The position numbers and the translations under genes were made by a program. 64,000 nucleotides of DNA, taken from NCBI RefSeq assembly GCF_014696315.1, contig NZ_JACJPX010000021.1:1-64000 (forward strand). The letters run 5' to 3'. Source of the stretch: Calothrix membranacea FACHB-236. GTDB lineage: Bacteria > Cyanobacteriota > Cyanobacteriia > Cyanobacteriales > Nostocaceae. Of the stretch, positions 1-64,000 are shown piece after piece (the stretch's first letter is position 1; every line of letters begins with the position of its first letter). The notes under the pieces are model-generated. The model did no database searches, was not told the origin of the DNA, and saw only the letters and a program-made list of their open reading frames with translations.

Positions 1-53
1 TATTAATTCCAACCCCTTTGAAATTAGCGATCGCTTGTGGGTGAAAAATCACC

Positions 54-905
54 TTGACTCTGACGAGGAAAAACTACGGGTTTCAACATAGACGAGGTTT
101 AGAAAGTCCGATTATTTTGATTTTGGCTTATGATACCCTTTATCGTAATACAACATTTTTTACAAATTGTCATCCCGATTTAGGCTACCGTTGGTACGAT
201 GAATGTTATTTATGGCAGTTATGTGTCGCTTCGGCAGCGGCTCCTTCGTTTTTTCCACCTTATAATTTAGAGCCTGTTAATAAAGAGAAATTTGGCAATT
301 GGGTATTTCCACATATTGATGGTGGCGTATCAGCTAATAATCCGGCTTTGGCGGCGCTGAGTTTAATTATGCGGATCAGCCAATGTTCAGATCGGGTTGT
401 TTCCCAAGAAACAAAGTGCAAATATAAGCTAGAAAACCTCCAGATGGAAGACATATCTATCCTTTCTATAGGAACTGGTCAAACTGGCGAACCTTATCAA
501 TTTGAGCAAATCAATAAGTGGAAGCCTTTAGACTGGGCACAGCATATTCCTGATATATTTATGGAGCCAACATCTGAGGTTAATAGCACTATTTGTCGCC
601 AGATTATGGGTGGATATGAATCTCAAAGGTATTTACGCCTTCAGTTTGACCTCAATGAGAGATTTAAGGCGAAGCCAGGAGAAACATATAAAGACAGTAG
701 AGTCTTATTGCGCCCAGAAGAACGGAAAAATAAATATACAGATATCAAGGTGAGTGAAGACATAGATAACGCTCACAGAGACATTATTGCACAATGGATA
801 TATACTACATCTGCATACATAGATGAAGGTCATACATACTATACGAGAGATGATGTAGGGCCTACAGTAAAAGATGCGATCGCATCTTTTATTGCTGTTA
901 ACTAG
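54..905 (+). CDS. patatin-like phospholipase, C-terminal part (5' end missing or frameshifted)
   Basis: Patatin-family proteins are serine acyl hydrolases with a Ser-Asp dyad. Visible here is the C-terminal half. An AYDTLYRNTTFF strand is followed by CVASAAAPSFFPPY, and then by HIDGGVSANNPALAAL, where Asp89 of the DGG motif would be the catalytic aspartate. The GXSXG nucleophile elbow expected about 150-200 residues earlier is not in this frame: a TGA at 42-44 closes it upstream. A different frame is open from 2 to 91. Either the gene is frameshifted near 45-91 or this is a remnant. The annotated start is only the first usable codon of the open stretch and has no clear ribosome binding site. 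Family call fairly sure, intactness doubtful. Confidence 0.6.
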   Translation: MTLTRKNYGFQHRRGLESPIILILAYDTLYRNTTFFTNCHPDLGYRWYDECYLWQLCVASAAAPSFFPPYNLEPVNKEKFGNWVFPHIDGGVSANNPALAALSLIMRISQCSDRVVSQETKCKYKLENLQMEDISILSIGTGQTGEPYQFEQINKWKPLDWAQHIPDIFMEPTSEVNSTICRQIMGGYESQRYLRLQFDLNERFKAKPGETYKDSRVLLRPEERKNKYTDIKVSEDIDNAHRDIIAQWIYTTSAYIDEGHTYYTRDDVGPTVKDAIASFIAVN

Positions 906-959
906 TTACATCTACTTAAAAGCATATAAAAAATATAATCCTTAAGGCTATTTAGATAG

Positions 960-1000
960 AAATCTCGTATGTTTACGAGATTTTCGCGTATTTATACGCG
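960..1000 (+). terminator. tandem hairpins after the patatin gene
   Basis: A perfect 10-bp stem (aaatctcgta, 960-969, with tacgagattt, 974-983; loop of 4) is followed at once by a 6-bp stem (cgcgta, 985-990, with tacgcg, 995-1000). They lie about 55 bases after the stop codon. There is only a short T run, so this could be a terminator or a pair of mRNA-stabilising hairpins. Confidence 0.45.
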
Positions 1001-2459
1001 CCACAATCAGGATTTTTGTGTTTGTTTCAGTAAGAGCTACATATTGATGATAAAAATTTCGGTTTCTGAATGTAGGATTCAATTAGATTATTAAATATAT
1101 TAATCTCTCTGGACAAATTTTATCTGTATAAATATTTAATTTCTCAGCAAAATAATCTACATAAGCCTAAGTTATACTGCTGAAATCAGTTTGGTAATTT
1201 TGAAACTTTTAAAAAATATATTTAGGTATTTCCGTATTATGAGCGTTTTCTCAGTAATTTGAGAAAGTCTGACTAGACAATAAATCTCTGTTAGTTATGT
1301 ATAAACGCTGTTTTCAAGCAATCAAAAATACAGATATGCTTAGATAACAAATCTTAAAATTTGCAAAAATGCAAATCAAACAATAGATTTAACAGTATTG
1401 TGCCAGCAGGCTAATTACTGTTGTAAAAGATTAAATTAGAACCACCCAACAATCATTACAACAAGCTCGAAACTCCATCTTCTTAAGGTAATTTAAGGAT
1501 GAGCAAGCATAATGCCAGCAGCTTACAAAATCTCGACAATATTAATAGCATAACTAAAAATAATTCTAAAAAGAGTTGTTTTTTGAATGCAGGCATTGAT
1601 TAAATCTGGTAATTACCTAGCACTGCTATGCAGAAATCAATCAATTTTCGATTTACATTAGCGAAGCGATAGCTTTGCATAGCTTCTTATAGAGAGGAAC
1701 AAGTATCTTTTTGATAGGCTCGGAAGAAAAGTGGTGTCGAGCAAACAAAAACCAATCCAAAATCTAAAATTTCTACAGTCAAAAGCAGTCAGATGTTAGT
1801 TCATCAAACTTCTACCACAAGAGAAACCTGATCTCTATGGTATGTAAACCATGTGTGGCATTTCCTTAGCCAGCAGGATAGCAACTAGCATTTAAAAGTC
1901 AAACATTGTTTATTCTAAAATTTTGTCTTGACTTTGAAACTTTACGTAGTCATAAAACATCTTTCCTTAAAGTGGCGATACTAGATATCCCCTATAAAAG
2001 AATTGCGCTAGCTAAATGCTTTGAGTCAAGTGTAATTCATCTACTCTTAATTTCTGCTTAAGCAAAAAATTAATGGTGGATACAAATGGTGTGTCTATCT
2101 TTTGTCATTTGGGTCTTGTGTACATTTAGCAAACAAATTAGGTAAGGTAAAAATGTTAATTAATTCCTCAGATGAACGTGGTAGCGGCAGATAGTACAAG
2201 CATAGATTACCTCTTAGCTATTTGCAAAATTTGATTCGGTTTATGGGTGCTGAGTACAATGAAAAATCGCTCAAGCTAGATGCTTGGGCAAATCAGAAAT
2301 TTATTTTTTGAAAATAGTTAATGCTAGAAGAAAGTTGCAAAGAAGGATATCCTGCTTCGCCAACTTCCGATGGCTACTAATCTATTTGTGTTGTCTGAAA
2401 CCATTTACTAACCTAGTACTCAGCACTAGGTTACATCCAAGAGCATTGTTATTGAGTAT

Positions 2460-2510
2460 AGGGCATTGGAATTGCGGACTAGGGAATATACCTGCCCAAT
2501 CCAATGCCCT
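2460..2510. repeat. inverted repeat with 29-base loop
   Basis: agggcattgga (2460-2470) pairs perfectly with tccaatgccct (2500-2510). It lies about 120 bases before the next gene, so it could be a leader structure or a repeat relic. The gggcattgg word also recurs in heptamer repeat blocks of this window. Confidence 0.4.
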
Positions 2511-2631
2511 GTCTCTATGGAGTTAATCTTTGTTTATAACCAGAGAAAGATGTAAAGATTACTAAACTTGGAGAAATTTAGGTAATAGAGATGGAAATTT
2601 TTCACATCTTGGCAAAGCTACCAAATCTTCC

Positions 2632-3750
2632 ATGCAAAACAATCTGGTTATGTTCCCCAGCCTGAAGGTGGTAGGGAATGATTCACACGCAACGAACACA
2701 AAGCCTACTAAATACAACTACGCTGAGCAGCTATTTATAGAACTGCTTGCAACGGAAAATTTAGATGAGCAACTAGAAAATGTTGCTGGGAAAGCCAAGG
2801 CGTTTGAACAGACGCTGTCAATAGCAATTCATGCAGCTTATGAAAATGGCTGTGGTGAGCAAGATGCTCATCTGTTTTTACAAAGAATACTTTATCGGAT
2901 TAATCGACTGAATTTGTTTTGGTATGACGATTTGCGACATTATGACAATGAGCGATCGCTTTACTTGTCTTCATGTCGTAATCAAATCGAAGCTGCTTGG
3001 CAAGCTTGGGAACTAGCGCAATTAGATTTGCCAAGATTGCAAAAATTGAATGCCAAACAAGCACTTACTGAACGTGCATCTTTTGATGTCGATCCACCGT
3101 TATCGTCGGATAGTCGCTATCTTCGTGAAGAAATGAGCGAGGTTGGCTATCGTCACTTATTAGCGATCGCATCTTTTGATGGCTTGGTAGAAGGTAGTCG
3201 TATGACCAACATTTTGGGCGGTGCGGCGAATGAAGTCCAATGTACGCTGGTGCGGGTCTTTTTGGAAGAATACGGCAACGGTCGCTTACCTCGCAAGCAC
3301 TCAACATTTTTTGCCCAAATGTTAGATGAGTTTGGGATGAATACTGAACCTGAGGGATATTTTGATTTAGTACCTTGGGAAGTCTTAGCTTGTGATAACC
3401 ATAATTTCTTAACTACACAGCGTAAACGCTATTTTCTGCGCTACAGTGGTGCGTTAACCTATTTTGAAGTGGCTGGCCCGGGTACTTATCGAAATTATTT
3501 GACGGCGGCGCAACGATTGGGATTGTCACAAGCAGCTATGGGTTATTGGGAACTGCACATTAAGGAAGATGAACGCCACGGTCGTTGGATGTTGGATGAT
3601 GTGGCTTTACCTTTGGCAGATAAGTATCCCGATGATGCTTGGGAATTGGTACTAGGTTATGACCAAGAGAAATTTATGGGCGATCGCGCTGCAAAAGCTG
3701 TTGTTCGTTCAATACGTGAAGTTGAACAAGCTGCTTTAGGTAGTAGATAA
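2632..3750 (+). CDS. iron-containing redox enzyme, haem-oxygenase-like fold (HDO type)
   Basis: 372 residues. The C-terminal half resembles the haem-oxygenase-like di-iron oxidases and oxygenases that cyanobacterial genomes label iron-containing redox enzyme. Candidate metal ligands are the acidic residues of EEYGNG (about 212-214), His223 in RKHSTFF, and the cluster ELHIKEDERHGRW (His309, Asp313, His316) followed by Asp322/323. The first 150 residues are less recognisable and mostly helical. Substrate unknown. The gene is single, followed by its own terminator hairpin at 3805-3845, so it is probably transcribed alone. A methyltransferase follows on the same strand. The ATG is the first in frame. 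Fold call good, reaction unknown. Confidence 0.65.
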   Translation: MQNNLVMFPSLKVVGNDSHATNTKPTKYNYAEQLFIELLATENLDEQLENVAGKAKAFEQTLSIAIHAAYENGCGEQDAHLFLQRILYRINRLNLFWYDDLRHYDNERSLYLSSCRNQIEAAWQAWELAQLDLPRLQKLNAKQALTERASFDVDPPLSSDSRYLREEMSEVGYRHLLAIASFDGLVEGSRMTNILGGAANEVQCTLVRVFLEEYGNGRLPRKHSTFFAQMLDEFGMNTEPEGYFDLVPWEVLACDNHNFLTTQRKRYFLRYSGALTYFEVAGPGTYRNYLTAAQRLGLSQAAMGYWELHIKEDERHGRWMLDDVALPLADKYPDDAWELVLGYDQEKFMGDRAAKAVVRSIREVEQAALGSR

Positions 3751-3804
3751 ATATAGCCCTGAAAATAGTATTAGTTACATCCTACTAATTTACTCAAAAA
3801 TAGC

Positions 3805-3845
3805 TTTCTTTAGTAACAGCTTGATTACTAAAGAAACAGTTTTTA
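3805..3845 (+). terminator. intrinsic terminator
   Basis: A perfect 12-bp stem (tttctttagtaa, 3805-3816, with ttactaaagaaa, 3825-3836) has an 8-base loop and is followed by a T run at 3840-3844. It sits 55 bases after the stop of the iron-enzyme gene and before the methyltransferase. Confidence 0.6.
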
Positions 3846-3916
3846 TTGTCTGAATATATTCGCCGCATTATTTTTTCTGCAAGTTGGATTATACCTTAAA
3901 TTGGAATCGAGGTCAC

Positions 3917-4612
3917 ATGAAAGATATATTTTTCTGCCCAGAAGAATCTAATTTTTACTCAAATTGTTTAGAAACCTTAGTTTTGAGGAATTGTCAAGAT
4001 CCTGAGTCTATTGTTGAGTTTGGATCTGGCGATGGCAGCCCTGTAATTAACTCATTATTGAGAAACCAATTTGAAGGTGTAATCCACGGATTTGAGTTAA
4101 ATATCTCTGCCTGGAAAGCTGCTAATTTAACAATCGATGAGTATAACCTGACCAATAAATATATTATCAATAATTCCTGTTTATTTACATCTGAAAAACC
4201 CAAAGGCAAATATCTTGTAGCCAATCCGCCATATCTCCCTGCACCGGATAAAGATATTTATATGCCCCTATTATTTGGAGGTATAGATGGAGCAACAATT
4301 ACTAATGAACTTTTATCTTTAGACTATGAAAATGTACTTGTTTTAGTTTCTAGTTTTTCTAATCCTGTAAGTACCATTGCTCAAGCGCAAGAGCATGGAT
4401 ATGTTGTAAATAACTTTGTTGTTTTACCTTTAAAGTTTGGCTACTATAGCTCAGAACCAAAAGTTAAAAAGCACATTGAAAATTTACGTAAACATAAAAT
4501 GGCATTTTATTCTGGTGACTATTACTTCTTGGCAGGGGTTTTATTTAGTAAATGCCAACAAGATACACCAGATTTATCTAAAGAATTAGCCCAGGTAATG
4601 ACCAGTTTATAA
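3917..4612 (+). CDS. class I SAM-dependent methyltransferase with NPPY motif
   Basis: About 231 residues. EFGSGDGSP is the glycine-rich SAM-binding loop (motif I), and VANPPYLP is the NPPY motif of enzymes that methylate nitrogen atoms, such as PrmC/HemK-type glutamine methyltransferases or N6-adenine methyltransferases. There is no target-recognition domain, and the protein is shorter than typical DNA methyltransferases, so a protein, RNA or small-molecule target is more likely. I chose the ATG at 3917, preceded by GAGG 4 bases upstream; a TTG at 3884 would add 11 residues but lacks a binding site. The substrate cannot be read from sequence. Confidence 0.65.
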   Translation: MKDIFFCPEESNFYSNCLETLVLRNCQDPESIVEFGSGDGSPVINSLLRNQFEGVIHGFELNISAWKAANLTIDEYNLTNKYIINNSCLFTSEKPKGKYLVANPPYLPAPDKDIYMPLLFGGIDGATITNELLSLDYENVLVLVSSFSNPVSTIAQAQEHGYVVNNFVVLPLKFGYYSSEPKVKKHIENLRKHKMAFYSGDYYFLAGVLFSKCQQDTPDLSKELAQVMTSL

Positions 4613-5282
4613 TTTACAGCAGATTTTAAGTTGCTGATATATAGATAATTGTAAGGGCACGGCATTGCCGACCCCTCGCACCTCATTTACCTGAAATACT
4701 CTGTAATTAATAAACAGCATTTCTCTAGCTATCTTGTAGTGATAAATTTAGGGTGCGTTACTTTGCTAACGCACCCTATAAAATTCATATTGGATATCTA
4801 AACACGTAGGGTGTGTTGTCGCGTAGCGCAACGCACCAAAGCCCAGAATAAGGTGCGTTATACTTCGTGATAACGCACCCTACACATACTTAAATTTTTT
4901 CAATAATTAAATCGGATTTCTATATCATAATTTATGAAGTTTTTAGTAAGCGCTAAATTGCTTTAAATTGAGGGCTGAAGTTCTGAGTACGAAATTATTT
5001 TTCCTTGAGAATTATTCTAATAGACTACTATTTTGAAAAAAGAAGGCGACAAATATATTTATTTCTTCTTTTCTGTTATTGGTTAAAAGATCCCTTTTTA
5101 GTAATCTACAGCAGTTTGCAGCTCAATAAACTACAGTAAAGACACAAATAATGTTGCGTCTTTATACTGAGTATTGATTTTTATGAAGCAGCTTTTGAGA
5201 CCTAAAGGTAATTCTGATATTTTTAGAGACGTATTACTAAAAGCGCAAATTGTCTAATTAATGACATTGCAAGGGTGTTTTA
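4613..5282. other. intergenic region with hairpin repeats
   Basis: No gene seen. The first half carries interspersed palindromic repeats built on the word ggtgcgtta/taacgcacc (separate entry) and a related gggcacggcattgcc palindrome near 4655. The second half is plain AT-rich sequence upstream of the CD225 gene. Confidence 0.6.
4750..4880. repeat. three REP-like hairpins (GGTGCGTTA family)
   Basis: Three successive palindromes. First: agggtgcgtta (4750-4760) with taacgcaccct (4767-4777), 11 bp perfect. Second: ggtgtgttg (from 4809) with caacgcacc, loop tcgcgtagcg. Third: ggtgcgtta (4852-4860) with taacgcacc (4871-4879). The same family recurs at 51330-51361 and, as an atgcgtta variant, at 51820-51845. 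Such interspersed hairpins are common in Nostoc-type genomes. Confidence 0.75.
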
Positions 5283-5537
5283 ATGCAATCTCAGAATGTA
5301 CCCAACTATTTGCCACAAGCAATTTTAACTACACTTTTCTGCTGTTTACCGTTTGGAATTGTGGCGATTGTCTATGCGGCCCAAGTAAATACAAAGCTGC
5401 AAGCAGGAGATTATGAAGGGGCAATGCAAGCATCCAAAAGTGCCAAAACATGGTGCTGGGTATCCTTTGGTTCAGGATTAGCTGTGTTCTTAATTTATTT
5501 TCTCCTAATAATTCTGGCTTCTTTGGCACCGCAATAA
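5283..5537 (+). CDS. CD225/dispanin family small membrane protein
   Basis: 84 residues. Two hydrophobic segments (about 10-33 and 57-81) flank a short polar loop, QVNTKLQAGDYEGAMQASKSAK. The order, with the FCCLPFGIVAIVYAAQV start and the GDYEGAMQAS loop, is the CD225/dispanin pattern, related to interferon-induced transmembrane proteins. In bacteria the function is unknown. A DUF2752 gene follows after 45 bases on the same strand, and this pairing suggests a shared transcript and a joint membrane role. ATG start. Confidence 0.75.
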   Translation: MQSQNVPNYLPQAILTTLFCCLPFGIVAIVYAAQVNTKLQAGDYEGAMQASKSAKTWCWVSFGSGLAVFLIYFLLIILASLAPQ

Positions 5538-5582
5538 ATAAATTATGCAGCGTTAAAAATTGCAAGAAATTTACTTACAAAA

Positions 5583-6014
5583 ATGAACATAATTTCTCGT
5601 CGCTCTTCTTCTATATCTGTAAGAACGTTAAAAGTAGCAGTACTTTCAGGCGTTATTGTTGTAGCTGCAATTGTTCTCTACTTTTTCAATCCTAGTAATT
5701 CTTCGATTTACCCTCCCAGCCCATTTCGAGCGCTAACTGGCTTATATTGTCCTGGTTGTGGTACGCTACGAGCCTTACATCATTTACTCCACGGGCATAT
5801 TTTCAAGGCTTTTGATTTGAACCCGTTGATGATTTTAGCGATGCCATATTTGGTTTATTCTTATGTGTCATATAGCGCGCCTGTAATTCTTCGTGAAAAA
5901 ATTCCCCAAGTTTTTATTAAACCCACTTGGATTTGGCTGGTGTTGAAAATTATTTTGGCGTATTGGGTATTACGAAATCTTCCTTTTGCTCCGTTTTCTT
6001 GGTTAGCACCTTGA
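5583..6014 (+). CDS. DUF2752 domain membrane protein
   Basis: 143 residues. One membrane span near residues 16-37 precedes the hallmark LYCPGCGTLRALHHLLHGH (about 57-75), the Cys-rich signature of DUF2752, then two more hydrophobic stretches (about 83-100 and 115-130). Function is unknown; the CPGCG pair may bind metal or undergo redox chemistry. It is likely cotranscribed with the CD225 gene 45 bases upstream. Confidence 0.8.
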   Translation: MNIISRRSSSISVRTLKVAVLSGVIVVAAIVLYFFNPSNSSIYPPSPFRALTGLYCPGCGTLRALHHLLHGHIFKAFDLNPLMILAMPYLVYSYVSYSAPVILREKIPQVFIKPTWIWLVLKIILAYWVLRNLPFAPFSWLAP

Positions 6015-6251
6015 AAAAAAGTAGCCATCATGAACTGCGTACACCAGAACACATGAAAAATTCATTAATCCCCCTTGCTCCCTGCTCCCCTGCTTTTTCA
6101 AGCTAGGTTGGAGTAATTAAAGATAACTGAAATTCCCGTAGCGTCTCTGACAGTAGAAAGCGATCGCATCCAAAATCATAGCTTGGAAATTACCTATGAA
6201 ATTACAAGGATTTCAAGGCTTAATCCACAATGAATGCGAATTATCAATTCC

Positions 6252-6995
6252 TTAGTTTTCTAACCAAGTGCGGTAGGAATTTGCGACGATCGCGGCCTGG
6301 GTGCGATCGCGCAGGTTCATTCTCGTTAAAATATGGGTGATGTGATTTCTGACCGTTCCTTCAGATAAATGCAGGTTTTGGGCAATTTCGCGGTTATTTG
6401 ACCCTTCTGCTAGCAATAGCAGGACTTCTCGCTCTCTATCTGTTAATTCTGTTAAGCCTGGCGGTAATGGCTTGGATGAGTTTGTCTTTGTCAATGGCGC
6501 TTCTGCAATTACTTTTTCCACAATTCCTGGGCCAAATTGGGTATAGCCTTGGTGAACTGATTGAATTGCTTTGGCAAGTTCATCGGCGGGAGTATCTTTT
6601 AACAAATATCCCTTCGCCCCAAAACGCAGCGCTTCTGCGACATAGTCTGTATCGTTAAATGTAGTCAGAATCAAAACTTTGATACCTGGAAATTGCTGAC
6701 AAATTATCTGTGTGGCTTGTACACCATTCATCACAGGCATTCGGATATCCATCAGCACCACATCAGGGAATTGGTTGATTTCCTGCAAAGCTACGAGTTG
6801 TGCGATCGCACTTTGTCCATTATTAGCCTCACCCACCACTTGCAAACCCGGCTTTGACTCTAACAGCGTCTTCAAACCCTGTCGCACAATTTCTTGATCC
6901 TCAACAAGTAATAATTTAATCAAATTGGGTGTTTGGTGTTTGGTGTTGGGTGTTTGGTAATGGGTAATTGGTAATAGGTAATTGAAATTTTGCAT
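6252..6995 (-). CDS. NarL/FixJ-type response regulator (REC + LuxR HTH)
   Basis: A receiver domain (LLLVEDQE acidic pocket, VVLMDIRMP phosphoacceptor aspartate, ILTTFND, GYLLKD lysine) is followed by a LuxR-type helix-turn-helix (LTDREREVLLLLAEG..NNREIAQNLHLSEGTVRNHI). It is a DNA-binding output protein, very likely the partner of the kinase encoded just upstream. The start is unclear. An ATG at 6995 has a GGAGAAAG site, but the 24 residues that follow (LPITHYQTPNTKHQTPN) are translated heptamer repeats. The domain proper begins at a TTG at 6923, which lacks a binding site. Repeat growth has probably pushed the original start signals apart. Confidence 0.85.
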   Translation of the reverse strand: MQNFNYLLPITHYQTPNTKHQTPNLIKLLLVEDQEIVRQGLKTLLESKPGLQVVGEANNGQSAIAQLVALQEINQFPDVVLMDIRMPVMNGVQATQIICQQFPGIKVLILTTFNDTDYVAEALRFGAKGYLLKDTPADELAKAIQSVHQGYTQFGPGIVEKVIAEAPLTKTNSSKPLPPGLTELTDREREVLLLLAEGSNNREIAQNLHLSEGTVRNHITHILTRMNLRDRTQAAIVANSYRTWLEN

Positions 6996-7129
6996 TTTTT
7001 CTTTCTCCATCATCTCCCTCATCTCCCAATACGGTTCGGTTAAGAATTTTTCGTGATGATTTTGGGGTTGGAAAGACGCGATCAATCGCGTCTCTACAGG
7101 ATTTAAATGTTAATTAATCTATTTGTCTT

Positions 7130-7258
7130 ATCCAAACTGTATTGCCTCCTCCCCCAACTCCTACTCTACGAGAAGGGCTACGCCCAACGAAGAACTCGGA
7201 GAGTAGCCGCTGCGCGTCTACATCTTCCCAATCCCCAGTCCCCAGTCCCCAACCCCTA
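7130..7258. repeat. repeat block between kinase and regulator genes
   Basis: The spacer holds a palindromic motif (ctactctacgagaagggc... gagtagccgctgcgc) followed by ccccagt/ccccaac heptamers up to 7258, reaching the kinase stop codon. It separates the two-component pair by more than 200 bases although they probably work together. Confidence 0.6.
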
Positions 7259-8362
7259 CTCCTCCCCCCTGGGAAAATGTGCCATAATTCGACACCCAGC
7301 ACCAGGTTTACTAAAAAATTCTATCTGTCCCCCCATTGCGGCGGTTCGTTCGCGCATTCCTTGTAGTCCAAAGCCTGTCACCGCTTGATCGGAATCAAAG
7401 CCTTTGCCGTTATCTTGCAATATGAGTAATAATCCATCATCTCTGGTTTGGATTTTGATTTGCACATTTGTGGCGTTGGCATATTTATAAATGTTGGTTA
7501 GCCCTTCCTGAATAATGCGAAATACTACATGATTCACAGTATTAGATAAGGGTTGTGATAAATCAATTTCGCACTCTGGCTGGATATCGGTGAGGTGATA
7601 GAATTCCTCGGCAAGGTTAGCGATCGCAGTTTCGAGTAATTTTCCTTGAAGTGGATCGGAACGAATGGATGAAACTGATTCCCTTACTTCTCTTAGGGCT
7701 GCGGAACCTAGTTTTTTTGCTTCGATTAAAAACTGCTGCGCCCGTTCGCGATCGCTGTGCCACAGTGTTAATACTGTTTCCATTTGCACATTTAGCGCTA
7801 CTAAAGAATGCCCCAAAGAATCATGGATATCACGGGCAATGCGATTGCGTTCTTCTAGGGCTACCATTTCCTCAATGCGTTGATTTAATGCCCGTTCTTG
7901 TTCTAGCGATCGCCTCAGTTCTGCTTCTTTTTCTTGTAAACGCTGATTTTGTTCTTGGAGTTGCAGCTGTAAGCGGCAAAGTTTCAGCTGTACTTCAATT
8001 CGCGCTAGAACTTCTTCAATTTGAAAAGGTTTAGTAATAAAATCTATACCCCCAACTGAGAAGGCTTTTACCTTATCAAAGACTTCATTTAAAGCACTAA
8101 TAAAAATGACGGGAATCTCTTGCGTTTGCGGCTCAGACTTGATGTGTTCGCATACTTCGTAGCCACTCATTCCCGGCATATTAATGTCGAGCAAAATTAA
8201 ATCTGGTGGTTGAGCTTTTATGCCAATTAATGCCATTGCTCCATTGGTAACACTCCGCACTTCATAACCTTGCTCTGTCAGCATTGCTGATAGTAAACGC
8301 AGGTTATCTAGGGTGTCGTCAATGATGAGAATATCTCCTTTGCTTGACTGGTTAAATTGCAT
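7256..8362 (-). CDS. REC-fused NarX/LiaS-type sensor histidine kinase
   Basis: 368 residues, cytoplasmic. The order is: receiver domain (IIDDTLDN, LLDINMPG with Asp59 as phosphoacceptor, TKPF lysine); a coiled coil of about 50 residues (QLQLQEQNQRLQEKEAEL); HisKA_3 (ERNRIARDIHDSLGHSL, His180); and HATPase_c (EGLTNIYKYANATN, DNGKGF, GFGLQGMRER). HisKA_3 kinases pair with NarL-type regulators, and such a regulator follows on the same strand, so this is a two-component system with an extra input receiver. The ATG at 8362 follows GAGAAG; a TTG at 8398 would add 12 residues. There is no sensor or membrane domain, so the receiver is probably the input. Confidence 0.85.
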   Translation of the reverse strand: MQFNQSSKGDILIIDDTLDNLRLLSAMLTEQGYEVRSVTNGAMALIGIKAQPPDLILLDINMPGMSGYEVCEHIKSEPQTQEIPVIFISALNEVFDKVKAFSVGGIDFITKPFQIEEVLARIEVQLKLCRLQLQLQEQNQRLQEKEAELRRSLEQERALNQRIEEMVALEERNRIARDIHDSLGHSLVALNVQMETVLTLWHSDRERAQQFLIEAKKLGSAALREVRESVSSIRSDPLQGKLLETAIANLAEEFYHLTDIQPECEIDLSQPLSNTVNHVVFRIIQEGLTNIYKYANATNVQIKIQTRDDGLLLILQDNGKGFDSDQAVTGFGLQGMRERTAAMGGQIEFFSKPGAGCRIMAHFPRGEE

Positions 8363-9002
8363 ACTTCTCAACGAGATAAGAGAATCATTAATTATCAATT
8401 TTCAGCCATTTTAGATTTTAGATTTATAAAAATGATTTTATTGAGTGTTGATTGCGAATAAGAAAATCTGTCTTTCCCATGCCCCATGCCCCATGCCCCA
8501 TGCCCATTCTTAAGATATAAGGTAAAAAAAGAATTTCATATTTACTTCTCTATTTGTGTACCTCATTTAGTTGCAAACTGATATATATTCAATGAACCAA
8601 ATTGAATTGCTATACTGAAATTAATTTTATTAGCAGCGATCAAGAACTTATCGCCAACGCCTTCTACAATTTACATTTATTAATATTATCGATGGTTCTG
8701 TGTAAGGTTTTTAGCTTGATCAAAAAATAATGGGGATAACTGCATAATTTTTAGGACACTTGCTGATAAATAAATTTGGTTTCGGACTGACAACAAATTG
8801 TAGATTTGTTGTGTTGCCATTAAGGGTGGTTTTAGTCCGCCAAATTATTACATAGTACATTCTTATTGCATACTACCCTATGGTGTAGTTTTATCTCAGA
8901 CAGCTGATCCTCTATATTATGCTTAAGCAATTTATTGCCTTGAGGAGGTTCTGAGCCAGCATTCGCATCTACAGATTGCTGTTTCATTAAAGGAGTTTAA
9001 AG
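8363..9002. other. divergent intergenic region between two signalling loci
   Basis: About 640 bases separate the minus-strand kinase and the plus-strand hybrid kinase. It holds a run of ccccatg heptamers (8476-8507) and otherwise AT-rich sequence. An AAGGAG ribosome binding site is present 7-8 bases before the ATG at 9003. No gene seen. Confidence 0.6.
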
Positions 9003-12000
9003 ATGCGTCCTTTCACCCATCAATTTGCAAAAGTTGTTAAAAGTTTACACTTGCGCCATGTGCTTGTGGTGCCTTTTATAGTGCAAATTTCTTTAGCTGT
9101 TGGGTTGACTGGATGGTTATCAATTTATAATGGGCAACGCGCAGTTAATGAGGTAGCCGTTGAACTCCGCAATGAAATCATGGCGCGCATTCAGCAATAT
9201 CTAAAAAATTATGTAGAAACACCTCATAAAATCAACCAGATTAATGCTAATGCTATCCGCTTGGGTGAAGTGAATCTACAAGATTTAGCCGCATTAGAAC
9301 GACACCTTTGGTATCAAATTGAAACATTTAATACAGTCACAGCAGTTTACATTGGCTCGAACTATGGCGAACATGTGGCAGTAGAAAAGGGTGATCATGG
9401 TGGCTTTCAGGTCAAAATTTCTGGGGACTCTACCAATCACGAAATCCGCATTTATGCTGCGGATAAACCAGGAAATCACACAAAACTTTTAAGATTTAAA
9501 CCTAATTACGATCCGCGAACTCGTCCTTGGTATACATCAGCAGTTAAGTCAAAAACAGCGAACTGGGGCGGAATTTATCGGCTATTTGCAACACCTAAAT
9601 TTGTTTTAAACGCCAGTTTGCCAATTTATGACAATCGCCAAAATCTTTTAGGTGTAGCGGCTGTAGATTTTTCCTTGACTGAGATTAGCCAATTTCTCCG
9701 GAGTCTGAAAATTGGGCGATCGGGTAAAACTTTTATTGTAGAACGTCAAACAGGATTGTTAGTTGGGAGTTCTACCACCCAACAACCATACGAAATTGAC
9801 AATCCTAATGCACCGATTACTAAGCAAAATCCGATTCGCATTCAGGCGATAGATAGCAAAGATCCGTTGACACAAAACACCGCTAAATATTTACTGCAAC
9901 ACTTTGGTAGCTTCACCAAGATTGCACAAAAGCAACAATTAGATTTTGACATTAAAGGTCAACGGCAATTTTTACAAATTCTGCCGATGAAAACTGAGCA
10001 GGGTTTGGACTGGCTAATTGTTGTGGTTGTCCCAGAAGCGGATTTCATGGATCAAATTCATGCCAATACTCGGACAACAATTATACTTTGTATAGCCGCA
10101 TTTGTACTGGCAACGGGATTGGGGGTGTTAACGGCGCGTTGGATTACTCAGCCGATTTTGAAACTGGGAAGTGCAGCCAAAGCGATCGCATCTGGTAATT
10201 TAAACCAACGGGTTGCTGTGCAAAGTACCACTGAGTTAAACGAGTTAGCTAAGTCTTTTAACCAAATGGCTTTGCAATTACGCGCATCTTTTGATGCTTT
10301 AGCGCAAACTAACGAAGAGTTAGAAAGTCGTGTAGCCGAAAGAACCACAGAACTGGGCGAGAAAAATGCCCAACTTCAGCAAGAAATTCGCGATCGCCAA
10401 AAAGCAGAAGCAGCGTTATCCAAATCTGAAGCGGAACTGCGGTTAATGTTTGCGGCGATGACTGATATGGTTGTGGTTTTTGATAGCGAGGGACGTTACC
10501 TCAAATATGTACAAACCCAATCCTATAGTTATAAACCTGATGTAGACCGGGTTGGCAAAACAGTTCACGAAGTTTTGCCCAAAGAAGTCGCTAATCTCAT
10601 CTATGATGCCATTCAACAAGCACTGCATCTGCGAGAAGAGCGAGACAACTCTGATAAAACTCGCAAAAGTGTTTATTTGGAATATCACTTAGCTGTGAAG
10701 AATCGGGAAACTTGGTTTTTAGCTAGTGTTTCCCCATTGTCTGAGAATACAGTGCTGTGGGTAGCTCGTGATATTAGCAAGCTGAAAAAGACTGAAATTG
10801 CCCTCAAGCAAGCCAAAGAAGCTGCAGACGCTGCTAACCTAGCTAAAAGTCAATTTCTCTCTAACATGAGTCATGAACTGAGAACTCCCCTCAATATTAT
10901 CCTGGGCTTTACCCAACTGCTGCTACGAAATCACTCACTGAATCCCCAGCAACAAGACTATATAGATACGATTAACCGCAGTGGCGAAGACTTGCTGACA
11001 TTAATTAATGATGTCTTGGAAATGTCAAAAATTGAAGCCGGTCGCGTCACCCTCAACGAAACGAATTTTGATTTGTGGAACCTGATTGAGCGATTGCAAC
11101 AGATGTTTGCACTTAAAGCCCAATCTAAAGGGTTAGAGTTAATTGTTGTGCGATCGCCCTCTGTTCCCCAATATATCCAGGCTGATGAAAGTAAAATTCG
11201 TCAGGTGCTGGTGAATCTCATCGGCAATGCGATTAAATTTACACAGTTAGGTACAGTAACTTTACGTGTAGATACTGGGAACAAAGTCATTACCCCCAAC
11301 CAAAAACTTACCTTGCGCTTCAGCGTTGAAGATACTGGCTGCGGTATTGCCTCGACTGACTTTGAGAAGTTATTTGAGCCATTTGTGCAAACCGAGACAG
11401 GTTACAAATCTCAGGAAGGAACTGGGCTAGGATTACCTATCAGTCAGCGATTTGTGCGGTTAATGGGCGGAGATTTAAGGGTGAATAGTGAAGTGTGCAA
11501 AGGCTCAACTTTTACCTTTGATATCCCCACCCGTGCGGTAATTTTAGATACTTTGCCTACTCCCCAAGAAACTCGCCAAGTTATCGGTTTAGAGCCAGGG
11601 CAAACGAGCTATCGCATTTTAATTGTTGAAGATAAACTAGAAAATCGGCGGTTGTTGGTGGAATTGTTAACCCCCATCGGCTTTGAAATTAAACAAGCAG
11701 TCAACGGCGAAGCTGCGATCGCACTTTGGGAAAGTTGGGCACCTCATTTCATTTGGATGGATATTAGAATGCCTGTAATGAACGGCTTTGAAGCTACTCA
11801 ACACATTAAAGCCGCAGGTAATCCCGCCCCGATAATTGTGGCTTTAACAGGTAGCGCCTTTGAAGAAGACAGATTAACAGCCTTATCCTTGGGTTTTGAT
11901 GACTTTGTAAGGAAACCATTCCGAGCAAATATCATTTTTGAAAAAATGGCAGAATACTTGGGTGTGCGTTATGTTTACGCTGACGATGCGAATCAACAGC

Positions 12001-12272
12001 ACAACATGGAAATCGGTTCTGCAGTAGCTAATGGTGCATCTGCTACAGGTAATTCATTAACAGTTGCAGACTTGGAAATAATGCCTAGTGAATGGATTGA
12101 ACAACTGCATCAAGCAGCGCTCAGAGTTAATAGCAAAGAAGTTCTGAGATTAATTCAGCAAATTCCGCAAAAGAGCGATCGCCTTGCCAAAGCCTTGACT
12201 GATTTAGTTGATCGCTTTGGTTTTGAAGAGATGATCGAATTAACCAAACAGCAGCAGAAAGCATTTAAATAG
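9003..12272 (+). CDS. membrane hybrid sensor histidine kinase (Cache-HAMP-PAS-HisKA-HATPase-REC)
   Basis: 1089 residues. The first membrane span (about 20-41) is followed by a large extracytoplasmic dCache-like sensor (about 45-350, with RPWYTSAVKS and VDFSLTEIS), a second span (about 353-375), HAMP (to about 430), a coiled coil, PAS (about 480-600), HisKA with His624 in SNMSHELRTPLN, HATPase_c with DTGCGIA and GTGLGLPIS, and a C-terminal receiver with Asp920 in FIWMDIRMPVMNGFEA. About 70 helical residues follow. It senses an unknown periplasmic ligand and passes phosphate internally to its own receiver. An AAGGAG site and a terminator at 12287-12318 mark it as a single-gene unit. Confidence 0.9.
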   Translation: MRPFTHQFAKVVKSLHLRHVLVVPFIVQISLAVGLTGWLSIYNGQRAVNEVAVELRNEIMARIQQYLKNYVETPHKINQINANAIRLGEVNLQDLAALERHLWYQIETFNTVTAVYIGSNYGEHVAVEKGDHGGFQVKISGDSTNHEIRIYAADKPGNHTKLLRFKPNYDPRTRPWYTSAVKSKTANWGGIYRLFATPKFVLNASLPIYDNRQNLLGVAAVDFSLTEISQFLRSLKIGRSGKTFIVERQTGLLVGSSTTQQPYEIDNPNAPITKQNPIRIQAIDSKDPLTQNTAKYLLQHFGSFTKIAQKQQLDFDIKGQRQFLQILPMKTEQGLDWLIVVVVPEADFMDQIHANTRTTIILCIAAFVLATGLGVLTARWITQPILKLGSAAKAIASGNLNQRVAVQSTTELNELAKSFNQMALQLRASFDALAQTNEELESRVAERTTELGEKNAQLQQEIRDRQKAEAALSKSEAELRLMFAAMTDMVVVFDSEGRYLKYVQTQSYSYKPDVDRVGKTVHEVLPKEVANLIYDAIQQALHLREERDNSDKTRKSVYLEYHLAVKNRETWFLASVSPLSENTVLWVARDISKLKKTEIALKQAKEAADAANLAKSQFLSNMSHELRTPLNIILGFTQLLLRNHSLNPQQQDYIDTINRSGEDLLTLINDVLEMSKIEAGRVTLNETNFDLWNLIERLQQMFALKAQSKGLELIVVRSPSVPQYIQADESKIRQVLVNLIGNAIKFTQLGTVTLRVDTGNKVITPNQKLTLRFSVEDTGCGIASTDFEKLFEPFVQTETGYKSQEGTGLGLPISQRFVRLMGGDLRVNSEVCKGSTFTFDIPTRAVILDTLPTPQETRQVIGLEPGQTSYRILIVEDKLENRRLLVELLTPIGFEIKQAVNGEAAIALWESWAPHFIWMDIRMPVMNGFEATQHIKAAGNPAPIIVALTGSAFEEDRLTALSLGFDDFVRKPFRANIIFEKMAEYLGVRYVYADDANQQHNMEIGSAVANGASATGNSLTVADLEIMPSEWIEQLHQAALRVNSKEVLRLIQQIPQKSDRLAKALTDLVDRFGFEEMIELTKQQQKAFK

Positions 12273-12286
12273 TATACGGATTCATA

Positions 12287-12318
12287 AAAAACTCCATTCC
12301 CATGTGGGTGGAGTTTTT
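12287..12318 (+). terminator. intrinsic terminator of the hybrid kinase gene
   Basis: aaaaactcca (12287-12296) pairs with tggagttttt (12309-12318) around a 12-base loop, ending in a T run. It starts 15 bases after the stop codon. Confidence 0.75.
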
Positions 12319-12726
12319 GGGCATGGGGTATGCTGCCACAAGCCCCATGCGACTATCCAGATAATTTTGCATTTTAGATTCTGGGATTTTGGATTTTATT
12401 GAGTGCGATCGCCTATATTCAATAGCCCCAAAGTCAGGAATTAGTGAAGATTGGCATAGATGCTGAGAAACAATCTGTCAAGGAGACTTGACTAGCCGAA
12501 TCGGGCTTTTAAAACCCCGAATTTTCTGTTCTTTCCTGAACGCGGATTAACGTTTGTATAGTCGCAAAACTATATCTACCAAGGCCAAAACCCAAAATTT
12601 TCATGCTAATAGTGATTACATCAATTCTGAAAATTATGTTTTTTACCGATTCTTAGCTTGGGGAGTTTTGCTAAGTTCGGGGCTGCTATTACAATGGAAA
12701 CTGATCGATATGAGGATACATCAAGA

Positions 12727-12906
12727 ATGACCCAAGTGGTTTTAGGAGAGAACGAAGGAATAGATTCAGCACTGCGTCGATTTAAACGCCAGGTTTCCAA
12801 AGCTGGAATATTAGCTGACGTTAAGTATCATCGGCACTTTGAAACACCGTTAGAAAAGCGTAAACGTAAGGCAGTAGCAGCTAGACGTAAACGCCGTTTT
12901 AAATAA
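12727..12906 (+). CDS. rpsU: 30S ribosomal protein S21
   Basis: 59 residues from the ATG at 12727, typical length for bS21. [20 protein letters not shown] is the conserved front half, and the basic tail ends [15 protein letters not shown]. It binds the 30S platform near the 16S rRNA 3' end and takes part in initiation. The open frame extends 23 codons upstream, but that stretch is unlike S21 and the internal ATG is preceded by GAGG. It appears to be a single gene. A weak hairpin (tcggg/cccga, 12501-12520) lies upstream. Confidence 0.93.
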
Positions 12907-13374
12907 ACTTATTACTGGTAGTGCTAAAGGCTGGCTTGTTCTAGATATCAGCTCCCGTACTCACTATATTGATGGTACTCACAGTGCGGCCAAGGTATCG
13001 AGGACAAAATAACCTGATAAGGAACAGAGATGGCTGCTAAAGTCTAGCCTGGAATCTCTTAAAGGTTGCAAGGCCTCCAGACGCTGTATAAGACTCATGG
13101 GATTTTGAGCCAAACATTTAGCAATGAATGCACCCCATAGAGCAACGGCGAGTGAGTTTTGCAGCTCCGACTTAGGCCTGCAGGCAAGTCGGAGTAGTAC
13201 ACGCAAGCAAAAAACACTTCCATGATTGTCAAAAAAAATCACAAAGACTTACCGCACCCCTGATTGGGGTGTGAGTTAGTCTGTTTGTATAAATTTGCTA
13301 AGTCTCAAGTGTCTGAGTATGGTTGGATGGAGTAGGCGACAATCGCTGCCCATCAACCAAATTCAAACAATCAA
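12907..13374. other. intergenic region between rpsU and pth
   Basis: 468 bases between convergent genes. A minus-strand open frame at 12979-13242 has no ribosome binding site or recognisable features and is not believed. No hairpin with a T run was found for either gene. Confidence 0.5.
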
Positions 13375-14016
13375 CTAAGATTCTGAAATCTCAATAGTGC
13401 GGCTGTTACAACGGTTCATTGCTTTTTCTACTCCTTGTTTGAGGCTGAGTTCTATACACTCAATTACAAACTGAAGTACAAGTGACATTGTTTGATTTTC
13501 GGTGGCTGTAAAACGTCCTAGCACATGGGAAACAGCTCCCGAATCATCGTTATTAGCTGCACCTTTTGGTTTCCCAATACCAATGCGTAACCGTGGAAAA
13601 TTTTGGGAACTTAAATGAGCGATCGCACTTTTCATACCATTATGACCCCCAGCGGAACCAGACAAACGGAGGCGGGTCTTTCCTAACGGTAAATCCATCT
13701 CATCGTAAACTACTAACACCGACTCTGGCGGCAATTTATACCAACTAGTTACGGCTTGTATTGCTTGTCCTGAGCGATTCATGTAAGTTAATGGCTTCAG
13801 CAAGCGGATTTTACCCCCCACAGGCGCAACCCCTTCACCATACTCGCCTTGAAACTTTTTATTTTCTGCTAAAGGAATTTGCCAAGCACGTGAGAGTGCA
13901 TCAACGGCTGCAAAGCCAATATTGTGGCGCGTTTGGTCATACTTAGGCTCTGGATTTCCCAACCCGACAATTAGCTGGGGAATCACCAAAGCTGGTTTTG
14001 TAACAGCCTCTGTCAT
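13375..14016 (-). CDS. pth: peptidyl-tRNA hydrolase
   Basis: 213 residues. It cleaves peptidyl-tRNA released by stalled ribosomes, recycling tRNA. The Pth1 motifs are present: LIVGLGNPEPKYDQTRHNIGF with the catalytic His, LLKPLTYMNRSG, VVYDEMDLPLG with the catalytic Asp, and SAGGHNGMKS with the substrate-binding Asn. The ATG at 14016 follows GAGAG; an ATG at 14028 would add four residues. It lies upstream of no close partner, and tatA precedes it on the same strand about 300 bases away, separated by tttggat/caatcta repeats. Confidence 0.95.
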   Translation of the reverse strand: MTEAVTKPALVIPQLIVGLGNPEPKYDQTRHNIGFAAVDALSRAWQIPLAENKKFQGEYGEGVAPVGGKIRLLKPLTYMNRSGQAIQAVTSWYKLPPESVLVVYDEMDLPLGKTRLRLSGSAGGHNGMKSAIAHLSSQNFPRLRIGIGKPKGAANNDDSGAVSHVLGRFTATENQTMSLVLQFVIECIELSLKQGVEKAMNRCNSRTIEISES

Positions 14017-14328
14017 TTTGACTCTCATCAATCAATTTTGGATTTTGGTCGCATCGGTGCGATTCCCGCGCAACTTAGATTTTGGATTTTAATTAGAATT
14101 CCATCTTCAATGGATGAAGCTTGAGAATTTGAGATTAGATATAAATACTCAAATTACAGCAATCTAAAATCGGCAATCTAAAATTGCCAAAGCGCGGTTA
14201 AACCAAACTATGTCAGTTTATGTAGGGGAAAACGGAGAAGGGGGAAGGAAGACAGGTTGTTCTCTTTTACCCTTTCCTTTCCCCTTATCAAAATAGTTAT
14301 GTTTATGTCCACCAACCTAGCAACCTCT

Positions 14329-14589
14329 CTAGCTTTTAGCAGTGTCATGCTGCGCTGGCGCTGGTTCGATTTGCTTGGGTTCAAGTTCTGCAGTAGTTTT
14401 TACAGCTTGTTCTATTTGTTCAGCTTCCCGCTTAAACTCACTTTGAAATTCATTTGAGGCTTCTTGAAAGCCGCGAATTGCTTTACCTAAGCTACGCCCA
14501 ACCTCTGGAAGCTTTTTCGGCCCAAAGATTAACAGTGCTACTACAAAAATTACAGCCATTTCCGGTAAACCAATACCAAAGATATTCAT
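14329..14589 (-). CDS. tatA: Sec-independent translocase subunit TatA/E
   Basis: 86 residues. A single N-terminal membrane helix (MNIFGIGLPEMAVIFVVALL) is followed by the hinge FGPKKLPEVGRSLGKAIRGF, the signature of TatA/TatE, then an amphipathic helix and a polar acidic tail. It forms the pore-like part of the twin-arginine pathway that exports folded, often cofactor-bearing proteins. The missing tatC partner must be elsewhere. It lies between psbH and pth on the same strand, but the psbH terminator upstream implies its own promoter. Confidence 0.92.
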   Translation of the reverse strand: MNIFGIGLPEMAVIFVVALLIFGPKKLPEVGRSLGKAIRGFQEASNEFQSEFKREAEQIEQAVKTTAELEPKQIEPAPAQHDTAKS

Positions 14590-14826
14590 GGATTTTTCCG
14601 ATAAATTTACACGTCAAGCAAAACCACAAGAAGAATATTATCTTCCTATTTATATTATGTTGGCAGAAGAAAGGCTCAAGGATAAAGTATCAAGGATGAA
14701 GTGAGAATTGCTACGCACCCGTAAGCGAACAATCAAGTCTTTCTTAATGGTTGACCCATCCTCAAATCACTAGCATAATTTCATACTTCAACCTTCAGTT
14801 CACTAATTTTTTCACTATTCAAATAA

Positions 14827-14850
14827 TAAAAAAACCCGGATGAGCCGGGT
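14827..14850 (-). terminator. intrinsic terminator of psbH
   Basis: Read on the minus strand, acccgg and ccgggt form a 6-bp GC-rich stem (14834-14850) followed by a run of T (14827-14833). It begins about 48 bases after the psbH stop codon. Confidence 0.7.
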
Positions 14851-14897
14851 GTCGCTGCGCTTATTCTATAAGCTCAAGAGCTTTAGCTTTGTCAAGA

Positions 14898-15101
14898 TTA
14901 ACGGCCTACTGTGCGCCAATCTACAAATACATCCTGGATCAGGATGGTCTTGTTATAGACTTGTAGAATAATCAGCAGAAAAACGAAGAATAATAGCATA
15001 AAAACAGCCATTACAGGTGTCGTTCCCCAACCCGGAGCAACTTTACCATACTCTGAGTTCAGGGGTCTCAATATATCTCCCAACCTTGTCCTTTGTGCCA
15101 T
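14898..15101 (-). CDS. psbH: photosystem II reaction centre protein H
   Basis: 67 residues, the usual cyanobacterial length. The N-terminal stromal part [20 protein letters not shown] is followed by [16 protein letters not shown] and one membrane helix (about 27-47), then a lumenal tail. PsbH is a core photosystem II subunit in the thylakoid membrane that stabilises the QB side and binding of other small subunits. It is transcribed away from psbN and ends at a strong terminator. Confidence 0.97.
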
Positions 15102-15549
15102 AGTTCACCTAAGATTACTTGCCAAAGCTTTTTTTTATGTTCTGTAATATTTTTTGACACTCACTTGATAAAAATCAAGTAATTCTTGGTTTTACGAGGT
15201 TGCTGGCTTTAATAGAACTTATCCAATTAAAGTTTAGTCACCTTATTTACGCCAGTCGCTTTAACTTTGGAAACCAAAGCAAGCATACTGACTACCAAGC
15301 ATAAATTCCGACGTGCCCCGCCGTACTCGTACTAATGAGTTTTTGTGTTTGTTTGATTTCGTAAGCTACTCAATCGTAAGATTGATTGACGCAGTATTTC
15401 GACTGTGAAACACTTTTTGCGTTGCTTACTTATTCTTGATTACATTACAATAACATAATAGAGACTCTTTAAAACCTGCTTACATTTTTGAGCAGAACAC
15501 TTAATTTACAGTCTTTTCAGGCAATTTTCTTATAACATATCCCGCAATT
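15102..15549. promoter_or_regulatory. divergent psbH-psbN promoter region
   Basis: 448 bases between the divergent starts, so both promoters must lie here. For psbN, TTGCTT (15422-15427) and TACAAT (15446-15451) are 18 bases apart, a fair sigma-70 style pair about 100 bases before the ATG. No pair of similar quality was picked out for psbH. No other gene is visible. Confidence 0.4.
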
Positions 15550-15681
15550 ATGGAACCAGCAATAGTTCTTACCATTTCTGTCGCCGCCGCTGTTATTGCC
15601 ATCACTGGCTGGGGAATCTATATATCATTTGGGCCTCCTAGTAAAGAATTAGCAGACCCTTATGAAGACCATGAAGATTAA
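15550..15681 (+). CDS. psbN: PsbN, photosystem II assembly protein
   Basis: 43 residues from the ATG at 15550 to the TAA at 15681. The N-terminal membrane helix (MEPAIVLTISVAAAVIAITG) leads into WGIYISFGPPSKELADPYEDHED, the well-conserved PsbN tail. It is not a stable photosystem II subunit; in plants it is needed for early assembly and repair of the reaction centre. It lies opposite psbH, the conserved cyanobacterial arrangement. Confidence 0.95.
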   Translation: MEPAIVLTISVAAAVIAITGWGIYISFGPPSKELADPYEDHED

Positions 15682-15792
15682 CTAAAGGCTAAAGGCTCAA
15701 GTCTAAAATTATCCTACAAATGAAGGAATGAAGCATGAAGATTGAAAAAACTCTTCATACTTAATCCTTGAAAGACTAGACTACTTGGAAAA

Positions 15793-18700
15793 TCAGGGAT
15801 CATTCCCTGGTTTCATCCTAAAACTAGCAATTTTCCAAGGCTGTATATTCAGTTTTTCTTGCTCAGATGAGAATTTCGTAGTTGTAGAACGCTCCAATAA
15901 ATCTACAGCATCTCCTAAAATTAAGCCGATATCACTTTGCAAAGATAACTTGGCTGCGTCTCCGTGACATTCATAACAACGCACAATAAATTGCTGGGAA
16001 TCGTCTTCAACTTGCTTGAGTGTCATCAAGATTAAATTATCAGCCGATAAATTCAGGAAACTCCTGGTGTGAGGAGTGCTGAGGAGCCACTGCGTTGCGG
16101 GGGTTCCCCCCGTTGTAGCAAGTGGCGTTGCTGAGTGCTGAGTTGTGAGTGGGTGAATAATTACTTGGAGTGGGATGTTCAACTCATAGCCACGTTTGAC
16201 AGTTTGGGCGGACTCCCAGCTACCAGCGTGAGGGTATAAAGCATAGGTAAATTCGTGAAAACCTTTGTCTGCTTCAGGATTTGGCCAGTTAGGGCTGCGT
16301 AATAGCGTTAGGCGTAATTGATTCGGTTGGCTGTCGTAACCGTATTTACAATCATTCAGCAAACTGACACCATAACAATTTTGGATTTTGGATTTTGGAT
16401 TTTGGATTGAGGAATTTTCTGGTGTCGCTTCCTCAGTTAAATCAGCCCAACGCAAAGCTGGAACTTCCCACTTAGCTTTTTCTGCAGGGGTTTGTGGTTT
16501 GGTTGTGCGGCGAATTGCGCCACAGGGAATTTCATAGGTAGCAAAGTCTGCTTCGAGGTTGAGAGGGAAAGCTGCTTTTAGCAATACATGATTTTCTTGC
16601 CAATTTACAGTTGTGGCAATTTTGAGTATAGGTTCTCCCACTGACAATATATAGTCTTGGGAAAATTCCGAGTTACCCAACTGGCGCACCACTCGCAAGC
16701 GACTTTGTACTGCACCTTTTTCTAGCCACTCAATTGATTTGAGAGTAGTTGGCGGTAAGGGATGTTGGGCATAATTGGGGTCGATATTCCAAGCATCCCA
16801 ATATTGTCCGCTATCTTGAAAAGCTTGCAGTTGATTACCTGCACCACTTAAGACTTCCCGTTGTTGAGTCTTGTCAAACACACTAGATAAATCTCCGGTG
16901 TTGGGGTTCACAGTAACTCGCAGGAATTCATTTTCCAGAACCCAGTCAGATGTAAGTTGCGGTGAAGATGGAAGGGAGGAAGTAGGGATAAGCCAAAATA
17001 GACGATAGCCGACGGATGGAATATCGCTGGCGAAAAATAGTAGAGTAGATGATTCGCTAACTTGAGATGGCAGTTCCTTTCCAGCAACATCGTACACTTG
17101 CCATTGTTGGTTAGCTGTTTCTGTTTTGGGTAAGCTGACAGAAACAACCTCAGAACGTTGCCAATTTAAGGAATTGAACACCACAACAGGCAAACTATTT
17201 GGTTGTGGTGGTTGTGGTAGGTTAATGTGAGATGCGATCGCTAATAATGATGCTTGTAATATCTTCGTTCCTACTTCTTCCACTTGCTGCCATTGCGGTA
17301 GAGCATCGACATACACTTGAGTAATGGAAGAACCAGGCAAAATATCGTGAAACTGCTGAAATAATACCTGTTTCCATGCTGTTTCTATTTCTGCTTTGGG
17401 ATATTCCACGCCACAGCTAATATTTGCCAAACTCGCAAATAATTCAGCTTGGTACAATAAGCCTTCACAACGACGATTCCAACGTTTTTGATCCCCGTGG
17501 GTAGTGTAACAACCGCGATGGAATTCTAAGTAAAGTTCATCTTCCCAGATGGGGTGGGGAGATGAGGGGGATGAGGGGGATGAGGAAGGGTTTTGATTTA
17601 GCGTTTCTTTGATGTGCTGGAGATATTTTTCTGCGGTAGTAAATTCTAAATCTGGGAAGAAGGGTGAAGTTTGCCAGCGTTGGGCAGTTTCTAACATATC
17701 ACGGGTGGGGCCGCCGCCATGATCGCCTACACCAGGAAGCCAAAGAGCATCTTTTAACCCAGTTTTAGTTTCCCACTCATAGGCATAATTTGCCATCTTC
17801 ACGGGGTCGATACCTTCACCAATAGCTGCAGACATCACACTAAATACTTCACTACCGTCAGGCGATCGCCACCAAAAAGCCCCATAATCAAATTTAGTAG
17901 TATCGTTCCACTGCAACTTTTGAGTAACAAAATATTCCACCCCAGCGTTGACGAAAAACTGCGGTAAAGTTGCACAAAAACCAAAACTGTCGGGAACCCA
18001 AACGATAGGCGACAGCTTACCAAACTTCTCTTCTATATAGCGTTGACCATACAATAGCTGACGCACAATGGATTCACCAGCAATTAAATTTAAGTCTGGT
18101 TCCACCCATGTAGCACCGATAACTTCCCAACGTCCAGCTGCTACTGCTTGTTGAATTGCTTTAAATAAATCGGGGCGATGTTCTTCAATCCAAGCATACA
18201 GCGCTGGTGTGGAATGGCAGTAAATTAACTCCGGAAAATCTGCTTGTAACTTTAGCGCCGATTCAAAAGTGTGCTGTGCTGCATTCCAGGTTTCACTCAC
18301 AGGCCATAGCCATGCTAAATCTAAGTGAGCATGACCCAATAAATAAATTTTAGATTTTGAACCGCCGATGAACGCTGATGAACGCAGATAATCTTGGAGA
18401 TGATGACGCAGTGTAGCGAGGATATTTTCCCACTCTTCTGTCTCGTTCTTTACCTCTTCCTTCCTGTCCTTTGCGCCTTTGCGGTTCGTTAGCTCCCCTA
18501 CCAACCCCGCTAAAACCTCTAACTGTTCTGGCGCAAAGCGTTCCAAATAAAGCTGTAGCACAGCCAACTCATTAGCTACAAAACCCGCATCCGGACGATT
18601 ATAATCAGGAGATTCGTAAACAAGGAGCGATCGCACTAACGCACCATTATCATGTCCCGGACTCACCAGCCGCAAAGCCACAATAAATTCTTCACCTGGC

Positions 18701-19098
18701 GTTACCCCCTGACTCAACAGCACTCTCGGGGAACAATCAAATAAATCTCCCTCCAGTACTAACTTCCCATTTACATAAATCTCAGCAGCATCTGCCCACC
18801 AAAGCAATGCTAACCGCAAAGATAACCCAGCTAAGGGATAACCCTGTAAATCTTGGGGAACTACTAACTTTTGCGCCAACCACAAAACTTGCTTTCCGGT
18901 TGTCCAAGCAATATGGCCTTTAGCGTTTAGCTGCACGGGGTTCCATCTAGACAAATTCGATGCAGTAACCTCAGTAATATCACAGTCAGACTCCTGGTAT
19001 AGCCAGGTAGACTGAAGATTTTCTTGACAAAAAGAGCGTAATTGCTCAATTGCCTCAGAGATTAATTTAGTATGAGATTCAGTTACTGATGGGGTCAT
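15793..19098 (-). CDS. alpha-mannosidase, glycoside hydrolase family 38
   Basis: About 1101 residues. It removes alpha-linked mannose from glycans. The catalytic domain starts at YLLGHAHLDLAWLWP, with zinc ligands His284 and Asp286 (numbered from an upstream TTG at 19176). WVEPDLNL carries the likely nucleophile Asp361, and DHGGGPTRD is a further metal site. An N-terminal beta domain precedes it, and the long C-terminal beta domain is typical of bacterial class II enzymes. The ATG at 19098 gives the usual N-terminus. At least four stretches are translated repeats: TNRKGAKDRKEE, SSSPSSPSSPHP, SIQNPKSKIQN and HSATPLATTGGTPATQ. They lengthen the protein without breaking the frame. Divergent from the next gene. 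Confidence 0.9.
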   Translation of the reverse strand: MTPSVTESHTKLISEAIEQLRSFCQENLQSTWLYQESDCDITEVTASNLSRWNPVQLNAKGHIAWTTGKQVLWLAQKLVVPQDLQGYPLAGLSLRLALLWWADAAEIYVNGKLVLEGDLFDCSPRVLLSQGVTPGEEFIVALRLVSPGHDNGALVRSLLVYESPDYNRPDAGFVANELAVLQLYLERFAPEQLEVLAGLVGELTNRKGAKDRKEEVKNETEEWENILATLRHHLQDYLRSSAFIGGSKSKIYLLGHAHLDLAWLWPVSETWNAAQHTFESALKLQADFPELIYCHSTPALYAWIEEHRPDLFKAIQQAVAAGRWEVIGATWVEPDLNLIAGESIVRQLLYGQRYIEEKFGKLSPIVWVPDSFGFCATLPQFFVNAGVEYFVTQKLQWNDTTKFDYGAFWWRSPDGSEVFSVMSAAIGEGIDPVKMANYAYEWETKTGLKDALWLPGVGDHGGGPTRDMLETAQRWQTSPFFPDLEFTTAEKYLQHIKETLNQNPSSSPSSPSSPHPIWEDELYLEFHRGCYTTHGDQKRWNRRCEGLLYQAELFASLANISCGVEYPKAEIETAWKQVLFQQFHDILPGSSITQVYVDALPQWQQVEEVGTKILQASLLAIASHINLPQPPQPNSLPVVVFNSLNWQRSEVVSVSLPKTETANQQWQVYDVAGKELPSQVSESSTLLFFASDIPSVGYRLFWLIPTSSLPSSPQLTSDWVLENEFLRVTVNPNTGDLSSVFDKTQQREVLSGAGNQLQAFQDSGQYWDAWNIDPNYAQHPLPPTTLKSIEWLEKGAVQSRLRVVRQLGNSEFSQDYILSVGEPILKIATTVNWQENHVLLKAAFPLNLEADFATYEIPCGAIRRTTKPQTPAEKAKWEVPALRWADLTEEATPENSSIQNPKSKIQNCYGVSLLNDCKYGYDSQPNQLRLTLLRSPNWPNPEADKGFHEFTYALYPHAGSWESAQTVKRGYELNIPLQVIIHPLTTQHSATPLATTGGTPATQWLLSTPHTRSFLNLSADNLILMTLKQVEDDSQQFIVRCYECHGDAAKLSLQSDIGLILGDAVDLLERSTTTKFSSEQEKLNIQPWKIASFRMKPGNDP
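16074..16142. repeat. palindromic repeat inserted in the mannosidase gene
   Basis: A 49-base palindromic element (16084-16132, gccactgcgttgcggggg ... gcaagtggc) is bordered by gagtgctgag at 16074-16083 and again at 16133-16142, a 10-base direct repeat. The same element family occurs between genes at 20936-20986 and 22603-22650. Here it is translated in frame. Confidence 0.75.
16378..16410. repeat. ttttgga heptamers inside the mannosidase gene
   Basis: Four tandem copies of ttttgga are read in frame on the minus strand as an IQNPKSKIQN-like stretch. The same heptamer is found between genes at 37649-37735 and 62095-62110. Confidence 0.8.
17548..17590. repeat. gatgagggg repeats inside the mannosidase gene
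   Basis: Tandem gatgagggg-type nonamers are translated on the minus strand as a Ser/Pro run. The same nonamer makes intergenic blocks near 44200-44235, 45850-45895 and 60820-60860. Confidence 0.75.
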
Positions 19099-19203
19099 AT
19101 TTTGGCTAAAATCAGGGCACTGACTATAATTAACAGTTTCTCTTTTTGGCTGTGCGGTGGGAGTCTCGTAACTCAATCAAGCTCTAACTAACAAATCACT
19201 ACC

Positions 19204-20859
19204 ATGTCTTCTGGTTCCTCTGGTCGTTATCAAAGCAGAATTTTTAACTTCGTCCACCAGCAATCTCGGCGGTTGACAGAACAGTTGGAACACACCATTC
19301 GGTATGTACAAGTGGCTACAAAATGGGGTGTTGAGTTAATACTTTACCCGATATACCTGCTGTTGCAGCCAGAGCAATCATCAGAGAGAACTCTGTCTAG
19401 TAAAGAACCGCCAACAAAGTTACAGTTAGAAGCCGAAACTCCTCCACCTGCGGACACCCCCATTCAGAATGTACTAGAGACTGTCAAAAATTTGCCATTT
19501 ACGGAAAATACAACTACATCTTCAAACAGTATATCTACACCTAACAAGCCCTTAGTGTTTTTAGAATCTTTGTGGTTGCAATTTTTACCTGAGTCACCCA
19601 GCAATAACTCTACTGTTTCGCCATCATTGACTATTTTAGATAATCCGGCAGGCAGTCTCAACCCCTCACCGCAATATCAAATGGTGCAGGGAATTGCCAC
19701 AGATTTAGAAAATCGCAATTTATTACTTATTACTGCCGATAATGAAACTCTAGATATTTTAACCCCGCAACAGCAAGCAAAATTAGAAAATTTAATCATT
19801 AATGAAATTGCTAACTATTGGCGTACTTGGCGTTTATTAGAAACCAAAAAACAAGCTAATTTATTACCAGAAATTGAACGCTTATTAACCAAGCTTACTG
19901 GTAGTAAACCAGAAGAAACACCAGCTTTAGCTCCTGGTGATGTAATTGAAGAGGTAGTAGAACAAGAAGCTGTACCAAATGCTCCTAAGGCGTTAGCATT
20001 TTTAGATAAAGTTGTCGCAAAATGGGAATCAAATATTGTAGTACCAATGCAACAACGTAGCCAAGAAATTATCCAAGTCGCTCAAACTCAATTTAATATT
20101 TTTCTTTATGGTAAAGAACAACTAGCCGCTAGAGGACAATTAACAGTCCCGGCTGATAATTTAGAAACTCAAACGCCAAATATTCCCGCTTTGATAGCAG
20201 CGGCGATAAATTACTTTTTTGGTATTGGTAGCGCTCAAAAACTAGGTAATAAAGAAACGAGAAATCAGCTTACAGGTAAAAAATTACCCCATTTTCCTAT
20301 TAAATCGTCTAAAAATAATCCACTAGTAAATAAAGTTTCTACCCCAGATCCTTGGTTGACATGGGATGATTTATTTGGTGAGTCTGAAACTGCTGTAGTA
20401 CAGCCAGCTAAACTTTCCACAAAACCAAATTCTGCTTTACCTGCTAATCCATCAGCAATACCTGCTATACCAAAAAATTTAGTTAAGAGTTATCAAAACT
20501 TTTTACAACAACCACAAAAAGATGCTGGGTTAGTACAACAGAAAAAACCTACTCGCAATCTTACTTCTACTAACAAAAAATCCAGCAAAGTTACTGCTAT
20601 TAAGCGAACTCCTGCGTCTATTTCTCAACCTAAATCTCAAACTACCAGTGTTAGTCAAAAAGGCGAAATTGCTCAGCATCAAAAAACTACTCAAGTTGAA
20701 GCGCAGCCAGATTGGATAGAAACTAAAGCCACCCTAATTGAATATGAAAAGCACATCTTAGAGCAAATTCTAGAATGGCTCGATACTATTATGCTGTGGT
20801 TAGAAGAAATAGCTTTAAATATGATTAGTTTTTTCAAAGGTTTATTGCGGATTAAGTAA
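19204..20859 (+). CDS. conserved-looking protein of unknown function
   Basis: 551 residues; I do not recognise a catalytic family. The N-terminus is a basic amphipathic stretch (YQSRIFNFVHQQSRRLTEQL) and VELILYPIYLLL could touch the membrane. The middle is Ser/Thr/Pro-rich and low in complexity. Islands that look conserved are WRTWRLLETKK, AFLDKVVAKWES, DPWLTWDDLFG, and the C-terminal helical block IEYEKHILEQILEWLDTIMLWLEEIAL, which contains evenly spaced Trp and could form a helical bundle. It is divergent from the mannosidase, about 105 bases from that gene's preferred start, so the two may share a control region. The ATG at 19204 is clear. Confidence 0.6.
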   Translation: MSSGSSGRYQSRIFNFVHQQSRRLTEQLEHTIRYVQVATKWGVELILYPIYLLLQPEQSSERTLSSKEPPTKLQLEAETPPPADTPIQNVLETVKNLPFTENTTTSSNSISTPNKPLVFLESLWLQFLPESPSNNSTVSPSLTILDNPAGSLNPSPQYQMVQGIATDLENRNLLLITADNETLDILTPQQQAKLENLIINEIANYWRTWRLLETKKQANLLPEIERLLTKLTGSKPEETPALAPGDVIEEVVEQEAVPNAPKALAFLDKVVAKWESNIVVPMQQRSQEIIQVAQTQFNIFLYGKEQLAARGQLTVPADNLETQTPNIPALIAAAINYFFGIGSAQKLGNKETRNQLTGKKLPHFPIKSSKNNPLVNKVSTPDPWLTWDDLFGESETAVVQPAKLSTKPNSALPANPSAIPAIPKNLVKSYQNFLQQPQKDAGLVQQKKPTRNLTSTNKKSSKVTAIKRTPASISQPKSQTTSVSQKGEIAQHQKTTQVEAQPDWIETKATLIEYEKHILEQILEWLDTIMLWLEEIALNMISFFKGLLRIK

Positions 20860-20935
20860 GGGGTGCAATTAAAGATAGCTGGTAAAGGCTGTTATTAGTC
20901 ATTGGTCATTAGTCATTAGTAAATATTCAGTAGGG

Positions 20936-20986
20936 GAGCCACTGCTTTGCGCGGGTTTCCCTCGTTGTACCAAGTGGCGTTGTGTT
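20936..20986. repeat. palindromic repeat (second copy of the 49-base family)
   Basis: gagccactgctttgcgcggg ... accaagtggcgttg is a diverged relative of the elements at 16084-16132 and 22603-22650. It lies about 80 bases after the 551-residue gene and just after gtcattagtcattag heptamers. Confidence 0.65.
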
Positions 20987-21104
20987 ACGGCTGTGCAAGA
21001 ATTTCGGAACTTAAGAGAGTGAGAATTAGCAGTAACGCACCATCTTTCTCGATGCATTCAGAGACTTATACCAAATCAAATGTTTCATACTTCATCCTTT
21101 TTTA

Positions 21105-21776
21105 CTATTCAACTTGCTTGAGTAATTTCTGTACTAATTCCACCGCGAGGGTTTTGTACCCGAATTTTTCAAACAAAACCACCATTTTATCTGCTTCATA
21201 GCGCATTACTTGCCCTTTACCATAGCTAGTATGAATTACATAGCTATTAATGGGAAAAGGTTGAAAAGTATCTGTCTCCACAGTGATTCCCGCTAGACAG
21301 TGGTAATCAGGACGAAAATCATGTCCCCACTTACTAATACAATGAGCTTCATCAATTACAAATAGAGAAGGCTTGGCATTAACCAATTTTTCTACTACTT
21401 CTTGATTGTTGAATTGCTCTGGAGAGAGAAACAGAAATTCTATTTGTTGGTTTTCTAATTCAGCGAAAATTTCTTGGCGTTGAGAATTAGAAATCGTCGA
21501 GTTAACCGCAGCTGCTCTTGCTATATTTTGTTCTTTTATTGCTTCTACTTGGTCACGCTGAAGTGCTAGCAAGGGAGAAATAACTATTGTTATACCAGGA
21601 ATTAATAGCGCTGCAATTTGATAAATTGCCGATTTCCCTGAACCAGTAGGCATTACAGCTAAAGTATCTCGTCCCTCAAGAACTGCTTTTATCACTTCTT
21701 GTTGTGCAGGACGTAAGCGATCGTAGCCAAAGGTTTGTTGAGCAATCTGGTGAAGATTTTGTCGCTGTTTAGCCAT
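21105..21776 (-). pseudogene. RecQ-family helicase with internal deletion
   Basis: 223 residues against about 480-700 for the family. The first 158 residues are a good RecQ N-terminus: [11 protein letters not shown], Walker A MPTGSGKS (44-49), [17 protein letters not shown], Walker B DEAH (142-145), [11 protein letters not shown]. The sequence then jumps to a short C-terminal module ([43 protein letters not shown]) that I associate with the far end of cyanobacterial RecQ-like proteins. The whole second RecA domain (motifs IV-VI) and zinc region are missing, with the frame kept. It cannot be a normal helicase: a decaying gene, or possibly a small DNA-binding remnant. Confidence 0.7.
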
Positions 21777-21891
21777 AGGTTATTGCTACCGCTTATAGGG
21801 TTCCTGATCGCTACTAACTGCGATTTTATTACCCCAGACTTTCAGGTGTTTCTGTCTATGGATGGGGGTATGAAATAGCTAGGAGGAAATA

Positions 21892-22560
21892 TTGTTGGTA
21901 ATTGGGGGAATGGGATCAGCCAACGAAGGCATAAAAATATCTCTACTCTTTCAACAGTCAGCACAATTTTTCAGGCAAATGGCAAGTGGTATGCAAACCG
22001 AAACAGAAGCGCGAGCGATCGCACCAGCAGTTCAAGGAATCGCTAATACTCTTCGGCTCACAGGCTGGATTACCTTCTGGGTACAGTTGGGACTGGCCGT
22101 AGTTTCTGGCTTATCTTTGCTGTTTGCAGCGACTGGCCGAGGCTTTAGCGATCAACCAAATGCAGGCCTTGGGGTGGGCATATTTTGGGCTGCATCTGGA
22201 ATTATTGTTTTATTATTCAGCATCTATTGGAATTTTCGTTACACACGCTTAGGTAAGCGTTTAGGAAATCCTAATCCGGCTCTACATCCCAGCAAAGCAG
22301 ATACAGTAAGTGCAATTCGCCTAGGAATTATCGCCGCTTTAATCGGCATACTTTTAACTCTCTTGGGTGCTGGTGCGACTTTAGGCGTATTAGTGGCAAA
22401 ATCTATCTCCCAACCTCCCGGAGTCGCCATCACTGACCCTTATAAAATTATCCGCGCGCTTGATGTTTTTGTAGCAGTAGCGAACATCAACGGAATTGCG
22501 GCTCACTTTGTCAGTGCTGTCGCTTCGCTATGGCTATTAGAACGGGTACATCAACACTAA
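21892..22560 (+). CDS. DUF3611 family membrane protein
   Basis: About 222 residues with four hydrophobic segments (near 57-80, 95-115, 144-170 and 195-215). RLTGWITFWVQLGLAVVSGLSLLFA and the ISQPPGVAITDPYKIIRALDVFVAVANIN C-terminal stretch mark DUF3611, a family of cyanobacteria and chloroplasts distantly linked to Tic21-type envelope proteins. A perfect AGGAGG at 21881-21886 fits TTG at 21892 or 21895; an ATG at 21910 is the alternative. Function unproven. Divergent from the RecQ remnant, about 115 bases away. Confidence 0.75.
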   Translation: MLVIGGMGSANEGIKISLLFQQSAQFFRQMASGMQTETEARAIAPAVQGIANTLRLTGWITFWVQLGLAVVSGLSLLFAATGRGFSDQPNAGLGVGIFWAASGIIVLLFSIYWNFRYTRLGKRLGNPNPALHPSKADTVSAIRLGIIAALIGILLTLLGAGATLGVLVAKSISQPPGVAITDPYKIIRALDVFVAVANINGIAAHFVSAVASLWLLERVHQH

Positions 22561-22945
22561 GTTGAAAATGGTCATGGGGCATGGGGCATTGGGCATTGGG
22601 GAGGCAGTGCGTTGCGGGGGTTCCCCCCGTTGTAGCAACTGCCGTCATTGGAAACACAGATTTTCATGCTTGGTTGTGCCAAAATCTGGCGTGAATGACT
22701 AGCTTGAAAGACTAAAGTATGTACCCCAGCGGGGAAGCAAGCTACGCCTAACGTCTCCGCAGGAGAAATATCAAGTATGGAATAAAACTATAAACTCAAG
22801 CTGATTCAAGTATAATTACATAATTTTTCTGCTTGCAATGCTTGCCAAGGAAAACTTTTACCTATGAATACACAACATGGTAGTGTATGAAGAATTACGC
22901 ATTGGTATCTACAATTTTGAATTTTGAATTCCCCTAAGGGGTTGA
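22561..22945. other. repeat-rich intergenic region
   Basis: Holds gggcatg/gggcatt heptamers (22574-22600), a copy of the gcgttgcgggggttcccc palindrome (22603-22650), and a ctacgcctaacgtctccgc palindromic motif (22748-22768). No gene seen between these convergent genes. Confidence 0.65.
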
Positions 22946-24337
22946 CTATTCTATTTGTAAAACAACCAAAGTCATGTCATCGGTATTTTGTTTTTCATCA
23001 CCAATGAATTGTTGAACTTGGTCGAACAAGTAATCTACAATTTCTTCTGGCCCATCACAATACCGACAAGCAGCGCTGAAGGAAGCAACGAAGTTTTCTT
23101 CATCAAAGCGATCGCCTCCAGCGGCGGCGGCATCTGTTAAGCCATCTGTATAGTAAATAATTGTATCCCCAGGTTCTAGTTGTGCCTGGGCATCTTCATA
23201 TTGGCTATTGGCATCCAAACCAATCAGCATCCCCAAGGTATCTAACCGAGTTACAGTTTTTGTAGCTGCGTGCCACCATAAAGGTGGATTATGTGCCGCA
23301 TTACTGTAAGACAAAATTCGGGTGTGGGGATTATATTCTGAATAAAATAGTGTCACGAATCGGTGCGAATTTTCTAAATCCGCATACATGACTCTATTTA
23401 AATTTTGCAAGATCCGCGATGGAGAATTACCGTGTAATACTTCTCCCCTCAACATTCCTCGCATCATCGTCATAATTAGGCCAGCGGGGACTCCTTTACC
23501 CATCACATCCCCAATTACCAAACCCCAAGAACCAGTTTCTAAACCATTCTGATTATTTAAATTAATTTGATTTTGATTTGTAGCAATAAAGTCGTAGTAA
23601 TCTCCGCCTACACGATTAGCTGGTTTACAACGTGCAGCTAAGGCTGCACCAGGAATTGAGGGACATTGACGTGGTAGCAGTCGGCGTTGAATTTCTGCGC
23701 CAATTTCTAATTCTTGATCTAAACGTTCTTTTTTTCTCAGTTCTACTGCTAGTTCATCGTTTTCAATGGCTACAGCAGTTTGATCAGCTACTAGCCGGAC
23801 TAACTTTTGTCTAGTTTCTGTCCAACTATATTCAGGATCGCGGCTTAAAACATAAAGCCATCCCCGTTCTGTATGCTTTACCAAAATTGCTGTGCCAAAT
23901 ATTTGCACATCTGGCCCCAAATAACGATGCATCTGATCGTCTAAAATTCCCGTGGCGGTTGTTAGTGGGGCGCTATTTTGTAAAAGTGTGATTTGACTAG
24001 TAGCTGTTTCTAAGGCTTTACGAATATTCCGACGCTGTCCGCTGTCTTGCCAGTGTAGTTGTTCTAATCTGACTTGACCGTTTGGTTTATAAAGAAATAG
24101 GGCGCTGCCATCCCCATCTGTAACTCTGGTTGCCATCAGCGGTATCAATTCCAAAAATTGATTCAAATTATTAAAACTTCTGAGGGCAAATCCTAAAGAA
24201 CTTAACAAATCCTGAATTTTGTTCTGTTCACGGTGCAGCCTTGCCACGAGTTCTTTCAATGCGACAACTGGAGTTACATCCGTCGTAGCACCATTATTAC
24301 TATCAGTGGGTTGAGAGGGCAGTTGAGACACAATCAC
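22946..24337 (-). CDS. GAF-domain PP2C/SpoIIE-type serine phosphatase
   Basis: 463 residues. An N-terminal coiled region (ALKELVARLHREQNKIQDLL) is followed by a GAF-like sensor (about 60-195), a linker coil (KKERLDQELEIGAEIQRRLLP), and a SpoIIE/RsbU phosphatase domain with RVGGDYYDF, GDVMGKGVPAGL, NAAHNPPLWW, YTDGLTDA and NTDDMTLVVL supplying the metal-binding aspartates. Such proteins dephosphorylate anti-sigma-factor antagonists in partner-switching pathways. No antagonist or anti-sigma gene is adjacent. It starts with GTG and has no obvious binding site. It belongs to the same minus-strand direction as ftsY, nusB and DUF502 but is separated by 1.4 kb. Confidence 0.88.
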   Translation of the reverse strand: MIVSQLPSQPTDSNNGATTDVTPVVALKELVARLHREQNKIQDLLSSLGFALRSFNNLNQFLELIPLMATRVTDGDGSALFLYKPNGQVRLEQLHWQDSGQRRNIRKALETATSQITLLQNSAPLTTATGILDDQMHRYLGPDVQIFGTAILVKHTERGWLYVLSRDPEYSWTETRQKLVRLVADQTAVAIENDELAVELRKKERLDQELEIGAEIQRRLLPRQCPSIPGAALAARCKPANRVGGDYYDFIATNQNQINLNNQNGLETGSWGLVIGDVMGKGVPAGLIMTMMRGMLRGEVLHGNSPSRILQNLNRVMYADLENSHRFVTLFYSEYNPHTRILSYSNAAHNPPLWWHAATKTVTRLDTLGMLIGLDANSQYEDAQAQLEPGDTIIYYTDGLTDAAAAGGDRFDEENFVASFSAACRYCDGPEEIVDYLFDQVQQFIGDEKQNTDDMTLVVLQIE

Positions 24338-25718
24338 AGGTATTATTACATTTTAATAAAGGCAAACTTTTAGATTACTGATAAATCCTTTGGCTTTAGC
24401 ATTGCTAAACCATATTGGGGCAAGATTTGTCATTTTAGCAAGAGTAGAAAGACGTAAGCCGTTAATTATATAAGTATTGCATTTGCTGATTATATTTCTT
24501 GTTAAAGATAGTAATTATAACTAATGTAATTTTCTTCATAAACTACAACGTCAAACTCCGCAGTTTCCGGCAGACACTAGCAAAATTGTAATTTTTTCAT
24601 AAGCTAATTACTCAGTTGTATATCTGGCAACAGAAAAATTCTTTTTGACGAAAATAATATATTACGTTGCCAGTTGGATTTTTGGGGGTGAGGGGTCTGA
24701 GGCATGGGGGGTATGAGGGTCTATCTAGAGGTTGAGAACCATGAAAATGGCATCCAGCCCCAAGTTAAAAATATGTAAATAAATTGTGCTAAGAGGCAGT
24801 ACTAAAAGCAATATTCCTCAGCGATCGCACACCTTTGAGAATATCAGCCCTTAACTTTTAAGCCTAAAGGCTGAGACAGAATTTTGTATTTTTATAAACA
24901 TATTTTACACCTTTAAATTTTGTACAGAGAATAATCGGAGACTTCATAAAAAGTAGAGACTGATAATACACTTAAGAGTTTCTACTGATTGCTGACAACA
25001 ATGTACTGTTGACTGAGCAATTATGCAAAGGGTTATGGGTACTTACTTTGCCTAGAAACGAGCCTAGATTTGCACAGGAATGCCTGAAACTTTCTGCTGG
25101 TGAGGGTTTAAGGATATCCCAATAATTAAAATCTGAAAACCTCTACACCCTCATACCCTGAAACTTTTTTTCAGGTACCTGTAAAGCTAGGAAAACTAGT
25201 AAGGCTATCACTAGGTTGGTAGCTAACCTAAGCGATGAATAGCCTTTCGCCTGTGGAAAAGGTTACAGAGTTTTCTCGGCGGCAAGTAACTATTGCCATG
25301 CTACTAGTAACTTCATCATTAGGAAGTAAAAACGCAGCATTAGAGTAGAATTCTAGCAAAGGTTGTACGAATGTGCGAAAAAAACAATTTTTTTTAGAAT
25401 TTAACCTATTGATGAGGAGTTGCTAGTACTGAAAATCGAGTACTAAAACCAAAGCACTAAGGTGAGGTAAAGATAATTGTAGGGGCACAAATATGTTCAT
25501 TGGTGTCAACTTAAGCTAAAAGCTAGATGGGGCGGGCGTTGTACAAATACCCTCGCCCTCATCCCCTAACCCCTTCTCCCGCAGGAGAAGGGGAATTAAA
25601 TCTCTTGCTCCCCTCTCCTGGTGGGAGCGGGTTTCACATTAAGTTGACACAGGTAAAATATGTTGTGCCCCTAGCCTTGTACTTCATGTACCAGAAATCC
25701 TAACTGACAAATTTTCAA
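24338..25718. other. 1.4 kb gene-free region upstream of the phosphatase
   Basis: No reading frame worth calling. A hairpin cctgaaa/tttcagg sits at 25157-25175 with a poly-T loop. The segment 24950-25430 is less AT-rich and could hide an untranslated RNA, but I could not match it to tmRNA, 6S, SRP or RNase P RNA. The right end holds the insertion-like element at 25489-25664. Confidence 0.5.
25489..25664. mobile_element. MITE-like element inserted in a hairpin repeat
   Basis: aaatatgtt occurs at 25489-25497 and 25656-25664. Between them, gtgtcaacttaa (25503-25514) and ttaagttgacac (25639-25650) form perfect 12-base inverted repeats near the ends of a 158-base segment. Removing one direct repeat plus the segment restores aggggcacaa-atatg-ttgtgcccct, a perfect hairpin (arms at 25481-25490 and 25663-25672). 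This reads as insertion of a non-coding element with a 9-base target duplication. The interior holds the common ccctcatcccctaacccctt repeat and tctcccgcaggaga. Confidence 0.75.
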
Positions 25719-27428
25719 TCAGCCATTTAGGAGTGCTTCGACAAACTCGTAGCTAGAAAAGGGACGCAAGTCTTCAATACCTTCACCTGCACCGATAAAG
25801 CGAATTGGTAAACCTAGCTGCTGCACTACAGCCAGCGCCACGCCTCCCTTTGCAGTACCATCCAACTTAGTTAACACTACGCCACTGAGTTGAGCTGCTT
25901 GGGAGAAAACCTCAGCTTGCCGCAATCCATTTTGACCTAAAGTAGAGTCGAGAACTAGCAGTGATTCGACTTTGGCATTAGGAGCTTTTTTATCGATAAT
26001 CCGGCGAATTTTACTAAGTTCATCCATTAAATTTTTCTTGTTTTGTAATCGTCCTGCGGTATCAACCAGCAGTAACTCAGTGTCCCTAGCTTGGGCAGCT
26101 GCGATCGCATCAAATACCACGGCGGCTGGATCTGTATTTTTGCCTGGATTAGAAATTACTTCCACACCGCTTCTAGTACCCCACACTTTCACCTGTTCCA
26201 CAGCCGCAGCCCGGAAGGTATCAGCAGCACCAATTAAGCATTTATAACCAGATTTTTGGGCGAGGTGGGCGATTTTACCAATAGTTGTAGTTTTACCGGC
26301 ACCATTTACACCAGTAATTAACCAAATATTTAAGGTTTCCTTTTCTGGGGCAAAGTTGGGTTTGTGGGTTGTTTTTACGGGATTATCCAACATATCCCGG
26401 AGAATTGTTTTCAGATAGGCGATCGCTTCTTCTGGACGGGTAACTTCTTCGCGTAATTTTTGTTGTAGCGAACTAATAATTAAATCTGTCGCCTCCACAC
26501 CCACATCTGCTTGTAGGAGTAATGCCTCAATTTCTGCTACAGCAGCTTGGTTTAGCGGCCCTTGACCAACAATCGCCTTTAGTTGGTTTAAAATATTGCG
26601 CCGGGTTTTATCTAATCCTTGGCGTAATTTTTTCAACCAAGTAATTTCTTCCAGAGAAATATCTTCTGCTCGCCTACCTTGAGCTGCTAAGATTTCTGCT
26701 GACCAGACAAAACCTTCATCAAAGTCCAGTCCGAGAATTTCTGCAGTTGTCTGTGGTGTTGGGGTTGATGTGGCCGCAACTGGCTGTACTATCTCTGGTT
26801 CTGGTACTTCAATAGCACTGGCGATTAATCTTTCCTGCTTTGCTTGTCGTTCCGCCGCCGCCCGTTCTAAGAAGGACAAGTTTGCTGCTGTTGGCTGTGT
26901 TGTTTCTGGGGTAGAAATAGATTCTTCTGTAGCTGCTGTTTCTACCGCACTCACCATTAATTCTTCTGGGCTAGTAACATCTGGTGTTGCAGGAATTTCT
27001 TCTATAGAAGAAACCGCTACAGTTTCTGGTTCGTTACCAGATAATTCCTCAACAGTTGTTGACTCACCAATTGCATCTAATTCTAAGGGTTGCGTAGTTT
27101 CTGCAACTGCCGCAGGTTCCTCAGTAATTGTTTCACTCACAGTGGCATCTATTTCTTCTGGTGATGCTGTTTCTGTTAATGCTGCTGGTGCAGTTTCAAC
27201 TTCAGCCTCAGCAGCAGAAGTTTCCACCTCTTGGGATTGCTGTTTTTGCTGAATATTTTTATAAGCGGCTTTCGCAAAAGCTAACAAATCTGCCGCTGTG
27301 TCTGGTGTAGTTGACGTTTCTGCTGGTTCTGGTTGGGGTTCGGAAACAGCAGGGGTTTCTTCCTGCTGTTGTTGCGAGGGAACATCAGAGGAATCGTTAT
27401 ATTGACGGCGGAACCAATTAAAAACCAT
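25719..27428 (-). CDS. ftsY: signal recognition particle receptor FtsY
   Basis: 569 residues, longer than most because of an acidic, Thr/Glu-rich N-terminal region (about 1-220). The NG domain follows: a helical N part, then the SRP-type GTPase with GVNGAGKTTTIGKIA (P loop), DTFRAAAVEQ, DTAGR, and TKLDGTAKGG. It docks the SRP-ribosome complex at the membrane for cotranslational insertion, heavily used for thylakoid proteins. The ATG is clear. It is probably cotranscribed after nusB, 150 bases upstream, in an arrangement with DUF502 that is common in cyanobacteria. Confidence 0.97.
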   Translation of the reverse strand: MVFNWFRRQYNDSSDVPSQQQQEETPAVSEPQPEPAETSTTPDTAADLLAFAKAAYKNIQQKQQSQEVETSAAEAEVETAPAALTETASPEEIDATVSETITEEPAAVAETTQPLELDAIGESTTVEELSGNEPETVAVSSIEEIPATPDVTSPEELMVSAVETAATEESISTPETTQPTAANLSFLERAAAERQAKQERLIASAIEVPEPEIVQPVAATSTPTPQTTAEILGLDFDEGFVWSAEILAAQGRRAEDISLEEITWLKKLRQGLDKTRRNILNQLKAIVGQGPLNQAAVAEIEALLLQADVGVEATDLIISSLQQKLREEVTRPEEAIAYLKTILRDMLDNPVKTTHKPNFAPEKETLNIWLITGVNGAGKTTTIGKIAHLAQKSGYKCLIGAADTFRAAAVEQVKVWGTRSGVEVISNPGKNTDPAAVVFDAIAAAQARDTELLLVDTAGRLQNKKNLMDELSKIRRIIDKKAPNAKVESLLVLDSTLGQNGLRQAEVFSQAAQLSGVVLTKLDGTAKGGVALAVVQQLGLPIRFIGAGEGIEDLRPFSSYEFVEALLNG

Positions 27429-27577
27429 TGCAGCTAGTGAGATTAGTTGTAATTTAAGTAAGAGTTATAAGTTATGAGTGTAATTGAATTCCTGACTTTT
27501 TCTTGGTGTGAAAACCGCCAGGAGATCATCACTACTCATATCTCACTCTTAACTCAAAACTTAGCACTAATAAAACG

Positions 27578-28207
27578 CTATGCAGTCTTTTTCTGCTCCG
27601 TGAATCGGCGCAGTACGCCATTAATAAACCGATGACCTTCGTCTCCGCTGTAGCGTTTGGCTAATTCCACTGCTTCATTGATAGCTACACTATCGGGTAA
27701 GCCTAAAAACAGCATTTCTGCGACAGCAATTCTTAGAATATCCCGATCAATTTGAGCCAAGCGAGTTACTTGCCAATCTACTAGTGCAGTAGAAATATGT
27801 TCATCGATAATATTTCGTTCTTCGTTAACTGTCTTAACAATTTGGATAGCGTATCTGCTAACTGTTTTATCTTGATTGGCGAGTTGAATCAGTTCCGGAA
27901 ACTCTACGGCTGCACCCAATTGATTGATGGCGGTTTGGGTTGCGGCGATCGCTTCTTGTAACATTGTCCTCGCACTATTTAAGTCAGACGCACGCGTTTG
28001 ACTAGTTAAAAGGCGATCGTGACTGCGTTGTAGTTCACCTGCTGCATTATCCAAATTATCTTGGACTTCCGATCTCAGAGTACGTACTGCCGCTAATACT
28101 AACTTCGGGAGTTGTTCTTCTGTGAGTTTCTTGGGGTTAACTGGCAACTGACTGAGGCTTAACAGCGCTAGTTCACGCGCCAGTTGCTGTGGTTTACGGT
28201 CTTGCAT
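27578..28207 (-). CDS. nusB: transcription antitermination factor NusB
   Basis: 209 residues. The C-terminal two thirds are classical NusB ([51 protein letters not shown]). The N-terminal [13 protein letters not shown] begins the fold, with a cyanobacterial insertion of about 60 helical residues in between. NusB binds BoxA RNA with S10 to prevent termination in rRNA operons. It lies between DUF502 and ftsY on one strand. ATG start. Confidence 0.95.
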
Positions 28208-28299
28208 AAAAGTAAGTTGGAGTTAGTTAAGACTGATAAAAGTAGGGAGAACGAATTGAGGAGTCTATAGATTTTGCTATAGTCAGACAACCATATTAT

Positions 28300-29028
28300 C
28301 TATTTGTTGGTAACTTTCTCCGAGTGATTTGAATTTTCTACTAGGGGGATGATTTTTGACTTTGTTTCTAGTGCTGTTACGTCCTCTTGAGAGATGGCTA
28401 TAACTGTATTAGGGGCGACAATACCACCAGAAACTACTATTTTAAAAGCATCTTCTATGGACATCGAAAGGGATATCACCTCATCTTCAGGAACGATCGC
28501 ATACCATCCTGTAGTGGGGTTGGGAGTTGTGGGGATAAAAACACTCAACATCGGACGAGACATTTGAGCTTGAATCTCATTGCTGATGATACCCGTCACA
28601 AAAGCGATCGCCCATACTCCTCGCCTGGGATACTCTAGCAAAATTACACGGCGAAATTTGCCAGGAGAATCTTTGAGCAGCGTTTCTAAAAGCTGTTTTA
28701 GGGTTTTATATACCTGTCCAGCTAAAGGAATGGCTTGCAAAACCTGTTCGCCAAAATCTAGTAACCACCGCCCCGCAATATTTCGCGCCATCAAGCCAAT
28801 TACAAGAATACTCAGCAGTGGTACAGCTAACCCAACTCCTAAATTCAGTATATTTACTAGTATAGGATGCAATCCCTCAAACGGGTTGAGTTGTTTGGGA
28901 ATTTGGGTAAGAAAGTTAATGACCCAACTGGCAATGGTAATAGTTAGCCAGATTGTAGTTGCTAGGGGAATTACTACCAACAACCCAGCAATCAGGTCAT
29001 TTTTTAAGTCCTGTTTTAGGCGATTCAT
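28300..29028 (-). CDS. DUF502 family membrane protein
   Basis: 242 residues from the ATG at 29028 (a TTG two codons earlier is also open). LKNDLIAGLLVVIPLATTIWLT and a second hydrophobic segment (about 58-85) mark two membrane spans; after them come FGEQVLQAIPLAGQVYKTLKQLLETL, VILLEYPRRGVWAIAFVTG, VFIPTTPNPTTGWYAIVPEDEV and MSIEDAFKIVVSGGIV, all hallmarks of DUF502. Homologues occur in chloroplast membranes (COV1/LCV-like). Function unknown. It is the first gene of the DUF502-nusB-ftsY unit. Confidence 0.88.
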   Translation of the reverse strand: MNRLKQDLKNDLIAGLLVVIPLATTIWLTITIASWVINFLTQIPKQLNPFEGLHPILVNILNLGVGLAVPLLSILVIGLMARNIAGRWLLDFGEQVLQAIPLAGQVYKTLKQLLETLLKDSPGKFRRVILLEYPRRGVWAIAFVTGIISNEIQAQMSRPMLSVFIPTTPNPTTGWYAIVPEDEVISLSMSIEDAFKIVVSGGIVAPNTVIAISQEDVTALETKSKIIPLVENSNHSEKVTNK

Positions 29029-29500
29029 TACCAAGTCCCGATTCTCCTTGCTTAGGCTAGTGGAACTTTTTTATCAGTCTTGATACTTACCGATTTATAC
29101 CAGCGTATAGACATAATTTGAGGTACAAGCTACCACAAGCAAATTTTGCCAACGCTTTTAATTGCATAGTAGATCGCTACGAAGTGCGGCGGCGCTAGGT
29201 GGCTGAGAAAATGTTACTTTTCTTCACTATAGTTGTAAAATATTATTACAAATTTTTTCAGCCTTATGAGGACTACCGCACCTAATTAAAAGCTGCTAAT
29301 ACTTCTGAAAGTACAAGCAGATAGTCGTAAAGCCGTTTTTGATGTTAAATCTGTTTTAGAGAGACAAGAGTAACTTTTCTAAAAAAATTATATAAAAAAA
29401 TATTAATTTATCATAACGGAGATTGGGAAAAGTAGAGGGGCAGGGAGCAGGGGAGAAATTAGTAATAAACAACACCAAACCCCAAACCCCAAACGCCAAA
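29029..29500. other. intergenic region, no gene
   Basis: AT-rich, with accccaa heptamers at about 29473-29500 against the glycosyltransferase stop codon. Promoters for the DUF502 unit should lie just right of 29028. Nothing else seen. Confidence 0.5.
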
Positions 29501-30376
29501 TTAAACCACATCAACCTGTGTACTTGTTTGTGAAACAGACACTTTTGTCTCTAAGCTAGGGACGGGCATATGCTTCATTTCCCATGCTTTCAGCAAAATT
29601 AAGTATTCGTAGAATGCCTGTAATGTACACCAAGCCATGCCAGCTCGTCCATCTAAACAGCCGCCTAATAAAAAATACATATAAAAGAAGCGTACCAGTG
29701 GCCTAGCAGGTAATCGCAAAGATAAGTCTTTTAAGGCTCGGCGTTTTTCTACCTCTGATTTACCAAAAAATAAATTTTGCCATTTCACATTGCCTTGTTC
29801 TATTTGATGCAATGTCTCTATAGCCTCATCAGTAGAATAACGGTTATGCTTGTCAATCCAACGGCTCAAACCCTTGCTACAAGTGTAGTGAGGATAAGTT
29901 TCTTTTAAAAAGCTGGTTGCACCATTACAAACTTCTCGTTCAGTATGTCCGTAATCTGTAAACCACACTTTACCATGACGGAAAAGACGTAGTTGATAAC
30001 GGGGATATTGGGTACTGTGGCGAATCCAACGATTCATAAACATGACACGTTCTGCAACGTAATAACCAATGTAGTCTGGATTTTGCGTTGCTTGTTCGCA
30101 TTCTGCAAACAGTTCTGGTGTCATACGTTCATCAGCTTCTAGAATGTAGACCCATTCATACTTGGGCATAATCGACTCTAGCATCCAAGTACGCTGTCGC
30201 CCGTGGCTTTCAAAAGGGTGTTCAAAGACGCGAACTGGATAGCGATTGGCAATTTCTACAGTGCGATCGCTGCTGCATGAATCCACAACAATAATGTCAT
30301 CCGATAACATTGCTGATTCTATACAAGCAGCAATGTCTAATTCTTCGTTATAAGTCAGTATAAAAACAGAAAACAT
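29501..30376 (-). CDS. glycosyltransferase family 2 (WaaE/KdtX-like)
   Basis: 291 residues from the ATG at 30376. SVFILTYNEELDIAACIES is the nucleotide-sugar binding start, DDIIVVDSCSSDRTVEIA follows, and EADERMTPEL carries the acidic metal-binding site of the GT-A fold. The C-terminus has RNQ-poor, aromatic-rich helices (FFYMYFLLGGCLDGRAGMAWCTLQAFYEYLILLK) that may associate with the membrane, a pattern shared with WaaE-like beta-glucosyltransferases. It probably adds a sugar to a lipid-linked or extracellular polysaccharide. The next gene upstream is HpsJ-like, supporting a polysaccharide role, although a 340-base gap with a hairpin separates them. Confidence 0.88.
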   Translation of the reverse strand: MFSVFILTYNEELDIAACIESAMLSDDIIVVDSCSSDRTVEIANRYPVRVFEHPFESHGRQRTWMLESIMPKYEWVYILEADERMTPELFAECEQATQNPDYIGYYVAERVMFMNRWIRHSTQYPRYQLRLFRHGKVWFTDYGHTEREVCNGATSFLKETYPHYTCSKGLSRWIDKHNRYSTDEAIETLHQIEQGNVKWQNLFFGKSEVEKRRALKDLSLRLPARPLVRFFYMYFLLGGCLDGRAGMAWCTLQAFYEYLILLKAWEMKHMPVPSLETKVSVSQTSTQVDVV

Positions 30377-30597
30377 TCTCAACTCTTAGTAAAAATATTT
30401 ATACCTAATCAAGCTACATATTAGTTAATTTCCTCTCAGTTACCCACGGTAAAAACCCACAATTAAAGGATAAAATATCTCTTTTCTAGCCTCTAGCCCC
30501 TATTTTTTAGTTGAACCTCTATGTGATAAATCACACAATGAATGCATAAAAATCTTTCCTAGCCCCCAGTTTCTAGTCCCTATTTTTCAGTTTTTAT

Positions 30598-30628
30598 GGG
30601 AAAAGGGTAAAGGATTTGCCCTTTTCCC
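30598..30628 (-). terminator. hairpin between hpsJ and the glycosyltransferase
   Basis: gggaaaaggg (30598-30607) pairs with cccttttccc (30619-30628), loop 11. It is followed on neither strand by a strong T run, so termination after hpsJ is possible but not certain. Similar G/A-C/T runs occur inside the MITE-like elements at 51388 and 58830. Confidence 0.35.
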
Positions 30629-30717
30629 CTTTACCCTTTAACCTTTTCCCTTCTTTAGGTTGCTTATTAATACTGGGTTTTTCATTTTGAATTTTGAATC
30701 AGCGAATTTTGCCTTAC

Positions 30718-31560
30718 TTAACGAGGTGCAGGAGTTTTGCGTCCACTATTTTGGAAAGTTCCCATACCTTTTAATCCTGTCCAACCGATGATGATGTAAC
30801 CAATAGATAACAGTAAACTGCTAATACCAGTTCGGATTCCAGATTTCCAAGCATTGTCTTTAGCTTGCTTCTCGGCTTCTTCCTTACGCTGACGAACTAG
30901 GCTGAGTTGTTGGTTACGTTGCGCTTGAATATCTGTTTGTTCTTGAATAGCTTTGTCGAGTACTTTCGGATCTGCCTTAGCTTTCTTCAACAAATCTTTA
31001 ACAGCTGCGGGAACTTGAGGGCTTTCCAGTGCTTGCTTATATTTTTGCTCGTCTTTAAGTATTTCAGTCAACTGAGCTTTGGTTTGATTTCGCAATTGTT
31101 CTAGCTGTGCTTTTCCTTGCTCAGTATTCAGTTGTGCTTGCAATTGCGATAAGCGATTGTTGAGTTGATTTTCTGCCTGATCTGCATCTTGGTTAATTTG
31201 ATTTACGGCTTGAGTCTTGGCTTGATTCACATTATTGAGATGCAGAGGGAAAATTAACAAAAACATTAAGCCTAAGATACTTGATAGTACGAAAGCAGGG
31301 AATCTCAGATCGAGACTTGGTGCGCGATCGCTATCACCATCTGTCTCAATCCAATAAGCCGCAAACAGTATCCCAAAACCTACCAATGGCACAATTCCCC
31401 GATCTACAAGGGCTGTAGCCAAAGCGATTTGCCATGCGCGATCGGTTGGTTGGAAGGGTAACAACAGAATCGCAAAATCTAGCAAAAAGGACAAAATTAG
31501 GATAATGCCCACCACCTTTAATGTCAGGGCAGTGTTCACGGTAGTAAAACGTTTCACCAT
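30718..31560 (-). CDS. HpsJ-like membrane protein
   Basis: 280 residues. Two to three N-terminal membrane segments (about 10-35, 47-68, 88-108) precede a long polar coiled coil (QINQDADQAENQLNNRLSQLQAQLNTEQGKAQLEQLRNQ region) with SPQVPAAVKDLLKKAK, then a C-terminal span (LLLSIGYIIIGWTGLKGMG). This layout matches the HpsJ family, linked to hormogonium polysaccharide secretion and motility in filamentous cyanobacteria. The ATG is clear. A 22-base near-palindrome about 205 bases upstream could be an operator. Confidence 0.7.
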   Translation of the reverse strand: MVKRFTTVNTALTLKVVGIILILSFLLDFAILLLPFQPTDRAWQIALATALVDRGIVPLVGFGILFAAYWIETDGDSDRAPSLDLRFPAFVLSSILGLMFLLIFPLHLNNVNQAKTQAVNQINQDADQAENQLNNRLSQLQAQLNTEQGKAQLEQLRNQTKAQLTEILKDEQKYKQALESPQVPAAVKDLLKKAKADPKVLDKAIQEQTDIQAQRNQQLSLVRQRKEEAEKQAKDNAWKSGIRTGISSLLLSIGYIIIGWTGLKGMGTFQNSGRKTPAPR

Positions 31561-31973
31561 AGTTTTTTAGTCTTTGAGTAAATCAGAGTGATTGTCCTAT
31601 ATAAAGTTACTGGAATATTGTTCCCATAACCGTACTTGTTATAAGCCAATAAAAAGTAGATGTAACACAATTACATAATGTCGGTACTCAATGGCTGAAA
31701 AGCCGCGCCGCCATCAATTATCAATACTTACTAGTTTTGACTATTAACTAATTAACGCAAAATCTTACCCCTGATCAGGGATAAGCACAGAGATTCTCAG
31801 CCTCTTGCTATGCAACTACACCAAAGTAGCACTTGTCATCATAAGTGTCCTCAGAATTTACCTAGTGTTTTGCAACACTTTTATTAAGTTCATCCCACTC
31901 CCTTTTAGGGAGGCTAGGGGGGATCGAATTCTATGCAGCAGCATAAAAAATTGGTATGACTCGTATTAATACC
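31561..31973. other. intergenic region with a near-perfect palindrome
   Basis: 413 bases with no gene. It contains the palindrome at 31764-31785 (separate entry). The 3' side carries cccttttagggaggctagg-type repeat sequence after the MoxR stop codon. Confidence 0.5.
31764..31785. promoter_or_regulatory. 22-base near-palindrome, candidate operator
   Basis: A two-fold symmetric site centred on ctgatcag, with perfect core ccctgatcaggg (31769-31780) and arms ctta/taag; only one symmetric base pair differs. The position, about 205 bases before the hpsJ start on the minus strand, suits a regulator binding site. A terminator is unlikely because the loop would be too short. Confidence 0.3.
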
Positions 31974-32924
31974 TCATCTTGGGACAGGTACTTGATTAAT
32001 TACAGACGCAATCACTGCATCAATTTGTAAACCATCAAGCATAGCTTCTGGTTTTAAAATCAAGCGATGACGCAATAAAGGTGAGGCGACAGCTTTCACA
32101 TCATCTGGTGTGACAAAATTCCTTCCTGCTAACCACGCAGCAGCTTGCGATGTCTGCAACCAAGCACCAGCAGCGCGAGGTGATGCACCCAAAGCTAATT
32201 CGGGGTGTTGGCGTGAGGTTTTGACTAAAGCTAGTAGATAATCAATTATTGATTCAGATACTTTAACTTCTTTGACTGCTTGCCTTGCTTGCAAAATTTC
32301 GCTGACTGTTGCTATAGGTTCAAGCCGATTAATATCTCCTCGTCTTGCTGCAAACCCCGCTTGACGATTGAGTAACATTTGCTTTTCTGCTGCTTGATCA
32401 GGATAATCTACAGCTAACTTAAATAAAAACCTATCTAACTGCGCTTCTGGTAAAGGATAAGTCCCCTCAAATTCTAGGGGGTTTTGTGTAGCAATTACCC
32501 AAAATAATTCTGGCAAGGGTAAACTTTCACCATCTAAAGTTACCTGCATTTCTTCCATTGCTTCTAACAACGCCGCTTGCGTTTTTGGTGGAGTACGGTT
32601 AATTTCATCTGCTAATAGTACTTCGGTAAAAACCGGGCCTTTTTTGAGAGTAAAACTGCGGCTATTCAAATCAAAAATATTTGTCCCAGTAATATCTGAT
32701 GGTAAGACATCTGGTGTTAATTGAATCCGGCGAAAATCAGCTTTAATTAACTGCGCTAATACCTTAACTAAGAGAGTTTTACCAGTTCCCGGGACTCCTT
32801 CTAAAATTATATGTCCACCTGCTAGCAGCGCTACTAGTAACTGTTGCACCAGGCTAGATTGCCCAACAATTACCTGGTTAAGACCTTTCCCTAGGCGAAT
32901 TAAAACAGAATTTATTTCATTCAT
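31974..32924 (-). CDS. MoxR-family AAA+ ATPase
   Basis: 316 residues. Walker A EGVPGTGKTLL (about 42-52), Walker B VLLADEINRTPPKTQAALLEAMEE, sensor 1 ATQNPLEFEGTYPLPEAQLDRF, and the ASPRA sensor 2 region are the MoxR pattern. MoxR ATPases act as chaperones that assemble or activate metal or membrane complexes, typically with DUF58/VWA partners. Here the partners upstream are DUF4350 and DUF4129 genes (24 bases and further), a recognised cluster type. Function in cyanobacteria is unproven. Confidence 0.92.
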   Translation of the reverse strand: MNEINSVLIRLGKGLNQVIVGQSSLVQQLLVALLAGGHIILEGVPGTGKTLLVKVLAQLIKADFRRIQLTPDVLPSDITGTNIFDLNSRSFTLKKGPVFTEVLLADEINRTPPKTQAALLEAMEEMQVTLDGESLPLPELFWVIATQNPLEFEGTYPLPEAQLDRFLFKLAVDYPDQAAEKQMLLNRQAGFAARRGDINRLEPIATVSEILQARQAVKEVKVSESIIDYLLALVKTSRQHPELALGASPRAAGAWLQTSQAAAWLAGRNFVTPDDVKAVASPLLRHRLILKPEAMLDGLQIDAVIASVINQVPVPR

Positions 32925-32948
32925 ATTAAACTAATTTATAATTCGTAA

Positions 32949-34037
32949 TTAGTAATTATTTTTGATTGTTCGCCATTGCCTCAACCAGCTTAACAGGTCT
33001 CGTTCACGCATGGGTCGTTTTTGGGATTGTAGCTTTAAGACTGTAGTTAGTTCAGCAGAACTTGCGCCTGTTTTCTCTAGCCAAACATCGATTAACGCTT
33101 GGGGTTCTAGTAAAATTGGCCCTAATCCTAAAGCTTTTTGCAGTTGTAGTTGTTCTTCTTTACCCACCATTTCAACCACAAAATCGCTGGATTCGGCTTT
33201 TTGTAATACTCCTGCTAAAGCTTGAATATAAGCTTCGCTGTTATCTAAAACTGGTACAGTTAAAGCTTCTGGCTTACCAAAACGGCGATTTTGCGCCCAA
33301 ATTAAGACTATTAATAAGATACCTACCTGTAAGAACGCCACAATCAAAGGCTGTTGGGCAAAATAACTCAATAAGTTACCTTTACCTTCTTGTTCTCGCA
33401 CATCAGCATCTTTATAACCGTGAATGTATTCATTTACAAAAATGGCGTTCTTTTGTTTGGTAACTAAATCTGCAAGAAATTTAAAATTACTTAAATAATC
33501 TTGATAGGCATTGGCTGCTAAATAGGGAGTTGTGGCAAAAATAACTTTTCCTTTACCATACTGTTCTTCCCACACTACAGCACCGAAGCGATCGCCTAAT
33601 TTAATTTCTTCTTTATCGGCTTTATCGTGCCTTCTAGTTGTATCAATTTTCACATTCCCCAAAGGCGACTTTTGCATAGTGTGAAAATCTGCCGCAGTCA
33701 CAGGGTAACGCACACCTAAAATTACCAAGGTATTACCTTTTTGTAACCATTGCCGTTTTGCGGAATTGATAATTGGGGAACCGAGACTGCTATTTACCTC
33801 TAACAATGTAATCGGTTTTTTTTGCGCTTCGAGATCCTTCCAAGGCTTTTGCCAGCGCTTGATTGTAGTTCCCTGCTGCTGCATATAAGCATACCAAGCA
33901 CCATAGCCATCAGCACCACGGTTATAAGTTGAACCACTATTAATTGTGCTATTGCGGGGAGCCGCTATCAAGCTTAATACAATGATGATCGCCAGTGCGA
34001 TCGCCCCTAGCCAAGCCAAGCGGTTTGAGCGCTTCAT
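32949..34037 (-). CDS. DUF4350 domain membrane protein
   Basis: 362 residues. An N-terminal membrane anchor (about 8-26) is followed by an extracytoplasmic part with YNRGADGYGAWYAYMQQQG, typical of DUF4350, then a second span (LIVAFLQVGILLIVLIWAQNRRFGKP, about 228-252) and a cytoplasmic helical tail. It lies 24 bases before moxR, so the two are translationally close. Function unknown; probably part of a membrane complex handled by the MoxR ATPase. Confidence 0.85.
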   Translation of the reverse strand: MKRSNRLAWLGAIALAIIIVLSLIAAPRNSTINSGSTYNRGADGYGAWYAYMQQQGTTIKRWQKPWKDLEAQKKPITLLEVNSSLGSPIINSAKRQWLQKGNTLVILGVRYPVTAADFHTMQKSPLGNVKIDTTRRHDKADKEEIKLGDRFGAVVWEEQYGKGKVIFATTPYLAANAYQDYLSNFKFLADLVTKQKNAIFVNEYIHGYKDADVREQEGKGNLLSYFAQQPLIVAFLQVGILLIVLIWAQNRRFGKPEALTVPVLDNSEAYIQALAGVLQKAESSDFVVEMVGKEEQLQLQKALGLGPILLEPQALIDVWLEKTGASSAELTTVLKLQSQKRPMRERDLLSWLRQWRTIKNNY

Positions 34038-34081
34038 GTAATGTACAGCTTTATACTTAATTTATGGATATTGTAGATAGT

Positions 34082-34140
34082 AATGCAGTAATGGGTAATG
34101 GGTAATTGGTAATGGGTAATTGGTAATTGGTAATTGGGAA
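34082..34140. repeat. taatggg/taattgg heptamers
   Basis: About seven tandem heptamers of the form taat(t/g)gg lie in the DUF4129-DUF4350 spacer. The same family is at 6926-6985, 34793-34825, 38684-38710 and 60420-60475. Short tandemly repeated heptamers are typical of filamentous cyanobacteria. Confidence 0.85.
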
Positions 34141-34180
34141 TAGTATTTGTCGTTTATTCTTTCCCCCTCATCCCCAATTC

Positions 34181-34789
34181 CTATTCCCCCGCAATTTCCC
34201 GAAACGCTTGCTGACAATGCTCATAATTTTCTGGCAGAATTTCCTCATCACCAAAACATAATTGTTCGTGAGTCGTGATTAATGTTTCATAAGGCTGGAT
34301 AGGCGTTATGGATGATCGCAGCAATTGCAAATATTCGCCATCAGTGCGGCTGGATTTGTGGTTGATAACGTTGCTATCATGCAAGCGCTGTAATATTGCC
34401 ATATATAAGCAACGGCAAGCTTCAGGGTAATTACCCTGACGATAATATTCTTGCGATCGCGCTAACCATAAAGGTACAGATAACTCAGTAGCAGTGATAG
34501 TTGTACGTGATATATGCTGATTGCCTCTTCTCGTTAACCAAGAATAAATATAAGGGCCAAATTCTCGCCATAACAGCCAAAGCAACCAAACTACAAATAA
34601 ACCTAATATTAGCCAAAATAGAAATTTTAACAGTTCACTTAACCAAGGACTGATTGACCATCCGGGAGGTAATTGTGGTAAAGCTGATTCTAAGCGGGAA
34701 AATTGGTACTCAATCCATTCTCCTACTTGTTGTTGCATCTGAGAAAGTTGCCAATCCCAGCTATTTTTTTCAAAAGATTCTGTGGGCAT
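34181..34789 (-). CDS. DUF4129 domain membrane protein
   Basis: 202 residues. One membrane helix (FLFWLILGLFVVWLLWLLWREF, about 70-92) is followed by a cytoplasmic helical domain with LWLARSQEYYRQGNYPEACRCLYMAILQRLHD and RTDGEYLQLLR, the DUF4129 core that looks TPR-like. It is the first gene of the DUF4129-DUF4350-MoxR set. The product probably forms the membrane scaffold for the ATPase. ATG start. Confidence 0.85.
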   Translation of the reverse strand: MPTESFEKNSWDWQLSQMQQQVGEWIEYQFSRLESALPQLPPGWSISPWLSELLKFLFWLILGLFVVWLLWLLWREFGPYIYSWLTRRGNQHISRTTITATELSVPLWLARSQEYYRQGNYPEACRCLYMAILQRLHDSNVINHKSSRTDGEYLQLLRSSITPIQPYETLITTHEQLCFGDEEILPENYEHCQQAFREIAGE

Positions 34790-34881
34790 TGGGTAATTGG
34801 TAATGGGTAATTGGTAATTGGGACAAATGAAAAGTTACTTTTGACTTTGGACTCTTGACTTTTGACCCTTGACATCAAAAT

Positions 34882-35745
34882 TTAGCTATTAGAAAAAACC
34901 GCTAAAATCTTCTCGGCTTGTTGACACAATTCCTCATGATATAGACCATTACTTGCTAGTAAACCACCCCATTGACTAATATCACCTGTGTTGTACTGTA
35001 ATGGTGTGCCATCAAAATGAGTGAACTTACCTCCAGCTTCCGTTAAAATTAATTCTGGTGCTGCTATATCCCAGTCTTTTGGTGCAGATGTGCCAGATAA
35101 AGAAATATAAATATCTGCATTTTCTTCAAGAATAGTGGCAATTTTACAACCAACGCTACCAACAGATTTATGATTTTGGCAGGGTAAATTTTCTAGTAAA
35201 TAATTTAATCTTTGGTTACGGTGAGAGCGACTGACTACTAAAGTTAAATCCTCTAAAGGCTTTGTGTCTAAATTTAAAGATATTTGTAAGGGAAGAGAAC
35301 TATTACGAGTTTCAACAAATGTACCACCGCCCTTGGTAGCATAATATAACTTTTCTGCTTCTGGTAATGCTACAACTGACAGTAACGGACGGTTTTCTGT
35401 AACTAAAGCAATGTGAATTGCATAGTCTCCAGTTTTATCGATAAAATCTCGCGTACCATCTAAGGGATCAATAATCCATACATATTTAGAGTTATTTTTA
35501 CCCTGTTGTGATTTATAAGTTTCCTCACTAATATAAGCAAAATCTTCATTACCTAAAGCTGCTTGTAAATTGTCTAAAATATATTGACTGGTAGCGATAT
35601 CTGCAGCGGTTACAGGTTCGTTTTGTTTATATTCAATTTCTAAATTAGAATCTTTAATAGTCCCGTGATAATAAGACTGTAATATATCGGCTGCTCCCCA
35701 TCCTACCTGACAAGCGATCGCTAAAATTTCTTGTAAATCTTTCAT
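34882..35745 (-). CDS. 3'(2'),5'-bisphosphate nucleotidase-like phosphatase (CysQ/IMPase family)
   Basis: 287 residues. The lithium-sensitive phosphatase motifs are present: ISEET, WIIDPLDGTRDFI (metal site 1 and 2) and WDIAAPELILTEAGG. CysQ enzymes hydrolyse PAP made in sulfate assimilation; inositol phosphatases share the motifs, so the substrate is inferred from the overall CysQ-like length and from TGDYAIHIALV. It follows a PfkB kinase by 31 bases on the same strand, probably one transcript. Confidence 0.8.
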   Translation of the reverse strand: MKDLQEILAIACQVGWGAADILQSYYHGTIKDSNLEIEYKQNEPVTAADIATSQYILDNLQAALGNEDFAYISEETYKSQQGKNNSKYVWIIDPLDGTRDFIDKTGDYAIHIALVTENRPLLSVVALPEAEKLYYATKGGGTFVETRNSSLPLQISLNLDTKPLEDLTLVVSRSHRNQRLNYLLENLPCQNHKSVGSVGCKIATILEENADIYISLSGTSAPKDWDIAAPELILTEAGGKFTHFDGTPLQYNTGDISQWGGLLASNGLYHEELCQQAEKILAVFSNS

Positions 35746-35776
35746 TCATTTTGCCTTATCTGAGTGAAATCTCTAA

Positions 35777-36640
35777 TCAGTGCTTGGCTTCCATCCAACG
35801 GCGTGTGCCGAAAAATTGGCAAGCATTAGCGGCAACTTCCGCAGCTTGAGCCAGTGCATCAGTAAAACTTGCTTGTAAAATATGATGACAGAAAGCACCG
35901 TGAAAAATATCTCCAGCACCCAGTGTATCAACTGGTTGAATCTGTGGCACATTGACAACGCCACTATCACCACAACTTAAGTATTCAATTGGTTGTTCGC
36001 CGTGAGTAATGGCGATATGAGGAATTTTAAAAGCACTGAGATAGGCGAAAACTTCTGCGGTTGTTTGACAGTTGGGGGGATGAAAATTAGCAGAACAAAT
36101 CGCGTAATCAACAAAAGGTAAAATTGCCTCAAATCCACTTTTCCAACTACCACCATCAATCACAATTGGGATATTCTGAGCTTTAGCCATTTGAGCAATT
36201 TCTCTACCCACAGCCATTTGATGTCCATCAATCAGCACTATATCAATGTTTTGCAAAATATCAGCCGGGATTGATGAACTACTAGCTTGAGTTTTCACCG
36301 CATTAATTGAAACTACTGCTCGTTCGCCTGTAGATTGGGTAACAATGATGGAAGATACAGGTACAGCAGCATTAGTGGTAGGGTAAAGATCCGCGATCGC
36401 TACTTTATAAGTTGCCAAATCTGTGCGAATTAGTTGTGTCATCGGGTGAGAACCCACTACACCCAACACAGTAGCTTGATTCCCCAAATGGCTAAAAGTA
36501 ACAGCCGCATTTGTAGCCGGGCCCCCTGCTGCCACAGTATAGTCAGTAGCAACAATCTTCTGATTATTCTGGGGAGGCGACTCAGCCAAGTAAATCAAAT
36601 CCAAGGTTACTAAACCTACAAATAAGGCGTTATTTGTCAT
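35777..36640 (-). CDS. PfkB-family sugar kinase
   Basis: 287 residues, ribokinase fold. The N-terminus GLVTLDLIYLAE and AAGGPATNAAVTFSHLG give the substrate site. DTLGAGDIFHGAF is the PfkB signature with catalytic Asp in GAGD. The substrate cannot be assigned: key ribokinase and fructokinase specificity residues are not obvious. Divergent from rsmI across a repeat-filled 140-base gap, and upstream of the CysQ-like gene. Confidence 0.85.
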   Translation of the reverse strand: MTNNALFVGLVTLDLIYLAESPPQNNQKIVATDYTVAAGGPATNAAVTFSHLGNQATVLGVVGSHPMTQLIRTDLATYKVAIADLYPTTNAAVPVSSIIVTQSTGERAVVSINAVKTQASSSSIPADILQNIDIVLIDGHQMAVGREIAQMAKAQNIPIVIDGGSWKSGFEAILPFVDYAICSANFHPPNCQTTAEVFAYLSAFKIPHIAITHGEQPIEYLSCGDSGVVNVPQIQPVDTLGAGDIFHGAFCHHILQASFTDALAQAAEVAANACQFFGTRRWMEAKH

Positions 36641-36780
36641 TTGGTGTTTGGGGTTGGGCGTTTGGTGTTTGGTGTTTGCGATTTCCCCTTGTCTCCTTGT
36701 TCCTCATCCTCCTCATCCTCCTCATCTCCCAATCCCTAGTCCCCAATCCCCAATCCCCAGTCCCCAGTCCCCAATCCCCC
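36641..36780. repeat. short tandem repeat block between PfkB and rsmI genes
   Basis: Almost the whole divergent spacer consists of repeats: ggcgtttggtgtttggtg heptamers, then tcctcatcc nonamers, then ccccagt/ccccaat heptamers running up to the rsmI ATG. No binding site for ribosomes is recognisable immediately before that ATG. Confidence 0.8.
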
Positions 36781-37638
36781 ATGCAGACAGATCCAAAACC
36801 AAGAACACTTTACGTTGTCGGTACACCGATTGGCAATCTGGAAGATATCACCTTTCGGGCGGTGCGAATTTTACAAAATGTGGATTTAATTGCTGCTGAG
36901 GATACACGCCACACTGGGAAACTTTTGCAACATTTCCAAGTTCAGACTCCCCAAATTAGCTATCACGAACACAATCGTAGTAGCCGGATTCCAGAATTAT
37001 TAGAGCATTTAGCTAATGGTAAAGCAATTGCTTTGGTGAGTGATGCGGGTATGCCAGGAATTTCTGATCCGGGATATGAACTGGTGACAGCTTGTATAGA
37101 AGCGGGGATAACAGTAGTACCAATTCCGGGGGCGAGTGCGGCAATTACTGCTTTAAGTGCATCTGGTTTACCTACTGATCGGTTTGTGTTTGAAGGCTTT
37201 CTTTCCGCTAAAACTCAACAACGCCGGGAATATTTAGAATCGCTACAAACAGAATCGCGCACCATAATTTTCTACGAATCGCCCCATCGTTTACGCGATA
37301 CGTTACAAGACTTAGGAGAAACTTTCGGAAGCGATCGCCAAATTGTTCTGGCTAGGGAATTAACAAAATTTTATGAGGAATTTTGGCGGGGAACTATTAC
37401 CGAAGCGATCGCCCACTACAATCAACGGGAACCTCAAGGCGAATATACTCTTGTAGTGGCGGGAACTCCACCCAGTCAAACCCAACTGACAGAAGCCGAA
37501 CTCAAAGCCGAACTTGCACAATTAATCCGTCAAGGAATATCGCGATCGCAAGCTAGCCGTCAATTAGCAAAATTCACTTCCTTATCCCGTCGTCAACTCT
37601 ATCAGTTAGCCCTTTCTATCGACGTGAGTCCTGAGTAG
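36781..37638 (+). CDS. rsmI: 16S rRNA 2'-O-ribose C1402 methyltransferase
   Basis: 285 residues from the ATG at 36781; the frame is open 49 codons upstream but that part is translated repeats. TLYVVGTPIGNLEDITFRAV, AEDTRHTGKLL, SDAGMPGISDPGYELV, IPGASAAITALSASGLP and FYESPHRL are all RsmI signatures. It methylates the 2'-hydroxyl of C1402 in the ribosomal P site using SAM. Normal length, gene alone on its strand. Confidence 0.96.
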   Translation: MQTDPKPRTLYVVGTPIGNLEDITFRAVRILQNVDLIAAEDTRHTGKLLQHFQVQTPQISYHEHNRSSRIPELLEHLANGKAIALVSDAGMPGISDPGYELVTACIEAGITVVPIPGASAAITALSASGLPTDRFVFEGFLSAKTQQRREYLESLQTESRTIIFYESPHRLRDTLQDLGETFGSDRQIVLARELTKFYEEFWRGTITEAIAHYNQREPQGEYTLVVAGTPPSQTQLTEAELKAELAQLIRQGISRSQASRQLAKFTSLSRRQLYQLALSIDVSPE

Positions 37639-37648
37639 TCAACGAATT

Positions 37649-37845
37649 TTGGATTTTGGATTTTGGATTGACCCCAACCACAAGGGTGCGGGGCTTGAGG
37701 ATTTTAAATTTTGGATTTTGGATTTGTTCCGCCACGCCACTTCTCTCAAATCGGGAAACCCGCCCACGAGAGTGGCTCCACAAGGGGCGGGGCTCGGGGC
37801 TTGTACCAAAAAATCTAAAATCGGCAATCTAAAATCTAAAATTGG
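37649..37845. repeat. ttttgga and related repeats after rsmI
   Basis: ttttggattttggattt heptamers at 37649-37670 and 37707-37727 flank a caccacg/cgagagtggc palindromic stretch (37735-37800). A tctaaaatcggcaatctaaaa block follows at 37810-37840. No gene seen. Confidence 0.75.
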
Positions 37846-37873
37846 CACGGTCAACCGTCAACAACCATACAAA

Positions 37874-38665
37874 TTACACCATAGATTTAGCTTTAGCACC
37901 CATAACTTGTTTTGCGATCGCATTTATTGTTTCAGTCCAAGGATGATTGGGATACTGTAAACTGAAAATGCCACTACTGCCTAAATTAAACATCTCTTCA
38001 CTCACAGGTAAAATTCCAGCTACAGGGGTGCCGTAGGTATTTTGTACTTTTTGCCGTAACTCATTAAAATTTAAAGATGGTAGTGCTTTGTTAATTACTA
38101 GCAGCATTTTTGGTACTTCTAATTTCTTTGCAACATCAACTGCTACTGCTGTTCCTTGGTAATCTTGTTTATCTGGGCGAAGAATCAACACCAAAACATC
38201 AGACATAATAATTGACAGCAAAGTTTCTTCGTTAATACCAGGGTGAGTATCAATTAATAGATAATCTAGTTTTAAACGCTTAACTAGATGATGTAAACCA
38301 TCATTTAGCAAACGTGCGTCATAACCTTCGCGTAAAATCCGAGAAATATCGCTCATCTTAATACTAGAAGGCATAAGATAAATACTTCCCTGACGGCCAA
38401 ATAATGATGGTTTTTGTTTGAGAATAGAACTCACATCATAAACTGCATCTTCAATCGCACAACGTCCCCATAAATAATCATTCAGGGTATAGCGAATTCG
38501 TTCTTCTTCTAACCCAAACAAAACATGAATACCAGGAGATTGAATATCAGTATCAACAACTCCCACCCGCTTTCCAGAACGAGCAATTAAAGTAGCTAGA
38601 TTACTTGTAACATTCGATTTACCAGTTCCGCCACGGAATGAATGAACAGAAATTATTTCAGACAC
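37874..38665 (-). CDS. MinD/ParA-like ATPase
   Basis: 263 residues. The deviant Walker A HSFRGGTGKSNVTSNLA contains the signature lysine, VDTDIQSPG is the A' motif, and LLIDTHPGINEE the Walker B region. It lacks the C-terminal amphipathic helix typical of MinD, so it is a relative rather than the cell-division protein. It starts with GTG after a GAGG site and lies 88 bases after the CXXCH/HAMP gene on the same strand. Pairing with a membrane sensor suggests spatial organisation or signalling. Confidence 0.8.
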   Translation of the reverse strand: MSEIISVHSFRGGTGKSNVTSNLATLIARSGKRVGVVDTDIQSPGIHVLFGLEEERIRYTLNDYLWGRCAIEDAVYDVSSILKQKPSLFGRQGSIYLMPSSIKMSDISRILREGYDARLLNDGLHHLVKRLKLDYLLIDTHPGINEETLLSIIMSDVLVLILRPDKQDYQGTAVAVDVAKKLEVPKMLLVINKALPSLNFNELRQKVQNTYGTPVAGILPVSEEMFNLGSSGIFSLQYPNHPWTETINAIAKQVMGAKAKSMV

Positions 38666-38753
38666 GATAAATCCTCAATGGTAATAGGTAATTGGTAATA
38701 GGTAATTGGTAATTGCTAACAGATATTTCTTCTCTGCTTTCTTTGTTCCCTAA

Positions 38754-39815
38754 CTAACTCGCCGTATTGCGTTTATTTCTCATCATTCTTGCTTCCTCTT
38801 GTAATTGTTGGAATGATTCTGATTCAGCAATTTCTGCAACTTGACGCGCACGTCTTGTTTCATCAATTTCAATTCTGAGTTTTTGTAATTGCTGCGTCAT
38901 TTGTTGTTCACGAGCATAAATTTCATGCATCATGCGTTGAAAAACTCTCCCCATCTGTCCTAATTCATCATTGCGTTTAACGATGGGTGTGAGCTTTTGG
39001 CGGTCAAATTCTTCCGCTTCTTCAGAACTAATTTGAGCCATAGTCATTTTCTGCGCTAATTGTGCCATTGGTTTGAGGGGTTGTAGCACATTGCGTTTCA
39101 GTAAATAATTAATTAATAAAATTACTACAGCGAAGATACCAATAAATAAGCTAATGAATAATATAAAAGCACGGTTAGCATCATCAAATACCTTTTTAGC
39201 AGGAAGATAAATGATTTGAGTACCTAGGACTTTATTGAGTTCCCATCCATAGCCATTTTCGGAACCGTAACTTAAAACATGACTTCTTGGCGCAGCTTCC
39301 GGTGTACTATGGCAGCGTAAACAAGTGGGGTTTTTAACCACAAAAGGGCGAGCGCTATAGAACAGTTTTTCTTCAAAAGAATCGCGAAAACCTGAAATAT
39401 TTTTCAGTTCTGGTTCGTTTCGAAATCGTTCAATAACCTGCATCTCAAATGTATCAGCCTTATCCCTCATATTGGTGGGATTAAGATTGGCATCTTTATA
39501 AAAGTAATCTTTATATTCTGGATTTTTCCGCAGAGTTTCAAACACTTCTCTAACTGCATAACTGGGAATCGTCTCCGGGACAAAGGTCGATTGAGTTTCC
39601 ACCATCGGTAACAGCAATGGGCTAATTTTTGTGTTTGTGAAGTTTCTGATAGAGTCCATCGTCTCAGCCAGAATTTGGCTACGGTAACCAATTTCGGCTT
39701 CTGCCTTCTGTTCTAGTGCATGAGATAAAGTAAAACCACTGACTGCGATCGCGCAGAGGAAAACCAGCGATAGAAGAAAGGTAAATTTGGTTGCCAATTT
39801 AAATCTATTTAACAT
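38754..39815 (-). CDS. Tll0287-like (DUF3365) membrane sensor with c-type haem motif and HAMP
   Basis: 353 residues. An N-terminal membrane span (about 12-32) is followed by a periplasmic DUF3365/Tll0287-like domain containing CLRCH (Cys165, Cys168, His169), a covalent haem-attachment motif. A second span (about 217-237), a HAMP domain (LKPMAQLAQKMTMAQ...) and a C-terminal coiled coil complete it. There is no kinase or cyclase output, so it must signal through a partner, possibly the MinD-like ATPase downstream. AGAGGAAA precedes the ATG. Confidence 0.8.
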   Translation of the reverse strand: MLNRFKLATKFTFLLSLVFLCAIAVSGFTLSHALEQKAEAEIGYRSQILAETMDSIRNFTNTKISPLLLPMVETQSTFVPETIPSYAVREVFETLRKNPEYKDYFYKDANLNPTNMRDKADTFEMQVIERFRNEPELKNISGFRDSFEEKLFYSARPFVVKNPTCLRCHSTPEAAPRSHVLSYGSENGYGWELNKVLGTQIIYLPAKKVFDDANRAFILFISLFIGIFAVVILLINYLLKRNVLQPLKPMAQLAQKMTMAQISSEEAEEFDRQKLTPIVKRNDELGQMGRVFQRMMHEIYAREQQMTQQLQKLRIEIDETRRARQVAEIAESESFQQLQEEARMMRNKRNTAS

Positions 39816-40411
39816 AGCTGTTTCCTCTTTTTTATAAAATGGTTACCAATTCATGCACATTTACTTAATAGATTTTTTGATTTTTTATTGTGTTTTAAAT
39901 TATCCACCCACTAACCTTTGCTAATAATATTTAGTGCCATAAATTAATTAAGCAAATTTAGCGGTTGTTAGATCCCCGACTTCTTAAAGAAGTCGGGGAT
40001 CTAGATAACAGGCAATAAATTACAATTCATAATTACGTAGCGCTTTGCGCTACTCTCCGAGAACGCTTTCAGCGAACCCGCAGGGTATTACGAATTGACG
40101 AGCTATGTCTATTCATACTGCGAGAAAGCTGTAAATTCCAGGTTTCAAGGCAAACTCACTACTTTTGTAGGAGCTAGTCCCCTCAGCCTATAACTAAAGT
40201 CTTAGTCATTGCTCAACCCGATAAGCGAAAGTCAGACAACATCTATTTAATTAGCTTAGGCAAAATGTTAGACGTTTTTCAGATGTGGATAGCGGGGTTG
40301 AATTCGTACTATAGGGACATCAAGCAAGGAAAGCGATAAGCAAAGAACAAACAACACAAATCGTTTTCGGCGCTGAATAAACACAAACCAAACTATTAAG
40401 GATAAAACATC
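39816..40411. other. leader region of the peptide island
   Basis: About 600 bases. Contains the gatccccgacttctt inverted repeat (39970-40002) and a 49-base palindromic insertion (40038-40086, tagcgctttgcgctactctc...) bordered by attacg on both sides (40032-40037 and 40087-40092). The remainder should hold the promoter of the first precursor gene; I found no clean -35/-10 pair. No gene seen. Confidence 0.5.
39970..40002. repeat. 16-bp inverted repeat (gatccccgac family)
   Basis: agatccccgacttctt (39970-39985) and aagaagtcggggatct (39987-40002) are perfectly complementary with one central base. A widely spread repeat in Nostoc-type genomes; it could act as a bidirectional terminator between the sensor operon and the peptide island. 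Confidence 0.7.
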
Positions 40412-40627
40412 ATGTCTGACAACATTCAACCCGTAGAATTATCTAACGAAGAACTCGATAACGTTGCTGGTGGTTTAGTTGAGGTTACCCAGGTGGCTGC
40501 AGTTGAAACCAACTTTGAAGCTGTTAATTCATTTGCAGTTGCTGGTAAAGGTTTCGCTGCTACAGGCGGTACTGCAATTAATGATGAGACTAAACAAATT
40601 GCTTTCCGACGCGACTTTGTTCAATAG
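40412..40627 (+). CDS. double-glycine-leader secreted peptide precursor, copy 1
   Basis: 71 residues. The leader MSDNIQPVELSNEELDNVAGG (21) fits the LSxEELxxVAGG consensus cut by C39 peptidases after Gly-Gly. The predicted 50-residue core starts LVEVTQ and ends with TAINDETKQIAFRRDFVQ. No cysteine, so no disulfide or lanthionine. AAGGAT lies 10 bases before the ATG. It is the first and most diverged of three tandem paralogues, and the exporter genes follow 2.7-8 kb downstream on the same strand. Bacteriocin-like or signalling peptide; activity unknown. Confidence 0.85.
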   Translation: MSDNIQPVELSNEELDNVAGGLVEVTQVAAVETNFEAVNSFAVAGKGFAATGGTAINDETKQIAFRRDFVQ

Positions 40628-40677
40628 TAACGTCATAAGTTGAATTTTATAGCAAACATCAGGGTTGCATCTTTGCG

Positions 40678-40761
40678 GGATGAGTTGAGATGTTTGCAAT
40701 ATACGCCAGGAAACTAATTCATCCCATCAATTAGCAACCAGCGAACCTCTGGATTAGGTTC
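40678..40761 (+). repeat. conserved tandem hairpins between precursor copies 1 and 2
   Basis: gggatgagtt (40678-40687) pairs with aattcatccc (40716-40725, one G-T pair), and gaacct (40743-40748) with aggttc (40756-40761). The same pair, in almost identical sequence, lies between copies 2 and 3 at 41062-41150. Conservation of noncoding sequence between paralogues may only reflect recent duplication, but the paired bases are intact in both copies. Confidence 0.6.
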
Positions 40762-40816
40762 ACCACGAATCTTTATTACCTAACCAATATCACACAATTC
40801 ACAAGGATCAAACATC

Positions 40817-41035
40817 ATGTCTGAAAACATTCAACAAGCTCAAGAATTATCTACTGAAGAACTCGATAACGTTGCTGGTGGTTTAATCGACGTGACCCAA
40901 TTTACAGATGTCGATACCAATTTTGAAGCTGTGAAATCCGGTGCTGCTGCTGCTCCTGGTCTAGCAGTTACAGATGGTACCGCCATCAATGATGAAACCA
41001 GACAAATCGCTTTCCGCCGCGACTTGGTTATCTAA
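40817..41035 (+). CDS. double-glycine-leader secreted peptide precursor, copy 2
   Basis: 72 residues: a 22-residue leader ending ELSTEELDNVAGG and a 50-residue core. The core begins LIDVTQFTDVDTNFEAV, contains the Ala-rich SGAAAAPGLAV, and ends NDETRQIAFRRDLVI. It differs from copy 3 by one core residue (Asp for Ala after QFT) and one leader residue (Glu/Asp at position 3). AAGGAT lies before the ATG. No cysteine. The two Arg near the C-terminus are shared by all three copies and may be functionally important. Confidence 0.85.
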   Translation: MSENIQQAQELSTEELDNVAGGLIDVTQFTDVDTNFEAVKSGAAAAPGLAVTDGTAINDETRQIAFRRDLVI

Positions 41036-41061
41036 TAGCTTCACCAGCTTTGCACCTTTAC

Positions 41062-41150
41062 GGGATGAGTTGAGATGTTTACCCAGGCTCAAGATACGCC
41101 AGGAAACTAATTCATCCCATCAACTAACAGCGAACCTCTGGAGTAGGTTC
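41062..41150 (+). repeat. conserved tandem hairpins between precursor copies 2 and 3
   Basis: gggatgagtt (41062-41071) with aattcatccc (41109-41118), then gaacct (41132-41137) with aggttc (41145-41150). The surrounding 130 bases upstream of copies 2 and 3 are nearly the same, showing that the duplicated unit of about 390 bases includes the leader region. Confidence 0.6.
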
Positions 41151-41205
41151 ACCGCGAATCTTTATTACCTAACCAATATCACACAATTAACAAGGATCAA
41201 ACATC

Positions 41206-41424
41206 ATGTCTGACAACATTCAACAAGCTCAAGAATTATCTACTGAAGAACTCGATAACGTTGCTGGTGGTTTAATCGACGTGACCCAATTTACAGCTGT
41301 CGATACTAATTTTGAAGCTGTGAAATCCGGTGCTGCTGCTGCTCCTGGTCTAGCAGTTACAGATGGTACCGCGATTAATGATGAAACCAGACAAATCGCT
41401 TTCCGCCGCGACTTGGTTATCTAA
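41206..41424 (+). CDS. double-glycine-leader secreted peptide precursor, copy 3
   Basis: 72 residues, nearly identical to copy 2. Core LIDVTQFTAVDTNFEAV through NDETRQIAFRRDLVI. The near-identity at DNA level points to very recent tandem duplication. Followed by a 12-bp inverted repeat (41458-41513) that may reduce read-through into the downstream genes. Confidence 0.85.
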   Translation: MSDNIQQAQELSTEELDNVAGGLIDVTQFTAVDTNFEAVKSGAAAAPGLAVTDGTAINDETRQIAFRRDLVI

Positions 41425-41457
41425 TAGTTTCATAAGTTGAACTATTTAATTAGTTCT

Positions 41458-41513
41458 CAAGAAAGGGGTGCTTGATTAACAAAATATCTAGTCCTAACTT
41501 GACCCCTTTCTTG
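41458..41513 (+). terminator. attenuator-like inverted repeat inside the island
   Basis: caagaaaggggt (41458-41469) pairs perfectly with acccctttcttg (41502-41513) around a 32-base loop. No T run follows, so it may be an RNA-stability or processing element rather than a full terminator; such elements often raise peptide mRNA above exporter mRNA. Confidence 0.4.
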
Positions 41514-41550
41514 AAAATATAACTCGAATACGGTACGCAAAGGAGCTGCT

Positions 41551-41850
41551 ATGTCCAGTGACGAAATGACTCCAGCCGATAGCGAGTTTAGCGAATTGTC
41601 TGATGAGGAGTTAGATGAGGTCGCTGGTGGTCTAAGTGCAAGTATTTCAGCTGCACATTACCGTCAGACGAACTTATTGTTTGGTCAAATCAGCAAATTT
41701 GGTAGACAAGGTTCTAATCAGACTAATTTTGAAATGCAGAATATTGAATCTGCTGCCTTTCAAATCGTTATTACAGATGCAACAACTGAAGATCTTAAAG
41801 TTCTTGGCGAGTTGTTTGGAGATGCATCTGCACTCGATGGTTCTGCATAA
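41551..41850 (+). CDS. double-glycine-leader peptide precursor, divergent type
   Basis: 99 residues. The leader ends SELSDEELDEVAGG (27 residues), close to the leaders of copies 1-3, but the 72-residue core is different: LSASISAAHYRQTNLLFGQ, SNQTNFEMQNIESAAFQIVITDATTEDLKVLGELFG. A short TNFE word is the only visible link to the other cores. No cysteine. AAGGAG lies 10 bases before the ATG. It was probably captured by the same export machinery through its leader. Confidence 0.8.
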   Translation: MSSDEMTPADSEFSELSDEELDEVAGGLSASISAAHYRQTNLLFGQISKFGRQGSNQTNFEMQNIESAAFQIVITDATTEDLKVLGELFGDASALDGSA

Positions 41851-42044
41851 ACTGACATATTCGACCATTCTGAATAACTGTTAGTAACTTAATCAAGCCA
41901 GTGGTGCGAAGTGTAAGTAAATGGAGTTTTTAAAATCAATGAATCGCAGTTGAAATAAACTTACTCAACTGGTTTCTGAAATTTTTCTGTTCTAGTGTCA
42001 ATCAATGTTGAATTGCAAATTAATCACAAGGAGAAACAATCACA

Positions 42045-42269
42045 ATGGAAAACGAACACCAAATGGAATCACAAGAATTATCAGTTGAACAATTGTCAAC
42101 TATTGCAGGTGGAATTGCTGTAGGTGAACCTTATCCTGGTCAGTATTCTACAACCGATATTTATCATGATGTGTCTGAAGTAGTTGCAAAAAAACTAGAG
42201 AATATCAAATTCCCTGGGTGGAATTACAAAAATTCTGAGTCTTACACTAGCGAATCATCTGAAGGATGA
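42045..42269 (+). CDS. double-glycine-leader peptide precursor, second type, copy 1
   Basis: 74 residues: leader MENEHQMESQELSVEQLSTIAGG (23) and a 51-residue core beginning IAVGEPYPGQY. Shared with the copy at 42628: the (I/V)AxGExYxG start, AKxLExxxFPxW in the middle and a Ser-rich tail. No cysteine. AAGGAG precedes the ATG. The TGA stop lies inside the stem of a terminator-like hairpin. Confidence 0.82.
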   Translation: MENEHQMESQELSVEQLSTIAGGIAVGEPYPGQYSTTDIYHDVSEVVAKKLENIKFPGWNYKNSESYTSESSEG

Positions 42270-42326
42270 AGTGTAAAGGATAAAGTATGATTTTCATCCT
42301 TTATTTTTCATACTTCATCCTTTTTA
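42262..42326 (+). terminator. terminator-like hairpin overlapping the precursor stop codon
   Basis: aaggatgaagt (42262-42272) pairs with acttcatcctt (42312-42322); an inner aaaggataaa/tttatccttt-like pairing adds to it, and a T run follows (42321-42325). It probably ends most transcripts here, before the duplicated gene fragment. The ggatgaagta word also occurs as a repeat elsewhere in the window. Confidence 0.55.
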
Positions 42327-42413
42327 GTTAATTGCGTGATGGGGAGATTGATCGGTAGTTATTTCTGTACTCCCCATTTCTCTCCCGTTAGCAGAACAGA
42401 AGAAATTTAAATT

Positions 42414-42525
42414 ATGACAGAAGTTCTACTGAAGGAACTCACAAATAGTGATATTGACTGGATATGAGCAACTGGTCACAGAGAAGAAATTACTGCTGGC
42501 ACGATTCTCATTTACCAAGGAGCTT
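42414..42525 (+). pseudogene. truncated duplicate of the cyclic-nucleotide-fold gene start
   Basis: From about 42375 the sequence repeats that around 43040-43190: the same leader (tctcccgttagcagaacaga), the same ATG and the first 17 codons (MTEVLLKELTNSDIDWI). A TGA at 42465-42467 replaces TTA of the intact gene. Similarity continues past the stop to about 42523 (ACGATTCTCAT..CCAAGGAGC) and then ends. It is a relic of tandem duplication of precursor plus start of the next gene. Confidence 0.85.
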
Positions 42526-42627
42526 CACTCAACTGCTTTCTAAAACTGTTCTGGCGTGTTTTATTGTCTGGCCTTGATGAAATTAACGAATTCACTAACA
42601 AATAAAATCAAAAAGAGAAAAATTCCA

Positions 42628-42852
42628 ATGGAAAACGAAAATCACAATGAATCACAAGAGCTATCAATTCAAGAACTAGCAAGTATTTCGGGTGGCGTTG
42701 CCATAGGTGAGGTTTATCAAGGTGGGCCTCCAGACAATAAATATAACAATCTATATGATGCGATCGCCAAACATCTCGAAGGTAAGAACTTTCCTTATTG
42801 GAGTAACGATAAACCAAAAAGTGTTGAGCCTGACGGGGGAATAGGAAACTAA
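42628..42852 (+). CDS. double-glycine-leader peptide precursor, second type, copy 2
   Basis: 74 residues from the ATG at 42628 (the open frame extends 24 codons upstream, but alignment with the copy at 42045 and an AAAGAGAAA site favour this start). Leader MENENHNESQELSIQELASISGG, core beginning VAIGEVYQGG with AKHLEGKNFPYW. Cores of the two copies share roughly 40 percent of positions, so this duplication is older than that of copies 2 and 3 of the first type. No cysteine. Confidence 0.82.
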   Translation: MENENHNESQELSIQELASISGGVAIGEVYQGGPPDNKYNNLYDAIAKHLEGKNFPYWSNDKPKSVEPDGGIGN

Positions 42853-43079
42853 AAACCCTGTTCCTGACCTTGAAGAAGTTTGCAATTCAAGGCCGACCTG
42901 TACGAGTTAATAAGTGATGGGGAGATTGTTGATTATTATCCAATTCTCCAAAAGAAGACAACAGATGCAATCATCTCAAAACCAGATTTAATCTGACTTT
43001 CTCGATTACAAATTACGAATTGGTATTATTTTCTACTACCCATTTCTCTCCCGTTAGCAGAACAGAAGGAATTTAAATT

Positions 43080-44177
43080 ATGACAGAAGTTCTACTGAAA
43101 GAACTCACAAATAGTGATATTGACTGGATATTAGCAACGGGTCGGAGAGAAGAAATTACTGCCGGCACGATTCTCATCCGCCAAGGGGCACCGGTTGATG
43201 CACTCTATATTTTACTCGATGGTGCATTGTCCGTTTCTGTTGCTCAAGCTGACGATAACCCCATTGGTAGGGCGTTTGCAGCCTTAGAAGGTGGTGAATT
43301 GTCAGGACGGGAGATTACAAGACTGACAAATGGGGAAGTGGTGGGAGAAATGCCTTTCTTAACATCCTACCAGTCTGCAACGACGATTAAAGCTGCGAAA
43401 AAGTCTCTAGTGCTGATGGTTCCGCAGCAGGAATTGGTGAAAAAACTCCAAGAAGATATTACCTTTGCGGCTCATTTTTATCGTGCGATCGCAGTTTTAC
43501 TGGCTCACCGTTTAGAGCAAATTGTTAGCCAAATTGGACAAAGCACGATTGTACTCTTTCAGCCGCAAATCCGCGAGATTTTGTTTACATTTGCGGAATT
43601 AAGCGATAGCGATATTGGTTGGATGATTGCAGCTGGCGAAGCTAAAAGAATTCCCGCTGGAGAAGTTTTATTCCAAGCCGGACGACCTGTTGATGCTTTT
43701 TATATTTTATTAGATGGCAAAATGGTGGCTTCCACTGCCGAAGATGCTAGCAACCCGCTCACCCGCGCCTTTTCTCACTTAGAAAACACAGAAACCATCG
43801 AAACAGAATTTGCCAGATTATCGCGTGGTGACATGGTAGGCGAAACCCCCTTTGTGGAAGCCAGTCCCCCACCGATGACAATTCGCGCCATTGAAGATGC
43901 GATCGTGCTTTCCATTCCTCGTTGGCGATTGGCTGCAAAACTACTACACGATGTAGGTTTTGCTGCCCGATTTTATCGAGTGTTAGCGATATTGCTAGCA
44001 GACAAACAGCAAGGAATTATCAATCGCCTGGGTTACGGCAGAATTACATATAGTTCCGGTAAATCTTTAGACAGTAGTCTTACTTATGAAGATGAACTAA
44101 GTTCCGGCTTTTTAGCCCAAGTAACCCTAGCAGGAACGCGGTTTGATTGGATGTTGAAGCAGTTGAAGGCGAATTGA
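43080..44177 (+). CDS. protein with two degenerate cyclic-nucleotide-binding-like domains
   Basis: 365 residues, two repeats of a Crp-like beta-roll (about 5-150 and 172-315). Each starts with a LTNSDIDWIxAxGxxxxIxAGxxLxxxGxPVDAxYILLDG pattern and has a GE(M/T)PF turn, but the arginine that grips the cyclic phosphate in true binding sites is absent: the stretch reads LTSYQSATTIKA and VEASPPPMTIRA. There is no helix-turn-helix. It lies between precursors and the HlyD gene on one strand, so it probably serves the export system, perhaps as an assembly or sensing part. The C-terminal 50 residues are unlike either repeat. Confidence 0.75.
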   Translation: MTEVLLKELTNSDIDWILATGRREEITAGTILIRQGAPVDALYILLDGALSVSVAQADDNPIGRAFAALEGGELSGREITRLTNGEVVGEMPFLTSYQSATTIKAAKKSLVLMVPQQELVKKLQEDITFAAHFYRAIAVLLAHRLEQIVSQIGQSTIVLFQPQIREILFTFAELSDSDIGWMIAAGEAKRIPAGEVLFQAGRPVDAFYILLDGKMVASTAEDASNPLTRAFSHLENTETIETEFARLSRGDMVGETPFVEASPPPMTIRAIEDAIVLSIPRWRLAAKLLHDVGFAARFYRVLAILLADKQQGIINRLGYGRITYSSGKSLDSSLTYEDELSSGFLAQVTLAGTRFDWMLKQLKAN

Positions 44178-44329
44178 GCAGGGGGGCAGCAGGGGGAGAT
44201 GAGGTAGATGAGGGGGATGAGGGGGATGAGGGAGAAATTACTATTACCCATTACCCATTACCCTTTCCCCATGCCCAATGCCCCATGCCCCATGCCCCAT
44301 GCCCTATTTATATATTTATTGGAGTCACT
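44178..44329. repeat. short tandem repeats between the beta-roll gene and the HlyD gene
   Basis: gatgagggg nonamers (44195-44235), ttacccattaccc heptamers (44238-44262) and ccccatg heptamers (44266-44305) fill the gap. They keep the frame open upstream of the HlyD ATG. Confidence 0.8.
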
Positions 44330-45772
44330 ATGGTTACGGCTCAAAAAAACAATATATTTCGTAAAGAAGCACTGGATCGTTTATCTTCCCCGGAACGACT
44401 GGATCAATTGATGCAGGTGGTGCAGCCAAAGAAGTGGATTCCTTTGGCGGCGTTGGGTTCTTTGGTGGCGGTGGGAGTGGCTTGGAGTGTTGTTGGTCGG
44501 ATTCCTATTACTGTGAATGGACAAGGGGTAGTGGTTTTCCCTAGTAAGGTTGTGCCTTTTCAGTCTCCGAGTTCTGGGCAGATTTTGAATTTGTTTGTGC
44601 GTCCAGGCGATCGCGTCAAGAAAGGACAGGTGATTGCAACTATCGACCAAACAGAATTGCAAGAAAAGCTGGATATGGCACGGGCCAAGCTGTTGCAGCT
44701 GCAAGAACAAGACCGCAATGCAAATTCGCTGCAAGCGCAACGCACGGTTTTAGACAAGGGTGCGACCGGGCAACAGCGTCAAGCACTGTTACAAAGTTTA
44801 GAAACTACTAAATCCGTAACGCCAATTCTCCGGGACAAGGGTTTAGAGTCGATTCGCCAAGAGAGGCGGACTTTAGAGCAACAGTTGGAAACAACGCGCA
44901 AGCTTGTCCCAACTTTTCAAGAACGGTTTGAATTGCGGCAACAATTACGCCGTGAAGGTGCTGTATCTAGTGATACAGTGTTGCAAGCGGAACAGGAATT
45001 TCTCAATAGCAAAAGCCGGATTGATGAAATTCAATCGCAACTGAAACAACTGGATGTGAAAGAAGCCGATGCCCAAAGGCAATATTTAGCTAACTTAAAC
45101 GCCACCAAAGAACTGCAAGCCCAGTTAGCAACATTAGATACTAAATTAGCTTCCCAAGCCGAACAAGATTTAGCGATCGCCACCAATCGGAAAAAAGAAA
45201 TTCAAGAAACTGAAAGAGCGATCGCGCAATTAAAATCGCAATTAAAAGATAGAAACAAAGTTATTAGCAGCTTCAACGGTCAAATCTTAGAACTGACAGT
45301 TGTTCCCGGACAAAGCTTAGAAGAAGGCGCACGTATCGGCACAATCCAAGCTCAAGATTCCACTGATAAGTTAGTGGGAGTCGCATTCTTCCCAGTTAGT
45401 GAAGGTAAAAAGATTCAAAAAGGTATGGAGTTGCAAATTACTCCCTCTACTGTGAAGCGCGAACGCTTTGGGGGAATCGTCGCCAAGGTAACCAGTGTTT
45501 CGTCTTTTCCCGTCACCAAAGAAAGTGCATCCAGCGTTGTCGGTGGTGCAGAAATTTTGCAAGGCTTAACCTCCCAAGGGCCGCAAATTCAAGTCTTTGC
45601 CGAACTTGAGCCAGATTCCGCAACTAACAGCGGTTTTCGCTGGTCATCCTCAAAGGGGCCAGAAGCCAAAGTCACCTCAGGAACCACCACCTCAGTCCGC
45701 GTCAAAGTTGACGAACAATCACCCATTTCCTTTGTCTTCCCCATACTCCGTTCTTGGAGTGGAATGTATTGA
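44330..45772 (+). CDS. HlyD-family membrane fusion protein (NHLM-type secretion adaptor)
   Basis: 480 residues from the ATG at 44330, which has GGAG 5 bases upstream; earlier codons are translated repeats. A membrane span (IPLAALGSLVAVGVAWSVVG, about 36-55) is followed by a biotinyl-lipoyl half (ILNLFVRPGDRVKKGQVIATID), a long coiled-coil hairpin (about 110-310), the second lipoyl half (GQILELTVVPGQSLEEGARIGTI) and a beta-barrel. It links the inner-membrane ABC exporter to an outer-membrane TolC-like channel, whose gene is not in this window. It is directly followed by the C39 exporter gene. Confidence 0.9.
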   Translation: MVTAQKNNIFRKEALDRLSSPERLDQLMQVVQPKKWIPLAALGSLVAVGVAWSVVGRIPITVNGQGVVVFPSKVVPFQSPSSGQILNLFVRPGDRVKKGQVIATIDQTELQEKLDMARAKLLQLQEQDRNANSLQAQRTVLDKGATGQQRQALLQSLETTKSVTPILRDKGLESIRQERRTLEQQLETTRKLVPTFQERFELRQQLRREGAVSSDTVLQAEQEFLNSKSRIDEIQSQLKQLDVKEADAQRQYLANLNATKELQAQLATLDTKLASQAEQDLAIATNRKKEIQETERAIAQLKSQLKDRNKVISSFNGQILELTVVPGQSLEEGARIGTIQAQDSTDKLVGVAFFPVSEGKKIQKGMELQITPSTVKRERFGGIVAKVTSVSSFPVTKESASSVVGGAEILQGLTSQGPQIQVFAELEPDSATNSGFRWSSSKGPEAKVTSGTTTSVRVKVDEQSPISFVFPILRSWSGMY

Positions 45773-45955
45773 TTGGGCATGGGGCATGGGGCATTGGGCA
45801 TTGGGTAATGAGTAATGAGTAATGAGTAATGAGTAATTGGTCATAGTAATTTCTCCCTCATCCCCCTCATCCCCCTCATCCCCCTCATCTCCCCCTGCAC
45901 CCTGCCCCCTGCCCCCTGCCTTTCCTCCCCGACAAATCCTTACTGAACACAAATC
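45773..45955. repeat. short tandem repeats between HlyD and C39 exporter genes
   Basis: gggcatg heptamers (45776-45805), taatgag heptamers (45806-45838), ccctcatcc nonamers (45853-45893) and ccctgcc heptamers (45897-45920). The exporter ATG follows without a clear ribosome binding site. Confidence 0.8.
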
Positions 45956-48205
45956 ATGTGGCGAACTCTTCAATCCCAGCTTGGGCGTAGATTAAAAAAA
46001 ATTCGGCGGCTGATTAGCCCTCCCGATCGCCGCCGTCGCACTCCTACTCTGTTACAAATGGAAGCGGTGGAATGTGGTGCCGCTGCATTAGGAATTATTC
46101 TTGGTTATTACAATCGTATTGTTCCTTTGGCAGAACTCCGTCTAGCTTGCGGTGTGTCGCGGGATGGGAGTAAAGCGTCAAATATTCTCAGTGCAGCCCG
46201 GATCTATGGGATGCAAGCGAAAGGCTTTAAGGTCGATTTGGATGGATTACGTAAACTAGAATGTCCTTACATTGTCTTTTGGAATTTCAACCATTTTCTA
46301 GTTGTTGAGGGATTTAGCAAAGATAAGATTTATCTAAACGATCCTGCTACTGGCCCCCGTAGAGTTTCTCCCCAAGAATTTGATCAGTCTTTTACTGGCG
46401 TAGTTCTAGTTCTGGAACCAAGTGCAGAATTCCGCCCAGGTGGACGCAAGCCCAGCCTCACGGTAGCCTTATGGGACAGGTTGCAGAGTTCGTTGGGTGC
46501 TTTGGTTTACTGTGTGATCGCTGGATTATTATTAGTAATTCCAGGTTTAGCTATTCCCGCTTTTTCGCAAACCTTTGTTGATCATGTCTTAATTGAAGGC
46601 AGAAATGATTGGTTGCGTCCCTTAATTCTCGGCATTATTTTAACCGCTATCTTAAATGGTTTTTTAACTTTACTTCAGTTACAATTTTTACGCCGTTTAA
46701 AAATTAAGCTGGCGGTGGGGATGTCCAGTCGCTTTTTGTGGCATATTCTCCGTCTTCCAGTGAGTTTTTACGATCAGCGGTTTGCGGGGGAAATTAGTAA
46801 CCGCGTTCACCTCAACGATAGTTTGGCGAACCTGCTTTCTGGCCGATTAGCTACCACAGTAATTTCCATTTTCACTGTCGTCTTTTATGGCGCAGTGATG
46901 CTGCAATATGATGTTGTTCTTACTTTAATTGGTATTGCCTTTGTAATCGTCAATATTACCGTTTGGCGTTGGGTTTCTCGGCAACGCGTCGATGCCAATA
47001 TGCGATTAATGCAAGAACAAGGCAAAGTTAGCGGCGTAGCAATTTCCGGCTTGCAAAGTATGGAAACCTTGAAGGCATCAGGGCTAGAGTCAGAATTCTT
47101 TTCCCGGTGGGCTGGTTATTATGCCAAATCTATCAACGCCCGTCAGGAAATGGATACTACTAATCAAACTGTCGGTGTTTTACCATCATTTCTCACCTCC
47201 ATTACCTCAATGCTGTTGCTGGTGGTGGGAGGCTTGCGGGTAATGGATGGCGTACTCAGTATCGGAATGTTGATTGCCTTTCAAGCCTTAATGCAAAGAT
47301 TCCTCGAACCTGTGAATAGTTTGGTGAGTCTGGCTGGTGAACTTCAAGAAATGGAAGGTAACCTCAGCCGCCTCGATGATGTTTTACATAATGCGATCGA
47401 TCCGGCGGTGAGTGAAGAAACACCTCTAGCCACAGCTTATGATGTACCGAAGGCAAATGTGCGGTTGCAAGGTTATGTGGAACTCCGTAACATTACATTT
47501 GGTTATAATCGCTCTGCTGCTCCCTTAATTGAAAATCTTAATCTTTCACTCAAACCAGGGCAACGTGTGGCGTTAGTTGGCGGTAGTGGTTCTGGTAAAT
47601 CAACCGTCGCCAAGCTGGTATGTGGATTATATGAACCTTGGGCTGGGGAGATTTTATTTGATGGGAAATCGAGAAAAGACATTCCCCGTTCAATTATTAA
47701 TCATTCACTGGCGCTGGTGGAACAAGATATCTCGATGTTTGCTGGTAGTGTGCGCGATAATCTCACCCTTTGGGATTCGACGGTACCTTTTAGTAATTTA
47801 GTTCGTGCTTGTAAGGATGCAGAGATTCAGGATGTAGTGCTTTCCATGCCTGGTGGTTACAATGCTGACTTGGCAGAAGGGGCAACTAACTTAAGTGGTG
47901 GACAGCGTCAGAGGTTAGAAATTGCCCGCGCTTTGGTGAATAATCCGGCAATTTTGGTGATGGATGAAGCTACAAGTGCGCTGGATTCTGAGGCGGAGAA
48001 GTTAATCGATCGCAAGTTGCGGGAACGGGGATGTACTTGTATTATTGTTGCCCACCGCTTAAGTACAATTCGCGATTGCGATGAGATTATTGTGTTTGAT
48101 CGGGGGAAGGTGGTGCAACGGGGTACTCATGAACAATTGCAGCAGGTGGAAGGGAAGTATTTGGAGTTGATTCGCAGCGAAGGCGAAGCGGTTGAGGAGA
48201 CGTAA
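45956..48205 (+). CDS. C39-peptidase ABC exporter (NHLM_micro_ABC1 type)
   Basis: 749 residues. The N-terminal C39 cysteine protease has QMEAVECGAAALG (Cys40), His113 in NFNHFLVVEG and Asp129 in LNDP, all catalytic residues intact. A six-helix membrane domain (about 165-460) and an ATPase domain follow: Walker A VGGSGSGKST (about 541-550), LSGGQRQR (about 646), Walker B ILVMDEATSALDS. It cuts the leader after Gly-Gly while pumping the peptide out. It lies between HlyD and the second ABC gene, and is the direct maturation partner for the six precursors. Confidence 0.93.
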   Translation: MWRTLQSQLGRRLKKIRRLISPPDRRRRTPTLLQMEAVECGAAALGIILGYYNRIVPLAELRLACGVSRDGSKASNILSAARIYGMQAKGFKVDLDGLRKLECPYIVFWNFNHFLVVEGFSKDKIYLNDPATGPRRVSPQEFDQSFTGVVLVLEPSAEFRPGGRKPSLTVALWDRLQSSLGALVYCVIAGLLLVIPGLAIPAFSQTFVDHVLIEGRNDWLRPLILGIILTAILNGFLTLLQLQFLRRLKIKLAVGMSSRFLWHILRLPVSFYDQRFAGEISNRVHLNDSLANLLSGRLATTVISIFTVVFYGAVMLQYDVVLTLIGIAFVIVNITVWRWVSRQRVDANMRLMQEQGKVSGVAISGLQSMETLKASGLESEFFSRWAGYYAKSINARQEMDTTNQTVGVLPSFLTSITSMLLLVVGGLRVMDGVLSIGMLIAFQALMQRFLEPVNSLVSLAGELQEMEGNLSRLDDVLHNAIDPAVSEETPLATAYDVPKANVRLQGYVELRNITFGYNRSAAPLIENLNLSLKPGQRVALVGGSGSGKSTVAKLVCGLYEPWAGEILFDGKSRKDIPRSIINHSLALVEQDISMFAGSVRDNLTLWDSTVPFSNLVRACKDAEIQDVVLSMPGGYNADLAEGATNLSGGQRQRLEIARALVNNPAILVMDEATSALDSEAEKLIDRKLRERGCTCIIVAHRLSTIRDCDEIIVFDRGKVVQRGTHEQLQQVEGKYLELIRSEGEAVEET

Positions 48206-48244
48206 GTTTTTATAGATGGTTTTGGGGATGAATTTCTTTTTGTC

Positions 48245-48330
48245 TCACGCAGAGACACAGAGACACAGAGAGAAAGATTAAGTTTAGATTCTCTTGCGTT
48301 CTTCTCTGCGACTCTGCGACTCTGCGTGAA
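48245..48330. repeat. inverted repeat cacgcagag ... ctctgcgtg
   Basis: cacgcagag (48246-48254) and ctctgcgtg (48320-48328) end an 83-base segment with agacacagag and actctgcg tandem repeats inside. A common interspersed repeat of filamentous cyanobacteria, here placed between two exporter genes. Confidence 0.75.
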
Positions 48331-48361
48331 ATTTTCATAGTTGTAGGAAGCAGGAATAATT

Positions 48362-51283
48362 ATGTTGGATCAAGTTCGCATTGTTAGCTTGCAGGGAGAA
48401 TATTATCAAATCAAGGGTAATGAGCCGATTATTCTGGATGATCCAGAGACTATTTGGGTTGTAAAATCTGGTTCATTGGCGGTGTTTGCGATTCCGTTGA
48501 AGGAAGGGGTGGCGGAAGGTACTCGCCGTTATTTGTTTACTACTCGCACCAGACAGGCAATGTTTGGTATTCCTAGCGATTCGCAACCCTTACCTTACCA
48601 GTTGGTGGCGGTATCGATTGAGGAAACTGAACTGTTGAAGGTTTCGGTGAAGGATTTTCGGGAATTTCTTGCTGATGGTAATGGCGAAGCTATAACTTTA
48701 ATTGAGGGTTGGATTGAGCAACTAGGATTGGCGTTATCTGTAATTACTCCCCCTGGATTACCTTTTCAAGAGGAAGGGGTACGATATTTTTCCCTGAGTA
48801 ATGGGCAAATTTTTCAACCACAGCGAGAGTTGGTATCTTGGGTACAAATCCAAAGTGGTTATGCAACTTGGATGGGTTTTGAGGAACTGTTGATTACAGC
48901 CCGATCGCAATTTTTGCCGTTGAGTGCAGATATGTGGTTCCAAGCTGAGGATATGGTTGAACTTGAATCTCTCAGTACCTCTGATATTCACGATCCTGAG
49001 ACTCTGCTGGCGGGGATGGCGCAACTGCACATATATGTTTTGGGAAGCCTGTATCTTTTAGAACAGGAGGAAACTGAGGCCGAAACACAACGCTTTCAAG
49101 AACGCCAACACCTCAATTCTCAGGTGATGGAGGAAACCCTGAGTGAGTTAGCTTTTTTACTTAAGCCTGCTGATGGTGGTAGTTTTGAGGTAGGAATTGT
49201 TAACGATCCCCAGCAAGCTTTGTTGATTGCGGCGGGTGCGGTGGCGCGAACTTTGGGTGTAACAATTCGTCCGCCGGCGAAGTCGGAAGATATGAAACGG
49301 ATTCAAGATCCTCTACAAGCGATCGCCCGGGCTTCTCGTTTGCGGATGCGAACGATTTCTTTACAAGGTAAGTGGTGGAAGAAAGATAGCGGTGCGATGC
49401 TAGCTTACACCATAGAAGATAATCACCCAGTAGCGTTGTTACCTGTATCGGATACCCGCTATGAAATGTTCGATCCCATCAGGCGATCGCGCACACTAAT
49501 TAATAGTAGAACTGCGGCTAGACTGGCGTTGACTGGTTACACTTTTTACCGCCCTTTACCAGATAAAGTCCTCAGTACCCTGGACTTGTTAAAGTTTGCG
49601 CTGGAAGGACATTACAAGGAATTGATGGTTGTCGTGATTGCGGGTGTGGCGACGACTTTATTAGGGATGATTACGCCCCAAGCTACCGCTATCTTAATTG
49701 ATAGTGCCATTCCCGATGCCGCTCGCGGTTTATTAGTTCAAATTGCTTTAGGATTGTTGGCTACAGCCTTTGGTAGCACGCTGTTTCAACTAGCCCAAGG
49801 TTTCGCCATTATGCGAGTAGAAACCTTTGCTGATGCTACTACCCAAGCGGCAGTTTGGGATCGGCTGTTGAATTTGAAAGCTTCGTTTTTCCGTAAGTTC
49901 TCAATTGGGGATTTAAATTCACGGGTAAGTGCGGTGAGTCAAATCCGCCAAAGGCTGAGTAGTACGGTTTTAAGAAGTATATTTACCAGCTTATTTGCAT
50001 TATTAAATTTAGGATTGCTGTTTTATTACAACGGTTCCCTAGCGTTAATTGCTTTAGTGGTAGCGTTGGTGAATATTGGTGTGACTTTATTTTCCGGTAT
50101 TTCCACCCTGCGGAAAGTTCGCCCCTTACTAGAATTACAAGGGCAACTTTTAGGGGTGATGGTGCAGTTAATTAACGGTGTTACTAAACTGCGAGTTGCT
50201 GGTGCTGAAGCCCGCGCCTTTGCTTTTTGGGGTAAACAATATAGTCAGCAAATTAAATGGATGCTGAGTACTCAAAATATTGAGGATATTGTGGCGGTAA
50301 TTAATAAAATTCTGCCAGCCTTAACCACAGCTTGTCTGTTTTGGTTTGCTACTAGTTTAATTCAGGAATCCCAATCAGGTGGTTTATCTACGGGTGTATT
50401 CTTAGCCTTTAATGCGGCATTTGGAACATTTATTGGTGGTGCTACCAGCCTCAGCAGTACAGTTGTAGATGTCCTGCAAATCGTGCCATTGTGGGAACGC
50501 GCACAGCCGATTTTGGCAGCTAAACCGGAAGTAGACACAGAAAAAGCTGATCCTGGGCGACTTTCTGGGCGGGTAGTAGTGGATCATGTGATTTTCCGCT
50601 ATCGCGATGACGGGCCTTTAACCTTAGATGATGTGAGTATCCACGCCGAACCGGGAGAATTTATCGCCTTTGTGGGTGCTTCTGGAAGTGGAAAATCCAC
50701 ACTGTTCCGCTTATTACTGGGGTTTGATGCACCGGAATCAGGGACAATTTACTTTGATGGGCAAGATTTAGCGGGGTTAGATGTCCATGCAGTCCGCCGA
50801 CAATTAGGCGTAGTGATGCAAAATAGCCGCTTAACATCTGCCTCTCTCTTTGAAAATATTGCCAGTGGTGCGACAATCACAATGGATGAAGCCTGGGAAG
50901 CAGCACGGATGGCTGGCTTTGCTGAAGATATTGAATCCATGCCTATGGGAATGCACACCGTCATTAGTGAAGGTGGTAGCAACCTTTCGGGTGGACAACG
51001 CCAGCGTTTATTAATTGCGCGATCGCTCGTTTTAAAACCGAAAATCCTGTTATTTGACGAAGCCACCAGCGCTTTAGATAACCGCACCCAAGCAATTGTT
51101 AGCCAAAGCTTAGAACGGTTAAAAGTGACCAGAATTGCGATCGCTCACCGTCTCAGCACCATTCGCAACGCTGATCGTATCTATGTATTCCAAAATGGTC
51201 GTGTTGTTCAAGAAGGCAGTTTTCATCAACTCGCCAATCAACCAGGACTCTTTGCTCAACTCATGGCGAGACAGAAGCTTTAG
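48362..51283 (+). CDS. second ABC exporter ATPase (NHLM_micro_ABC2 type)
   Basis: 973 residues. The N-terminal region contains a beta-roll resembling a cyclic-nucleotide-binding fold (about 10-110) and further helical sequence to about 400 with no C39 protease. A membrane domain (about 415-690) and an ATPase follow: Walker A VGASGSGKST (about 770), LSGGQRQR (about 878), Walker B ILLFDEATSALDN. The length and order match the ATP-binding partner that accompanies C39 exporters in NHLM clusters. It probably forms a heterodimer with the 749-residue protein. Starts with ATG, 156 bases after it. Confidence 0.9.
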   Translation: MLDQVRIVSLQGEYYQIKGNEPIILDDPETIWVVKSGSLAVFAIPLKEGVAEGTRRYLFTTRTRQAMFGIPSDSQPLPYQLVAVSIEETELLKVSVKDFREFLADGNGEAITLIEGWIEQLGLALSVITPPGLPFQEEGVRYFSLSNGQIFQPQRELVSWVQIQSGYATWMGFEELLITARSQFLPLSADMWFQAEDMVELESLSTSDIHDPETLLAGMAQLHIYVLGSLYLLEQEETEAETQRFQERQHLNSQVMEETLSELAFLLKPADGGSFEVGIVNDPQQALLIAAGAVARTLGVTIRPPAKSEDMKRIQDPLQAIARASRLRMRTISLQGKWWKKDSGAMLAYTIEDNHPVALLPVSDTRYEMFDPIRRSRTLINSRTAARLALTGYTFYRPLPDKVLSTLDLLKFALEGHYKELMVVVIAGVATTLLGMITPQATAILIDSAIPDAARGLLVQIALGLLATAFGSTLFQLAQGFAIMRVETFADATTQAAVWDRLLNLKASFFRKFSIGDLNSRVSAVSQIRQRLSSTVLRSIFTSLFALLNLGLLFYYNGSLALIALVVALVNIGVTLFSGISTLRKVRPLLELQGQLLGVMVQLINGVTKLRVAGAEARAFAFWGKQYSQQIKWMLSTQNIEDIVAVINKILPALTTACLFWFATSLIQESQSGGLSTGVFLAFNAAFGTFIGGATSLSSTVVDVLQIVPLWERAQPILAAKPEVDTEKADPGRLSGRVVVDHVIFRYRDDGPLTLDDVSIHAEPGEFIAFVGASGSGKSTLFRLLLGFDAPESGTIYFDGQDLAGLDVHAVRRQLGVVMQNSRLTSASLFENIASGATITMDEAWEAARMAGFAEDIESMPMGMHTVISEGGSNLSGGQRQRLLIARSLVLKPKILLFDEATSALDNRTQAIVSQSLERLKVTRIAIAHRLSTIRNADRIYVFQNGRVVQEGSFHQLANQPGLFAQLMARQKL

Positions 51284-51377
51284 TGGAGTGCGATCGCCTA
51301 AATGCTACCTGTAAACATGATTAAAAAATAGTGTGCGTTGTTGCCAAGCGCAACGCACCAGCGAAAATTTTTAATAT

Positions 51378-51509
51378 ATTGATGTTGCAATACTTGTCGG
51401 TTAAGGGGAAAAGGGGCAAGAAAAAACCTTTTCCCCTTCCCCTTTCACCTTTTCCCCAAACTAAACTCCGCGTTGAAAATCCTTAACCGAGCAGTATTGA
51501 TTGATGTTG
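51378..51509. mobile_element. 112-base MITE-like element with 10-base target duplication, copy 1
   Basis: attgatgttg occurs at 51378-51387 and 51500-51509. Between them, 51388-51499 begins caatacttgtcggttaagg and ends with the complement of caatactgctcggttaagg, giving 19-base terminal inverted repeats with two mismatches. The inside is a purine/pyrimidine hairpin (ggggaaaagggg/ccttttcccc). No coding capacity, so a transposase elsewhere would be needed. A second copy lies inverted at 58830-58978. Confidence 0.82.
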
Positions 51510-51534
51510 TGATTTCTGGAAGAAATTACGCAAA

Positions 51535-51780
51535 TCAGAAAGCAATAGCAGCTTTGGAGAAAGCAATATCTTCTTTTGCTTGCTAAATATACCGAATTGA
51601 ATAAGCGATAGCAACTTTGGAGAAAGCAATATCTACTTTTACTTGCTGAATATACCGAATTGAATAAGCAAAAGCAGCTTGTAAGAAAGCAATAGCAGCT
51701 TTTGCTGACTAAATATATCAAAATGAGAAAGCAAAAGTAGCTTTTGAGAAAGCAATATCTACTGTGGAGAAAGCAATATT
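51535..51780. repeat. 63-base minisatellite
   Basis: Units start at 51560, 51623 and 51686, each beginning aaagcaata and 63 bases long, with partial units before and after. The third differs most. Each unit contains a 21-base sub-period (first and last thirds agree at about 13 of 21 bases). Because 63 is divisible by three, the minus strand reads a 21-residue Cys/Phe/Tyr-rich repeat, but no gene is credible. Confidence 0.85.
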
Positions 51781-52110
51781 TGCTTTTGCTGATTCAAAAA
51801 GGCGATCGCTTATCTGAGTAGGATGCGTTATTAACGCATCCTACAAAGTACTTATGGCGAGACAGAAGCTTTAGCTTTTGGCCTATGCTAATATCTAACT
51901 TCATTAAGAAGAATAGTATAAAAGTAAGGGCATGGCAGTGCCATGCCCCTACCTGCTTATTTAATAGGACTTCCGTACTGATGAGTATGAGTTCTATAAA
52001 GGCTTGTGCCAATTCTCACTTCATCGTTTATCCTTTCTTCGGTCAATTTTTTAATCTACAAATACCTAAAAATTTGGAACAGGGAAAAGTCAGCCATTTT
52101 GACTCTGCTG

Positions 52111-52761
52111 TCAAATCTTGCAAGAAACCCAAATACCACGGCCATGTTTGGCAAATTCATCGATGGTTTGCCCTGAAAGCTCATGATTGGTCATATTTTG
52201 CAGCATCGCTAAAGGTAGAGTGAGAGAATTTGCACCCGCTTGCAGGGAGGCTACTGCTTCTTCTGGAGATTTGATACTAGCCGCCATAATTTTTGTATCG
52301 CTACCTTTCACCACATTAGCCATTTGCTGTACTAAGGCTATGCCATCACCTAAAAGTTTAGTAGCTCGATTAACATAGGCGATCGCATATTTTGCACCCG
52401 CTTCTTTGGCTACGGCGGCTTGTGCTGCACTATAAATTCCTGTCACCGCACAGGGAATTTCCCCCTGTAATGCTGCAACAACCTGAAAACCAACTAATGC
52501 TGCAGGAATTTTTAATACAGTTTGCTGACCAATAATTTCAAAAGCCGCCCGCCCTTCTGCTAACATCTCATCAAAATCAGATGACATTAGCTGGTAAAAC
52601 AATGGGCCTGTAGTTAACTGTGCCAATCGTTTGAGTGTAGTCTCTACTGGTAAATCGCTTTTTGCCAAAAGAGTTGGGTTGGTCGTGATACCCTTTACCC
52701 AACCTAATTCCTTAGCAGCCTGGGCTTCAGCGATAATTGCCGAATCGAGATAAATGCTCAC
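52111..52761 (-). CDS. transaldolase/fructose-6-phosphate aldolase family protein
   Basis: 216 residues. SIYLDSAIIAEAQ, GITTNPTLLAKS and the Schiff-base lysine in TVLKIPAAL (Lys84 from this start) show the small TalC/FSA group, with YVNRATKLLGDG and MAASIKSPEEAVAS later. It carries out aldol cleavage or transfer on sugar phosphates; aldolase and transaldolase cannot be told apart by eye. The GTG at 52761 is preceded by GGAG at 6 bases and starts exactly at the strand; a TTG at 52773 lies upstream of that site and is rejected. Confidence 0.85.
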   Translation of the reverse strand: MSIYLDSAIIAEAQAAKELGWVKGITTNPTLLAKSDLPVETTLKRLAQLTTGPLFYQLMSSDFDEMLAEGRAAFEIIGQQTVLKIPAALVGFQVVAALQGEIPCAVTGIYSAAQAAVAKEAGAKYAIAYVNRATKLLGDGIALVQQMANVVKGSDTKIMAASIKSPEEAVASLQAGANSLTLPLAMLQNMTNHELSGQTIDEFAKHGRGIWVSCKI

Positions 52762-52983
52762 GTAATGCTCCAAAGAAAGGTTGTGTCGCTGTCATTCTAC
52801 AGCTGATAGGAAGGGGAATGGGGACTGGGAAAAGGCTGACACTCAGAACTCAGCACTCAGCACTCAGCACTCAGAACTGTTGCCAGTATACTTAGCTTCG
52901 CAAAAATCAAAAATTAGTTCTATCTCAATACCTTATATATATTTAATATATTTCGTGGGCAAAACCACAGGATGGGGTGAGCG

Positions 52984-54333
52984 ATGGGAGCAAACTATAC
53001 AGTTAAGAAAATTAAAAAATCCCTTCACGAAGCGGGTGTTAAATTTGTCCGCATTCTCTGGTGTGATAATGCCAACATTATTCGGGGAAAAGCTGTGCAT
53101 TTAGAGATGCTGTCTCACTATTTTGAACATGGTGTAGGCATCTCGGCAGGGGAACAGGGCATACCTGTGATGTATGATGCGATCGCACCTGATTGTGGTT
53201 TGGCTCCTGTGGGTGAAATCCGCTTGGTTGCAGATTGGGATAGCTTGACACCTTTACCCTATGCGCCTGGTCATGCTCGTGTGCTGGGAAATATGATACT
53301 TGATCGGCAACCTTGGGCGTTTTGTCCGCGCCATTTTCTTAGGGAGATGATTGCCGCCGCTAAACGCGAAGGATTGGAAGTAAAAGCCGCTTTTGAAAAC
53401 GAATTTTATCTATTGCGACAAACACCTGAGGGCATTGTACCTACAGAATCTACGGTGTTTGCTGCTACTCAAGCAATGGATATTAATCGGGAAGTAATTG
53501 ATGCGATCGCAGATGCTTTAATTGCTCAAAAAATCCCTGTAGAGCAGTATTACCCAGAATCCGGCCCCGGTCAGCAGGAAATTTCTATGCGTTATACCGA
53601 CGCTTTGCGTGCCGCTAACTACCAAATTGCCTTTCGAGAAACCGTGAGAGCGATCGCCCGTCATCACAATTTGACAGCTTCTTTCTTACCAAAAATCTTT
53701 CCTGATGCTGCTAGTAGCGGTTGTCACATTCATCTCAGCCTGTGGCGTGACGGGCAAAACATTATACCCGATGCTCAAGGTGCCGCAGGTCTTTCCCAGA
53801 CAGCTAGAGCGTTTATTGCAGGTATTCTGCATCATCTACCAGCACTGATGGCTATCACTACCCCAAGTCCTAATTCTTACCGCCGCATTCGTCCTCATAC
53901 TTGGAGTGGCGCTTTCCGTTGTTGGGGAATCGATAACCGCGAAGCGGCTGTGAGAGTTCCCAGCGATCCGGAATTTGGCAATCCTACTCATTTTGAGGTC
54001 AAAACTGTAGATGCAACAGCGAATCCTTTTTTAGCTTTAGGTGCAATCATTGCAGCTGGACTAGATGGTGTACAACGCAATCTTGAACTTGCAAACCCCG
54101 TTACCGAAGACCCAGGAAATTTACCCATCGAACAGCGCACAGACAATGGTATTGACCCCTTACCCACAAATTTAGGGGAAGCGTTAGACAATCTCAGACA
54201 AAATAACGTCTTATTCAATGCGTTAAATCCCCAATTATCACAAGCATTTGTCGCAGTCCGTCAAGCCGAATGGCTAGCGATGAAAGATTGGGACTTAGAT
54301 GCAGAAGTAAAGTTGTTATTGGAGAGGTATTGA
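52984..54333 (+). CDS. glutamine synthetase-family enzyme (FluG C-terminal type)
   Basis: 449 residues. FVRILWCDNANIIRGKAVH is the beta-grasp N-terminus; KAAFENEFYLL carries metal-binding glutamates, ESGPGQQEISMRY and SSGCHIHLSL the metal/ATP site, and PNSYRRIRPHTWSG the glutamate site. The family includes gamma-glutamylpolyamine and other gamma-glutamyl ligases; true glutamine synthesis is doubtful at this length. An amidohydrolase gene follows after a minisatellite. In fungi and plants these two domains are fused in FluG/nodulin-like proteins, with the amidohydrolase first. Confidence 0.85.
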   Translation: MGANYTVKKIKKSLHEAGVKFVRILWCDNANIIRGKAVHLEMLSHYFEHGVGISAGEQGIPVMYDAIAPDCGLAPVGEIRLVADWDSLTPLPYAPGHARVLGNMILDRQPWAFCPRHFLREMIAAAKREGLEVKAAFENEFYLLRQTPEGIVPTESTVFAATQAMDINREVIDAIADALIAQKIPVEQYYPESGPGQQEISMRYTDALRAANYQIAFRETVRAIARHHNLTASFLPKIFPDAASSGCHIHLSLWRDGQNIIPDAQGAAGLSQTARAFIAGILHHLPALMAITTPSPNSYRRIRPHTWSGAFRCWGIDNREAAVRVPSDPEFGNPTHFEVKTVDATANPFLALGAIIAAGLDGVQRNLELANPVTEDPGNLPIEQRTDNGIDPLPTNLGEALDNLRQNNVLFNALNPQLSQAFVAVRQAEWLAMKDWDLDAEVKLLLERY

Positions 54334-54339
54334 GGGCAT

Positions 54340-54425
54340 GGGGCATGGGGGATAGGGCATTGGGCATAGGGCATTTGTCAAAGGTCAAGGGTCAAAGGTC
54401 AAAGGTCAAAGGTCAAGGGTTAAGG
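54340..54425. repeat. gggcatg and ggtcaaa heptamers
   Basis: gggcatgg/gggcatag units up to 54373, then ggtcaag/ggtcaaa units (54378-54420), start right after the glutamine-synthetase-like gene. Confidence 0.85.
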
Positions 54426-54441
54426 TTGGAATGTGGCTTTC

Positions 54442-54756
54442 AAAGGTGCAGGTTTGCGGATAAAAGGTGCAATTTCCAGGCTCAAAGCCTCAACTTCTAA
54501 GTTCAAAGCTGCAACTTCGCAGATAAAACGTGCAACGTTCAGGTTCAAAGCCGCAACTTTGCAGCTAAAAGGTGCAACGTCCAAGTTTAAAGCCGCAACT
54601 TTACGGATAAAAGGTGCAACGTTCAGGCTCAAAGGTGGAAGCCCCACCCTCAACACCTCAACCTCCAAGTTCAACGCTACAACTTTCACCCTCAACACCT
54701 CAACTTCCAAGTTCAACGCTACAACTTCCACCCTCAACACCCCAATTTCCCAGATA
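54442..54756. repeat. 15-unit, 21-base minisatellite
   Basis: Fifteen consecutive 21-base units without length change, from aaaggtgcaggtttgcggata (54442) to 54756. Units alternate between types such as aaaggtgcaacgttcaggctc and aaagccgcaactttgcagcta, with aac-starting units at the right. Plus-strand translation gives 7-residue repeats (KGATFRL, KAATSKF, NTSTSKF), minus-strand LNLEVEV-type repeats. It sits between two genes that probably work together. GTG at 54433 opens the frame but no ribosome binding site supports a gene. Confidence 0.9.
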
Positions 54757-54779
54757 AAAACCTAATCGTTGTTCCTACC

Positions 54780-54908
54780 TTACCCAATCCCCAGTCCCCA
54801 ATCCTCAATCCCCAGTCCCCAGTCCCCAATCCCCAGTCCCCAATCCCCAGTCCCCAATCCCCAGTCCCCAATCCCCAGTCCCCAGTCCCCAGTCCCCAAT
54901 CCCCAACT
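54780..54908. repeat. ccccagt/ccccaat heptamers
   Basis: About 18 tandem heptamers run up to the amidohydrolase ATG. Similar shorter blocks are at 7226-7258, 36735-36779 and 56185-56215. Confidence 0.9.
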
Positions 54909-54911
54909 CCC

Positions 54912-56030
54912 ATGCAACTCAACCTCAGCGACATTCCCCTCATCGATCAACACGCGCACAATATACTGCGGCCGGAAGTAGCAGCGCGTTATCCGTTTGC
55001 GGCTGCTTTTACGGAAGGATATGACGAGGAAATAATTAATCATCATGCACGTCACACGTTCTTTTATCGGCGCAGTCTCAGAGAAATTGCGGCTTTATTG
55101 GAATGCGAAGCCGAAGAAAGTGCGATCGCAGCTCGGCGGGAAAGTTTAGGATTAGAAAATCTGACGCGGCTTTATTTCCAAACTGCGAACCTAGAAGCGA
55201 TTTATTTGGATGATGGATTGGACACTGAAAGTATCCTACCGCTGTCATGGCACGAACAATTAATTACCGTCCGCAGAATCCTGCGCTTGGAAGTAATAGC
55301 AGAACAGCTAATTCCCCAAGTCGCCAATTTCGAGGATTTTCTCGCCAGATTCCACAGCGAAATCGATCCACCGCCACCTGGGGTTGTGGGTTTTAAGAGT
55401 ATTGTTTGTTATCGCAGTGGCTTAGATGTCCAGCCTGTGAGTTATCAAGTTGCTGCGTCTCGTTTTGATGAAATTAGACAAACACTCAATAATCAACCAG
55501 TGCGTCTGGTTGATAAAGCTTTGATTGATTTTTTACTGCAAGAAGCTTTATTAATTGCGGCGAAATATCAGCTACCTGTGCAGTTACATACTGGTTTTGG
55601 CGACCCCGATTTAGATTTACGATTAGCTAATCCCCTACATTTGCGATCGCTGTTAGAATTACCCCAATATCGTCAAGCACCTTTGGTATTGTTACACGCG
55701 GCTTATCCCTTCATGAAAGAAGCGGGATATTTAGCTGCTGTTTATCCCCAAGTTTATTTAGATTATGGTTTGGCAATACCATCTTTAAGTGTATCGGGAA
55801 TGCGTGAAGCCATCAGGCAATTGTTAGAGTTAGCGCCCACTAGCAAACTAATGTATTCTTCTGATGCTCATTCAATTCCCGAATTGTATTATTTAGGCGC
55901 AAAATGGGGTCGCCAGCTATTACAAGAAGTACTCAACCAAGCTATTCAAGATACCGATATTACTCTGAAGGAAGCAGAAGCGATCGCTCTAGCAATTTTA
56001 CGCGAAAATTCCTTATCTCTGTATCAATAA
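54912..56030 (+). CDS. amidohydrolase (FluG N-terminal type)
   Basis: 372 residues. The TIM-barrel metal ligands are visible: IDQHAHN at the start, [10 protein letters not shown] (His about 227), LLHAAYP and [11 protein letters not shown] (Asp about 316). It resembles the Amidohydrolase_2 half of fungal FluG and plant nodulin-like proteins. The substrate is unknown; hydrolysis of a gamma-glutamyl or amide product of the neighbouring ligase is an attractive idea. The ATG follows 18 heptamers with no clear ribosome binding site. Confidence 0.83.
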
Positions 56031-56111
56031 GCCAGGGGCAAAGGTCAGAGAAAAGGAATAATAGTGATGAGTCTCGAAATTAGATAATTTAATTTAGCAA
56101 TCCGATTTCAG

Positions 56112-56216
56112 GTTGACTGTTGACTGTTGACTGTTGACTGTTGACTGTTAACGGTTGACTTCCGCACAGAGTTACTAGTACCTAGTCCCCAATCCCCAGT
56201 CCCCAATCCCTAATCC
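56112..56216. repeat. tgttgac heptamers and ccccaat repeats
   Basis: tgttgac repeated about six times (56112-56150), then ccccagt/ccccaat units up to the NDH-2 stop codon. These convergent genes are separated only by repeats. Confidence 0.85.
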
Positions 56217-57614
56217 CTAGCTATTGCCTACTAAGCTAGCTTTATCTTTAGATGTATGCAGTTCGCTAGTAGTAACTACGATATTGTTAACAGCATGAGG
56301 ATTGTTAACAGTTTTGATTTCTACAAAAGCTTCGCGATTTGTAATCAATCGAGAGCGACGGTTCCGAGTAATATAGTTCCACGCCCACTGGAATACTACT
56401 AGTAATTTAGTGTCAAATTCAATTAAGAAGTAGATGTGAACTATTAACCAAAATACCCAAGCTAAGAAACCTGTAAGTTTGAGGAAGCCTAAATCGACAA
56501 TTGCTAAATTTTGCCCAATCATTGCCAAACTACCAACGTGGTTATAGTGGAATTCTGGCAAAGTATAACCTTGCAGACGTAGTTGGATGAGTCTGGCTAC
56601 ATACTCACCTTGTTGTTTAGCTACGGGTGCAACACCAGGTAAGGGTTTACCATCTTGATGGGAGAAGTTGCCTAAATCTCCGATGACAAAAATGTTGTCA
56701 TAACCTTTGATAGTCAAATCTGGTTCGACAATCACACGTCCAGCTTTATCGCACTCTACACCTGTACGTTTTTCCAGGACTCTCCCCATTGCGGAACCCT
56801 GAACACCAGCAGCCCATAAGATTGTTTTTGAGGGAATAGAGGTGATTTCGTCGCCTTGCTTGTAAGTAACAATGTCATTTTCAATATTTGTGACTCTGGT
56901 GTTGGTTTGAATATCCACACCCAATTTGCGTAGAGATTTTGCTGCTACTACTGATAAATCTTGTGAGATGTGTGGCAGGATGTAATCGCCACCTTGTAAT
57001 AAGACAATTTTCGCTTCTGAGGTGTTAATGTTACGGAAATCTTCTGTGAGGGTTTTGTATGCCAATTCTGCGATCGCACCCGCTAATTCTACCCCTGTAG
57101 GGCCACCACCCACAATCACAAAGGTTAACAAAGCACGGCGTTTTTCTTCATCAGTTTCTTTTTCTGCGGCTTCAAATGCTGAAAAAATCCGGCGACGCAT
57201 TTCAATTGCATCTTCAACGGTTTTCAAGCCAGGGGCAAATTTTTGCCAATTATCTTTACCAAAATAGGAATGGTTCGCACCTGTAGCAACAATTAATGTA
57301 TCGTAAGGTACTTCTTTATCATTCAAAATAACTTTTTGTGCTTTGGGATCAATATCGCTTACTTCTCCCAGCAAAACTTGTGTATTCTTGCTTTTGCTGA
57401 ATACAGCGCGTAAGGGTGAGGAAATATCAGCAGGTGAGAGAGCACCTGTGGCAACTTGATATAAAAGTGGCTGAAATAGGTGAAAGTTACGTTTATCGAT
57501 GAGAGTAACTTTGACATTTGCATTAGCAAGATTCTTTGCTGTATAAAGTCCACCAAAACCACCACCAATGATTACCACTTCATGTGGTGCTTTTTTCTCA
57601 AGTTTGCTTGCCAT
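56217..57614 (-). CDS. type II NADH dehydrogenase (NAD(P)/FAD oxidoreductase)
   Basis: 465 residues. FAD-binding VVIIGGGFGGLYTAKNL, HLFQPLLYQVATGALSP, the NAD-binding VIVGGGPTGVELAGAIAEL, and IFVIGDLGNF are all present. A C-terminal membrane-associating part (FLAWVFWLIVHIYFLIEF, about 383-400) anchors it. It passes electrons from NADH or NADPH to quinone without proton pumping, and in cyanobacteria may also monitor redox state. ATG start; no operon partner. Confidence 0.9.
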   Translation of the reverse strand: MASKLEKKAPHEVVIIGGGFGGLYTAKNLANANVKVTLIDKRNFHLFQPLLYQVATGALSPADISSPLRAVFSKSKNTQVLLGEVSDIDPKAQKVILNDKEVPYDTLIVATGANHSYFGKDNWQKFAPGLKTVEDAIEMRRRIFSAFEAAEKETDEEKRRALLTFVIVGGGPTGVELAGAIAELAYKTLTEDFRNINTSEAKIVLLQGGDYILPHISQDLSVVAAKSLRKLGVDIQTNTRVTNIENDIVTYKQGDEITSIPSKTILWAAGVQGSAMGRVLEKRTGVECDKAGRVIVEPDLTIKGYDNIFVIGDLGNFSHQDGKPLPGVAPVAKQQGEYVARLIQLRLQGYTLPEFHYNHVGSLAMIGQNLAIVDLGFLKLTGFLAWVFWLIVHIYFLIEFDTKLLVVFQWAWNYITRNRRSRLITNREAFVEIKTVNNPHAVNNIVVTTSELHTSKDKASLVGNS

Positions 57615-57882
57615 AAGACATATTTCCTTGTGTTAAGAAGCTGTAACTATTCTTAACAAATATGTAACAAGATTATGAGAAGAGTTGCCGTTTCTTTAAG
57701 AACAATTAAGAAAATAAGAAAAGTAATCTAAGTTACTGAATTGAAAACTTTTGTGATTTTTATACTAAATATGCCGAGGATTTACCCAACGAGGCAGAAT
57801 GATTTGATGCGATCGCTTTTAACTTAGATATTCTACATTTACCCCATCCAAAAAAAAGCGATCGCTAAATCTTTTTGACTAC

Positions 57883-58437
57883 TCAAATCCTTGTATTCTG
57901 TGGTGCTACTTTAGCATTAGCCTCATTTTCAATTAATGCCAAAAATTGCGAAATGTCTTGAGTCGATTGAATATGATAGACATTTTTCAGGCTTTGAGCT
58001 TGATTAATATATTCGCGATATCTTGGGGTCAAATATTTGTAGCATAACCATAATGCGCGGTAGCTATTAAGCGAACTTTTAAATATGGGGCTGTTTTGTG
58101 GCCAGCCTTGTGGAGGTTTAAAGTAACCAGTGATTAGTCGTTTAGTTACCCACCAAAAATGTACATATAGCGGTAAATCGACAAAAACTAGGCTATCTGC
58201 CTCATTTAGCCTTGGCCAAAGGGTTTCCATTGAACCAAACCCGTCAATAATCCATTGGTCACTTACTAAAATTTGCTGATGGGCGCTTTTATAATCTTCA
58301 TCTGGAACCTCCGCACCCCCTGATTGATATTTAATTTTGTCCAAGACATAAAGCGGTAAGCCAGTTATTTGGGATAATCTCTTGCTGAGAGTTGATTTAC
58401 CGCCTCCTGCATTGCCAAACACCGCTACTTTTTTCAT
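57883..58437 (-). CDS. adenylate-kinase-like P-loop protein (FlaR-like)
   Basis: 184 residues. Walker A VFGNAGGGKSTLSKRL (about 6-21), LPLYVLDKIKYQ, WIIDGFGS and SLVFVDLPLYVHFWWVTKR make it a small nucleotide kinase-like P-loop protein of the kind often labelled topology modulation or adenylate kinase-related. The substrate is unknown. GAGAGTGGG lies directly before the ATG. Divergent from nothing close; a long repeat region follows upstream. Confidence 0.75.
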   Translation of the reverse strand: MKKVAVFGNAGGGKSTLSKRLSQITGLPLYVLDKIKYQSGGAEVPDEDYKSAHQQILVSDQWIIDGFGSMETLWPRLNEADSLVFVDLPLYVHFWWVTKRLITGYFKPPQGWPQNSPIFKSSLNSYRALWLCYKYLTPRYREYINQAQSLKNVYHIQSTQDISQFLALIENEANAKVAPQNTRI

Positions 58438-59025
58438 CCCACTCTCCTGTTAGTGCAATCAAGTGACTTTGTAGACTAGTACCGCAAGGCGGAATTCAAA
58501 ATTCAAAATTCAAAATTCAAAATGAATACAGCGTAAGCGTTTCGTGAGTTTAGAATGGTCTGCTTATTTGCGCCGAGGTGTACTAGTGGTTCATTACAAA
58601 AGTGTTGATAACTTCGTAGCCAGAAATAAATTCCTTACTAAGAATTTATTCAAGATCCACACAGGCAATTCCGAATCCAAAATCTAAAATTGTATAACAA
58701 CCCCTTGCACTAAAAGAGCTAATTAGTAAGTCAGTGGAAATAAACCAAACTATCTTAAGGAACGTAAATAGGCTTGAAATCCTTACCAATGACCAATGAC
58801 CAATGACCAATGACCAATGACCAATGACCCAAGACTGCTCGGTTAAGGATTTTCAACTCGGAATTTAGTTTGGGGAAAAGGTGTTCGCGTAGCGTCTCCG
58901 CAGGAGAAAGGGTAAGGGTTAAAGGTTTTTTCTTACCCCTTTTCCCTTTCCCCTTTTGCCCTTAACCGACAAGTATTGACCAATGACAGCCTCAGCCAGT
59001 TACCTTTAATTTCGCCGACCTACTT
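58438..59025. other. repeat-rich intergenic region
   Basis: aattcaaa repeats (58493-58523), palindromic and plain sequence, then gaccaat heptamers (58790-58829) interrupted by the second MITE-like element. No gene seen. Confidence 0.65.
58820..58988. mobile_element. MITE-like element, copy 2 (inverted), inserted in heptamers
   Basis: 58830-58978 begins caagactgctcggttaagg and ends with the complement of caatacttgtcggttaagg; it is the element of 51388-51499 in reverse orientation, enlarged to 149 bases by an extra gttcgcgtagcgtctccgc palindrome. accaatgac flanks it on both sides (58820-58828 and 58979-58987), as a target duplication would, although the target is itself a gaccaat repeat. Confidence 0.75.
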
Positions 59026-59949
59026 TCATCTGGCCCATTGTTGCAAGATATAAGCATAAAAAGCTTCTTTATCTACTTGATCCATTGCATAAATCTTGCG
59101 ACCACCGGATACTACTTTAGTCCGCCCTTGACTTGACCCAGCAGTAATAATTTCCGTTTCCCATTCCCGCAATTGATAAAATTCTGGATGTCCTAGATAA
59201 GCCGTCGCCAACACATCCCAAAAATAATAATCTTGGGGAATAACTAAGGCATAACATTGTCCCGCTAAATCAGAAATAGGATAGTGGCGTTGCTTTCCCA
59301 TCTTTTGCACTAAATCTGATGTTACGGGTACATTATTAGTTAAATCCAAAGGACACATAATAATTTCAATTTGACTTTCCCACACCCGTGCTGCGGAAAC
59401 TGCATCCCAATAAACATTCCATTCCGCCGAACCATCTTGTCCTGGTTCCCAATTTTTTTCTACATTTCCAGGAACATTTAACGCACCCCCCATCCAAACA
59501 ATCTTTTGAATTTTCGCTTCAATATCTGGTGCTTGATCTAAAGCTGTTGCCACTGTAGTCAATGGCCCTGTTACCATCAACGTTACTGGTGCAGTCGCCT
59601 CACGCAAAACCTTCACCATAAAATCTTGCCCTGTCTGTGCAACCAAGCGCGTCTTAATAGTTTCACTTTGATTGAGAATTGGGAGATGGTCAACTACAAA
59701 AGAATCACGGCGATAGAGATAAGGAAAAGCGTTAATACCCCGCACCGTGCTTTCCGCCACCGGGATATGCGAAAATCCCATCAAGTCTAAAATTTTACGC
59801 GTAGCACTAACAGCAGGTTGCACATAGCAATCAGCCGGAGTCACAACCACACCCAGTAATTCCACATGATCCATCGTCAACAGCAGCATAGTTGCTAGAT
59901 AATCATCTACACCGCCATCGTGATCCATTAATACAAGTTGTTTGGACAT
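59026..59949 (-). CDS. nucleoside hydrolase
   Basis: 307 residues from the ATG at 59949; 56 upstream codons are open but unlike the family. LVLMDHDGGVDDYLATMLLL is the calcium-binding DxDxGxDD signature (DHDGGVDD), MVTGPLTTVATAL and IVWMGGALNVPGNV are typical, and WDVLATAYL ends the active site. It splits ribonucleosides into base and ribose. Its start is 18 bases from the start of a divergent deaminase gene, and ribokinase is nearby. Confidence 0.88.
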   Translation of the reverse strand: MSKQLVLMDHDGGVDDYLATMLLLTMDHVELLGVVVTPADCYVQPAVSATRKILDLMGFSHIPVAESTVRGINAFPYLYRRDSFVVDHLPILNQSETIKTRLVAQTGQDFMVKVLREATAPVTLMVTGPLTTVATALDQAPDIEAKIQKIVWMGGALNVPGNVEKNWEPGQDGSAEWNVYWDAVSAARVWESQIEIIMCPLDLTNNVPVTSDLVQKMGKQRHYPISDLAGQCYALVIPQDYYFWDVLATAYLGHPEFYQLREWETEIITAGSSQGRTKVVSGGRKIYAMDQVDKEAFYAYILQQWAR

Positions 59950-59967
59950 ACAAGGAGCATTAAATAT

Positions 59968-60399
59968 ATGGATGAATTTATGCAAGCTGCAATTCAAGAA
60001 GCAAGACAAGGTAGACAAGAAGGCGGAATTCCCATTGGTTCCGTTCTTGTCAAAGATGGCAAAATTCTCGGCAGAGGACACAACAAGCGCGTACAAGATG
60101 GTGATCCTGTAACCCACGCCGAAATTGATTGTCTCCGCAACGCCGGAAGAGTCGGTAACTACAGAGGTACAACACTCTATTCAACCTTAATGCCATGCTA
60201 CTTATGCGCTGGTGCAGTCGTGCAATTTGGCATTAAAAAAGTCATCGCCGGAGAATCGAGAACCTTTCCAGGTGCTAAAGAATTTATGATATCTCACGGC
60301 GTGGAAGTAATTGATCTGAGCCTAGATGAATGCGAACAAATGATGAGCGAATTTATCGAAACTAATCCCGAATTGTGGAATGAGGATATTGGGAAGTAG
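59968..60399 (+). CDS. cytosine-deaminase-like nucleoside/base deaminase
   Basis: 143 residues from the ATG at 59968 with AAGGAG 10 bases upstream. Zinc motifs THAEIDCLRNAGR (His/Glu) and LMPCYLCAGA (Cys pair) match the small cytosine deaminase group resembling the yeast enzyme (TTLYST and FPGAKEFM are shared features). It would convert cytosine to uracil. Together with the divergent nucleoside hydrolase it suggests salvage of pyrimidine nucleosides. Confidence 0.85.
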   Translation: MDEFMQAAIQEARQGRQEGGIPIGSVLVKDGKILGRGHNKRVQDGDPVTHAEIDCLRNAGRVGNYRGTTLYSTLMPCYLCAGAVVQFGIKKVIAGESRTFPGAKEFMISHGVEVIDLSLDECEQMMSEFIETNPELWNEDIGK

Positions 60400-60558
60400 T
60401 CATTTGTCATTTGTCATTTGTCATTTGGTAATGGGTAATGGGTAATGGGTAATTGGTAATTGGTAATTGGGGTTTGTTATTAATTATTTCTCCCCTGCTC
60501 CCTGCTCCCTTGCTTCATCTCTCTCATATCCCTTGCTTGGAAACATTAGCGTGCTATG
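60400..60558. repeat. short tandem repeats after the deaminase
   Basis: tcatttg heptamers (60400-60427), then taatggg/taattgg heptamers (60428-60470), then ctccctgctccc. Confidence 0.8.
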
Positions 60559-60800
60559 TTAATGCACCGGGATGCAATGCCATTGTATCGGCTGACATTG
60601 TTAATGCATCCGGATGCAATGCCATTGTATTGCCTGACATTGTTAATGCATCGGGATGCAATGCCATTGTATTGGCTGACATTGTTAATGTATCGGGATG
60701 CAATGCCATTGTATCGACTGACATTGTTTATGCACCGGGATGCAATGCCATTGTATCGGCTGACATTGTTTATGCATCGATATGCAATGTAATTTTATTA
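60559..60800. repeat. 42-base minisatellite, nearly six units
   Basis: Units at 60559, 60601, 60643, 60685 and 60727 are each exactly 42 bases (t(t/a)aatgca.c.ggatgcaatg + ccattgtatcggctgacattg) with a decayed sixth from 60769. The two halves of the unit agree at about 11 of 21 bases, so the ancestral period may be 21. Open frames of 14-residue repeats result, but no gene is credible. Confidence 0.9.
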
Positions 60801-60870
60801 CCCAATAGCCAATCTTTTCTCCCTCATCTCCCTCATCCCCCTCATCTTCCTCATCTCCCTCATCCCCAAA

Positions 60871-61794
60871 CTAAACCCCCCTCTCCTTGAGAAACGCATC
60901 AAACGTTAACTTATCAGGTAAGGAAGTTTGCGCCCCTGATTTTGTCGCAGCTAAAGCACCCGCAGCTGCACCCCAAACAACCGCTTGGCGTAAAGGAAGG
61001 CCTTGATAAAGTGCAGCAGCTAAACCGCCATTAAAAGCATCACCAGCAGCAACCGTATCTACAACCTGAATGGGAAAAACTGGGACAAAGAAACTTTCTT
61101 CAGCAGTAGCGCAGAAAACACCCTTAGCGCCGAGTTTGACGATCGCACATTTCACACCCCGTTGCAATAAAACCGCAGCGGCTTTTTTTGCTGATTCTTC
61201 GTTATTGACTGGAAACCCCACTAATTGCCCAGCTTCCACTTCATTTGGTGTAATTATATCTACTAGGGAGTAAAGTTCATCTGGCACATGAGATTGTGCG
61301 GGTGCTGGATCGAGAATTACTTTTACTCCTGCTTGATGGGCTGCTTTCGCTGCAGCCACCACAGCAGCCAGCGGAATTTCAAATTGTAAAAGTATTGCAG
61401 TGCTATTTGGTAATAAATCAGACAATCGCTCTACATCTTCTTGATTGACACGCCCATTCGCACCAGGAATGACAATAATCTGATTTTCACCTCTGTCATC
61501 GACTGCGATCGCAGCTACTCCCGAACTGACATTTTCATCAATAGAAATATTTTCAGTTTCTACACCAGAGTTTTGCAAATTGTAGAGTAATTCTGAACCA
61601 AAACTATCTGTACCTACACGCCCAACCATGTGAGTGGGAACTCCCAAACGTGCCAGTGCTACAGCTTGATTTGCGCCTTTCCCTCCGGGAACTTGTACAA
61701 AGTTATGTCCTAATAATGTTTCTCCCGGATTTGGCAATCGGGGTACTGTGGCGACTAAATCAATATTGATGCTGCCAAAAACAATAATACTCAT
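60871..61794 (-). CDS. rbsK: ribokinase
   Basis: 307 residues from the ATG at 61794 (upstream codons are open but are opposite a gene remnant). VFGSINIDLVATVPRLPNPGETLLG and VPGGKGANQAVALARLG are the first PfkB signature, DTVAAGDAFNGGLAAAL the second with the catalytic Asp. It phosphorylates ribose at C5. With the nucleoside hydrolase 0.9 kb away on the same strand it can recover ribose from nucleosides. Confidence 0.9.
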   Translation of the reverse strand: MSIIVFGSINIDLVATVPRLPNPGETLLGHNFVQVPGGKGANQAVALARLGVPTHMVGRVGTDSFGSELLYNLQNSGVETENISIDENVSSGVAAIAVDDRGENQIIVIPGANGRVNQEDVERLSDLLPNSTAILLQFEIPLAAVVAAAKAAHQAGVKVILDPAPAQSHVPDELYSLVDIITPNEVEAGQLVGFPVNNEESAKKAAAVLLQRGVKCAIVKLGAKGVFCATAEESFFVPVFPIQVVDTVAAGDAFNGGLAAALYQGLPLRQAVVWGAAAGALAATKSGAQTSLPDKLTFDAFLKERGV

Positions 61795-61800
61795 ATCCTT

Positions 61801-62081
61801 GATGTTAAGTGGTTTTTTACAGCTAAAGAACTGTGTGAACTGATGACACAAGTTATCGATTTACCTTTAATGAGTATCAATCAGGAGTTGCCAAAGTAGA
61901 AGATTGGGAAAGAGTTGCATTTAAAGGTGGATCGGAATCAGAGGTTTTAAATCTGATAACTTGGTTAAAAGCGAAGAATGGCAAGCAATATTGTGTTGTG
62001 GCTACCTAGAACAACGATACACCCTTAGAAGAATCTCGCTCTTTGAATCTTTATAGTAGTGCGATCGCAGGACTAAAGTAA
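61801..62081 (+). pseudogene. C-terminal remnant of a class A beta-lactamase-like serine hydrolase
   Basis: One frame from 61810 reads WFFTAKELCELMTQVIDLPLMSIN and stops at an early TAG. The frame shifted by one base near 61870-61885 continues SGVAKVEDWERVAFKGGSE and then LNLITWLKAKNGKQYCVVAT, stops at TAG (62007-62009, where TGG for Trp is expected), and continues NNDTPLEESRSLNLYSSAIAGLK to TAA at 62079-62081. VAFKGGSE...YCV(S)ATWNN is the KGG-type end of cyanobacterial serine hydrolases. One frameshift and one nonsense change, with the front lost at the rbsK border. A decayed gene. Confidence 0.65.
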
Positions 62082-62410
62082 GACAATTTTAGATTTTGGA
62101 TTTTGGATTGTATAGATTCACTGCCCATAAGAGCATGGGAAGTTTATGTGCGCCGTGTAATAGATTTTATTTTAAAAGACAAAGTCGCCTGAGAATAATT
62201 TTTATTCCAATAAATATATAATTAAATGCGTTAGGCTAACACCTAAAGCAAGTTAAGAATATTAGATTATCTGCTTTTTGCATATTACTTGACTACATCA
62301 CACCATAAAACCAGTATGGCATTTAATAGTTTATAAGTTAAACAATATCAAGTAAAACTTAAAACTACACCTCGATATTCCCAAACTCATTTTATGGTGA
62401 AATGTACTGA
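62082..62410. other. intergenic region with ttttgga repeats
   Basis: tttagattttggattttggatt (62091-62110), then AT-rich sequence. No gene seen. Confidence 0.55.
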
Positions 62411-62668
62411 TTATTTCTCACTATCCTGATTTGCGGGTGTTTCAACTTGAAAATTATCACCCTGTTTTTTAACTGAAAAATCAGTCTCACTTTTGCCAGT
62501 CTGAGCAAGACCAGCAGCTCCAGCAATTGCTGTACTTGCAAGTCCAAGGCCAGCAGATTTATCGTTAGTATTTGATGAAACTAAAACAGTTACACCAATC
62601 ACAGCGCCAACAGTAGCCATAAATATAGGAGTTATAGCTCTAATTAAGTCTGGGGTAACATCTTTCAT
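62411..62668 (-). CDS. small hypothetical membrane protein
   Basis: 85 residues; not recognised. One or two hydrophobic segments (ITPIFMATVGAVIGVTVLVSS, about 11-31, and GLGLASTAIAGAAGLA, about 40-55) are followed by a polar tail. Composition and an ATG start look like a real short gene, but there is no clear ribosome binding site. Confidence 0.55.
   Translation of the reverse strand: MKDVTPDLIRAITPIFMATVGAVIGVTVLVSSNTNDKSAGLGLASTAIAGAAGLAQTGKSETDFSVKKQGDNFQVETPANQDSEK

Positions 62669-64000
<1,332 letters not shown>

Follow-up and report, generated by a model that had tools for sequence, protein, structure and literature searches.

The DNA analysed here (the window) is a 64-kb stretch of Calothrix membranacea FACHB-236, positions 1-64,000 of the forward strand of contig NZ_JACJPX010000021.1 in assembly GCF_014696315.1. 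Between 40412 and 51283 its plus strand carries six small precursor genes followed by genes for a TIGR03896 protein, a HlyD-type adaptor, a C39 peptidase-ABC exporter and a second ABC exporter (Table 1). The initial annotation treated this interval as a compact island, and all of the genes that it listed are present there; however, the conserved unit extends left to 37874 and takes in a divergent receptor-ATPase pair (37874-39815) that was overlooked. Its reading of the whole as an NHLM-type exporter with matching double-glycine precursors is correct for the rightward part.

Table 1. Features of the peptide-export locus, in window coordinates.
Feature	Position	Strand	Basis or remark
ParA/MinD-like ATPase, 263 aa, Walker A FRGGTGKS	37874..38665	-	PF10609 73.9 bits, cut-off 27.1
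Heme-Cache (Tll0287-like)-HAMP receptor	38754..39815	-	PF11845 130.2 bits, PF00672 29.4 bits
42-aa receptor C-terminal tail, candidate ATPase-docking element	38769..38894	-	Common to other receptor types
Precursor 1, type A (class A2), 71 aa	40412..40627	+	NF038167 41.5 bits
Strain-differing core-coding block	40475..41760	+	DNA comparisons of strains
Precursor 2, type A (class A2), 72 aa	40817..41035	+	NF038167 37.1 bits
Precursor 3, type A (class A2), 72 aa	41206..41424	+	NF038167 38.2 bits
Precursor 4, type B, 99 aa	41551..41850	+	NF038167 49.7 bits
Precursor 5, type C, 74 aa	42045..42269	+	GG leader; orthologues known in other loci
Remnant copy of TIGR03896 gene 5' end and upstream region	42351..42589	+	TGA-broken
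Precursor 6, type C, 74 aa	42628..42852	+	GG leader
TIGR03896 protein, two cyclic-nucleotide-binding domains	43080..44177	+	341.8 bits, cut-off 161.05
HlyD-type adaptor TIGR03794	44327..45772	+	412.9 bits, cut-off 156.2
C39 peptidase-ABC exporter TIGR03796	45956..48205	+	1174.8 bits, cut-off 853.3
Second ABC exporter TIGR03797, without peptidase	48362..51283	+	1050.3 bits, cut-off 709.4

A pattern for the double-glycine leader selected exactly six ORFs, all within 40412-42852 and none elsewhere in the window, compared with an average of 0.05 matches and a maximum of 1 over 40 Markov-1 resampled windows. The count of six precursors is thereby borne out, but they are not one set. Three kinds can be distinguished: three strain-variable A peptides, of which precursor 3 is a near copy of precursor 2; one B peptide, the core of which has a conserved C-terminal end (15-row alignment); and two C peptides that represent a duplication. 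Precursors 1-4 lie above the cut-off of 32 for NF038167 (CTB family bacteriocin), and precursors 5 and 6 fall below it (17.8 and 14.3 bits) as well as below the CCRG-2 cut-off of 24 (22.7 and 18.0 bits). The NHLP leader model TIGR03793 (cut-off 50.9) gave 12.4-13.4 bits for precursors 1-4 and no listed match for 5 and 6. For precursor 6 the start codon is the ATG at 42628, within an ORF open from 42556. The remnant at 42351..42589 matches 43019-43255 at 197 of 244 aligned positions.

None of the six window cores contains Cys. Among the orthologues, there was none in 112 A-type cores plus "A6" (the L182 row, a B-type peptide miscalled A), whereas the 21 B cores have 8 and the 22 C cores have 1. 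No modification gene was found among 17 further window proteins scanned, in line with the earlier suggestion that the products are unmodified, and the window peptides are probably unmodified. Because the six cores lack Cys, lanthionines installed by a distant LanM are also argued against, and a lanthipeptide of that origin is disfavoured.

All three exporter families, TIGR03794, TIGR03796 and TIGR03797, are above their cut-offs, and the HlyD gene, the second ABC ATPase and the C39 peptidase-ABC protein were each identified correctly at the outset. The HlyD reading frame is open from 44147 and its start most likely lies near 44327. The C39 domain retains the Gln, Cys, His and Asp that we take to be the residues that matter, and Walker A, signature, Walker B and H-loop motifs are intact in both ABC proteins. 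The protein first called a two-beta-roll protein does exist, but its identity is that of a TIGR03896 double cyclic-nucleotide-binding-domain protein, with PF00027 in two stretches and two CAP_ED domains only. C39 exporters cut leaders after Gly-Gly, an established mechanism of these families. It is well supported by sequence that the C39 domain would cut the six precursor leaders after Gly-Gly and, equally, that the cores would leave through the TIGR03796/TIGR03797/HlyD machinery. Precursor homologues without C39 or HlyD neighbours, which the initial annotation had held to count against export, do in the literal sense occur: in the same genome, CTB arrays on contigs C119, C40 and C113 have no exporter in the stretches examined, and no C39 matches are listed for these contigs. 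Export is not refuted by such arrays, because an exporter encoded elsewhere can serve them in trans.

The divergent receptor has two TM-like segments, a CxxCH motif (present in 42/42 aligned homologues) and no output domain; the Tll0287 domain with CxxCH, the TM segments and HAMP are the features of the sCache_heme sensors. Its tail recurs at or near the C-terminus of sCache_heme-HAMP, dCache-HAMP, sCache_3-HAMP-PAS, CHASE2, PAS and FHA-GAF proteins, in CHASE2 proteins up to ~110 residues before the protein end. Because one protein kinase, L061:76-1659, has the tail pattern, the tail can also occur in proteins with an enzyme domain. A second tail pattern proved too strict and gave 0 matches. 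The adjacent ATPase is also above the cut-offs for PF13614 and PF01656, and its kin in the PDB are MinD/FlhG/FleN. The deviant Walker A of ParA/MinD ATPases is marked by a signature Lys; here that Lys is absent and Arg takes its place, as [FY]RGGTGKS, in 116/116 homologous ORFs (some of their loci overlap). NtcA binds sites of the pattern GTAN8TAC; such a site was seen in the divergent intergenic region of 1 of 21 loci, is not conserved and was discarded.

Five congeneric strains with exporter proteins 94-99.7% identical hold four different core arrays (core classes by single linkage at a threshold of 45% core identity; an L188 precursor containing masked letters received no class, and L192, cut off by the end of its contig, lacks an A gene). 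Compared with the window, DNA homology ends at the leader/core junction and restarts within precursor 4. The left edge of the block, 40475, is the last base of the precursor 1 GG codons and the right edge lies inside precursor 4; homology ended at 40474 in three comparisons and at 40480 in one, and restarted at 41761 or 41776. In a same-type strain pair the DNA aligns straight through the block, and controls (two other arrays and a second locus) have no variation of this sort. Each array type recurs in other genera. On the machinery tree the array types need 7 changes (minimum 3), a value equally low in 16/200 shuffles, so they may cluster weakly; the purity of single-class arrays was not taken as evidence, because tandem duplication accounts for it. 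We infer from these alignments that the A and B peptides are allelic, the core block changing while leaders, exporter, receptor and ATPase stay.

On balance, the locus is somewhat likely to secrete peptides under receptor control, its products being allelic. In the mechanism we propose, the periplasmic heme-Cache domain may read nitric oxide or redox state, the role for nitric oxide being borrowed from one Pseudomonas protein in a preprint that, in the text available, treats HAMP-fused Tll0287 domains as NO sensors (PMC12889525). HAMP would relay the state to the receptor C-terminal tail, the tail would touch the adjacent ParA/MinD-like ATPase, and the ATPase would act jointly with the cytosolic double cyclic-nucleotide-domain protein to set when or where the exporter works; action of the ATPase on the exporter is suggested through guilt by association. 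The exported A and B peptides could then be strain-type-specific social products, with type shifting by core-block exchange. We favour products acting among like strains, in competition or in self-type matrix or adhesion, over a pheromone sensed by this receptor.

What such products might do can be read in other ways. They could be ordinary unmodified class II-type bacteriocins, the swapped block serving as a cassette for killing specificity like exchangeable regions of other bacteriocins; the family label (CTB family bacteriocin NF038167), cores that change beside a conserved exporter and the scanned neighbours without a modification gene all point that way. However, no immunity gene was recognised among the island ORFs, exchanged block included (a tiny or unlinked one could be missed), cores of classes A1-A5 tend to be acidic, averaging -2.8 to -5.0 per core, and the CTB literature, so far as its available text extends, reports no activity, which leaves this account rather unlikely though well short of negligible. 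A similar standing, doubtful but substantial, falls to extracellular matrix or surface peptides like EbfG, pressure from phages or grazers having driven their types apart. The A1-A5 cores are multi-copy, Cys-free and 44-55% G/S/T/N/Q/A, and the EbfG data of Synechococcus elongatus, as partly available, offer a precedent (PMC9981879); CTB family matches, however, were found in 0/14 control genomes, S. elongatus included, and EbfG is likened to these peptides by description.

The receptor-ATPase pair might also be a mere neighbour with an unrelated job. Members of the ATPase family are also neighbours of CHASE2, FHA and other genes where no peptide exporter is present; the ATPase is not nearby in 11/52 TIGR03896 loci with full flanks, and 16/57 ATPase loci have none of the searched receptor, exporter or precursor kinds within 2.5 to 10 kb (among the 57, L123 duplicates the window and L139 overlaps L176; L043/L044/L124 repeat L180/L181/L183). 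Outside the family, linkage of the tail to an ATPase gene is the exception: 27/39 tail places are >5 kb from an ATPase match or on another contig, and 12/39 are linked. Against this, the pair is found in the same order and on the same strands in 21/21 close orthologues that are not truncated, the window among them (L192, a 22nd, stops too soon and was left out), and linkage takes two different arrangements, a divergent sCache type and a co-directional dCache type upstream of TIGR03896. In a 60-genome family sample the ATPase is present in all 29/29 TIGR03896 genomes and in 5/31 without TIGR03896. Coincidental neighbourhood is improbable. In counts that ignore kinship, the tail occurs in 34/34 ATPase genomes of that sample, with 2 tail-only genomes, and across 292 cyanobacterial genomes the ATPase occurs in 35/35 tail genomes, with 4 ATPase-only and 253 neither. 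We propose from this co-occurrence that tail-bearing receptors may signal via this ATPase. A broader reading, to which we give a little less than an even chance, is that many unrelated receptors (heme-Cache, dCache, CHASE2, PAS and FHA-GAF) use one tail to reach one dedicated ParA/MinD-like ATPase and not a kinase or cyclase, an undescribed cyanobacterial route set here over an allorecognition-like peptide-export locus whose blocks are exchanged at the leader/core junction and are common to several genera.

That the locus is a pheromone (pherotype) system, its exported peptide being sensed by the heme-Cache receptor, is very improbable, even with the receptor divergently linked to precursors in every one of those 21 loci and peptide types that differ as in pherotype systems. 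The receptors of L180, L181, L182 and L183 are 98.6, 90.7, 96.9 and 99.2% identical to that of the window, although their cores are entirely different; at least in L180 and L183 the receptor therefore hardly tracks type, and the receptor domain has a CxxCH heme site. A peptide-receptor role is strongly disfavoured. An assembly artefact in repeats is hardly credible as the source of the strain differences: the arrays are repetitive, and two contigs of the window's own genome, C40 and C113, terminate within or near such arrays, but L181, L182 and L183 sit on contigs of 8.35, 9.01 and 8.48 Mb, the same-type pair aligns through, and the types recur in other genera.

Cyanobacteria hold many "bacteriocin" clusters without known purpose, and near-identical loci that differ in the peptide block only are natural allele pairs for tests of killing, kin marking or matrix function. 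The tail-ATPase pairing would predict a direct output for many receptors without a known one and would supply orphan ParA/MinD ATPases with a partner element.

The rightward part of the locus is of a known kind, since its layout matches the published cyanobacterial "group V" clusters, which in the text available have an identical gene set: C39-ABC, second ABC, HlyD, a bimodular CAP_ED protein and GG precursors (Wang, Fewer and Sivonen 2011, PMC3140520). What goes beyond that layout is the leftward receptor-ATPase extension and the apparently allelic peptides; the main text of that paper does not mention ParA, MinD or HAMP, and its Results and Discussion do not describe allelic exchange, in contrast to the core-block differences seen here. 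The NHLP/N11P systems share the three-gene exporter TIGR03794/03796/03797, and conserved leaders with hypervariable cores were already noted there (Haft, Basu and Mitchell 2010, PMC2887384); the precursors here are of CTB type, not NHLP, and the hypervariability section of that paper compares paralogues, whereas the present case is block exchange between strains. The sCache_heme/DUF3365 sensors, in the portion of the preprint available, have the same CxxCH Tll0287 domain, TM helices and HAMP (PMC12889525), but here HAMP is followed by the conserved tail, with an ATPase gene adjoining, and not by a kinase, MCP or GGDEF output. ParC/PpfA of chemotaxis clusters, as described in the available text, likewise pair a ParA/MinD-like ATPase with a membrane receptor (PMC10241942). 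In that case the partner element is a charged N-terminus, while the putative element here is a tail at or near the C-terminus, common to many unrelated receptor types, and the ATPase here has Arg at the signature-Lys position of Walker A. Finally, the EbfG proteins of S. elongatus resemble the precursors by description as small exported cyanobacterial GG-leader proteins (PMC9981879; PMC4997328, both in part); they are needed for biofilm and EbfG1-3 form amyloid, and that literature, in its available text, mentions no allelic exchange, whereas the arrays of the present locus differ by strain (PMC9981879).

Every island gene listed in the initial annotation, which had named six double-glycine precursors and an NHLM-type exporter, was found in the window, and the number of GG leaders is far above the chance expectation. 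The exporter genes and the gene annotated as 'two-beta-roll' belong to the TIGR03796, TIGR03797, TIGR03794, and TIGR03896 families. Since this is the gene set of 'group V' in the excerpted text of Wang et al. (2011; PMC3140520), the island as first described belongs to a kind already known. One Nodularia CTB operon is upregulated under phosphate starvation, and the excerpted report gives no tested function for CTB peptides (PMC9846622). The genome containing the window is 8.8 Mb and of Nostoc type; the TIGR03896 protein of the window is 100% identical to that of Nostoc linckia FACHB-104 and 99% identical to that of N. carneum NIES-2107. In the first cyclic-nucleotide domain of this family, the commonest forms are YQS[AS]TT in window-type proteins and, at the same position, RP.[AS]TT in some proteins of the other clade. 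CRP uses an arginine to contact the phosphate of its cyclic nucleotide; the first domain of window-type proteins may have lost this residue, in which case cyclic nucleotides may not be bound. Between precursors 5 and 6 lies a broken copy of the TIGR03896 gene start, left over from a tandem duplication by which the type-C precursor was doubled. By eye, the spacers 3' of precursors 1 and 2 have long similar stretches in common and an inverted repeat, GGGATGAGTT...AATTCATCCC, a possible RNA hairpin.

Coordinates of features in the window and in compared loci
Feature	Region	Positions	Strand
ParA/MinD-like ATPase	window	37874-38665	-
Receptor tail (42 aa)	window	38769-38894	-
Six precursors	window	40412-42852	+
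Spacers 3' of precursors 1 and 2	window	40628-41205	
TIGR03896 remnant	window	42351-42589	
TIGR03896 gene	window	43080-44177	
Second TIGR03896-HlyD locus (L033)	G000:C137	9000-24000	
RsbR-like protein and, by eye, stressosome-like genes	L058	4288-9111	
868-aa protein, example	L102	5204-7810	
DUF7005, example	L102	8743-9915	
CTB region, contig C40	L037	1-1072	
CTB region, contig C113	L035	134-1117	
Tail-bearing protein kinase	L061	76-1659	

In the set of close orthologues (22 loci including the window: L053, L054, and those from the 20 of 217 family genomes that pass E <= 1e-190), the precursors run A(n), B, C, apart from a few loci where B or C calls are missing. Type A1 with a single A3 occurs at 12 loci, A2 at four (window, L185, L188, L189), A5 at three, and A4 at two; the truncated L192 has no A type. 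Five own-genus strains form a single machinery clade (SH-aLRT 100), within which the window carries A2, L180 A5, L182 A4, and L181 and L183 A1. Identity of the other four to the window is 94.0-99.7% for the exporter and TIGR03896 proteins, 93.9-99.2% for the ATPase, 90.7-99.2% for the receptor, and 0.20-0.24 for the A cores. Type differs in 9 of the 10 strain pairs, and in all nine the flanking homology (87-92%) stops 0-25 bases from the final base of the precursor 1 leader; in the four pairs involving the window it restarts within precursor 4. Arrays of the sole same-type pair align straight through. The first window core has one secondary match to L183 over 44 of 150 bases, and no other window core bases are covered by alignment to the four strains. 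Among eight sister genomes of the genus that were searched, three others carry no TIGR03896 copies but more distant ones.

As controls, the peptide at the second TIGR03896 locus is of one kind in 5/5 strains, and arrays on contigs C40 and C119 have core identities of 0.95-1.00 between the window's genome and G003. The exporter data reject monophyly of A2, A5, and A4 carriers (p-AU 0.0002, 0.001, and 0.0002, for groups picked after the types were seen). Across genera, same-type cores (mean of best) share identities of 0.68-0.71 (A2), 0.85-0.87 (A5), 0.61 (A4), and 0.37-0.53 (A1), and the machinery 0.85-0.89, values compatible with long-standing allelic classes or with ancient exchange. Hypervariability of the cores in itself had been described by Haft et al. 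(2010; PMC2887384); in the open-licence literature, as excerpted, we found no report of block exchange at these loci or of the receptor-ATPase pairing. C40 and C113 both stop near near-identical CTB genes and may be one locus split by repeats.

At the second TIGR03896 locus of the window's genome, ABC genes were not seen in the 15 kb covered, and a small gene pair 3' of HlyD looks toxin-antitoxin-like by eye. At another locus, L082, a C39-ABC gene is found about 6 kb 3' of HlyD. Just upstream of the TIGR03896 locus at L058 are an RsbR-like protein (RsbRD_N + STAS) and, by eye, stressosome-like genes.

Receptor and ATPase are encoded to the left of the precursors and read divergently. The order ATPase-receptor / precursors-TIGR03896-HlyD-ABC1-ABC2 is identical, strands included, in 21/21 untruncated close orthologues (L192, which ends too early, was left out). 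In a wider sample, the best 80 of 94 TIGR03896 loci and all from named genomes, the ATPase occurs in 56 and a receptor in 57; for the 52 of these that are fully flanked the figures are 41 and 42, the 11 without ATPase being L059, L061, L063, L064, L066-L068, L077, and L079-L081. The window receptor has a Tll0287 heme-Cache domain and HAMP, and a Pfam scan found no output domain. In a second TIGR03896 clade the receptor is dCache-HAMP and the ATPase lies co-directional and upstream of TIGR03896; among the same best 80 of 94, DUF7005 often stands alongside (28/80), as does a recurring 868-aa protein that matches neither Pfam nor NCBIfam (22/80). Elsewhere, the ATPase family adjoins CHASE2-type proteins at L145, L147, L151, and L158 (by Pfam at L147 only), with a small HTH-like protein and large proteins nearby and no peptide exporters. 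By eye, it also neighbors phage-tail or contractile-injection-like genes (L132, L158) and glycogen-type enzyme genes (L167, L168).

Heme-Cache and dCache receptors differ in sensor domain and have the same post-HAMP C-terminus, with a consensus of roughly IEID..k.a..VAEI.E.e.F..LQ....lR. An FHA-GAF protein shows this tail pattern too, as do small proteins encoded 10-102 bp away from the ATPase gene. No Pfam or NCBIfam family is confined to the tail of the window receptor; the NCBIfam matches are weak and in the HAMP region. A profile built from 13 rows matched in 36 of 60 family genomes, at 61 places (a second weak match at G015:C85, 19 bases from the main one, was omitted). The distance to an ATPase match is at most 1.5 kb for 35 of these places (about 0.02 expected by chance) and at most 5 kb for 48. 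Every one of the 34 genomes with the ATPase has the tail, and two others have the tail without ATPase. In one draw of 292 genomes from the phylum, used for both searches (tail E <= 1e-8, ATPase E <= 1e-60), 35 have the tail and 39 the ATPase: 35 both, none the tail only, four the ATPase only, and 253 neither (log10 p = -40, uncorrected for kinship by descent). Outside the family, 12 of the 39 places with a tail (9 of 25 genomes) lie <= 5 kb from an ATPase match; the other 27 do not, hence co-occurrence there is mostly no by-product of linkage.

Pfam was run on 28 tail proteins, comprising all 22 tail ORFs from 20 outside-family regions and those of L061, L147, L167, L169, L175, and L178. Sensory or HAMP domains (Cache, Tll0287, CHASE2, PAS, GAF-FHA, HAMP) were matched in 24, counting L221 at just 24.3 bits, under its cut-off of 25; three (L208, L175, L178) had no Pfam match, and one is a protein kinase (PF00069). 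The tail lies about 114 residues ahead of the protein end in L147 (CHASE2), begins 79 residues ahead in L167 (CHASE2) and 218 ahead in the L061 kinase, and is at or near the end in the rest. The kinase locus has a TIGR03896 exporter cluster, and the ATPase is absent from the stretch covered.

The peptidase and ATPase motifs, leaders, receptor architecture, linkage, and co-occurrence are properties of the sequences themselves. From these, the precursors would be cleaved and their cores exported, under control of the ATPase, and the peptides might have a social role. NO or redox would be the input to the receptor; sCache_heme proteins fused to HAMP have NO-sensor properties (PMC12889525). The receptor tail, in turn, would contact the ATPase. 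Many ParA/MinD-like ATPases are orphans, and in ParA/MinD systems the partner usually contacts the ATPase by means of an N-terminus that is charged and disordered (PMC10241942). Here we propose that the tail does the same job.
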